This document shows, in pieces, positions 1 through 37,734 of a stretch of DNA of 37,734 nt; position 1 is the first letter of the stretch; each line of letters opens with the position of its first letter. This DNA comes from Thermoplasmatota archaeon. Lineage in GTDB: Archaea > Thermoplasmatota > E2 > DHVEG-1. The stretch lies in the NCBI GenBank assembly GCA_025457885.1, contig JALOTN010000040.1, forward strand, positions 1-37,734, read 5' to 3'. The notes under the pieces were generated by a model. That model worked only from the letters and a program-made list of their open reading frames with translations, did no database searches and had not been told where the DNA came from. Position numbers and translations under genes: made by a program.

Positions 1-852
1 GTCATCCCCGCCGCAGGACTTGGGACACGATTCCTCCCCGTCACCAAATCCATGCCAAAAGAAATGCTCCCCATCATCGACACACCCGCTATCCACTACG
101 TCGTCAAAGAAGCAGTCGAAACAGGCATTGACGACATCATCATTATCACCGGCAGAGGGAAACGAGCAGTCGAGGATTACTTCGACGAATCCCCTGAGAT
201 GGAGATGTATCTAGCAAAACACAACAAAACCGATCTCCTCCACACCATCCATGAGATTTCCTCCATGGCCAATGTCCATTACATCCGGCAGAAAGAACCA
301 AAAGGACTCCCCGACGCCATCCTTGCCGCGGAAAAACACATCGGAGATGAACCCTTTGCAGTCCTCCTTGGCGATGACATCATCATCTCCGAGACTCCCT
401 GCACACAACAACTCGTTGATGTGTATAAAAAATATCATTCCTCCGTCCTTGCGGTCCAGGACGTCCCCAAAGAAAAAATCAGCAGATACGGCTCTGTCAA
501 AGCAACACTCCTCCCTTCTACACCGGAACTCTACCACGTGGAGCATATCGTTGAAAAACCAAAAATCCAAGACGCGCCCTCCACACTTGCATCTATCGGA
601 CGATACGTGTTCACCCCTGAGATATTCGATGCGATGAAAAACACAAAACCAGGGGTTAATAACGAGCTGCAGATCGCAGACTCCATCAACATCCTCTGCC
701 AGACCCAACAGGTCTACGCCTGTGCCTTCAAAGGCAGACGCTACGATATCGGAGACAAGCTTGGCTACGTCCAGGCGATCATCGATTTCGCCTTGAAAAA
801 CGAGGAACTCAAAACAGGGATATCAGAGTATATAAAACATCCGCCATTGTAA
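1..852 (+). CDS. galU: UTP-glucose-1-phosphate uridylyltransferase (5' end cut by window edge)
   Basis: This enzyme makes UDP-glucose from glucose-1-phosphate and UTP, a cytoplasmic precursor for surface glycans. The frame is open from base 1: the first residues read VIPAAGLGTRFLPVTKS, the nucleotide-binding signature that starts a few residues from the N-terminus in GalU proteins, so only a handful of codons are lost. The ATG at 52 is an internal methionine (the M of SMPKEMLP), not the start. The 283 visible residues match the usual family length of about 290. The lysine of VEKP (near residue 190) and the GDD motif (near 123) are present. The mRNA is unusually C-rich. It ends 10 bp before a convergent gene. 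Related dTTP- or GTP-using transferases are a lesser possibility. Confidence 0.9.
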   Translation, partial: VIPAAGLGTRFLPVTKSMPKEMLPIIDTPAIHYVVKEAVETGIDDIIIITGRGKRAVEDYFDESPEMEMYLAKHNKTDLLHTIHEISSMANVHYIRQKEPKGLPDAILAAEKHIGDEPFAVLLGDDIIISETPCTQQLVDVYKKYHSSVLAVQDVPKEKISRYGSVKATLLPSTPELYHVEHIVEKPKIQDAPSTLASIGRYVFTPEIFDAMKNTKPGVNNELQIADSINILCQTQQVYACAFKGRRYDIGDKLGYVQAIIDFALKNEELKTGISEYIKHPPL

Positions 853-862
853 AAAAAACGAT

Positions 863-1966
863 TTATTGTTGCATGAACTTTTTGATATGATTCACCACAT
901 ACTGCAGTTGCTTTTCGGTCAGCTCAGGATACAATGGTATTGAGAGAATCTCCGAACAAAGCTTCTCAGAAACAGGGAACTGTCCCTTCCGAAAACCATA
1001 GGATGCATACGCTGGCTGCAGATGCAACGGTATCGGGTAGTGAATCCCACAGGAGATCCCCTGCTCCTTCAAATACGCCATCAACGCATCACGCTGCGGC
1101 ACCCGGACCACATACATATAATACACATGTTTTGCACCCTTCGCCTCCAGGATCCTCCCCACCCCTGAGGGAAGATTCTTATCGTAGAACCGTGCATGCT
1201 CCCGACGCTGCTCCGTCCATGTCGCAAGATACGGCAGTTTCACAGAAAGGATTGCCGCCTGCAGCGCATCCAACCGATAATTATACCCCTCGATCTGATG
1301 CTCATATTTCGTCACCCGCCCATGGTTCACCAATAAACGGAGCTTCTCCGCTAACTCATCATAATTAGTGACCACCGCCCCACCATCACCATAACAACCA
1401 AGGTTCTTAGCAGGAAAGAAACTAAAACAAGCAATGTCCCCATAAGACCCGGGCTGATGACCATTCCACTCCGCGGCATGCGCCTGCGCAGCATCCTCAA
1501 TGACGAACAAATCATGCGCTACCGCAATCTCCCTGATCCGCTGCATATCAGGCATCTGCCCATACAAATCCACCACGATGAGTGCCTTCGTCTTCCGAGT
1601 AATCGCTTTTTCTAACAAATCCAGATCAAGCAACGCCGTCTGAGGCGACACATCAACAAATTTAATCTTCCCCCCGACATAGGAGATACATTCCGTCGTC
1701 GCAATAAACGTGTTTGGGACCGTTAGAACCTCATCACCTTTCTTGATCCCCGCCGCGAGAAGCGCCAGATGCAACGCCGCCGTCCCATTCGCACACCCGA
1801 TCGCATGTTTCACCTGACAGAACCTGGCGAACTCCTCCTCGAATTTCTTCACATACGGCCCCATGATAAACGAGCCACTCTCCAGCACCTCAAGCACCGC
1901 ATGGTCCATCTCCTTTTTCATCGAATGATAGTTCGCCTTCAAATCCACCAACGGGATATTCATCAT
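863..1966 (-). CDS. DegT/DnrJ/EryC1 PLP sugar aminotransferase (WbpE-like)
   Basis: A PLP-dependent aminotransferase acting on nucleotide-linked 3-keto sugars; 367 residues, normal for the family. The expected PLP lysine lies in FFPAKNLG (near residue 185), with the family signatures GTAALHLAL near 60 and EDAAQAH near 157. It is the last gene of a three-gene minus-strand set with a Gfo/Idh oxidoreductase and a hexapeptide acyltransferase, the same trio that makes 2,3-diacetamido-uronic acids (WbpB-WbpE-WbpD). By that context its substrate would be UDP-2-acetamido-3-keto-glucuronate with glutamate as donor. The ATG at 1966 is preferred over a TTG one codon upstream because GGAGG sits 5 nt ahead of it, across the stop of the upstream gene. 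The fold is certain; the exact sugar is inferred. Confidence 0.88.
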   Translation of the reverse strand: MMNIPLVDLKANYHSMKKEMDHAVLEVLESGSFIMGPYVKKFEEEFARFCQVKHAIGCANGTAALHLALLAAGIKKGDEVLTVPNTFIATTECISYVGGKIKFVDVSPQTALLDLDLLEKAITRKTKALIVVDLYGQMPDMQRIREIAVAHDLFVIEDAAQAHAAEWNGHQPGSYGDIACFSFFPAKNLGCYGDGGAVVTNYDELAEKLRLLVNHGRVTKYEHQIEGYNYRLDALQAAILSVKLPYLATWTEQRREHARFYDKNLPSGVGRILEAKGAKHVYYMYVVRVPQRDALMAYLKEQGISCGIHYPIPLHLQPAYASYGFRKGQFPVSEKLCSEILSIPLYPELTEKQLQYVVNHIKKFMQQ

Positions 1967-1975
1967 CAATTCCTC

Positions 1976-2443
1976 CTACAACGACCGCAGTCTCCTAGCG
2001 GGATTGCCTGCGTACACACCGGGTTCCTTGATATCCTTGGTCACCACCGAGCCAGCACCAATCACCACATGATCAGTGATCATCACCGGCAGGATCGTCG
2101 CATTCGTCCCAATCGAGACATAACTACCCACTTTCGTCGGCCGCCACAATGACCGATCCCCGCTCGCAGGCTTCCCTAAAGAAAACAGATCATTCACAAA
2201 CTTCACCCCATGAGAGATGAAACAGAAATCACCAATCGACACCAGCTCACAGATGAACGCATGCGACTGAACCCGACAGTTCTTCCCGATCTTCACATTC
2301 CGCTGAATCTCCACAAACGGTCCGATGAAACACTCATCACCAATCTCACATTCATACAGGTTCACCGGCTCAACAACCGTGACATTCTCCCCAAACGTCA
2401 CATCCCGTATCTGCACCTTCTTAATCGTTGGCTTCTTTCTCAT
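1976..2443 (-). CDS. Left-handed beta-helix N-acyltransferase (WbpD-like)
   Basis: A 155-residue protein made almost wholly of hexapeptide repeats (for example IGDECF, IGPFVE, IGKNCR, IGDFCF), the fold of acetyl-CoA-dependent sugar acyltransferases. The C-terminal VVIGAGSVVTKDI...GNPAR signature is typical of WbpD/WlbB enzymes that N-acetylate the 3-amino group of UDP-2-acetamido-3-amino-uronic acid. It lies between the matching oxidoreductase and aminotransferase with gaps of 19 and 9 bp, so the three are very probably one transcript. A GAGGTG ribosome site precedes the ATG. The acyl group (acetyl or another) cannot be read from sequence. Confidence 0.85.
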   Translation of the reverse strand: MRKKPTIKKVQIRDVTFGENVTVVEPVNLYECEIGDECFIGPFVEIQRNVKIGKNCRVQSHAFICELVSIGDFCFISHGVKFVNDLFSLGKPASGDRSLWRPTKVGSYVSIGTNATILPVMITDHVVIGAGSVVTKDIKEPGVYAGNPARRLRSL

Positions 2444-2462
2444 ACATACACCTCAAATAACA

Positions 2463-3476
2463 CTATTTTTTCAAGGCAACCTTGTAGATCTTCTCGATGA
2501 TCTGCACGGTCTTCAACCCATCGAGCAGATCGGTCGCGATACTCCCCCCATGCATCAACACATCAATCACATTCTCATAGACCTTATCATGATTCGACAT
2601 CGACCCCGTGTTCTTCCCATACATATTCGGGGGATTCCCCGGTGGAAGACCCGGGATCTCATAGCCTGCGATCGACTGATACTCCAAATGGTTCAGATAC
2701 TGACCACCGATCTTCACGGTCCCCTTCTCCCCAAACAAGGTGACTGACCCTTCCATGTTTTTCCCATATGAATTAATCGTAAAATGAATCGTCCCCAGGG
2801 CACCACTGATGAATCGAAGCACCACCACACCCGTATCCTCAAACTCCACCACCCCCTTATGAAGATAATTCTCGGTATACGCCCGGACGTCCTCCACATC
2901 CCCCACAAACCAATACAACAAATCAATGAAATGGCTATACTGGGTAAACAACGTCCCCCCATCCAACATACGTGTCCCCCGCCAGTCAGACCCCTGATAA
3001 TACTCAGGGTTCCGATTCCAGAAACAATTCACCTGCACGCTGAGGATCTTCCCAAGTTTTCCCTCATCGATGATCTTCTTCACCGCCTTCACCGGTGGAT
3101 TGAACCGATTCTGCTTGACAATAAACAATCGTCGGTTCGTCTCCTCAGCGGTATGAATCATCTGCTCACAATCATGCACCGTGATCGCCATCGGTTTTTC
3201 ACACAATACGTTACAACCAGCCTTCAACGCTTTGATGCTATGCTCCGCATGCAGACCATTCGGGGTACAAACCGCCACTAAATCAAGGTCTTTTTCCTTT
3301 GAAAGCAACTCATCAATTGAAAAATACGCTGAACATCCGAACTGCTCAGCAATCTGACTTGCTCGTTCCTGTTTAATATCACAGACCGCTACTAACGACC
3401 CAAGGGTGCTTGCATGCTTCGCATGCTGAGAACCAATATGACCGACACCGACAATCGCGATACGTAATCTCTTCAT
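2463..3476 (-). CDS. Gfo/Idh/MocA-family UDP-sugar 3-dehydrogenase (WbpB/WlbA-like)
   Basis: An NAD(H)-dependent oxidoreductase of 337 residues. The Rossmann motif GVGHIGSQH is at residues 10-18 and the family CEKP motif is near 95. The stretch KQNRFNPPV followed by W-R-G-T and a GG near 170 resembles WbpB/WlbA, which oxidise C3 of UDP-GlcNAc-uronic acid. It is the first gene of the trio reading down to the aminotransferase at 863-1966, and a TATA-like CTTAAATAG lies about 65 bp ahead of its ATG. It likely supplies the 3-keto sugar that the aminotransferase uses. Other Gfo/Idh sugar oxidoreductases cannot be excluded. Confidence 0.85.
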   Translation of the reverse strand: MKRLRIAIVGVGHIGSQHAKHASTLGSLVAVCDIKQERASQIAEQFGCSAYFSIDELLSKEKDLDLVAVCTPNGLHAEHSIKALKAGCNVLCEKPMAITVHDCEQMIHTAEETNRRLFIVKQNRFNPPVKAVKKIIDEGKLGKILSVQVNCFWNRNPEYYQGSDWRGTRMLDGGTLFTQYSHFIDLLYWFVGDVEDVRAYTENYLHKGVVEFEDTGVVVLRFISGALGTIHFTINSYGKNMEGSVTLFGEKGTVKIGGQYLNHLEYQSIAGYEIPGLPPGNPPNMYGKNTGSMSNHDKVYENVIDVLMHGGSIATDLLDGLKTVQIIEKIYKVALKK

Positions 3477-3536
3477 GTCCGTCTCACTACTCCCACCGGA
3501 AGAAAACGTGGGGCTACTACCGATATTTCCTCTCCC

Positions 3537-3545
3537 CTATTTAAG
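3537..3545 (-). promoter_or_regulatory. Candidate TATA box for the WbpB/D/E-like operon
   Basis: On the minus strand the 88-bp gap upstream of the oxidoreductase contains CTTAAATAG, an A/T box of archaeal type. A start about 25 bp downstream would give a leader of roughly 40 nt. Sequence pattern only. Confidence 0.35.
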
Positions 3546-3564
3546 AATAACAGACATCATTGCC

Positions 3565-4566
3565 TTACAACTTACCGTAGACAATCCCTCGGAGGAAACC
3601 CGCGCCATACCCGACATGGATCAATACATAAAACAACACGCTGCTCACCACGACACTTGGCTTCCTCGTCACCAGCAGAGTACTTACCAGGGACATCAAC
3701 AGATAGGCGACTACCAAACACGGGATGACCCATAACGGCAACACCCCCAGCAACGTCAACAGAACAATCAAGACACTCACCAGGATAAACCCTGGTCCCA
3801 GCAGATGGAAAAACTTCAAGGTATCCGGATGCTTCTTCACCATGTTCGCCCGCGCGATCCCATATCGATACATCTGACGCCACAACGACCGCACCGAATC
3901 CCGTTTGAAATGATACACCCTCGTCTTCGGCGTATACAGGATTTTATACCCTGCTTTTCGAAGACGGATATCCAACTCATAATCCTGCCCACACCAGAAC
4001 ACCGGGTCAAACCCCCCGACCTTCTCCACCGCCTCCCTCCGATAACAGGAGAACGACAAATGATCCGTGTACCGTTCCTCAGGAAACACCGCGTTCTGGG
4101 AAAAGAAATTCCTCCCACCCATGAAACTTAAAAACGCAACACCAGACACCTCCCCAACAAAATTCTGTTTTCCCGGGGAGAGATTCGAACAACCCACCGC
4201 GACCACATCCGCAGGCAGGTTCTGCAACCGAACCGCAAGCTCAACAAGCAGATTCTTCTCCGCAATCACATGACCCGAATAATTCATGATCATCTCACCA
4301 GAGGCATGAGCGATGCAGATGTTCCGTCCAATCGACGTGTTCCCCGTCGGATTATCCAACAGAACAATATTCTTCTTATTCTTGGCATATTCCTCAAGCA
4401 AAGCATTGGTGGAATCCTTCGAAGGTCCTCGAGCGATCACCACCTCAATCTTCTCCCCTGGATATTCCAATGAAAACAACGAATCCAAACACTTCTGAAT
4501 CGTTTTCTCCTCATTTAACACAGGCATGATAAAGGAAACCATTGGAACATCATTTGTCTCTGGCAT
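3565..4566 (-). CDS. GT2-family glycosyltransferase with C-terminal membrane segments
   Basis: About 333 residues. The N-terminal half is a GT-A glycosyltransferase fold beginning SFIMPVLNEEKTI, as in ExoA-like enzymes, with a later GGFDPVFWCGQDYELD motif containing the acceptor-activating acidic residues. Two to three hydrophobic segments in the last 90 residues should anchor it to the membrane. Two positions normally occupied by donor-binding Asp differ: the usual VDG of strand 2 reads ARG, and the DXD region reads YSGH. It shares strand with the operon downstream. The ATG at 4566 was chosen over a GTG at 4575; a further ATG at 4542 is possible. It probably adds one sugar of the glycan, donor unknown. 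Confidence 0.82.
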   Translation of the reverse strand: MPETNDVPMVSFIMPVLNEEKTIQKCLDSLFSLEYPGEKIEVVIARGPSKDSTNALLEEYAKNKKNIVLLDNPTGNTSIGRNICIAHASGEMIMNYSGHVIAEKNLLVELAVRLQNLPADVVAVGCSNLSPGKQNFVGEVSGVAFLSFMGGRNFFSQNAVFPEERYTDHLSFSCYRREAVEKVGGFDPVFWCGQDYELDIRLRKAGYKILYTPKTRVYHFKRDSVRSLWRQMYRYGIARANMVKKHPDTLKFFHLLGPGFILVSVLIVLLTLLGVLPLWVIPCLVVAYLLMSLVSTLLVTRKPSVVVSSVLFYVLIHVGYGAGFLRGIVYGKL

Positions 4567-4638
4567 GACCGCCACGATATAAGCATATGTTTATTTAACA
4601 TTACTCGAATCAAAAAAAATATTTTTTCCAGCTACTAG

Positions 4639-4662
4639 ATTTTTATAACGTCTTCTTATAAC
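4639..4662 (+). promoter_or_regulatory. Candidate promoter of the long plus-strand glycan operon
   Basis: The 154-bp divergent gap holds two A/T boxes, TTTTTATAAC (4640-4649) and TTCTTATAAC (4653-4662), at a suitable distance for transcription starting near 4670-4690, upstream of the GT4 gene at 4721. On the other strand, TTAAATAA near 4590 could serve the GT2 gene, almost without a leader. Pattern only. Confidence 0.35.
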
Positions 4663-4720
4663 GCCACATTATAAAAGACAAAGACGATTCTCCATTCAAA
4701 AAAAAAAACAAAGGAATCCT

Positions 4721-5842
4721 ATGAAAATTCTTATGCTCCTATCCAATCCATTTATCGTCGATCCCCGAGTGTATAAGGAAGCGATGTCCCTTTCTAAAGC
4801 AGGGCATGAGGTTACCGTGATTTTTTGGGATAGACATGCGCAGTACCCAACAAAAGACATGGTAAAAGAAGTCCAAACCCTTGGGATACGAAACACAAGG
4901 ATGATGAGATTCCTCCCGCATGATCTCCTACGGAACCCGCTTTGGTGGTTTAAAGCGTTCACAAAAGCCATAGAACTTCACAAAACAGGATTCAGATTTG
5001 ATGTCATCCATTGTCATGATTTAGACACACTAGTAACAGGTGTGTTGTTAAAAAAACGTTTGAAAATCAGACTCATCTATGATGCACATGAAATTTTCGG
5101 TAATATGATCGCAAGAACGATGCCCCAACTGGTTGTACGAGTCGCGTTTCAAATGGAAAAACTATTATTAAAAAATGTCGACCACATCATCACCGTCGTC
5201 GAACCATTACAAGAATATTTCAGATCAATAAGTAACAAACCACTCACTATCATCATGAACTGTAAAGAATTAGTCACTAACGAGTACATCCCTCCCCGCA
5301 CCAAGGAATTCACCCTCCTCTATATCGGAGTGCTGCATACCTCTCGTATGTTTCCCGACCTCGTAGATATCATCGGGAAAATAAAGGATATAAAGTTTAT
5401 CATCGCAGGAAAAAATGAAAATTTATTCGAAGAAGTCAAACAAAGAAGCAAAAAATATCAAAACATCCAATTTCTTGGCACTATCCCCTTCACTGATGTA
5501 ATTCCAAAAACTCTTGCCTGTAACGTTGTTATCTGTATGATCTCCCCTAAGGATCCGAATAATAGTATTGGACTTGCGAACAAACAATTTGAAGCCATGG
5601 TCTGTGGAAGACCCATTATCTGCACAAAAAACACCTATGCAGGGGAACTCGTCGAAAAACTCTCCTGCGGCCTTCTTGTCGATTATACTGATGATTCCAT
5701 TACAAAAGCCATCATCACTCTTAAAGACAATCCCGCGCTCTGTGAACAATTAGGAAAAAATGCTTTCGATGCCGCACAAGGGCAATATAACTGGGAACAC
5801 GAAGAAGAAAAACTCATCAAAATCTACGATACCATTTATTAG
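4721..5842 (+). CDS. GT4-family glycosyltransferase
   Basis: A 373-residue GT-B fold enzyme. The N-terminal acceptor domain starts MKILMLLSNPFIVDPRVYK, with CHDLDTL near residue 105. The C-terminal donor domain carries the GT4 E-x7-E-type region around KQFEAMVCGRPII near residue 290. It begins the long plus-strand run of sugar genes and probably transfers one sugar from a nucleotide donor to the lipid-linked chain on the cytoplasmic face. Donor and linkage are unknown. A short AAGGA lies ahead of the ATG. Confidence 0.87.
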   Translation: MKILMLLSNPFIVDPRVYKEAMSLSKAGHEVTVIFWDRHAQYPTKDMVKEVQTLGIRNTRMMRFLPHDLLRNPLWWFKAFTKAIELHKTGFRFDVIHCHDLDTLVTGVLLKKRLKIRLIYDAHEIFGNMIARTMPQLVVRVAFQMEKLLLKNVDHIITVVEPLQEYFRSISNKPLTIIMNCKELVTNEYIPPRTKEFTLLYIGVLHTSRMFPDLVDIIGKIKDIKFIIAGKNENLFEEVKQRSKKYQNIQFLGTIPFTDVIPKTLACNVVICMISPKDPNNSIGLANKQFEAMVCGRPIICTKNTYAGELVEKLSCGLLVDYTDDSITKAIITLKDNPALCEQLGKNAFDAAQGQYNWEHEEEKLIKIYDTIY

Positions 5843-5885
5843 GGGAACAAAAACAATAAGTAGTGGTTTTCTATTCCATGCCCGT

Positions 5886-6869
5886 ATGCTACAAATAGGG
5901 GTTATTGGACTTGGGTCAATGGGGAAAAACCATGCACGGGTCTGTTCAGAAATAAATACCATACGACTCGCTGGAATCTCTGATATTGATATCACCACCG
6001 TTAATGCTCTCTCAGATCGTTTTCATACAAAATCATACCAGAATCACAAGGAAATGTTACAGGAGATAGATGCAGCAATAATAGCAACACCAACAAACAC
6101 TCACTATAAGATAGCAATGGACTTACTCGACCAAGGAAAACATGTGTTAGTGGAAAAACCAATCTGTGAAACCGTCCAAAAAGCTGACGAGATGGTAAAA
6201 AAAGCAAAAAAAGAAGACCTGATTCTTGCGGTGGGACATATCGAAAGATACAATCCTGTCGTCCGATTCATAAAAGAAAGTCTTGATTCAAAAAAACTCG
6301 GTGAGTTGATTTCTCTTGCCTCAAAACGAGTGAGTAGCTTCCCTGGAAGAATTAAAGATGTCGGAGTTGTTTTTGATTTCGGAATACATGATATCGACGT
6401 GATGCGATACATTGCTGGTGAAGTAACCTCCGTCTATGCACGAGCTGGTAGCTTCAACAAAAACATTACCCATGAAGATCATGCGAACCTTATCGTCAAT
6501 TTTGAATCAGGGGTGTCTGGAACCATTGAAGTGAATTGGCTTACACCCGTGAAAATCCGCAAACTCTTCTTAACCTGCTCCGAATCCTTTGTCGAAGCAG
6601 ATTATATTGATCAATCGATAACCATGTCCTCATCCTCATTCCGAAACATCGATGAAATGAACCTCTATAATGTACCAATTCAATACAACATCAATAATAT
6701 CTCCTTAGAAAAAAAAGAGCCTCTGCGCAATGAGATAATGGATTTTATTCAAGCAGTGGAACATAAGACAAAACCACTTGTTACAGGAGAAGATGGACTA
6801 CAAGCATTAAAAATAGCAGAGGCAGCAACAAAATCATACAAAACTGGAAAAGAGGTGAAAATAGAATGA
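5886..6869 (+). CDS. Gfo/Idh-family oxidoreductase, UDP-GlcNAc 3-dehydrogenase-like
   Basis: A 327-residue NAD(P)-dependent oxidoreductase. The Rossmann motif GVIGLGSMGKNH begins at residue 5, the EKP motif is near 93, and VGHIERYNPVV near 118 resembles the UDP-N-acetylglucosamine 3-dehydrogenase type found in methanococci rather than the WbpB type coded at 2463-3476. A longer open frame starts at 5760 inside the GT4 gene, but its first 42 residues have no fold and the glycine motif must sit near the start, so ATG 5886 is chosen. It overlaps the acetyltransferase by 4 bp (ATGA), as expected for coupled translation. It would form the 3-keto sugar used by the aminotransferase at 7441. Confidence 0.85.
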   Translation: MLQIGVIGLGSMGKNHARVCSEINTIRLAGISDIDITTVNALSDRFHTKSYQNHKEMLQEIDAAIIATPTNTHYKIAMDLLDQGKHVLVEKPICETVQKADEMVKKAKKEDLILAVGHIERYNPVVRFIKESLDSKKLGELISLASKRVSSFPGRIKDVGVVFDFGIHDIDVMRYIAGEVTSVYARAGSFNKNITHEDHANLIVNFESGVSGTIEVNWLTPVKIRKLFLTCSESFVEADYIDQSITMSSSSFRNIDEMNLYNVPIQYNINNISLEKKEPLRNEIMDFIQAVEHKTKPLVTGEDGLQALKIAEAATKSYKTGKEVKIE

Positions 6870-7444
6870 TTCACGAGACAGCAATCGTAGAAAAAGACGT
6901 ACAATTAGGAGAAGGAACACGCATCTGGCATTTTGCCCATGTACGAAATGGAGCAAAAATAGGGAAAAATGGTAACATTGGAAAAGATGTTTATATTGAT
7001 ACGAACGTCATCATTGGCGATAACTGTAAAATCCAAAATTTTGCTTCACTCTATCATGGACTCACCATTGGAAATGATGTTTTTATCGGTCCTCATGTCT
7101 GTTTCACCAACGACCTCTATCCACGGGCAGCCATCTGGAGTGATGAACGCTTAACCAAAACTACCGTAAAAGATGGAGCATCCATTGGAGCGAATTCTAC
7201 GATTGTCGCAGGTATTACTATTGGGAGGTACGCAATGGTCGGTGCTGGTTCAGTGGTGACAAAAGATGTCCCTGATAATGCACTGGTATTTGGGAATCCC
7301 GCGCATATCCGAGGTTTTGTCTGTGATTGCGGAATAAAACTACAAAAGAAAAGTAAGAAAAAAGATGTCCAAGTATTTATCTGCCCGGAATGCAGGAAGG
7401 AAATTAGCATTAAGGAAACCATTGTTATGGAGTGTGAAGCATGA
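6866..7444 (+). CDS. Sugar N-acetyltransferase (LbH fold) with C-terminal zinc-ribbon-like tail
   Basis: A 192-residue left-handed beta-helix acyltransferase. Hexapeptide repeats run from residue 2 to about 150, including IWHFAHVR near 22 and the terminal VGAGSVVTKDVPDNALVFGNPA, typical of WbpD/WlbB-type 3-N-acetyltransferases. After the helix there are two cysteine pairs, CDC and CPEC (near 152 and 175), forming a small zinc-ribbon-like tail. It overlaps both neighbours by 4 bp, placing it in a tight oxidoreductase-acetyltransferase-aminotransferase cassette. It probably acetylates the 3-amino group of the UDP-sugar. Confidence 0.87.
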   Translation: MIHETAIVEKDVQLGEGTRIWHFAHVRNGAKIGKNGNIGKDVYIDTNVIIGDNCKIQNFASLYHGLTIGNDVFIGPHVCFTNDLYPRAAIWSDERLTKTTVKDGASIGANSTIVAGITIGRYAMVGAGSVVTKDVPDNALVFGNPAHIRGFVCDCGIKLQKKSKKKDVQVFICPECRKEISIKETIVMECEA

Positions 7445-8514
7445 TACCAATCGCAAAACCATTAATTGGAGATGAAGAGAAAACCGCTGTGATGAATGTT
7501 TTGAATTCGGGGATGCTTGCAAGTGGTCCACGAACGGAAGAATTTGAAAAAAAATTTGCAGAATATGTCGGGACGAAATACGCTATCGCAACGACATCAG
7601 GTACAACCGCGTTACATCTTGGACTTCTTGGTCTTGGAGTGACAAAACATGATGAGGTGATTCTCCCTTCGTTCTCTTTTATCGCCACCGCAAACGCAGT
7701 ATTATTCTGTGATGCAGTTCCTGTTTTTTGTGATGTTGACCCAAGAACATTCAATTTAGCCCCCGAAAAAATAGAGAAATTGATTACAAAGAAAACGAAA
7801 GCGATCATGCCAGTGCATCTCTATGGACAAGCTGCGGACATGAATCCAATACAGGAAATTGCTCAGAAACATAGCGTTCATATCATCGGTGATGCCTGTC
7901 AAGCTCATGGTGCAGTTTATGATGGAAAAATGGTTGGATCATTCGGGGACGTCGAATGTTTTTCATTTTATCCAACAAAGAACATGACCACTGGTGAAGG
8001 AGGGATGGTGACAACGAATAATCAAGAAGTTGCTGAGTTGATAATCTCCCTGAGAAATCATGGTCGTGAAAAGACGAAATGGGGATACGAGCACGGCCGG
8101 TTGGGATATAACTATCGTATGACTGACATTGGAGCGGCAATAGGTCTTGAGCAGTTAAAAAAATTACCAAAGAATATTCAGATGCGACAAAAAAACGCAG
8201 CATATTTCGACGCTCATTTAAAAACAGTGGAAATTCCCTATGTCTTGCCAAAAGCAACACATGCTTACCATCAATATACAATCAAAAGTAAGAATCGTGA
8301 TGCACTCACGGCAAGTCTAAAGAAGAATGAAATTGGTTTCGGAATATATTATCCGCAACCATTGCACACCTATAAACATTTGAAGAAATATGCACATGAT
8401 GATTTAAAGAATTCAGAAACCTTAGGAAATGAGGTAGTGTCTTTACCTGTTCATCCGGCACTTTCGTCTCAAGATATAGATACAATTGTTAAGGTGATAA
8501 ACGCAACAATATAA
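7441..8514 (+). CDS. DegT/DnrJ/EryC1 PLP sugar aminotransferase (cassette 2)
   Basis: A 357-residue PLP aminotransferase. The PLP lysine is expected in FYPTKNMTTGEGG (near residue 180); GTTALHLG near 57 and GDACQAHGA near 150 are family signatures. It follows the acetyltransferase with an ATGA overlap and completes the second 3-keto-sugar amination cassette of the window. With glutamate as donor it would make the 3-amino sugar that the acetyltransferase acetylates. It is clearly diverged from the homologues at 863 and 13374, so the three are likely to have different substrates. Confidence 0.88.
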   Translation: MIPIAKPLIGDEEKTAVMNVLNSGMLASGPRTEEFEKKFAEYVGTKYAIATTSGTTALHLGLLGLGVTKHDEVILPSFSFIATANAVLFCDAVPVFCDVDPRTFNLAPEKIEKLITKKTKAIMPVHLYGQAADMNPIQEIAQKHSVHIIGDACQAHGAVYDGKMVGSFGDVECFSFYPTKNMTTGEGGMVTTNNQEVAELIISLRNHGREKTKWGYEHGRLGYNYRMTDIGAAIGLEQLKKLPKNIQMRQKNAAYFDAHLKTVEIPYVLPKATHAYHQYTIKSKNRDALTASLKKNEIGFGIYYPQPLHTYKHLKKYAHDDLKNSETLGNEVVSLPVHPALSSQDIDTIVKVINATI

Positions 8515-8554
8515 ATTTGAAATCAAACTAAAATAAAAAAGAGTATGATATATT

Positions 8555-9739
8555 ATGACGATTGCTGTCGTTGGTTTAGGAAAGGCAGGATTGCCTCTTG
8601 CTGCTGTTATCGCTGAAGCAGGTTTCGATATCGTCGGTATTGATGTTGATAATACTCGGTGTCAACAAATAAACACAGGGAAAAATCCAATTCCCGAAGA
8701 ACCCCTTTTAGATGAACTTATCAAGAAATATGGCGGAAAAAAACTCATCGCTACTTCTTTGTATCAAGATGCAAAGTACTGTGATTTTTTTATCGTGATA
8801 GTACCACTCTTTCTCAATGAAAATCATAAACCGGATTTTAAACTCCTCGAAAACGCATTCCGCAACATAGGAAAAATCCTGAAAAAGGGAGATTGTGTTG
8901 TTCTAGAAACAACCGTACCACCGTTAACAACAGAACTGCGTATACGAAAATGGCTTGAAGAGGAAAGCCAACTGTCTCTTGGGGACTTTTATTTGGCTCA
9001 CTCCCCTGAGAGAATCATGACCGGGTATAGTATCTCTCGATTGCGAGAATTCCCAAAAATAATCGGAGGAGTAAACTCGGAAAGTGGAACAAAAGCATAT
9101 GCAGTGTATTCCAAAATAATACCAAATCTGACACTTGTTTCCTCTGCTCGAGTCGCGGAATTCGTAAAAGTCATCGAAGGGTGTTACCGCTTTACCAATA
9201 TATCCCTTTCAAACGAGCTTTTCAAGATAGCAGAGGAATTCAATATCGATTTTATGGAAGCAAGAACACATGCGAATCATAAATACTGTGATATCCATCT
9301 CCCCTCAGTTGGTTCAGGTGGGCATTGCATACCTGTGTACCCCTGGTTTCTGATAAATGAAATGGAGGAGCGAGGAAAAAGAAAAGACGTCACATTACTT
9401 CGATCGTCGTATGATATCAATGAAGACATGCCGGAGTTTTGGGCTCATAAAATCATACAGGAGAGTAAAAAAACTCAGAAACCATTCAAATCGATAACCA
9501 TATGTGTGACCGGTATCACATTTAGAAAAGGCGTAAAAAGCTTGATGAATAGTAAAAACCTGGATCTTGTCAAACTGTTGATGAAAAAAGGTCTCAAGGT
9601 GACGGTGTCCGATGAATTATATTCGCCAGAAGAAATTGAACAGTTAGGATTGACATTTGGGAAACCTGAGGAATCAGATATGGTCTTTAATCCGTTCACC
9701 TTAGACATTCAAATACAAGACATTATGGAAAAAAAATAG
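8555..9739 (+). CDS. UDP-N-acetylhexosamine 6-dehydrogenase (WecC/WbpA family)
   Basis: A 394-residue NAD-dependent nucleotide-sugar dehydrogenase that oxidises C6 of a UDP-hexosamine to a uronic acid in two steps. The N-terminal Rossmann motif is VVGLGKAGLPLA (residues 5-16); the catalytic cysteine lies in GSGGHCIPVYPW (near residue 258). Positions PERIMTG and the C-terminal UDP-binding domain are also recognisable. It is somewhat shorter than typical members (about 420-440), and its cysteine motif reads GSGGHC rather than the usual GVGGHC. It supplies the uronic acid form expected by the surrounding diacetamido and acetamidino genes. Whether it uses the GlcNAc or the ManNAc form cannot be told. 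Confidence 0.87.
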   Translation: MTIAVVGLGKAGLPLAAVIAEAGFDIVGIDVDNTRCQQINTGKNPIPEEPLLDELIKKYGGKKLIATSLYQDAKYCDFFIVIVPLFLNENHKPDFKLLENAFRNIGKILKKGDCVVLETTVPPLTTELRIRKWLEEESQLSLGDFYLAHSPERIMTGYSISRLREFPKIIGGVNSESGTKAYAVYSKIIPNLTLVSSARVAEFVKVIEGCYRFTNISLSNELFKIAEEFNIDFMEARTHANHKYCDIHLPSVGSGGHCIPVYPWFLINEMEERGKRKDVTLLRSSYDINEDMPEFWAHKIIQESKKTQKPFKSITICVTGITFRKGVKSLMNSKNLDLVKLLMKKGLKVTVSDELYSPEEIEQLGLTFGKPEESDMVFNPFTLDIQIQDIMEKK

Positions 9740-9758
9740 AACAGAAATTCATTTAAAT

Positions 9759-10850
9759 ATGCCGAAAATATGTTTTATAGGAAATTCCGATTCAATTCAC
9801 TTGCAACGATGGAGCCGATGGTTCGTCAATAGAGGTTATGATGTTCATCTTATTACTCCTGGTAAAACAAAAATTCAAGGGGTTAGTACCAATTACCTCA
9901 AAAAAACAAAAAATCCAATGAATTATTTTCTACGAATAATACGAACAATTCGAATTTTACGAAGATTAAAACCCCAGGTAATCATTGCACATTATGCGAG
10001 TGGGACCGAAACGTTCGCTGCAGCACTAAGTCATCAGCATCCCTTTATAGTGATTGCCTGGGGAAGTGATATTGCAATTGATCCTGAAAAATCAAAGATT
10101 TTGAAAACTGAAGTAAAATATGTTTTACGAAAGGCAGATATTGTCCATACCGGTGATCAGTTTGGTAAAGAACGTTTAATGCAATTAGGATGTAATGAAC
10201 AAAAAATTTTTGTTCAACCTTGGGGAGTAGATGTCGAAATTTTTGAAAAAAACATTGCCACAAAAAAACCATGTAAATTTGTCATACTTAGTGCAAATAG
10301 ATGGGAACCAAGTCATCATGTCGATGTTTTAATAAAAGCAGTTCCTTCTGTCGTAAAAGAAAAAGAAGATACCCAGTTCATCCTACTCGGTGGCGGTATA
10401 CAGGAAGAAGAATTGAAAATTTTATCCAAAACCTTGGGAATTGAAAAACACATTAATTTTATTGGCCATATTGATCATCAAGAAATACCTCAATACCTTT
10501 TCAATACAGATATCTTGGTTGACACCGATATTGTAGGAAATAACGCTGGAGCAGGTATCGGCGTAATTAACCTTGAAGCCATGATTTGTGGTGTACCAAT
10601 ATTACTAAGCGAACGTGAATATCTTAAAAACAGAGGTAAAAGCCTTCGGAATGAATCATGGTATTGTAGTTTGATATACCAACCAGGTGATTCAATAGAT
10701 CTTAGTAAAAAAATTCTTGAACTCCTTAATGATGAATCCCTTAGAAAAAAAATCTCTGAAAGAGAAAAAAAGATTGCTTATGAAATTGGTGATTGGAATA
10801 AAAATATGGAAAAATTAGAAAAAATTATATTAAATCGAAGGTGGAACTGA
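9759..10850 (+). CDS. GT4-family glycosyltransferase
   Basis: A 363-residue GT-B glycosyltransferase. The N-terminus reads ICFIGNSDSIHLQRW, the acceptor domain contains AHYASGTETF near residue 75, and the donor domain has GVINLEAMICGVPILL near 270 with the conserved glutamate. It is AT-rich like the genes after it. Its stop overlaps the start of the amidotransferase by one base (TGATG), so the two are translated together. It probably adds one of the modified uronic acids. Confidence 0.87.
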   Translation: MPKICFIGNSDSIHLQRWSRWFVNRGYDVHLITPGKTKIQGVSTNYLKKTKNPMNYFLRIIRTIRILRRLKPQVIIAHYASGTETFAAALSHQHPFIVIAWGSDIAIDPEKSKILKTEVKYVLRKADIVHTGDQFGKERLMQLGCNEQKIFVQPWGVDVEIFEKNIATKKPCKFVILSANRWEPSHHVDVLIKAVPSVVKEKEDTQFILLGGGIQEEELKILSKTLGIEKHINFIGHIDHQEIPQYLFNTDILVDTDIVGNNAGAGIGVINLEAMICGVPILLSEREYLKNRGKSLRNESWYCSLIYQPGDSIDLSKKILELLNDESLRKKISEREKKIAYEIGDWNKNMEKLEKIILNRRWN

Positions 10851-11968
10851 TGAAAATATGTAATCGATGTATCTATGATGAAACCACACCAGGTATCACC
10901 TTCGATGAAAATGGAGTCTGCAATTATTGTAAAATGCACGATCAGATGGAAAAAGAATATCCGACTGGTGATGCTGGATGGAAAAAACTAGAGGCATTTG
11001 CTGAAAAAATTAAAAAATCTGGAAAAGGGAAAAAATATGACTGTGTCATCGGTGTCAGTGGTGGTTGTGATTCTTCATATTTACTCCATTTAGCGAAGAA
11101 GAAACTCGGTTTAAGACCGTTAGCAGTTCATTTTGACAATACCTGGAATTCAAAAACTGCTGTTGAGAATATTAATATCGTTTTAAAGAAGTTGGATATC
11201 GATTTATGGACTTACGTCATGGATAATGATGAATTCAATGGCTTAGCGAAAGCAATGTTATTAGCTTCAGTCCCGGAAATTGATGCACTGACTGATATAG
11301 CTTTAACTACCACTCTTTATATGGCTGCGGAAAAATTTAATGTGAAATACATTATGGATGGTCATTCATTCAGAACAGAAGGTATCACACCAATTGGATG
11401 GTTTTATTTTGATGGAAAATATATTGATAGTATTAACAAACAATTCGGTACAGATAAAATGAAACGTTTTCCTAATCTCTGGCTTGGGACTTGGATGAAA
11501 TGGCTTTTAATGGGCATTAAACGTCTGAGACCGCTTTATTATGTCAACTACGATAAAGAAGAAATTAAGGAATTTCTGAGAAAGGAATACGGATGGCAAT
11601 GGTACGGTGGTCATCATCTTGAAAATAGATATTGTGCATTCAATCATTACTTACTTAATACGAAATTTGATAGAGATTTTCGGATGGTTGAAAATTCAGC
11701 ATTTATTCGAACTGGTCAAATTTCCCGTGAAAAAGCTTTAGAAGAAATTAAAAAACCTCAGGAATATCCTGCGGAACTGATTTCAGAAATAAAGAAGCGT
11801 TTGAATATCTCTGACGAAGAATATGAAAAAATAATTCATCTTCCAACAAAATCTTCTGATGATTATAAAACATATAGACCTATGTTTCGGAAACTTAGAC
11901 CTTTTTTCTGGTTAATGTATAAACTTGATCGAGTTCCAAAAAGTTTCTATATAAAATATTGTAAATAG
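10850..11968 (+). CDS. N-acetyl-sugar amidotransferase (WbpG/PseA-type PP-loop enzyme)
   Basis: A 372-residue ATP-pyrophosphatase family enzyme. The N-terminus has CNRC and CNYC pairs (residues 3-27), a zinc-binding knuckle seen in this family, followed by the PP-loop GVSGGCDSSYLLHL near 67. These enzymes activate an N-acetyl group of a sugar with ATP and use ammonia to make an acetamidino group. HisH- and HisF-like genes follow at once, the same arrangement as wbpG-hisH2-hisF2 of Pseudomonas aeruginosa O5. An ATG three codons upstream (10841) exists, but ATG 10850 has GGTGG about 6 nt ahead and couples to the preceding stop. Confidence 0.88.
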   Translation: MKICNRCIYDETTPGITFDENGVCNYCKMHDQMEKEYPTGDAGWKKLEAFAEKIKKSGKGKKYDCVIGVSGGCDSSYLLHLAKKKLGLRPLAVHFDNTWNSKTAVENINIVLKKLDIDLWTYVMDNDEFNGLAKAMLLASVPEIDALTDIALTTTLYMAAEKFNVKYIMDGHSFRTEGITPIGWFYFDGKYIDSINKQFGTDKMKRFPNLWLGTWMKWLLMGIKRLRPLYYVNYDKEEIKEFLRKEYGWQWYGGHHLENRYCAFNHYLLNTKFDRDFRMVENSAFIRTGQISREKALEEIKKPQEYPAELISEIKKRLNISDEEYEKIIHLPTKSSDDYKTYRPMFRKLRPFFWLMYKLDRVPKSFYIKYCK

Positions 11969-11993
11969 TTGATTTGATGAAACAGGTAAAAAA

Positions 11994-12611
11994 ATGATTG
12001 TAATCATTGATTTTGGCATGGGAAATCTCGGGTCAATATTTAATATGTTGAAGTATCTGAAAGCAGAGGTAATGATTTCATCAGAAATCTCTGACATCGA
12101 AAAGGCTGATAAATTAATTTTACCGGGAGTTGGCGCCTTCGATAATGGAATGAACAATTTACGAAAATTGGATTTAATACCGCACCTTGAAAAAAAAATT
12201 TTAAATCAAAAGACACCCGTTCTTGGAATCTGTTTAGGTATGCAGTTGCTAACGAAAAAGAGTGAGGAAGGAAAATCCACTGGGTTAGGATGGATTGATG
12301 CAGAAACTATCAAATTTTCCTTCCAGACGGAAAAAAATAATTTAAAGGTTCCTCATATGGGTTGGAATTCTGTCAAAATAATAAATTCAAAATCTCTATT
12401 CAATAACATGAATGATAATGCAAAATTTTACTTTGTTCATTCCTATCATGTTGTTTGTCAAAATGAACACGATATACTCACAACGACATCCTATGGATAT
12501 GATTTTGTTTCAGCGTTTCAATCAAAAAATATTTATGGTGTCCAATTTCATCCAGAAAAAAGTCATAGATTTGGAATGAACCTATTTAATAATTTCATAC
12601 AGATGATCTAA
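11994..12611 (+). CDS. HisH-like glutamine amidotransferase subunit for sugar amidination
   Basis: A 205-residue class I glutamine amidotransferase. The nucleophile Cys is in LGICLGMQLL (near residue 80), and the His/Glu pair is in FHPEKSH (near 185), so the glutaminase triad is intact. In histidine biosynthesis HisH feeds ammonia to HisF, but here the pair sits between a sugar amidotransferase and sugar aminotransferase genes with no other his gene nearby. The most likely role is release of ammonia from glutamine for the acetamidino reaction. It is separated from the next gene by one base. Confidence 0.87.
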   Translation: MIVIIDFGMGNLGSIFNMLKYLKAEVMISSEISDIEKADKLILPGVGAFDNGMNNLRKLDLIPHLEKKILNQKTPVLGICLGMQLLTKKSEEGKSTGLGWIDAETIKFSFQTEKNNLKVPHMGWNSVKIINSKSLFNNMNDNAKFYFVHSYHVVCQNEHDILTTTSYGYDFVSAFQSKNIYGVQFHPEKSHRFGMNLFNNFIQMI

Positions 12612-12612
12612 A

Positions 12613-13377
12613 ATGTTGCAAACAAGAGTGATGCCATGTTTATTACTTCAAAATTCAAAATTGGTAAAAACAATAAAATTCAAAAATCCAAATTATGTAG
12701 GTGATCCTGTAAATGCAATAAAAATTTACAACGAAAAAGAAGTCGACGAATTAATTTTTCTTGACATAACCGCAACAGTAGAACATAAAAAACCATCCTT
12801 CAAGACGATCTCTGAAATTGCAAGTGAATGCTTCATGCCTTTGACATATGGTGGAGGAGTTAATAATTTGGATGATATGAAGACTATTTTTAATCTGGGG
12901 GCTGAAAAAATAGCAATCAATAGTTATGGTATGGAAAATCCATCGTTTATTGCGGAAGCAGCTGAAAAATTCGGTAGTCAGAGTATCATAGCTTCCATTG
13001 ACGTAAAGAAAAAATTCATTGGATCTTACGAGGTATATGCTCGTAGTGGAACAAAAAACACACACATGGATCCTATGGATTGGGCAAAAAAAGTCCAAGA
13101 GCTTGGAGCCGGAGAAATTCTCCTGACTTCAATAGATAAAGACGGAACTATGGAAGGGTATGACCTTCCCCTTATTAGCAAGATTTGCCAAGCGGTTAAT
13201 ATACCTGTAATCGTATGTGGCGGTGCTGGGAAAGTCGAAGATTTTTCCCTAGCGGTTCACGCAGGGGCATCAGCAGTTGCTGCAGGGAGTCTTGTTGTAT
13301 ATCATGGGTCGGTTCAAGGAGTATTAATCAATTTTCCTTCAAAAGATGAGTTAAAAAAACACGGATTGATACAATGA
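12613..13377 (+). CDS. HisF paralogue for sugar amidination (lacks catalytic Asp11)
   Basis: A 254-residue (beta-alpha)8 protein of the HisF family. The N-terminus aligns without gaps to the known Thermotoga HisF: position 11, an essential Asp in histidine synthesis, is Leu here (PCLLLQN), while Asp130 (SIDVKK) is kept, as are the phosphate-binding glycines (YGGGVN, GGAG). Loss of Asp11 argues against imidazole-glycerol-phosphate cyclase activity and for a role as an ammonia channel or scaffold paired with the HisH-like protein. The text FKNPNYVGDP near residue 25 is typical of O-antigen HisF2 proteins. It overlaps the next gene by 4 bp. Confidence 0.88.
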   Translation: MLQTRVMPCLLLQNSKLVKTIKFKNPNYVGDPVNAIKIYNEKEVDELIFLDITATVEHKKPSFKTISEIASECFMPLTYGGGVNNLDDMKTIFNLGAEKIAINSYGMENPSFIAEAAEKFGSQSIIASIDVKKKFIGSYEVYARSGTKNTHMDPMDWAKKVQELGAGEILLTSIDKDGTMEGYDLPLISKICQAVNIPVIVCGGAGKVEDFSLAVHAGASAVAAGSLVVYHGSVQGVLINFPSKDELKKHGLIQ

Positions 13378-14498
13378 AAAAAAAAATTCCTCTAGCGAAA
13401 CCATATTTTAATAATCATGAGTTAAAAGAAATTAAAAAGGTTTTAGACTCTGGTTGGGTGTCTCAAGGGCCAAAAGTAAAAGAATTCGAAGATAAGGTGG
13501 CGACATATCTCGGAGCCCCATATGTTGTATCTGTTTGTAATTGTACAGCAGCATTACATCTTTCGTTATTAAGTCTGGGGATATCAAAAGGGGACGAGGT
13601 TCTTGTAGCTGATTATACATATCCGGCAACTGGACATTCCGTGGTGTACTGTGGAGCAACGCCTCGTTTTGTTGACATCGATAAAAAAACTTATAATATT
13701 GACCCTGAAATAATTTCAAAAAAAATCACTAAAAAAACAAAGGCGATAATTCCGGTTCATACTTTTGGTCAACCTGCTGATATGTCACCGATTATGGAAA
13801 TCGCGCAGAAATATAATTTAAAAGTGGTTGAAGATGCTGCCTGTGCTTTTGGTGCAAAATATCATAGTAAGTTCGCAGGATTAATAGGGGATATTGGATG
13901 TTTTTCATTCCATGCGAGAAAAGGTATAACAACAGGCGAAGGCGGAATGGTAGTCACTAAAGATAAAGATACTGCAGATCTAATCAGACGATTATCAGTT
14001 TTTGGAATAAAAACAGCATGGGCTCGGGAAAAAAAAACACGTTCCTTCGAAGTACCAATATTTACCGATATAGGATATAATTATAAAATGAGCGATATCA
14101 TTGCAGCGGTAGGTATTGCTCAGTTACCAAAACTAGAATTAATCATCAAAAAAAAGCAACAATTAGCAAAATATTGGGATGAAAAGATTACTGAGATAGA
14201 TACGATAAAAAAACCCTATGTATCAAAAAATGTACGACATATATTTCAATCATATGTTGCATTATTGGATAAAAAAATAGATAGAAACAAACTTATTTGG
14301 GAACTAAATAACAGAGGAATTCAAACTCAGATTGGTACATATTCATCATGTATTCAACCTGTGTATCATACAAAACATGATTGTAACAATTCCATCGAGA
14401 TTTACAATAGAGCAATCGCATTACCTATGTTTTACGAATTAAAAGAAGATGAAATTGATAATGCTATCTTTCATCTAAAAAAGATTATTAAAGGATAG
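13374..14498 (+). CDS. DegT/DnrJ/EryC1 PLP sugar aminotransferase (third copy)
   Basis: A 374-residue PLP aminotransferase. The PLP lysine is predicted in SFHARKGITTGEGG near residue 190; CNCTAALHLSL near 56 is the family N-terminal signature. It is followed by an SDR enzyme and an acyltransferase, which suggests a third amino-sugar branch, perhaps amination of a 4-keto sugar in the manner of PglE/PseC-type enzymes. The ATGA overlap with the HisF-like gene ties it to the amidination operon. Substrate not determinable from sequence. Confidence 0.87.
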   Translation: MKKKIPLAKPYFNNHELKEIKKVLDSGWVSQGPKVKEFEDKVATYLGAPYVVSVCNCTAALHLSLLSLGISKGDEVLVADYTYPATGHSVVYCGATPRFVDIDKKTYNIDPEIISKKITKKTKAIIPVHTFGQPADMSPIMEIAQKYNLKVVEDAACAFGAKYHSKFAGLIGDIGCFSFHARKGITTGEGGMVVTKDKDTADLIRRLSVFGIKTAWAREKKTRSFEVPIFTDIGYNYKMSDIIAAVGIAQLPKLELIIKKKQQLAKYWDEKITEIDTIKKPYVSKNVRHIFQSYVALLDKKIDRNKLIWELNNRGIQTQIGTYSSCIQPVYHTKHDCNNSIEIYNRAIALPMFYELKEDEIDNAIFHLKKIIKG

Positions 14499-14505
14499 GT
14501 ATGAC

Positions 14506-15462
14506 ATGAAGTTGGAAAATAAATCAGTTATGGTAACCGGTGGCGCAGGTTTTATCGGCAGTCATCTCGTGGAAGATTTAGTTGACGAATATCCTGAGAA
14601 AATCATCGTTGTTGACAATATGGCTCTTGGGGTTGAAAAAAATTTGACTTATACAAGAGAACGTTTTGATCGACTGAAACTGTATAAAAAAGATGCCACA
14701 GATTTTCATGAAATGAAAAAGATATTTGAAGAAAATAAGATAGATATTGTTTTTAATCTTGCTATCGTGCCTCTCCCTGCATCCCTTGTAAAACCAAAAG
14801 AAACAACAGATGATAATATTAAAATGGTAACAAATTTATGTGAATTACAGCGATTGGAATTGTTTAAAACATTGATTCATTTTTCATCCTCAGAAGCGTA
14901 TGGGTCTGCAAAAATCGTCCCAATGGATGAAAAGCATCCGTTAAACCCAACAACACCCTATGCCGCAAGTAAAGCAGCGGGAGATCATATTGTTTTGTCG
15001 TATTATGATACTTTTAATTCTGATAGTGCAATAATTAGACCATTTAATAATTTTGGACCAAGACAGAATGAGAAATCTTATGCTGGAATTATACCTTTAA
15101 CGATACAAAGAATAGTCAATGGGGAATCCCCGGTAATATATGGGGATGGAAGGCAAACCAGGGATTATATTTATGTTACAGATACCGCACGAATGGCTAT
15201 AGAAATCTATAAAAATGAACGAACTAGAGGTCAAGTGATTAACATCGGTAGCGGTTCTGAAATAAGTGTCATTGAACTCATACAAAAAATAATGGAAATA
15301 ATGAAGTGCGATAAAGAGATACGATATGAAGAAAAAAGACCGGGAGATGTCCTAAGACATCTCGCGAGTATTGAATTAGCAAAAGAGTTATTAGGTTTCA
15401 AACCACAAACATCTTTTTCTAATGGGTTGAAAAAAACGATACAATGGTATCTTAACAGGTGA
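14506..15462 (+). CDS. NAD-dependent nucleotide-sugar epimerase/dehydratase (extended SDR)
   Basis: A 318-residue extended short-chain dehydrogenase. The NAD motif VTGGAGFIGSHL is at residues 10-21, SSSEAYG near 127 provides the Ser, and TPYAASKAAGDH near 150 the Tyr/Lys pair. Binding-loop features (RPFNNFGPRQN, YGDGRQTRDYIYV) are those of UDP-sugar epimerases and dehydratases. It could epimerise C4 of a UDP-sugar or make a 4-keto-6-deoxy intermediate for the neighbouring aminotransferase. Family membership is clear; the reaction is not. Seven bases separate it from the upstream gene. Confidence 0.87.
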   Translation: MKLENKSVMVTGGAGFIGSHLVEDLVDEYPEKIIVVDNMALGVEKNLTYTRERFDRLKLYKKDATDFHEMKKIFEENKIDIVFNLAIVPLPASLVKPKETTDDNIKMVTNLCELQRLELFKTLIHFSSSEAYGSAKIVPMDEKHPLNPTTPYAASKAAGDHIVLSYYDTFNSDSAIIRPFNNFGPRQNEKSYAGIIPLTIQRIVNGESPVIYGDGRQTRDYIYVTDTARMAIEIYKNERTRGQVINIGSGSEISVIELIQKIMEIMKCDKEIRYEEKRPGDVLRHLASIELAKELLGFKPQTSFSNGLKKTIQWYLNR

Positions 15463-15467
15463 GATAC

Positions 15468-16070
15468 ATGGATGATCTGAGGGAGAAAGCAAAAGAAATA
15501 GGCATGGATCCGGAAGATACTGAATTATGGATTAAACTTGTAGCAATACATCATAAATTAAGAGATTATACAAAAAAAAAATATAATCGTATGAATCCTT
15601 TTATTGAGGATTTATTTGACTGGAATGAGAAAGGGAAATATTGTAAAAGTAATAATACAACTATCTATGATTCAGCAACCATAATAGGTGACGTAAAAAT
15701 AGGAGATGATGTCTGGATTGGGCCTCATTGTATGATTGACGGTACGGGAGGATTGTCTATAGGTCATCATTCTAATATATCTGTGGGTGTAAAAATATTC
15801 AGCCATGACACTGTAAAAAGAGCTCTTACTGGTGGAAAACATCAGATTGAATATGCTCCGGTTTCTATTGGTAATTGCTGTTTTATTGGAACCGATACCG
15901 TAATTCTTAAAGGAGTTACTCTGGGAGATCGATGCTTGGTCGGAGCGAATAGTCTCGTGAATAAAAGTTTTTCAGCAAACTCTGTCCTTGCTGGAATCCC
16001 TGCAAAGAAAATTGGCGAAGTAATCGTAAAAAATGAAAATGTTGAGATTAAATTTTATTCAGGTCATTAA
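15468..16070 (+). CDS. Hexapeptide-repeat sugar acyltransferase (maltose/serine O-acetyltransferase-like)
   Basis: A 200-residue protein with an alpha-helical N-terminal part (residues 1-60) and a left-handed beta-helix C-terminal part with hexapeptide repeats (IGDVKIGDDVWIGP, IGHHSNIS, VGANSLVNK, LAGIPAKKIGE). This layout suits acetyl-CoA-dependent O- or N-acetyltransferases. ATG 15468 is preferred to a GTG at 15459 because AGGTGAG, overlapping the upstream stop, lies about 6 nt ahead. Its 3' end overlaps the convergent asparagine-synthetase-like gene by 23 bp. It likely decorates the sugar made by the genes before it. Confidence 0.84.
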   Translation: MDDLREKAKEIGMDPEDTELWIKLVAIHHKLRDYTKKKYNRMNPFIEDLFDWNEKGKYCKSNNTTIYDSATIIGDVKIGDDVWIGPHCMIDGTGGLSIGHHSNISVGVKIFSHDTVKRALTGGKHQIEYAPVSIGNCCFIGTDTVILKGVTLGDRCLVGANSLVNKSFSANSVLAGIPAKKIGEVIVKNENVEIKFYSGH

Positions 16071-17979
16071 CTATATGATATTTTTCATCGATAGGTACAA
16101 AGACTATGTTTTGAGATTCTCCTTCAAAAAATATTTTATTGAATAATTCAAATGTTGCAAGGTACATCAATTTCATTATATTGTTTTTCTTCCCTTCAAT
16201 CTGCTCTTCAAAAAGTTGTTGTATGTAGGATTGATTAAAATATTTCTTCGATGAGGTATTTTCAGTCAATAATAAATCACGAAAAAAGGATTGCCATGAT
16301 TTATTTGTGCGGAACCACTCCTCAAAATTCACGTAGTGTCGTTTATTTGATATAAAAATCCGGCCCTTCGAAAATACAAACATCTTTTTCTTGATCAACT
16401 CTCGGATATATAGATAATAAAGACCGATTCGCCAAAATACAAGAGGTGCATCAGCTCTAATCATTGTGTGATTATAAGGAACTCTGGATAACTCTGGAGC
16501 GAGGTGCATTAAGAATTTCCGGTACAACCGGTGGTTATATCTCCACTTTGGTGGAATTTTAAGGATTGTGTCGACAAAATCATTATCCGCTGTGGGATGA
16601 GAAGTTTCGAAAATATCGCGGACTGGTGTATCCCCAATCTGCATCCAAGTAACACGAGTATTGATAAAGATTTGATCTGATTTATTACATAGATTAGTAT
16701 GCTTGACTTTATTAAATTCAATTTCAAATGACTCTCGAAGAACATTTTTAATTTTCTGATAATAATCCGAGGTAAAAAGCGCCGGTAATTCTATATCTTG
16801 AAAAATCTTTTTCTTGAGGAAAATATTAGAAAGAATCTCTTTAAGCTCTTTGTCACTTTTACATCTTAGAATTTCTTTCTTCAGATAACCTCCACCGAGA
16901 ACAAGATCTAATGCATATCCATCAAAAATAACATCAATATCATTTTTCGTAAGTGATAGTAAAGGATATGCAAAACCATTACCAATATAATTCCGCCCCT
17001 CAGTAAGCCAAACATCGAACATTGCATTTTTTATTAATATCTCTGGAGAGGTCTCGAGTATTATATGATTTTTTACATCTGCTATCTTACTAACTTTTTG
17101 AGCGACTATAACTTCATCGCAATCCCTTGCACCAAATGTACATGTTATAACTTCTTTTCGTTTTTTCAGATCCATTCCTGCTAGTACAGTCCTTGAATCT
17201 AGTCCACCACTTAAGGTGATACCATGATGATGGTCATCCATTCGAATTTTTATTGCCTTCCGATAATGTTGAATCAACTCATTTATATATTCACCTTGGC
17301 TTCTATTATTATCTGTTTCATATCGAAATTCCCAATAGGTTTCCTTTGAAATTTTTTGTTCATAAAACGTAAGAATTGTCGCGGGAGGTAACACATTTAT
17401 ATTTTGGAAAAAAGTCTTATTATCCCAAAATTCACCAACGACAAAAAATTCTGCAACAGCACGATCATTCAATACTTTTGGAATATTTTTATCCTGAAGT
17501 ATAGCTTTTATTTCTGGTGCGAAAAAAAATGTATTATTATTTAAAGCATAAAAATGGATATTATGCCCATATCTATCATTTACTAAAATGGTTTTATTAT
17601 TTGGGAAATCATGGATTATGAAAATGAATGAACCGTTTAATTGTTTGATAAATTTTTCTCCATATTCCTCATAAGAATAAAGACAAAATTCTGCATCATT
17701 CATGTATTTGAATGTATAACCTTTTTTTTTTAAAGTTTCGAGTTGATTTTGATAATCATATATTTTTCCATCAAAAAAAATACAAAGCGAATTTGTTTTA
17801 TTGAAAGTAGGTTGTGGTTCAGGATTAAAAATTCCTCTATGTATGCGAGCGCATCCGAAATGTTGATCTGAATAACTGTCAATATGATAAGTTCCTTGAT
17901 GTTGCAAGGATTTAATCATACGATCAAGAAGAGATTTATTAATGGACTCTTTGGATACAAAACCTGTGATTCCCACCAT
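16048..17979 (-). CDS. Asparagine-synthetase-like amide ligase with inactive glutaminase domain
   Basis: 643 residues with the two-domain layout of asparagine synthetase B. The N-terminal Ntn-type domain begins MVGITGF; the nucleophile Cys that should be residue 2 is Val, so glutamine hydrolysis is unlikely. The C-terminal domain keeps the ATP-pyrophosphatase loop LSGGLDSRTVL near residue 255 and a DGYALDLVLGG motif near 353. The protein can therefore be expected to adenylate a carboxylate and join it to free ammonia or another amine, as in beta-lactam synthetase relatives. In this glycan locus the likely carboxylate is C6 of a uronic acid (compare WbpS of Pseudomonas O6). A TATA-like box lies about 35 bp upstream. 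Confidence 0.83.
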   Translation of the reverse strand: MVGITGFVSKESINKSLLDRMIKSLQHQGTYHIDSYSDQHFGCARIHRGIFNPEPQPTFNKTNSLCIFFDGKIYDYQNQLETLKKKGYTFKYMNDAEFCLYSYEEYGEKFIKQLNGSFIFIIHDFPNNKTILVNDRYGHNIHFYALNNNTFFFAPEIKAILQDKNIPKVLNDRAVAEFFVVGEFWDNKTFFQNINVLPPATILTFYEQKISKETYWEFRYETDNNRSQGEYINELIQHYRKAIKIRMDDHHHGITLSGGLDSRTVLAGMDLKKRKEVITCTFGARDCDEVIVAQKVSKIADVKNHIILETSPEILIKNAMFDVWLTEGRNYIGNGFAYPLLSLTKNDIDVIFDGYALDLVLGGGYLKKEILRCKSDKELKEILSNIFLKKKIFQDIELPALFTSDYYQKIKNVLRESFEIEFNKVKHTNLCNKSDQIFINTRVTWMQIGDTPVRDIFETSHPTADNDFVDTILKIPPKWRYNHRLYRKFLMHLAPELSRVPYNHTMIRADAPLVFWRIGLYYLYIRELIKKKMFVFSKGRIFISNKRHYVNFEEWFRTNKSWQSFFRDLLLTENTSSKKYFNQSYIQQLFEEQIEGKKNNIMKLMYLATFELFNKIFFEGESQNIVFVPIDEKYHIVNDLNKI

Positions 17980-18010
17980 ATATCATTCCTTCAGCCCAAT
18001 AAGCAGACTG

Positions 18011-18022
18011 ATATATTTAAAC
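18011..18022 (-). promoter_or_regulatory. Candidate TATA box for the asparagine-synthetase-like gene
   Basis: Minus-strand GTTTAAATATAT lies about 35 bp ahead of the ATG at 17979, in the 144-bp gap after the flippase gene. A transcript starting about 25 bp downstream would have a leader of only about 10 nt. Pattern only. Confidence 0.4.
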
Positions 18023-18123
18023 TTTCGAAAATCTACAGTTTATCACCTTCCTCTTTTTATAAAATTTTTATAAAATCAACTTACAACATTTCGGCCAAAA
18101 ACTACAGGAAAAATATATTCATT

Positions 18124-19563
18124 TTATTTTTTTCTTATCTCAGTCCAGATATATGAAACCATTTTCTTAATGTTTATCGTGTCGAGAAAGAGATTCAAAT
18201 CTTTTCTTGTAAACTCTTTTGCAATTAAAAGTATACAAATGTAGCAGACTAATCCTAGTAAGCAAATTCCGATTAATTCATACCATCTAGTAATATTTAC
18301 AATCTGAAGGACATAATATACTAATGCCCCCATGATTATTGATGCAAATATATGCAATAATATTTTGATAGCAAGGGCAGAACCAGTCGCTCCTAAACCA
18401 CCTAACTTTAATCCTAGACTTTTTATATCTGTTGGAACTAAAATAAAGTTTAGCACAACACTGACTATCATCATTAGCAAAATTCGGTTCCTGACGATAT
18501 GTGGCATGTTCATACCTTGTAGTTGACTCTGATAAGGTTGTGATAACACCTCAAAGAGGACAAAAAATGGTAAAATTTGTAGGAGAATCAAAGCTGGTAA
18601 ATATTTATCACTAAGGAGAATATGGATAACAGGTTGTGCCAAAACAACGAGTAAGATGACAATAGGAAATGTAATCATGCTCAGATAGCGTTCTGATGTT
18701 AAGGTGAGTTTTCTGATATCATCCATATTATTTTTTGTATGATACTCTGAAATCGTTGGAAGCAAGAGGACGACGAGAGCCGAAGAAAAATTCAGGATAA
18801 AACGGGAGAGATTAAACACAGCAAAATATTCACCGACTTGTTCAGCTCCCCAGAACAATTGGATAAATACTCGATCAATATTTAATATCACGATTGAAGC
18901 TGCAGAGGCAATCGCCATTGGAAATGCAAATCGAGTATAATTTTTTAGGTATTCAAGTGATGGTCTCTTCACAGGATTCGATTTAAAAAAATAGAATGCA
19001 GTAATGAATTGAAAGACTTCACCAATAAGGTAAGTATACGCTAATGTTAGGACGCCAAAACCAAAGTATGCGATAATAATTGTGATAAAAACCCGAACTA
19101 TCGTATAAATAAAATATGGTATTTGACCTTTCGCTACTTCCCGCTTAGCAGAGAATGTGACAGTGAAAACCTGGGTTAGATTAGCTAAAACGAAGTAGAA
19201 TAGAAGGATATATACCGCTTGTTCATGAAGTGATGATTCGAATCCTCTTCCTAAAATAAATCGCCATAAAAATATCGACAAGATTGTAGCAGATGCAAGA
19301 ACTCCAGTGAGTATCAATTTTATACTAGCAAATGTTCCGTTACACTTTCCCTCATCTTTTCCCTCAGAAATTCTTTTGACATGTGCGGCTCCAAAACCCA
19401 AATCTCCAAAAATGGAAAAAAGAGCAACAAAACCAAATGAAAACCCTACAATCCCATACTCATAAGGTTGCATGTATAAGGCTATATATTTTAATCCAAT
19501 AAAACCAAGAATACCATTTAATAACTGAACGAGAATGATAAGGGCTGATTTCCGTGCTATCAT
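18124..19563 (-). CDS. Polysaccharide flippase (Wzx/MATE-like, 12-14 membrane helices)
   Basis: A 479-residue integral membrane protein of the MOP (polysaccharide transporter) superfamily. Hydrophobic helices recur along the whole length; the N-terminus reads SALIILVQLLNGILGFIGL, and the GFSFGFVALFSIFGDLGFGAA segment near residue 45 is characteristic of these flippases. The protein would move the lipid-linked glycan across the cytoplasmic membrane. It sits in the middle of the glycan island and is the only exporter of this type in the window. Its minus-strand TATA-like box is about 25 bp ahead of the ATG, so the mRNA may be leaderless. Confidence 0.88.
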   Translation of the reverse strand: MIARKSALIILVQLLNGILGFIGLKYIALYMQPYEYGIVGFSFGFVALFSIFGDLGFGAAHVKRISEGKDEGKCNGTFASIKLILTGVLASATILSIFLWRFILGRGFESSLHEQAVYILLFYFVLANLTQVFTVTFSAKREVAKGQIPYFIYTIVRVFITIIIAYFGFGVLTLAYTYLIGEVFQFITAFYFFKSNPVKRPSLEYLKNYTRFAFPMAIASAASIVILNIDRVFIQLFWGAEQVGEYFAVFNLSRFILNFSSALVVLLLPTISEYHTKNNMDDIRKLTLTSERYLSMITFPIVILLVVLAQPVIHILLSDKYLPALILLQILPFFVLFEVLSQPYQSQLQGMNMPHIVRNRILLMMIVSVVLNFILVPTDIKSLGLKLGGLGATGSALAIKILLHIFASIIMGALVYYVLQIVNITRWYELIGICLLGLVCYICILLIAKEFTRKDLNLFLDTINIKKMVSYIWTEIRKK

Positions 19564-19582
19564 CGCAAGCGAATTCTTTATT

Positions 19583-19592
19583 CCTTATAAAT
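19583..19592 (-). promoter_or_regulatory. Candidate TATA box, leaderless flippase transcript
   Basis: Minus-strand ATTTATAAGG is centred about 25 bp before the A of the flippase ATG, the normal archaeal distance from TATA box to transcript start, which would place the start at or next to the start codon. No ribosome site is seen. Confidence 0.4.
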
Positions 19593-19619
19593 AGGTAATC
19601 CTTAGATATTTTTAATAAA

Positions 19620-20825
19620 TTATAACATCTTTGTTTTCGGTGTGATTTCACCTTTTATGACAGCTCCGGGACCGATGAAAACATTGTTTCCAATTATCGT
19701 TCCTATATTGATAGCGGAATTTATCCCTGTTTGCACGTTATCTCCCATTACTATACCCAGTTTTCGTCGTTTAGAATCAATTTTCTTACCATTTAGTATT
19801 ACGATGATGTTCTTTTTATCAAGCCGTAGGTTTGCTATTGTGGTTCCTGCTCCAAGATTACAGTTTTGTCCAATGATGGAATCTCCTACGTAGTTAAGAT
19901 GTGGGACGTTGCTGTTGTCCATGATGATTGATTTTTTTACTTCACAGGCATTTCCAATATGACAGTGATTTCCGATTGTTGTATATGGTCGGATATAGCA
20001 ATTTGGCCCGATTTTGCTATCTGTACCGATGACCACAGGTCCTTCAATATAACTTCCTGAACGAATTGTACTTCCTTTTCCAACAAGAATTGTTCCATTG
20101 ATTGTCACGTTTTTTTCAATAGTACCTTGAATTTTTGTTTTCATCTTCTTCAGAATTTCTTCGTTTGCATCAAGCAGATGCCAGGGGTAGACGACGTCTC
20201 GCCACTCCTGGAGAAATACTCCTTCCATCTGTTCGTTGTCCACTAGCATATTGATAGAATCGGTGATCTCGTATTCTCCGCGTGGTGATTTTTCTGTTTT
20301 TTTGATGTGGTTGAAGATGTGTTTATTGAAATGATACATACCTGCGTTAATAGTATTGGAGGTTGGATGGTCCATTTTTTCATGGATTTTCATAACCGTT
20401 TTTCCCTTCAACTCTACAATGCCATATTCTGTCGCATTTTCGATTTTGACTAAGCCTATTTTTGTTCCTTTTTTTGATATTTGTTTGAGGTCTTTGATGC
20501 CAAATATCGTGTCTCCACAGAGGACGATGAAATCATTAACGAATGGTTCGACGGTTCCAATCGCATGAGCAGTTCCCATGGGTTTTCCTTGATTCACATA
20601 CTTTATTTGCACATTCCATTGTTTTCCGTCGCCGAAGTATTCCCGTACCATCTCGCTTTTATAGCTGATTATGAAAATGAATTCTTTAAGACCAGCTGCT
20701 CGAGCATTGAGGAGGTTCCATTCGAGGATGGGTTTGCCTGCGATGGGGAGCATTACCTTTGGTCTTGTGAAGGTGAGCGGGTGCATCCGTTTTCCTTCAC
20801 CGGCTGCGAGTATGACACATTTCAT
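19620..20825 (-). CDS. glmU: Bifunctional GlcNAc-1-phosphate uridylyltransferase / GlcN-1-phosphate acetyltransferase
   Basis: A 401-residue two-domain enzyme of the archaeal GlmU type, making UDP-GlcNAc. The N-terminal nucleotidyltransferase has ILAAGEGKRMHPLTF at residues 5-19 and VMLPIAGKP after it. From about residue 240 a left-handed beta-helix follows, with PHLNYVGDSIIGQNCNLGAGT near 315; this matches the bacterial GlmU acetyltransferase active site (His in PHLTYLGD), so this copy probably keeps both activities. AAGGAG lies 9-10 nt ahead of the ATG, and the gene is 14 bp downstream of glmS. It should supply UDP-GlcNAc to the whole island. Confidence 0.87.
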   Translation of the reverse strand: MKCVILAAGEGKRMHPLTFTRPKVMLPIAGKPILEWNLLNARAAGLKEFIFIISYKSEMVREYFGDGKQWNVQIKYVNQGKPMGTAHAIGTVEPFVNDFIVLCGDTIFGIKDLKQISKKGTKIGLVKIENATEYGIVELKGKTVMKIHEKMDHPTSNTINAGMYHFNKHIFNHIKKTEKSPRGEYEITDSINMLVDNEQMEGVFLQEWRDVVYPWHLLDANEEILKKMKTKIQGTIEKNVTINGTILVGKGSTIRSGSYIEGPVVIGTDSKIGPNCYIRPYTTIGNHCHIGNACEVKKSIIMDNSNVPHLNYVGDSIIGQNCNLGAGTTIANLRLDKKNIIVILNGKKIDSKRRKLGIVMGDNVQTGINSAINIGTIIGNNVFIGPGAVIKGEITPKTKML

Positions 20826-20839
20826 GGGTTTTTTTCTCC

Positions 20840-22654
20840 TTATTCAACGGTGACTGATTTTGCAAGGTTGCGTGGTTTGTCTATGGGGCATTTTCGGAGA
20901 TCGGCAACATGGTAAGCGAGTAGTTGGAGAACGACGGTGATGGCGATACTGGGGAGCACATGGGAGCTTACAGGGAAACGAAGGACGTAGTCTGCATGGT
21001 TTTCTATGTCGGTGTCTTTGTCTTCGGCGATGGCGATGACTGGGGAGCCTCGTGCTTTGATTTCTCCGATGTTGGCAAGGATTTTTTCGTAGGTTTCATC
21101 TTGGGTGACGATGGCAACAACAGGTGTTTCTTTGGTAAGGAGAGCAAACGGTCCATGTTTGAGTTCGCCTGCTGCGAATCCTTCTGCGTGGATGTAGGAT
21201 ATTTCTTTTAGTTTTAATGCTCCTTCGAGGGAGAGGGGGTAGTTGATGCCTCTTCCTATGAAGAAGACGGATTTGGCGTCTTTGAGTTCTTTTGCGATTG
21301 TTATGATGTCATCGCTTCGTTCGAGGACGTCTCGAACATGGCGTGGGAGAGCTTTTAAGTGAAAGAGGTTGTTGTAGAGTTCATCAGACCCTATCTTTTT
21401 TTGAAGGAGTGCGATTTTGAGTGATAAGAGGTAGAGGACCATGATTTGGGATGTGAATGTCTTTGTCGCAGCGACTCCGATTTCTGGTCCTGATTGTTGG
21501 AGGATGTATCCATCAGCCAGGCGGGTAGCAGTGCTGCCGATGACGTTGGTGATGACGAGTGTTTTGCATCCTGAGGCTTGTGCTTCTCGTAATGCTGCGA
21601 GGGTATCAGCAGTCTCTCCTGATTGAGTGATGGCAATGACGAGGGAGGATTCGTTTCTTGATCCGAAATAGCGGTACTCTGAGGCTAGCTCGGTGAAGAC
21701 TGGGATGTTGGTGAGTTGTTCGATAAGGTATTTACCAATAAGACCTGCGTAGAATGAGGTGCCGCAGGCGACGATATGGATGGTGTTGATGTCTGATTTG
21801 AGGAGTTTTTCAACTGGTTCTGGGAAGGAGATGGTTTCATCCATTTCTGAGATTCGTCCTCTGAGGACATGGTGGATGGTGTCTGGTTGGTCGTAGATTT
21901 CTTTGAGCATGAAATGGGGGAATCCTGATTTTTCTGCGTCTGCGACGTCCCAGGTGATGAGTTCTTCTTTCTTTTTGATTGGTTTTTTATTTATGTCCAG
22001 GATTTGGATTGCGTTAGGTGTGATGACGCAGAGTTCCCCGTCGTTGAGGAACATGACTCGGTTTGTATATTTAAGGAATGCAGTGATATCTGATCCCAGA
22101 AAGTTTTCACTGTCTCCAACGCCGATGACCAGGGGGCTTTCGTTTCGTATACCAACGATTTTTTCTGGTTCATCTTGACTGATAGCGACGATTGAGTAGG
22201 ATCCTTTTATTTTTTTTATCGCGGTGATGAGTGCGTCTTCGAGGTTCCCTTTGTAGACGTCGTCGATGAGGTGGGCGATGACTTCTGAGTCTGTCTGTGA
22301 TAGGAATCGGTGTCCTTTCTTTTTGAGTCCCTCTCTGAGTTTGATGTGGTTCTCAATGATCCCGTTATGGACGATAGCGATTTTTTTATTGCAGCTGAGG
22401 TGCGGGTGTGCGTTTTCTTTGGTGACTCCTCCATGGGTCGCCCAGCGGGTGTGACCGATCCCTGTGGTTCCTTTAAGTGGTGGTATCTTTTTTTCGACGT
22501 TGGCGATTTCACCGATTTCTTTGTAGAGGCTGAGTTTTTTATCGATGATGGCGACTCCTGCGGAGTCGTATCCTCGGTAATCGAGTCGTTTGAGTGATTC
22601 AAGCAGGACGGTTCTTGCTTCTCGAAATCCTACGTATCCGATGATTCCACACAC
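20840..22654 (-). CDS. glmS: Glutamine-fructose-6-phosphate aminotransferase (isomerizing)
   Basis: A 604-residue enzyme, full length for GlmS, which makes glucosamine-6-phosphate from fructose-6-phosphate and glutamine. The N-terminal Ntn glutaminase has the nucleophile Cys at residue 2 (MCGIIGYVG), with GHTRWATHG near 70. Two SIS isomerase domains follow (ACGTSFYAG near 290; FIGRGINYP near 460). The C-terminus PRNLAKSVTVE is the invariant family ending. The start is GTG, one base after the stop of the upstream GlmU-like gene, with GTGAT inside that gene's end as ribosome site. Translation is therefore coupled. Confidence 0.96.
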   Translation of the reverse strand: MCGIIGYVGFREARTVLLESLKRLDYRGYDSAGVAIIDKKLSLYKEIGEIANVEKKIPPLKGTTGIGHTRWATHGGVTKENAHPHLSCNKKIAIVHNGIIENHIKLREGLKKKGHRFLSQTDSEVIAHLIDDVYKGNLEDALITAIKKIKGSYSIVAISQDEPEKIVGIRNESPLVIGVGDSENFLGSDITAFLKYTNRVMFLNDGELCVITPNAIQILDINKKPIKKKEELITWDVADAEKSGFPHFMLKEIYDQPDTIHHVLRGRISEMDETISFPEPVEKLLKSDINTIHIVACGTSFYAGLIGKYLIEQLTNIPVFTELASEYRYFGSRNESSLVIAITQSGETADTLAALREAQASGCKTLVITNVIGSTATRLADGYILQQSGPEIGVAATKTFTSQIMVLYLLSLKIALLQKKIGSDELYNNLFHLKALPRHVRDVLERSDDIITIAKELKDAKSVFFIGRGINYPLSLEGALKLKEISYIHAEGFAAGELKHGPFALLTKETPVVAIVTQDETYEKILANIGEIKARGSPVIAIAEDKDTDIENHADYVLRFPVSSHVLPSIAITVVLQLLAYHVADLRKCPIDKPRNLAKSVTVE

Positions 22655-22655
22655 G

Positions 22656-23849
22656 TTACATCACTTTTGTCTCGCTTGGGATGTTTTTCCGTATTTGTTT
22701 CATGGGACTGATTTTGCATTTTCTGCCGATGATCTTGCCTGGATCAACGACAACATGGCTTTCGACAATGCAGTCTTCTCCCATCATGGTGCCGATGGGT
22801 GTCTCAAGTTTTTTGAACTCGTTGTCGATTTCAATGATTGCTTTGCCTGATATTGTTGAGAAGTTATCTCCGATGATGCATCCTTTTCCGATGATGGAAT
22901 GGGAGATATGGGCGCTGGATGCGATATGGACGTCATCCATGATGACGCTGCTTCGTATTTCGCTGAAGGGATGAACCACCGTATTGTTCCCAATGCTGGT
23001 GGAAGGGAAGATACAGGCGTGTGGTCCGATTTCGCAGCCATCACCGATGACGGCAGGTCCGACGATGTAGCAGCCTGCGTAGATTTTCGTGTCTTTTCCT
23101 ATGGAGACGGGGCCTTTGATGGTGACTCCTTTTTCTATGGTGCCACTGGTGTATTCGCTGGTGGTCTGGATCATTGCTTCGTTGACGGTGATGAGGTCCC
23201 AGGGGTAGACAACATCCATCCATGATTTGGCTAGCAGGGTGTTGATGTGTTTTCCTTTTTCGATGAGGGATTGGATGACGGAGGAGAGCGCATGGGCTCC
23301 TTCAGAGGTGCAGCGTTCGATGTCGTTGAAGACCGATCTGGGGAGCTTGTAGATGCCGGTGGAGATGTATTTACCGATGTCTTCTTTTGGTTTTTCTACG
23401 ATGCGGCTGATGTTGCGGTTTTCGACGATGACAACACCGTATTTTGAGGGATGGGGGTGTTCCTTGATGAGGAGGGCGTATTCTGAGGGGTCTTTGATGA
23501 GTTTGGAGATGCTTGCGGCATCGATGATGTTGTCGCCAGCTAGCACGATGAAAGGGTCTTTGATGTGTTTTTTTACTTGGAGGAGTGCATGGGCGGTGCC
23601 GAGTTGTCTGTCTTGGGTGATGTAGGTGATTTTGATGTTTTTGTAGTCTTTGAAGTGTTCCATGATGACTTCTTTTTTGTAGCCGACGACGACGATGATT
23701 TCCTCAATACCGCTTTTTTTGACGGCGTCAAAGACGTATTCGAGCAGTGGTTTATTGGCGATGGGGAGCATGACTTTAGGCATGGTTTCAGTGAATGGTC
23801 TGAGTCGTTTTCCTTCACCGGCCGCTAAAATAACTGCTTTTTTTATCAT
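22656..23849 (-). CDS. GlmU-like sugar-1-phosphate nucleotidyltransferase with divergent beta-helix
   Basis: About 397 residues, with the same two-domain plan as the enzyme at 19620. The nucleotidyltransferase signature ILAAGEGKRLRPFTE is near residue 6. The beta-helix domain is present, but the acetyltransferase motif PHLNYVGD is not: the aligned stretch reads SAHISHSIIG. This copy may therefore work mainly as a nucleotidyltransferase (for GlcNAc-1-P or another sugar phosphate) with a structural or altered C-terminal domain. It is the first gene of the glmS operon. ATG 23849 is preferred to a GTG at 23858; GTGAG lies just before it. Confidence 0.83.
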   Translation of the reverse strand: MIKKAVILAAGEGKRLRPFTETMPKVMLPIANKPLLEYVFDAVKKSGIEEIIVVVGYKKEVIMEHFKDYKNIKITYITQDRQLGTAHALLQVKKHIKDPFIVLAGDNIIDAASISKLIKDPSEYALLIKEHPHPSKYGVVIVENRNISRIVEKPKEDIGKYISTGIYKLPRSVFNDIERCTSEGAHALSSVIQSLIEKGKHINTLLAKSWMDVVYPWDLITVNEAMIQTTSEYTSGTIEKGVTIKGPVSIGKDTKIYAGCYIVGPAVIGDGCEIGPHACIFPSTSIGNNTVVHPFSEIRSSVIMDDVHIASSAHISHSIIGKGCIIGDNFSTISGKAIIEIDNEFKKLETPIGTMMGEDCIVESHVVVDPGKIIGRKCKISPMKQIRKNIPSETKVM

Positions 23850-23915
23850 GAATCTCACAGGACTGTATGGTTTGGTTCTTTATTTGTCTTTTTTCTTTGA
23901 TTTGATTCTATTTTT

Positions 23916-23924
23916 TTTTTATAT
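23916..23924 (-). promoter_or_regulatory. Candidate TATA box for the glmU-like2/glmS/glmU operon
   Basis: Minus-strand ATATAAAAA lies about 70 bp ahead of the ATG at 23849 in the 144-bp gap before the zinc-ribbon gene. Transcription would begin near 23895. Pattern only. Confidence 0.35.
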
Positions 23925-23993
23925 CTTTGGAAATCCTTTTGTATGATTGTTAAAAAGAAGATTTTTGGTGAGAGGATGTTTTTTTGGAAAGGG

Positions 23994-24398
23994 TTATCCG
24001 ATGACTTGGACGACGTGGTCGTTGACAACGAGGAATTCGACGAGTTCTTGTGATTTCTTCAGTTCATCTAGGAGACTTTCGCTGATGGCGTGTTTGAATC
24101 GTGAGATAACGCGGCTTCCGCTGGGTCCCCAGCTGCCGATTTCGATGTATTCGTTGTCGTAGTTCTTGATGCCACCCAGGATGGTGAATGATTCGGTGAC
24201 CATGCGGAAAGAGCAACTCGCGCATTCGACGACGGTGCGGTAGGGGGTGTAGGCGTTGTCTGGGTCGTAGATGGGTTCGACTTGTACGACGGTTAAAAAT
24301 CCTTTGCATTGGGGGCAGGTCATGCTGTGTCTTCCGCTTTGTCCCCAGATGTCTTCTGCGACGGTTGTTTTTTTGTAGGTCATCTCTCCAGTCTCCAT
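23994..24398 (-). CDS. Archaeal zinc-ribbon protein of unknown function
   Basis: About 134 residues; family not recognised with confidence. One zinc-ribbon is formed by CPQC and CASC, about 33 residues apart (near residues 28 and 61). The remainder is soluble and mixed alpha/beta, ending in a valine-rich strand (EFLVVNDHVVQVIG). Starts at TTG 24416, ATG 24398 or ATG 24383 are all possible; TATA-like boxes at 24421-24430 and 24451-24459 would put transcript starts close to these codons. It is divergent from the SAM hydroxide adenosyltransferase gene. A role in nucleic-acid binding is a guess only. Confidence 0.65.
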   Translation of the reverse strand: METGEMTYKKTTVAEDIWGQSGRHSMTCPQCKGFLTVVQVEPIYDPDNAYTPYRTVVECASCSFRMVTESFTILGGIKNYDNEYIEIGSWGPSGSRVISRFKHAISESLLDELKKSQELVEFLVVNDHVVQVIG

Positions 24399-24420
24399 TC
24401 CTTCGTTCTTCTCCAATCTG

Positions 24421-24459
24421 TATAATTATACATGCTTCTTCCATATATAGTTTTGCTTC
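24421..24459. promoter_or_regulatory. Divergent promoter region with two TATA-like boxes
   Basis: The gap between the zinc-ribbon gene and the gene at 24538 contains TATAATTATA (24421-24430, nearly symmetric) and CATATATAG (24452-24460). Either could serve the minus-strand gene; the second may also serve the plus strand. Pattern only. Confidence 0.3.
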
Positions 24460-24537
24460 TGTGCGGTGGAGGTGTGATGATAAAGCTCTTGTATGGTTGA
24501 ATCATATTGGATGTGATATGATTTCGTGGGTTGTGGT

Positions 24538-25326
24538 ATGAACCGGATCACGTTTCTTTCTGATTTTGGGACGAAGGGTGTGTATGTCGCGCAGATGAAG
24601 GGGGTTGTGTCAAGTATCTCTGATGCGCAGTTAATTGACCTGAGCCATGAGGTGTCTGCTCAGAATGTCCGTGAGGGAGCATTTTTGTTGTGGGCGGCAG
24701 CACCGTTTTTCCCGGCTGGGACGATTCATGTAGGAGTGGTGGACCCGGGTGTTGGTACGGAGCGGAAAGGGTTGATTGTGACGACGAAGAAGCAGGTGTT
24801 TGTCGGTCCGGATAATGGGTTGTTGATGCCTGCGGCGCATCTGTTTGGTGATGTGGTGGTCTATGAGATTACCAATCCTCGGTACATGATTCATCCGTTG
24901 TCCCGGACGTTTCATGGGAGGGATATTTTTGCCCCTGTCGCTGCGTATATCGCTCGGGGGGTGCCTTTCGCAGAGATGGGTTCGAAGACGTCGCATTTTG
25001 TGGATCTGCGGTTTCCTCTTGGGGAGAATCAGGGGGATCGGATTGTGGGGAAGGTGTTGTATGTGGATCGGTTTGGGAATCTGGTGACGAACATCCCACA
25101 GGATATTCTTCCGCAGGTTGATGTGGGGAAAACGATGACGCTTTTTTCTGGTGATCGACGGTGGGAGCAGGTCCGTTTTGTGTCTTCATATGGGTTTGTA
25201 AAACCGGGGGAGTTGCTTGGGACGGTTGGGAGTAGTCATTTTCTTGAGATCAGTGTGAATCAAGGGGATGCTTCTAAGAATTTAGGTTTGTTGCCGGATG
25301 CTGAGGTGTCGATAATCTTTAGTTAG
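24538..25326 (+). CDS. SAM hydroxide adenosyltransferase (DUF62 family)
   Basis: A 262-residue enzyme that splits S-adenosylmethionine with water-derived hydroxide to adenosine and methionine. The family signatures are in order: LSDFGTKGVYVAQMKG (residues 6-21), VVDPGVGTERKG near 68, GPDNGLL near 88, FHGRDIFAPVAA near 122, and VDRFGNLVTNI near 175. Length agrees with archaeal members. ATG 24538 is chosen over a GTG four codons upstream because the conserved block starts right after it. The stop overlaps the convergent flavin-reductase-like gene by 4 bp. The physiological role of the family is still unclear. Confidence 0.9.
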   Translation: MNRITFLSDFGTKGVYVAQMKGVVSSISDAQLIDLSHEVSAQNVREGAFLLWAAAPFFPAGTIHVGVVDPGVGTERKGLIVTTKKQVFVGPDNGLLMPAAHLFGDVVVYEITNPRYMIHPLSRTFHGRDIFAPVAAYIARGVPFAEMGSKTSHFVDLRFPLGENQGDRIVGKVLYVDRFGNLVTNIPQDILPQVDVGKTMTLFSGDRRWEQVRFVSSYGFVKPGELLGTVGSSHFLEISVNQGDASKNLGLLPDAEVSIIFS

Positions 25327-25874
25327 AATATCTTTCTTTTCACTCTATCCAGGGTTGTATACGCGTTCTGTCCGATATAGTAAAGAGGGTGGATGAGGTC
25401 TGTTCTGAGGAGGTGGTTTTCAAAGGCGTTTTCCTCTGCGGAGACGGCGACGACCTCACCGACGAACAACGTATGATCCCCAATGGGAGTGGTTTTCACT
25501 AGTTTGCATTCCAGGTGGGCGTATCCTTCTTTGATAAGGGGGGTTTTGAGTTTTTGAGATGGTTTAAGTGTTAGTCCCGTCTGGCAGAGTTTATCGGTGT
25601 TTTTCCCGGAATGAGTGCCGCAGTAGTCCGCTGCCTCGACTTCTGAGTATGGCATGAAGTTGATGACGAACTCCTTGTTTTTTTTAATGAGTGTATAGGA
25701 GTATCGTTTTGGTGAGATGGAGATACCGTAGAGTGGTGGGTTCCGTGAGATGGGGGTGTGCCAGGCAAGGGTGATGATGTTGGTGTTGTTTTTTTCATCG
25801 TTGCTGGTGACTAGAACGGTCTGCATGGGGAAGGCGTAATGGTAATATTTTTCGATACTCCCATTGATTTTCAT
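25323..25874 (-). CDS. Flavin reductase-like domain protein (FMN-binding split barrel)
   Basis: A 183-residue protein of the flavin reductase / DIM6-NTAB family. The N-terminal half has PMQTVLVTSNDEKNNTNIIT and the typical W-H-T-P-I-S-x-N-P-P-L stretch near residue 38, where FMN binds; KEFVINFM near 67 and LECKLVKT near 122 are further family features. Such proteins reduce flavin with NAD(P)H or bind FMN as electron carriers. It lies 16 bp downstream of a DUF357 gene on the same strand, so the two may share a transcript. The partner is unknown. Confidence 0.87.
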   Translation of the reverse strand: MKINGSIEKYYHYAFPMQTVLVTSNDEKNNTNIITLAWHTPISRNPPLYGISISPKRYSYTLIKKNKEFVINFMPYSEVEAADYCGTHSGKNTDKLCQTGLTLKPSQKLKTPLIKEGYAHLECKLVKTTPIGDHTLFVGEVVAVSAEENAFENHLLRTDLIHPLYYIGQNAYTTLDRVKRKIF

Positions 25875-25890
25875 AGGTTTCTCCTCTTAC

Positions 25891-26115
25891 TTATTGTGTT
25901 TTGAGAATAGCATCCAGCAGCCCATGGGCATAGTTGATGCAGCCAAACGCGGTGAAGTAGTCTTTTTTCTCTGAATAGTATCGTGTATCTTGGTAGTATT
26001 GAGTGGCTAGTTCGATGATTTTCTTTTGTTTTTCTGAAAGCTTGGTGTGGTTGAGTTGTTTGATGTTTTCTTCGAACATCACGATGTCTTTTTGTACGCG
26101 TGTTTTTTCGTCCAT
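25891..26115 (-). CDS. DUF357 protein
   Basis: A 74-residue, mostly helical cytoplasmic protein. The C-terminal DYFTAFGCINYAHGLLDA (residues 53-70) is the hallmark of the archaeal DUF357 family, which is nearly confined to Archaea. The first 45 residues look like a helical hairpin. No function is established. It is divergent from the TrmB-like regulator and could be affected by the palindromes between them. Confidence 0.85.
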   Translation of the reverse strand: MDEKTRVQKDIVMFEENIKQLNHTKLSEKQKKIIELATQYYQDTRYYSEKKDYFTAFGCINYAHGLLDAILKTQ

Positions 26116-26170
26116 GGTCTTGGTTTTACTGGAGGGATTGTGAGGACATAAATGTTTGCATCCAGGGTGT

Positions 26171-26222
26171 TTTTATCGTCTTTTAGGCGATAAAATGTTT
26201 TGTCGGCTGAGAGACGACAAAA
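26171..26222. promoter_or_regulatory. Two tandem 25-bp palindromes, probable operator
   Basis: Two inverted repeats with the same design lie side by side: TTTTATCG-N9-CGATAAAA (26171-26195) and TTTTGTCG-N9-CGACAAAA (26198-26222). Arms are perfect 8-bp complements, the spacers are both 9 bp but differ in sequence, and the compensated A/T to G/C change at arm position 5 keeps pairing. They end 8 bp before a TATA box. This is the pattern of a dimeric regulator binding two adjacent sites, most simply autoregulation by the gene at 26290. Confidence 0.75.
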
Positions 26223-26230
26223 TGGAAAGG

Positions 26231-26238
26231 TATTTAAA
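26231..26238 (+). promoter_or_regulatory. TATA box of the regulator-transporter operon
   Basis: TATTTAAA with a purine-rich element before it (GGAAAGG). A start about 25 bp on, near 26260, would give a 30-nt leader containing GGTG at 26281-26284 ahead of ATG 26290. The paired palindromes lie directly upstream. Confidence 0.6.
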
Positions 26239-26289
26239 CCTGCAAATCAACGTTTTTTTATTACAATCTTGTGTAAAAATGGTGCCGTG

Positions 26290-26685
26290 ATGAGAACAAC
26301 CCGTTCGCCTATCAACAAGAATCTTGAGAATGCAGTTAATGAATTACTGGATTCCAGGGCTGAATGTCGTATCTACATTTATTTACTGAGGAAAAACCGA
26401 GCGCGTAGTGAGGAGATTATTCGAGGCACTAAGTTGCATCCGAGCACCGTTCGTGAGCTTCTTTCGAAAATGTATGAGAATAGGATTATTTCCAGAGAGA
26501 AAATCAAAACAGATCGCATCGGGAAGAACCCCTATCTGTATGGCGCGGTATCCCCTTTGTTGTTGTTACAACGTCGTGTGAAGATTATTGAGTCGCGGTT
26601 AAATACCATAGCGAGTCTGACCGGCAAGACGAATGGGAGTAAATACGTGCAAATCACCATTGATAGCCAAGGAGGGAAGTCATGA
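26290..26685 (+). CDS. TrmB-like winged-helix transcriptional regulator
   Basis: A 131-residue DNA-binding protein. A winged helix spans about residues 18-75: ECRIYIYLLRKNRARSEEII, then the recognition helix region HPSTVRELLSKMYENRIISR. A basic linker follows and a short helical C-terminus (QRRVKIIESRLNTIASL), likely a dimerisation coiled coil. An upstream extension of the open frame to 26200 crosses the promoter and is rejected; ATG 26290 has GGTG 5 nt ahead. It overlaps the transporter gene by 4 bp (ATGA), so it probably controls that transporter and itself through the two palindromes upstream. The ligand is unknown. Confidence 0.82.
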   Translation: MRTTRSPINKNLENAVNELLDSRAECRIYIYLLRKNRARSEEIIRGTKLHPSTVRELLSKMYENRIISREKIKTDRIGKNPYLYGAVSPLLLLQRRVKIIESRLNTIASLTGKTNGSKYVQITIDSQGGKS

Positions 26686-28916
26686 AAATAGCACGTTCCC
26701 TGGCAACATTCCTGGTGAAACGACCAAAAACGGTTCTTCTGGTGTACACGGTGATAACCATTCTTGTTGGTCTGCAGATTCGCAACGTCTACATGCAATC
26801 AGATCTTTCTACTTTTTTACCCCAGGATGATCCAACGTTGCTGCTGTGGAAAAAAATCGATCAGGAATTCCAGATAGGTTCTACGATTATCATCTACGTA
26901 GAGGCAGATGACATCCGGGACCCCTATGTGTTGCATGAGATGGATAGGGTCTCAACGAAGATTAACACGTATGAGTTGGATAAAGGAACCGCCGATGGTG
27001 TTTTTTCGGTTAATAGTATCGCTCAATTGATTAAAGAGGAAAATCAAAAACCCATGCTTCCCCAGAACCTTGGCGGGCTGGGTAAATACGAGATCCCTGA
27101 TGATACCAATCGTATCAACACGTACATGGCTCGGATTCAATCAATGGAGGGTATCTTGTTCCTTGATTCGTATAAAGTGGGGGTCATCATCTTCCAGCTC
27201 TCTGAGCATGCTGATAGTAAACAGATCCTTAGTGATGTCAAAGAGGCGATTGGGAAGGAAGCTCGTTATTCCACCATGACAGTGACTGGTTCGGTTGCAT
27301 CACAGCAAGCGATGCGAGCTTCGACGTTCCAGTCTTTGATTATCGTCTTCCCGTTGGCGGCTCTTGGAGTCGCAGCAGTCCTGTTCCTTTTCCATAGGAC
27401 CCTGAAGGGTCTTCTGATTGGGTTCATGCCTCTGGGGTATGCGTTGTTGCTTACGTTTGGAGTACTAGGGACGATTCAACCAGAGTTGACTATTCTTTCG
27501 ATTGCTGTCGCAGCCTTGTTGCTTGGGCTTGGGGTGGATTATTCGATTTATCTTGCGAATCGATTTGCAGAAGAATGCACCTTGGAAAACAAGATTGAAC
27601 GGGTGGAATGCACCCTGGGTCGGACCGGGAAAGCAGTGTTTATGTGTGCGTTTACAACCATCATCGGGTTCGGCTCCTTGATGACCTCAAGTCTCCCACC
27701 GATGGTGACCTTTGGATTTAGCTGTGCGATTGGGATTACTTTTGCGTTTCTCTCGGCGACCATCCTAGTGCCCTGTCTCTGTTTGGTGCTCCACTTTGAG
27801 AAACATGAGACTGTCCATCAATGGAAACGCTTCGCAAGATTCTTGGTGGAGTATCGAAAGAAATTGTTCATGGTCGCCTGTTTCTTCGTCGTTCTTTCCC
27901 TCCTGGTCCTCCCAAGAGTGACAACCGACGTTAACTATCTTGATATGGCCCCTCAAGGCATCCCTGAGGTTGATACACTTCTGGAGTATTCGAAGAATTT
28001 TGGTTCTGGGACGAACTTCAATGCCTTATATATTGAAACGGATAGTCAGGGTCTGACCTACCCAGAAGTCATTGAAGCGATCTATAACATGGAAGAGCAA
28101 ATCCGTGCCGCCGGGGGATCAGCGTATTCTATCGCTGATGAAATAAAGAAGATTAATGATGTGTTAGACCGCAGCGTCATCATAGAAAAAATCGCTGAGT
28201 TTATGGGTGTCAATGTCGTTATTCTTGATAAAATAGCTCGGACCGGGCTTGTGGATGAACAATATTCAAAAACAATCGTTCTGGTGACCTTCCCTGCTGG
28301 GCAGAGCGTGAAAACCTATGAAAAACTTGTCAATAATGTCAATGAGATTGCTCAGAATACGCAGATCCCCCAGAATGGTTATGTGTCCCGTCTCACTGGT
28401 CAAGACGTCGTTAGTGTTGAAATCGATAAACAGATCATGAGCTCACAGGCAACATCGCTCCTCCTTGCATTACTATTAGTATTGGCTTGCTTGATTATCG
28501 GATTTAATTCTATTGGAATGGGTTTGTTAGCACTCATCCCTGTTCTTGTCGTCCTCGCATGGGAACCAGGAGCCCTCGTTATGTTAGATATTCCTCTTTC
28601 CATCATCAATATCACAGTTGCCTCAATTATGATTGGTACGGGTATTGACTACAGCATTCAGACGACCCAGCGAGTACGAGAAGAAATCGCGAAAGGAGTG
28701 ACTAAAACTGAGGCGGTGATAACAACAATCGAAACCACTGGTTGGTCATTAGCTGGTGCAGCGACAACCACAAGTATGGCTTTACTTTCCACCTTCGCCG
28801 TAAGCATACCCTCCCTGCATCAGTTTAGCATCGTCGTCATAACATTGATTGGTTTTTCCTTTATCGCAAGCCTCTGTATTTTACCGACACTCTTGACATC
28901 ACGTTTCATCAAATGA
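26682..28916 (+). CDS. MMPL/RND-superfamily transporter
   Basis: A 744-residue membrane protein with the two-fold RND/MMPL design: helix 1 (about 20-38), a large outer loop, five helices (about 210-370), then the same again (helix 7 near 395, loop, helices from about 585 to 740). The matching GLGVDYSIYLANR and GTGIDYSIQTTQR motifs in the two halves carry the membrane Asp thought to relay protons. Archaeal members of this size lack the long porter domains of AcrB and probably handle lipids or hydrophobic compounds. Translation is coupled to the TrmB-like regulator. Substrate unknown. Confidence 0.9.
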   Translation: MKIARSLATFLVKRPKTVLLVYTVITILVGLQIRNVYMQSDLSTFLPQDDPTLLLWKKIDQEFQIGSTIIIYVEADDIRDPYVLHEMDRVSTKINTYELDKGTADGVFSVNSIAQLIKEENQKPMLPQNLGGLGKYEIPDDTNRINTYMARIQSMEGILFLDSYKVGVIIFQLSEHADSKQILSDVKEAIGKEARYSTMTVTGSVASQQAMRASTFQSLIIVFPLAALGVAAVLFLFHRTLKGLLIGFMPLGYALLLTFGVLGTIQPELTILSIAVAALLLGLGVDYSIYLANRFAEECTLENKIERVECTLGRTGKAVFMCAFTTIIGFGSLMTSSLPPMVTFGFSCAIGITFAFLSATILVPCLCLVLHFEKHETVHQWKRFARFLVEYRKKLFMVACFFVVLSLLVLPRVTTDVNYLDMAPQGIPEVDTLLEYSKNFGSGTNFNALYIETDSQGLTYPEVIEAIYNMEEQIRAAGGSAYSIADEIKKINDVLDRSVIIEKIAEFMGVNVVILDKIARTGLVDEQYSKTIVLVTFPAGQSVKTYEKLVNNVNEIAQNTQIPQNGYVSRLTGQDVVSVEIDKQIMSSQATSLLLALLLVLACLIIGFNSIGMGLLALIPVLVVLAWEPGALVMLDIPLSIINITVASIMIGTGIDYSIQTTQRVREEIAKGVTKTEAVITTIETTGWSLAGAATTTSMALLSTFAVSIPSLHQFSIVVITLIGFSFIASLCILPTLLTSRFIK

Positions 28917-29005
28917 GGTTGTATTAAAGTCGTATCAAAAAACAGAAATTGTGAATCAGCATCTTTAAAAACGAAAAAAAACCATAGTATGGTGAAAACG
29001 AACGA

Positions 29006-29275
29006 TTATTGTTTTTTCTTCAGCGTTCGTATGGATCGTATAAAAGGGATATCGAAGAAAATGTTTCCAATCAATATTAGCATACTGAGGAGCAACTCTC
29101 CATCATACGCAGAAGAACCACTGGTGAATCCTTTTGTGTACCACTCCAATAAAAACACCACAGAGACAATGATAGGAACAATCAATAGCAGCGGGGCGAA
29201 CCAGAGCTCCAATCGCAGCAATAACTTCCGAATAATCTCCTTTCGCTGACTGCTTGTCATTTCCATTTTTTTCAC
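29006..29275 (-). CDS. Small membrane protein, two predicted helices, unknown
   Basis: An 89-residue protein with a charged N-terminus (residues 1-22), a hydrophobic helix WFAPLLLIVPIIVSVVFLL (25-43) and a second at about 62-77, ending in a basic tail RTLKKKQ. It was not assigned to a family. It lies 4 bp downstream of the kinase-like membrane protein and likely shares its transcript. The 89-bp gap to the transporter gene shows no clear signal. Confidence 0.6.
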   Translation of the reverse strand: MKKMEMTSSQRKEIIRKLLLRLELWFAPLLLIVPIIVSVVFLLEWYTKGFTSGSSAYDGELLLSMLILIGNIFFDIPFIRSIRTLKKKQ

Positions 29276-29279
29276 ATCT

Positions 29280-29993
29280 TTATATTGGGAGTATTATTTT
29301 TGGTGGAAGAATTTGAACATTAAAAGCTATTGTCACCTGCCAGAAGAACCAGAGGAGGAGTGCAGGAAGCATCTGAATCATGAAGTCATCATCGATGAAT
29401 CGAAGTTTCCTTGCTTCACCAACCAGAGCTCCTGTTGCTCCAATGATTGAGACCGGTATTAGGACCCACCATTCTGCTTGATACCAGGTAATCAGGAAGA
29501 AGAACAGTGAGACAAAAAAACCAATAGAATATGCCTTTTTTTTGCCAAGGTAGTATCGTGTCTCACCGATGATAGGGTCCGTAAAAGAGGCGCAAAGAAT
29601 GCAAGGGATTGCGATTTGCTGAGGGAAGAAGAGAAATAATAGTACAACTGCAAATCCGAAATATAAGTAGCTTGCTGGTCGATTCTTCTCATAATTTCGC
29701 AAACCGAAAAACCGCTGGTGGTTCAATACTCCACGGAGCCGGCGATATTCAACCAAGCTCATGCAGAGAACAAGAATGATTGGTATGACGATTTTAATAT
29801 CATTGACTAATTCTCCCTCGGGGAGGAGGTAATAGAAGAGGAAGGAGGCAGCAAACGTATGGAACACTCGACGGAACCAGTGCGCATCCACCTCGATAGC
29901 AGTGAGACGTTCTAAAAACTCATCCTGGTATCTGGACATTCTCTCCTTTGTGGTTTTCAGAGCGTCTTTTGCGCTCATCTCTGAGAAAAGCAT
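29280..29993 (-). CDS. Membrane protein resembling dolichol kinase / CTP-transferase family
   Basis: A 237-residue protein with about six membrane helices from residue 48 on. Features recalling dolichol kinase and phytol/phosphatidate cytidylyltransferase relatives are the early basic-His motif FRRVFHTFAASF (near 40), a loop SFTDPIIGETRYYLGKKKA (near 137) in place of the usual D-x-x-A-x-x-x-G, and a late ALVGEARK...IDDDFMIQMLPA. If correct, it phosphorylates an isoprenoid alcohol with CTP, which could feed lipid carriers for glycan assembly. The similarity is weak and recalled, not computed. It follows ribose-5-phosphate isomerase by 36 bp. Confidence 0.6.
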   Translation of the reverse strand: MLFSEMSAKDALKTTKERMSRYQDEFLERLTAIEVDAHWFRRVFHTFAASFLFYYLLPEGELVNDIKIVIPIILVLCMSLVEYRRLRGVLNHQRFFGLRNYEKNRPASYLYFGFAVVLLFLFFPQQIAIPCILCASFTDPIIGETRYYLGKKKAYSIGFFVSLFFFLITWYQAEWWVLIPVSIIGATGALVGEARKLRFIDDDFMIQMLPALLLWFFWQVTIAFNVQILPPKIILPI

Positions 29994-30029
29994 CTGTCTA
30001 GGCCATCCTTCGAAGACGATTACACCGGG

Positions 30030-30722
30030 TTATTGCACGATATCTTGTCGTTCGAGGGTCATCATCCCCTGTTTACTCCCTACGATAACCTCATCAGCAA
30101 GACCGATGAACAACCCATTCTCAAGGACCCCGGGGATGTTGTTGATCTCTTTTTCCATGTTCTCCGGATCGGTTATCTTCCCAAAATCACAATCAATGAT
30201 GTAGTTCTGATTATCCGTGATGAACGCTTCATCCATGATCTTCCGTAGCTCCCCGGTACATCCAAGTCCTTCCAGTACCTTCTTGGTCGCTGACCAACCA
30301 AACTTCGTCACCTCCACTGGAAGGAAACAATCGCAACCCAATCCTTTCACTATCTTTGTCTCATCAACGATGATAATGACTTTTTTAGAATGATACGCGA
30401 TGATCTTCTCCCGGGTGAGTGCTCCTCCACCCCCTTTAATGAGATTCAGATTAGAATCAACCTCATCAGCACCATCAATCGTCAGATCGATTTCCACACG
30501 GTCATCAAGCTCAATGAGCGGGATTTTATACTCCGTTGCTAACCGTTTTGTCTTTAAGGAGGTAGGGACCGCTTCTATCTTCAGACCATTCTTGACCAGC
30601 TCCCCTATTTTTTTCACAGCGAACTCAACGGTTGAACCCGTACCAAGTCCGACAATCATCCCGTCTTCGATATATTGTGCTGCTTTTTCAGCAGCTTGCT
30701 TCTTCATTTCTTCTTGTTCCAC
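30030..30722 (-). CDS. rpiA: Ribose-5-phosphate isomerase A
   Basis: A 230-residue RpiA, interconverting ribose-5-phosphate and ribulose-5-phosphate. Signatures in order: GLGTGSTVEFAVKKI (near 26), DGADEVDSNLNLIKGGGGALTREK (in two parts, near 85-108), DETKIVKGLG (near 123) and LPVEVTKFGW. The open frame extends to 30770, but that part lies upstream of the expected transcript start. GTG 30722 is chosen because GGTGGG sits 3-4 nt ahead and the length then fits the family. A TATA-like box is at 30762-30767. It starts a minus-strand set with the two membrane proteins. Confidence 0.92.
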   Translation of the reverse strand: MEQEEMKKQAAEKAAQYIEDGMIVGLGTGSTVEFAVKKIGELVKNGLKIEAVPTSLKTKRLATEYKIPLIELDDRVEIDLTIDGADEVDSNLNLIKGGGGALTREKIIAYHSKKVIIIVDETKIVKGLGCDCFLPVEVTKFGWSATKKVLEGLGCTGELRKIMDEAFITDNQNYIIDCDFGKITDPENMEKEINNIPGVLENGLFIGLADEVIVGSKQGMMTLERQDIVQ

Positions 30723-30761
30723 TAGCCCACCCACAGGGTAATACAACAAGGAATACAAAAA

Positions 30762-30767
30762 CTTATA
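30762..30767 (-). promoter_or_regulatory. Candidate TATA box of rpiA
   Basis: Minus-strand TATAAG (context GTATAAGTTTTTG) lies about 43 bp before the GTG start, leaving a leader of around 16 nt that includes the GGTGGG ribosome site. It supports the GTG start over the upstream ATG. Confidence 0.4.
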
Positions 30768-30796
30768 CATCTTCTACTATTACGGACCATGAAACT

Positions 30797-31591
30797 ATGC
30801 TAGGAAAATGTGACGAACACGGGTATTTCCGTGGAGATGTCTGCCCGGTATGCAAAACAAAAGGAAAATTCCTGATGAGCGACCGTGAGCTTGATTCCCT
30901 AGGCCGCATCATGGCGGGAGTCCTGCGTCATTTCCCGGAGAAACTCGGGGTGAGTATGGATGGCCATGGATGGGTGGATATCTCCGAGTTTGTCGAAGCA
31001 GTCGGCGGGAGCAGGTCCGGCTTCCAATGGCTCCGGGACCATCATATCGAAGCGATCGCTGTAACCGATCCTAAAGGGAGATATCAGGTCGATGGGGGGA
31101 TGATACGAGCGACCTATGGACATACCATCGACATCAAACTCGATGATCTACCCCTTGCAGAACTTGATGAGTTCTTCTACCCGGTCACCGAGGAGGAAAT
31201 CGACATCATCCTTGAAGGTGGTCTTAATCCCATTGATAGGAAAAACGTCCATCTGAGTGGTAGCATGGAAAAAGCAATCGAAGCTGGGAAAGTAAGAACC
31301 GAAATCCCTCTTATCTTACGGATCGATGGGAAGCAAGCACAAGAGGATGGAATCAAAATCTATCATGCAGGCAAGGATGTGTATATCACCGAGCGAATCG
31401 ATGCCAAATATATATCAAAAGCAGATACCTCAGATGTAATACCTGCGAGTAATGAGTCCATATCTGAGGAACACATCCAGGAAGAACCTCAAGAGCCAAC
31501 TCTTTCTGAGGAAACAGAGGAACAACCACCAACAAAACCAAAGCGGAAAACCGCGAAGAAGACAAAGAAAACCAAACCCAAGAAGGAATAA
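30797..31591 (+). CDS. kptA: RNA 2'-phosphotransferase (Tpt1/KptA family) with charged C-terminal tail
   Basis: A 264-residue protein. KptA moves an RNA 2'-phosphate to NAD+, releasing nicotinamide and ADP-ribose 1'',2''-cyclic phosphate. An N-terminal zinc knuckle (CDEH, CPVC at residues 5-19) precedes the catalytic domain: SLGRIMAGVLRHFPEKLG near 36, RYQVDGGMIRATYGHTI near 95 with the key Arg and His, and VHLSGSMEKAIEAGKVR near 151. After about residue 212 there is a roughly 50-residue tail, first Glu-rich then Lys-rich (ending TKKTKPKKE), absent from compact homologues. The frame before ATG 30797 runs over the rpiA gene and is rejected. In archaea the natural substrate is uncertain. Confidence 0.9.
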   Translation: MLGKCDEHGYFRGDVCPVCKTKGKFLMSDRELDSLGRIMAGVLRHFPEKLGVSMDGHGWVDISEFVEAVGGSRSGFQWLRDHHIEAIAVTDPKGRYQVDGGMIRATYGHTIDIKLDDLPLAELDEFFYPVTEEEIDIILEGGLNPIDRKNVHLSGSMEKAIEAGKVRTEIPLILRIDGKQAQEDGIKIYHAGKDVYITERIDAKYISKADTSDVIPASNESISEEHIQEEPQEPTLSEETEEQPPTKPKRKTAKKTKKTKPKKE

Positions 31592-31595
31592 CTCC

Positions 31596-32216
31596 TCATT
31601 TCTTTTTTAGAAATACTATCGTGTTTTCTCCTGCCTTGACAGGATCACCAATTTTCACCGGGATTGATTCAATCATGTCCGCTTGGAGGGAGACATCCAC
31701 CCGTGAACCAAGCCGGATGATTCCGATGCGATCGCCTTTTTTCAACACATCCCCTTCTTTGATGTAGGGGTAGACTCGTCGGGCTATGAGACCAGCGAGT
31801 TGCACGATGGTGACTACCCCAATCTCGGTATCAATTGTGATTATCACCCGTTCATTCAGATCAGATTCCTTTTTCCAGGCTCTCAGATGATACCCTGGGA
31901 AATGCGTCATCTTTGTGATACGACCATCCAGGGGCATCCTATTGACATGGACGTTATTCACCTCCATAAATGTAGAGATAAAAACCTGGTTCTTCTCTTG
32001 TTTTATGTCTCTGATTCTCCCGTCTGCGGGTGCGATGACTCCCTCAGCGATGGTTCGTTCAGGGTCACGGAAGAAAATAAGGAAAAAAACAAGGACACAG
32101 AATGCTGGGATGAAACCAGCGAGAAACCACAGGGAGTACCAACAAAGTATGAAAAACAAAACACTGAACAATACTGGGGGTGCAACCCAGGACCAACATC
32201 CTTTTGCAATCCTCAT
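31596..32216 (-). CDS. psd: Phosphatidylserine/archaetidylserine decarboxylase proenzyme
   Basis: A 206-residue archaeal-type serine-phospholipid decarboxylase that yields the ethanolamine head group. One or two N-terminal membrane helices (about 11-48) lead to PADGRI near 63, NNVHVNR near 87 and the self-cleavage site LGS (Gly170-Ser171), whose Ser becomes the pyruvoyl group. The gene overlaps the stop of the upstream fusion gene by 4 bp (ATGA), so it is translated together with it. Its usual substrate in archaea would be archaetidylserine. Whether the link to the cysteate-forming gene signals a different head group is unknown. Confidence 0.9.
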   Translation of the reverse strand: MRIAKGCWSWVAPPVLFSVLFFILCWYSLWFLAGFIPAFCVLVFFLIFFRDPERTIAEGVIAPADGRIRDIKQEKNQVFISTFMEVNNVHVNRMPLDGRITKMTHFPGYHLRAWKKESDLNERVIITIDTEIGVVTIVQLAGLIARRVYPYIKEGDVLKKGDRIGIIRLGSRVDVSLQADMIESIPVKIGDPVKAGENTIVFLKKK

Positions 32217-34225
32217 AGCCTCTCACTAGCAGAGCGTGTATGGATCCCGCATTCCCCGCCCTTTTTAAGGGTTTTTCTCCATCGACCGTCTCGTTCGCTT
32301 TCATGGTCAAATATCGGGACTGTACAGGGTTCGCATCCTAAGGATCTGATTTTTCGACCATCTGGATATTTCTTCTTATACCACGGGTGCACCGGGATTT
32401 TATTGTTTTTTGTATATTTCCAGATATCTTCTTCAGTCCAGGTGAGCAAGGGATTGATCTTTGTCTCGGTATGACTTATTTTTTCTATTTCTGGGACATA
32501 TTTCCTGGTGTATCCCTCTGAGTTGCGAAGCCCACTGAACCAGGCGTGTAACCCTAGGGTGGCGTATGCGTAACGGACCGGGACGACCTTCAATAGTTGA
32601 CAACAGAGGTCTGGGTTTGCAGTATAGATCTCATGACTTGTGGCTTGTTTGATTTTCTCAGAGTGTATTTGATATTCCGTGGGGGATAACAAGGTAACAT
32701 CGATGTTCTTTTCTCTTAGCACTGGTGGAATAGTGTCTCCGACCATGAAGATCTTTGGTGTGAGATGGTATTGTTCAACGACCTTTGCGATGAACTCAAA
32801 GGTCTCTTGAGGTTTATGGATAGTAAGGACAGAAAAAATAGGGACGTTAGGGTTGATGGTTCTAGCAAGATGAAGCAGCACCATGCTGTCTTTTCCCCAG
32901 CTGCAGGCGACTGCGACCTTGTTACCATAGGTGTTCAGAGCATCCTGGATGAGTTCTTTGGAATGTTGTTTTTTTTCTTCGAAGGTTTTCTGGTTTATCT
33001 GAAATCTCTTTGGGAGGAATCGATAGGGTTCTATAGGTATTCGTTCTCGTCTGATTTCTTTTCTTCCCCCACCGGTGATGTTCACCAGGATGGTGTCTTG
33101 AGGATGGACTGTTTCTTTGTGGATGGCCTGCTGCAGGGATGCAATGGTGACTCCTGCCTCGGGGACGATACTGATACCCTCGAGTCGTTCGAACAGCCCT
33201 TGGGCTTTTATGATTTCCTCGTTGGTGACGCTGTACATCTCCCCATTTGTCTCTGTTAATATATCATAGACGCCGCCGGTCAAGGAATACGCAGGGTAAC
33301 GATTCGTTAGGACATGAGCTATCGTCTGATCGATCATCTGTTTTGCGGATTCCTTTTGGAACCGTTCATCGATGGTCCGAGACTGGTTCATCCAGGCATC
33401 GTACATGGGGGTATAGGGAGCGTTTTGGGAGCCGTGTATCTTTGGTGGTTTTTTCCCAAAACGTCCATCATTCATGAGTCGTTCCGAGGCTTCATATGCT
33501 GCAATCGCACCTGGTCCTGATCCGAGTGCCTGGAAGTAATGGTCAGGCATCTGACCAAGCAGTCGCGTCGCATCAAGAATCATGGTTCCAACGCTATCAC
33601 GACGACCGACATTCCGATATCCTCCTTCTGAGAGGTATCCTTCAACACGGGAGAATTGATTCGCTAAATTAATCGCATCATAGTAATCACCAAAGATAGG
33701 GAAAAGCCGGGTATAAGAGTTGGATTTGGAAAATGACCAGATACGTTTGACCCGTGCGTCTTCAGTGGCGAACAAGAAAATAGGGTACCGGAGTATGTTT
33801 GAATAATGAACAAAAGAAATCGCGTTGTTCCCATCCGAGGACATCACAAGAGGTTTCCCTGAGTCAAAGGTATCCATGATTCGTTGGAAGGTCACTTGTG
33901 CTTCCAGGTCCTTAAATGACCCGGTCTGACACTGGGGATAGGCATTCAGACAGATGATGAGGTTCTGCAGACCAAGGTGTTCCGCGAGTTTTGTACTCTG
34001 ATAGGTCTGGAAACAACTCCCAGTATCGATGAGTCGTGGGTCTATCTTTTGGATCGGCAGCCAATGATGAAACCGCCAGATCCCTGAGTAGGATTCATCA
34101 ACGACAAATGAGGTCTCATCGTAGACTGTTCTCAATAACGCGTCACATTTGTTTTCACAAGAACACAGATAGTGATCCGAAGAGTAACTCTTTCCGCATT
34201 TCAGACATTTCAGTGTGTATTTCAC
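32213..34225 (-). CDS. Fusion of cysteate-synthase-like PLP enzyme and assimilatory APS reductase
   Basis: 670 residues, two catalytic halves. Residues 1-400 are a fold-type II PLP enzyme of the threonine synthase group, most like cysteate synthase: a cysteine-rich start (C7, C10, C21, C23, C27), PLP lysine K105 in TGSFKDLEA, MPDHYFQALGSGPGAIAA (226-243) and VNITGGG (381-387). Cysteate synthase joins O-phosphoserine and sulfite to L-cysteate. Residues about 425-670 are a CysH domain: the PP-loop-like CSWGKDSM (441-448), iron-sulfur ligands C541-C542 and C631xxC634, and catalytic Cys659 in ECGIH. The CC...CxxC set marks an APS rather than PAPS reductase, which releases sulfite. The halves thus make and use sulfite. 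Start is GTG. Plain threonine synthase activity is the main alternative for the first half. Confidence 0.85.
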   Translation of the reverse strand: MKYTLKCLKCGKSYSSDHYLCSCENKCDALLRTVYDETSFVVDESYSGIWRFHHWLPIQKIDPRLIDTGSCFQTYQSTKLAEHLGLQNLIICLNAYPQCQTGSFKDLEAQVTFQRIMDTFDSGKPLVMSSDGNNAISFVHYSNILRYPIFLFATEDARVKRIWSFSKSNSYTRLFPIFGDYYDAINLANQFSRVEGYLSEGGYRNVGRRDSVGTMILDATRLLGQMPDHYFQALGSGPGAIAAYEASERLMNDGRFGKKPPKIHGSQNAPYTPMYDAWMNQSRTIDERFQKESAKQMIDQTIAHVLTNRYPAYSLTGGVYDILTETNGEMYSVTNEEIIKAQGLFERLEGISIVPEAGVTIASLQQAIHKETVHPQDTILVNITGGGRKEIRRERIPIEPYRFLPKRFQINQKTFEEKKQHSKELIQDALNTYGNKVAVACSWGKDSMVLLHLARTINPNVPIFSVLTIHKPQETFEFIAKVVEQYHLTPKIFMVGDTIPPVLREKNIDVTLLSPTEYQIHSEKIKQATSHEIYTANPDLCCQLLKVVPVRYAYATLGLHAWFSGLRNSEGYTRKYVPEIEKISHTETKINPLLTWTEEDIWKYTKNNKIPVHPWYKKKYPDGRKIRSLGCEPCTVPIFDHESERDGRWRKTLKKGGECGIHTRSASERL

Positions 34226-34353
34226 GCTTCACGTCGCCTGACGCAATCATAAGATATCTTAATTAATATTTTGCTGATTTTCAAGAGGAATCAGAGTATT
34301 CAAATACTGGAATTCTTCATTCCTGCATCACTGAATTTCCGTCATCGTTAAGC

Positions 34354-34363
34354 CTAAATAATA
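34354..34363 (+). promoter_or_regulatory. Candidate TATA box of tRNA-Lys
   Basis: CTAAATAATA lies about 38 bp before the first base of tRNA-Lys, giving a short 5' leader for RNase P removal. The rest of the 170-bp gap before it holds an AT-rich region for the divergent fusion gene near 34255-34265 and a 14-bp palindrome-like AGTATT-CA-AATACT at 34295-34308 with no assigned role. Confidence 0.4.
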
Positions 34364-34395
34364 GCGATTGTTACTCGATATACTTCCGTTCCTGT

Positions 34396-34470
34396 GGGCT
34401 TGTAGCTCAGCTAGGCTAGAGCAATCGGCTCTTAACCGATCGGCCGGGGGTTCAAATCCCTCCAAGCCCG
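34396..34470 (+). tRNA. tRNA-Lys (anticodon CTT)
   Basis: A full 75-nt cloverleaf without intron. Acceptor stem GGGCTTG pairs with CAAGCCC, followed by discriminator G; D stem GCTC/GAGC; anticodon stem ATCGG/CCGAT with loop CTCTTAA, anticodon CTT at 34431-34433; T arm GGGGG-TTCAAAT-CCCTC-like. CCA is not encoded. It reads AAG codons. Confidence 0.96.
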
Positions 34471-34547
34471 CTTCCTCCTTTTTTTTTGTAAGAATCTTTA
34501 AACCAGGGCATGATGTACGTATAACAACACAGAAGAAAATAACGGTG

Positions 34548-34889
34548 GTGGCTGTAATTAAAAAGAAATGTCCACAATGTCAGGGGAAAGCATTTCGTCT
34601 CTATCAGAACAAAACCCTTGATGGAAAAAGAAAATGGGTGCCCACCGCTTGGTGTTGTGATGATTGTCACTTCCTCTACACCGTGGCTTCTGACACATTG
34701 ATGTATCCAGTTGGTGGAAAAGAGTACAAAGAAACATATAACGGTATATGTCCGAATTGTGAGATGAAGCTTACCAGGATGTTCCGTCATAAAAACCCGG
34801 TGAAGGGAAAACAGGAATGGATTTCAACAGCATGGTATTGTTCTCGTTGTAAATACGTCTGGCTTGATAAGGAGGCGAAAGGTCAATAA
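34548..34889 (+). CDS. Tandem zinc-ribbon protein of unknown function
   Basis: About 113 residues made of two copies of one zinc-ribbon unit: CPQC...TAWCCDDC (about residues 9-45) and CPNC...STAWYCSRC (about 71-106). Each unit has two CxxC pairs separated by a basic stretch and a shared W-V/I-P/S-T-A-W before the second pair, so the gene arose by internal duplication. The open frame runs upstream through the tRNA-Lys gene, which cannot be coding; a GTG at 34548 (or 34545) is the most plausible start, with TTTAAACC near 34497 as promoter. Nucleic-acid binding is plausible but not shown. Confidence 0.65.
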   Translation: MAVIKKKCPQCQGKAFRLYQNKTLDGKRKWVPTAWCCDDCHFLYTVASDTLMYPVGGKEYKETYNGICPNCEMKLTRMFRHKNPVKGKQEWISTAWYCSRCKYVWLDKEAKGQ

Positions 34890-34956
34890 TCTGTTTCGGA
34901 CTTTTATAACTATTAAAACATATAATGCATATCATTCATCTGACAACACACATAAG

Positions 34957-34966
34957 ATTTATAAAC
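34957..34966 (+). promoter_or_regulatory. Candidate TATA box of the surface protein gene
   Basis: ATTTATAAAC lies about 70 bp before ATG 35030; a transcript starting near 34988 would carry GAGG about 9 nt before the ATG. Confidence 0.5.
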
Positions 34967-35029
34967 CAAACAAAGCTCTTTTTTTACTGGGAAAGAAATA
35001 ATTTCATACAGAGAGCGAGGGAGAAGAAT

Positions 35030-37396
35030 ATGAAGAGATCGTATATAAAAATGATTTTTGCTGCTAGTGTTGTTGTCCTTTTTTTACTCAGTAGTGCTGT
35101 GTCCGGTATTCAGAACTCATCTCAAAAAGATGAAAGGGTACCTGTAAATCAAGATAATATCTCAGTGAATACTGATGCTGTAATTACCTGTTATGTTGAT
35201 GGGAAACCAAATTCTCAAACATTATCGTATGATTCTGGGGTATATCTGAAGAAATTGTTTTCTGAATTGGCATTTGCAAATGCGCATGATCCTTCTTCTA
35301 TGAAAACACAAGAACTACAGCAGCAGATTCTTCAATATGCAGAACAACAAGATTTACTACCGAAGGGCTTCTCAGTTGATGTTTTTTTAAATCAATTACA
35401 ACAGCAAAGTCAAAGAATAAGTTCTAAGAACATTGGTGGGGGGGTTCCGTTGGGTGTGGGTCGTGAGATGTTCTGTAATTTTGTGGCAACAGGTCAGGGT
35501 TCTGCGTTTCCGATTATCATTCTGCCGCGTTTCATCCCGTTTATTATGGCTCCGATCCCGCGATTGTTTGTGGGGTGGAAGACGCCGATGGGGATTACGA
35601 GTTGTGGTGGGTTGGTGTCTAGAACTGGTTTTTATGCAGTGGGTCCGCAACAGGGGTTTGCCCTTGGTTTTTGGGGAATCGGGTTCAGCATCTTTCTACC
35701 GCCGGTGATGGCGTATGGGATGTTTGGGTATGCGTTGTTTGCGAAGGCGACTGCGGAGTATATGGAGTTTTATCCGCCGAATCACCCTCCCGAGATCAGT
35801 GCGGTGTATCCGTTGGATGGGGCGGGGTATGTGCCGTTGTCGACCTCGGAGCTTCGATTCTCATTGAGTGATTATGATGGGGATCCGATGAGTTATAGTG
35901 TCTCGACATACCCGGATGTGGGTGGTGGAAATGGAAACCTGAAGCCAGATGGAACATATACGGTCCCTATCTCGGATTTGAAAAGTTCGACGAAATATTC
36001 TTGGTATGTATCAGCTTCTGATGGAATGGATACGGTGGAGGATGAGTTTTCGTTTACGACAGAGGCGGTCGCACCGGTTGTCTCTGATGAACGTCCGTTG
36101 GATGGTGATCGATATGTCCCGGAGACACAGGCTTCTTTGAGTTTTCATCTTCGTGATCCTCAGAATGATCTGATGAGTTATACGGTGCAGACATCACCGT
36201 TTATTGGATCTGGAGGCGGTTCAGATGTGGGTGAGGGGGACATTATTGTACCTATCAATGGTCTTGAGTTATTGACGGAGTATCGGTGGTTTGTGAATGT
36301 GACGGATGGGGAGAACCCTATCTCGGAGATGTTTTGGTTCCGTACTGGTCCGTTGATGGTATTCGATCCATTCATGGAAGGTTGGGGGTATCGGAAGATG
36401 ATTACAGTGAATCATTCGATGGTGGCTGGTAATCTAGAGCATTTCCCGGTGTTGTTGAGTTTTACTGATTCTGATTTGCGGGATAAGGCGCAGGATGATG
36501 GGGATGATATTTTGTTCATGGATGGGGTGGGTGTTGCTACTCGGTTGTATCATGAGATTGAGGAGTTTGATGGAGCGTCTGGTCGGTTAGTTGCTTGGGT
36601 GAATGTGAGTTCATTAAGTCCAGCTAGTGATACTGTTTTCTACATGTATTATGGGAATATGGGGTCTGCGGATCAGCAATGTCCAGAGAAAGTATGGGAC
36701 TCGAACTACAAGATTGTATATCATTTAAAGGATCTAACATCAAGTTCAGTTGGTGATTCTACAGCTAACAATAATAAAGGTACAAAGAAAGGTGGAAATG
36801 AACCAAATCAAGAGGATGGAAAAATTGGTAAAGGTCAATATTTCGATTACGTAGATGATAGAATAGACATCAGTTCACCAGAAGGTATAGCATTAACACA
36901 ATATACTTTGTCTGCATATATTAATCTTGATCAACTAACAGACTGCTCTACTATAGCTCAAAGTTTTTATTATAAAGCAGCTGGATTATATTATGGATAT
37001 AGTTTTAGAACCGTTGGAAGCTCAATTCAAGTGGCAAATCTTAATGGCGGTGGATGGGCTGAAGCCAATCAATATATTACAGGGAACGTTCTCACACAAC
37101 AACAATGGTATTATATTACTGCAACATATGATGGAACAACAGCAAGGGTTTATGTAAACGGCTCATTGATTGGAAGTAAAACTTTACCGACTCCGATATA
37201 TGATTTAATAAAAAGAGGTTTTATAGGTGTAAGTGATAAATTGGGTGGTTCATATGGTTATTATATGGATGGTAAACTTGATGAAATAAGAATTTCATCT
37301 TCGATTCGTAGCGGAGATTGGATTCTTACTGAATATAATAATCAAAATAATCCATCAGGATTTTTTGACATAGGAATTGAGGAACCCCATCGATAA
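35030..37396 (+). CDS. Secreted surface protein with Ig/FN3-like, DUF2341 and LamG domains
   Basis: A 788-residue exported protein. Residues 8-26 form a signal peptide or N-terminal anchor. A region rich in hydrophobic residues (about 125-245) is followed by two related beta-sandwich repeats beginning NHPPEISAVYPLDGAGYVP and APVVSDERPLDGDRYVP (about 255-440). Next come a DUF2341 domain (WGYRKMITVNHSMVAGNLEHF region, about 450-560) and a LamG/concanavalin-like domain (about 565-780). No C-terminal anchor or sorting signal is seen. Several N-x-S/T sequons could accept N-glycans. The frame before ATG 35030 lacks any signal and is dropped. DNA composition changes sharply near 35440 and 36700. Confidence 0.85.
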   Translation: MKRSYIKMIFAASVVVLFLLSSAVSGIQNSSQKDERVPVNQDNISVNTDAVITCYVDGKPNSQTLSYDSGVYLKKLFSELAFANAHDPSSMKTQELQQQILQYAEQQDLLPKGFSVDVFLNQLQQQSQRISSKNIGGGVPLGVGREMFCNFVATGQGSAFPIIILPRFIPFIMAPIPRLFVGWKTPMGITSCGGLVSRTGFYAVGPQQGFALGFWGIGFSIFLPPVMAYGMFGYALFAKATAEYMEFYPPNHPPEISAVYPLDGAGYVPLSTSELRFSLSDYDGDPMSYSVSTYPDVGGGNGNLKPDGTYTVPISDLKSSTKYSWYVSASDGMDTVEDEFSFTTEAVAPVVSDERPLDGDRYVPETQASLSFHLRDPQNDLMSYTVQTSPFIGSGGGSDVGEGDIIVPINGLELLTEYRWFVNVTDGENPISEMFWFRTGPLMVFDPFMEGWGYRKMITVNHSMVAGNLEHFPVLLSFTDSDLRDKAQDDGDDILFMDGVGVATRLYHEIEEFDGASGRLVAWVNVSSLSPASDTVFYMYYGNMGSADQQCPEKVWDSNYKIVYHLKDLTSSSVGDSTANNNKGTKKGGNEPNQEDGKIGKGQYFDYVDDRIDISSPEGIALTQYTLSAYINLDQLTDCSTIAQSFYYKAAGLYYGYSFRTVGSSIQVANLNGGGWAEANQYITGNVLTQQQWYYITATYDGTTARVYVNGSLIGSKTLPTPIYDLIKRGFIGVSDKLGGSYGYYMDGKLDEIRISSSIRSGDWILTEYNNQNNPSGFFDIGIEEPHR

Positions 37397-37411
37397 ATTT
37401 TCGATAATAAC

Positions 37412-37421
37412 GGTTATATAT
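37412..37421 (+). promoter_or_regulatory. Candidate TATA box for the eL41 / tRNA-Trp transcript
   Basis: GGTTATATAT lies 50 bp before the eL41 ATG. A transcript starting near 37443 would have a leader of about 24 nt with a GAGG ribosome site, and no second TATA box is visible between eL41 and tRNA-Trp. Confidence 0.5.
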
Positions 37422-37466
37422 GGCTATCTATTTTAGGGGCACAGTAGACAATCAGAGGAAAATCTA

Positions 37467-37571
37467 ATGAAACGCAGTTCACGAGTGTGGAAGAAGCGAA
37501 GGAAGATGCGCTGGAAGTGGCGCAAGAAACGGATGCGACGAGAAAAACGGATGCGGAAACAGAAACAGTAA
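37467..37571 (+). CDS. rpl41e: Ribosomal protein eL41
   Basis: A 34-residue, extremely basic peptide. The core MRWKWRKKRMRREKRMRK (residues 14-31) matches archaeal eL41, a single helix that bridges the two ribosomal subunits. More than half the residues are Lys or Arg, as in the family. ATG 37467 has GAGG (37455-37458) 8 nt ahead; an internal ATG at 37506 would leave 21 residues. Such mini-genes are easily missed by gene finders. It ends 13 bp before tRNA-Trp and is probably co-transcribed with it. Confidence 0.88.
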   Translation: MKRSSRVWKKRRKMRWKWRKKRMRREKRMRKQKQ

Positions 37572-37584
37572 ATCATATCATTAT

Positions 37585-37723
37585 GGGAGCATGGTGTAAC
37601 CCGGCATCATTACGGGCTCCAGTTAGGTATGATTACAAGAGGGTCATCTGACGTATGATGAGTAACTGGAGCGATGACCTACGAAGAGACCCGTCGATCT
37701 GGGTTCAAATCCCAGTGCTCCCA
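37585..37723 (+). tRNA. tRNA-Trp (anticodon CCA) with 66-nt intron
   Basis: Exons 37585-37622 and 37689-37723; intron 37623-37688. Acceptor GGGAGCA pairs with TGCTCCC, discriminator A; anticodon stem ACGGG/CCCGT; spliced loop CTCCAGA with anticodon CCA at 37619-37621; T arm CTGGG-TTCAAAT-CCCAG. The intron sits after position 37, the usual archaeal site. Around the junctions a bulge-helix-bulge can be drawn: three-base bulges AG/T and AG/A flank a CTCC-GAAG helix containing one C-A mismatch, and TAGGT/ACCTA closes the intron side, so the motif is somewhat relaxed. Confidence 0.95.
37629..37677 (+). ncRNA. Box C/D guide RNA inside the tRNA-Trp intron
   Basis: The intron contains, in order, C box ATGATTA (37629-37635, one change), D' box CTGA (37648-37651), C' box ATGATGA (37655-37661) and a D-box-like ATGA (37674-37677, consensus CTGA). 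The D guide AACTGGAGC pairs with the tRNA around the anticodon, and the fifth base before the box (G37669) faces C34. The D' guide GGGTC pairs with G37-C41 and its fifth base (G37643) faces C39. Haloferax tRNA-Trp introns are known to guide methylation at the same two positions. Confidence 0.85.
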
Positions 37724-37734
37724 TCCAAATTACC

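Follow-up and report, generated by a model that had tools for sequence, protein, structure and literature searches.

The window analysed here, a stretch of 37,734 bp, encodes a single polypeptide in which a PLP domain of the cysteate-synthase family is joined to a CysH-type sulfonucleotide reductase. The fused protein is probably (roughly 0.6) a bifunctional sulfate-to-sulfonate enzyme that carries sulfate through sulfite to cysteate, and perhaps further to taurine, a reading in which the two reactions, the link between them and the conversion to taurine are inferred. A sequence-only reading of this DNA had described the 670-codon frame without giving its strand, and had named its motifs: K105 in TGSFKDLEA, MPDHYFQALGSGPG, VNITGGG, CSWGKDSM, CC...CxxC and ECGIH. 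The frame is present on the minus strand and all of the motifs were found in it. The coordinates of the gene, its domains and its downstream neighbour are given in Table 1.

Table 1. Features of the fused gene and the adjacent decarboxylase gene in the window
Feature	Coordinates	Strand	Basis or remark
Fused CDS: cysteate-synthase-family PLP domain and CysH-type sulfonucleotide reductase	32213..34225	minus	670 aa, GTG start
Cysteate-synthase domain	33044..34219	minus	residues 3-394; TIGR03844 394 bits > 324.9
Linker	32987..33043	minus	residues 395-413; indel-free in 7 genomes; purifying selection
CysH-type APS/PAPS reductase domain	32231..32986	minus	residues 414-665; NF002537 168 bits > 154; PF01507
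K105, predicted PLP Schiff-base lysine in TGSFKDLEA	33911..33913	minus	sequence
Asparagine loop SDGNNAI, residues 130-136	33818..33838	minus	A131D, T134N, R136I vs canonical SAGNTxR
C541-C542, predicted 4Fe-4S ligands	32600..32605	minus	alignment to 2goy
C631-x-x-C634, predicted 4Fe-4S ligands	32324..32335	minus	sequence motif
ECGIH, residues 658-662, catalytic cysteine C659	32240..32254	minus	sequence motif
Second PSD-family decarboxylase paralog, 206 aa	31596..32216	minus	start overlaps fusion stop by 4 bases (ATGA)

The two domains of the fused protein

The Pfam domains of the fused protein are PALP and PAPS_reduct, and each of the two halves exceeds a curated profile cut-off. The N-terminal half scores 394.3 bits against the cysteate synthase model TIGR03844 (NCBIfam, equivalog cut-off 324.9, residues 3-394), a model that matches only M. 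acetivorans among 14 control genomes. Its best PDB sequence match is the cysteate synthase 9k3c (CapA2, Alistipes finegoldii), and the predicted structure aligns to this entry with an rmsd of 1.7 and a TMt of 0.87, with threonine synthases ranking behind. A tree of 48 sequences places the domain inside the cysteate-synthase clade, with the five threonine-synthase-type sequences outside it (SH-aLRT 99), and nearest to the homologs from G010 (a sister genus), an Armatimonadetes MAG and G040. The earlier description of this half as cysteate-synthase-like is thus upheld by cut-off, tree and fold together, and its assignment to the cysteate-synthase family is firm.

The Schiff-base lysine signature T[CG]SFK[DE]xEA is present with K105 conserved. 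Other cysteate synthases share 70 near-invariant positions (each conserved in 90% or more of them); the fusion clade retains 58 of these, K105 included, and differs at 12. The changes, which are invariant within the clade and affect the active site, cluster: all fusion members carry SDGNNAI in the asparagine loop (A131D, T134N, R136I) against the near-invariant SAGNTxR found elsewhere, and the GYxPExGA loop is shortened in all of them, with the P and E gone. SAGNTxR and GYxPExGA are empirical features of the other family members and do not belong to a published definition of the family. Such loops in fold-type II enzymes bind the substrate carboxylate. With these 12 changes, among them the three loop substitutions and the lost P and E, the fused domain may act on a different substrate. 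O-phosphoserine is the probable one.

Cysteate synthases were observed in two further settings. One comes from the Armatimonadetes MAG bin.262: it shares ~53% identity with the fused PLP domain, groups within the archaeal clade and has no CysH gene next to it, which points to gene transfer or a misbinned contig. Stand-alone cysteate synthases are also common in the Thermoplasmatota family f24 (L198, L200, L201, L030 and others), which we take to resemble Poseidoniales, and the examined loci have no adjacent ComDE.

The C-terminal half exceeds the cut-offs of the phosphoadenylyl-sulfate reductase model NF002537 (168.4 bits against 154; NCBIfam, residues 414-665) and of PF01507, PAPS_reduct (126 bits against 22.5). 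Its best PDB sequence match is the APS reductase 2goy, presumably that of P. aeruginosa. All four 4Fe-4S cysteines (C541, C542, C631 and C634) and the ECGIH motif are kept, and with the NF002537 score they mark this half as a complete 4Fe-4S sulfonucleotide reductase. The APS-specific model TIGR02055 gives 122 bits against a cut-off of 235, and CysC is encoded in the genome, so that PAPS would be available as well as APS. CSWGKDSM occupies the place of the SFGAED-like sequence of ordinary APS reductases, and the CSxGKDSM type forms a small subclade composed of the fusion CysH and the reductases of G010, a Heimdallarchaeota locus (L046), G144 and G116. In G116 the subclade contains a second unusual CysH fusion (L197:9139-10401, contig C103), with a C-terminal hexapeptide-repeat transferase domain and an adjoining sulfotransferase-like gene.

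Distribution and origin of the fusion

The fusion was found in seven of the nine genomes of the genus, which is presumably in the DHVEG-1 group under GTDB, and all seven are species-level genomes. They stem from several public projects, including UBA33, Lac Pavin sediment and Thermoplasmatales archaeon SM1-50, the last assigned to Thermoplasmatota by NCBI. That the frame is an assembly join of two genes, the outcome which the sequence-only reading had named as speaking against it, would fit with the two separate neighbouring genes of the sister genus and with the genomes being MAGs. This explanation was rejected as having next to no probability, because the joint is aligned in all seven genomes with zero indels and is under purifying selection (pN/pS of 0.13 for the CysS half, 0.16 for the linker and 0.16 for the CysH half). 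Two of the fusion genes carry a single in-frame TAA, at codon 292 in G006 and at codon 666, beyond the catalytic motif, in G004. In G010 the two genes are in tandem, with a stop followed by an ATG six bases on, and in G040 the CysS and CysH genes are separate and overlapping. The fusion is limited to this genus among the 42 cysteate-synthase-bearing genomes of the phylum sample, and the simplest reading is that it arose once, through loss of the intervening stop.

Linkage of the two genes extends beyond the fusion. The cysS of G040 is partnered by a CysH of a different subclade, the CSxGKDSM-type reductase gene of L046 is divergent to cysS-comDE, and that of G144, from another Thermoplasmatota class, lies ~2.4 kb from cysS on the same contig. 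The class of G144 was searched and holds no further linked CysS-CysH pairs, and among the named loci examined outside the lineage a CysH homolog was found within the flanks covered only at L046. CysS-CysH linkage therefore arose or was retained in several lineages, and its recurrence supports a sulfite-supply role for the reductase. CysH of the G040 type is also found beside an amidohydrolase-family gene in L012 (G008) and L032 (G028), in genomes with neither cysteate synthase nor sulfite reductase.

Sulfur metabolism, neighbouring genes and the proposed route

The genus encodes CysD-CysN-CysC, with the operon of the window genome split between two contig ends (C53 and C58), and no ATP-sulfurylase Sat was detected in the genus; most of the rest of the family carries Sat (PF01747). 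NIR_SIR sulfite reductase was detected in none of the 45 family genomes, with 11 of 14 control genomes positive. ComDE (sulfopyruvate decarboxylase) is absent from the nine genomes of the genus, and ComA and MCR from the 45 genomes of the family; the controls for ComDE and MCR were positive. The fusion-bearing genomes are MAGs of 73-94% completeness, which weakens an absence in any single genome, but the absences recur across the group. The presence of CysDNC and CysH without a sulfite reductase makes sulfate activation and reduction to sulfite possible, with no visible path to sulfide, and cysteate is the sole identified sink for sulfite in the genus. Another genome of the genus, G008, has CysDNC and another CysH with neither CysS nor a sulfite reductase, which suggests that sulfite can have another fate in the group.

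These genomes bear in two ways on what the sequence-only reading had proposed. The sulfate-activating genes that it had suggested looking for elsewhere in the genome are there as CysDNC, though not as Sat, and its idea of a sulfate-to-sulfonate polypeptide is favoured by the family domains, by CysDNC, by the lack of a competing sulfite reductase and by the recurrent linkage. The coenzyme M route, which it had mentioned as one use of cysteate, was rejected, since ComDE is missing from the genus and ComA and MCR from the family, and coenzyme M is an unlikely product.

The PSD-family decarboxylase encoded by the gene that overlaps the fusion shows an LGS motif and, near its N-terminus, a hydrophobic stretch. 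The ATGA overlap with the preceding gene also occurs in G001, G002, G006, G007 and G010. The copies in the operon group as a distinct clade (0.999) found in eight of the eight genomes with this gene pair, with no second intact PSD copy in any other family genome. In G000, G010 and G040, where it was examined, the other family copy adjoins a CDP-alcohol-transferase-like gene. A housekeeping role for the operonic gene is disfavoured because of this other copy in G000 (on C89) and because the operonic copies cluster apart. Pyruvoyl-dependent decarboxylation requires a free alpha-amino acid, so the simplest use of the paralog would be conversion of L-cysteate to taurine; archaetidylserine is a possible alternative substrate. 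The KptA/Tpt1-type RNA 2'-phosphotransferase gene at 30632-31591 of the window keeps its place next to the fusion and PSD genes in several relatives.

In relatives a PaaK/CapK-like ligase gene is oriented divergently from the fusion, and in G040 such a gene lies beside the CysS-CysH pair. In the window genome no such gene is next to the fusion, and the nearest copy adjoins a sulfotransferase; as the family is multi-copy, this neighbour is weak functional evidence. PaaK/CapK-like adenylate-forming ligases are also found repeatedly next to genes of the Sulfotransfer_3 type and close to the CysDNC operon (L126-L129, L206, L207), which suggests a sulfated-metabolite system.

In the proposed route, CysD-CysN would make APS from sulfate, and CysC could convert it to PAPS. 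The C-terminal 4Fe-4S CysH domain would reduce APS or PAPS to sulfite with thioredoxin as the electron donor. The N-terminal PLP domain would eliminate the leaving group from a phosphoserine-type amino acid to give aminoacrylate, to which sulfite from the CysH domain would be added to form L-cysteate, and the overlapping PSD-family decarboxylase may convert this to taurine. The fusion would couple the release of reactive sulfite to its use. The AlphaFold model of the fused protein has a pLDDT of ~96 for CysS, CysH block means of 31-90 and a pTM of 0.64; the interdomain arrangement is not confidently predicted, and the model speaks neither for nor against a channel or the direct sulfite transfer that the sequence-only reading had drawn from the fusion. 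The fusion would at least set the stoichiometry of sulfite source and sink. An extended version, in which sulfate assimilation ends at sulfite by design and runs from CysDNC through the fused enzyme, passing sulfite to the PLP site, the PSD paralog (taurine) and an adenylate-forming ligase to a sulfonated amphiphile, would be an archaeal sulfate-to-sulfonolipid pathway in a sediment genus without MCR, and is offered as an unlikely conjecture.

Other activities of the PLP domain were weighed against cysteate formation from phosphoserine. The domain might join sulfite to another electrophile (e.g. O-phosphothreonine, O-phosphohomoserine or O-acetylserine), giving a different sulfonated amino acid or using a different donor. 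The invariant, clade-specific loop changes described above would suit such an activity, as would the TIGR03844 scores of the fusion clade (394-403 bits), which lie under those of G040 (490) and of CoM-type genomes with adjacent ComDE (495-570). However, the domain keeps most of the near-invariant family positions and exceeds the equivalog cut-off, and the genes are paired in a like manner in G040, whose sequence is more canonical; we regard another electrophile as a tentative, minority reading. A cysteine-type synthase, in which sulfide takes the place of sulfite at the PLP domain and the CysH domain has a role elsewhere, is distinctly improbable. Fold-type II relatives do use sulfide and anoxic sediment is rich in it, but with no sulfite reductase the CysH domain has no means of supplying the PLP domain with sulfide, and the PLP domain clusters with cysteate synthases in the tree. 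That a threonine synthase has been fused to CysH is hardly credible and was rejected: the superfamily is shared and there are weak matches to threonine synthase models and structures, but the best of these models reaches only 82 bits against a cut-off of 303, the tree places the domain elsewhere, and several genus members have a separate threonine-synthase-like gene.

Relation to known systems and significance

The PLP domain belongs, by cut-off, tree and fold, to the same fold-type II family as archaeal-type cysteate synthase (TIGR03844; Methanosarcina MA3297; Alistipes CapA2), an enzyme whose chemistry is summarised in PMC12713407 and whose occurrence in gut Bacteroidota is covered by PMC10191378. 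It differs from these enzymes in its CysH partner, its three asparagine-loop substitutions and its shortened GYxPExGA loop, and in its setting, a genus lacking ComDE with no capnine genes recognised adjacent to the fusion. With the 4Fe-4S APS reductase 2goy the C-terminal domain has in common the CC...CxxC ligands, ECGIH and the PAPS_reduct domain, but it belongs to a distinct archaeal subclade, has CSxGKDSM for SFGAED and is the C-terminal part of a fused protein. Methanosarcina-type coenzyme M synthesis (cysteate synthase, aminotransferase, ComDE, MMP16) uses the same enzyme family at its first step, whereas the genus lacks ComDE and the family lacks ComA and MCR. APS/PAPS reductases of ANME and methanogens also bear added domains, and in the parts of PMC6286981 consulted these are iron-sulfur or cysteine-desulfurylase domains, with no mention of a cysteate-synthase partner. 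No description of a CysS-CysH fusion was found in the mainly open-access literature searched. The chemistry of both enzyme families is already known; what is new is the domain fusion in an unexpected metabolic setting, together with the observation of a PSD paralog that occurs only with the CysS-CysH pair.

Cysteate and taurine, as sulfonates, take part in the sediment sulfur cycle. Archaeal cysteate synthase is usually interpreted as a coenzyme M gene, and here it is tied to sulfate reduction with no coenzyme M use found. As a single expressible polypeptide, the fused protein would let the coupling of sulfite release and use be tested directly, and the fusion points to a sulfate assimilation devoted to sulfonates, not cysteine.
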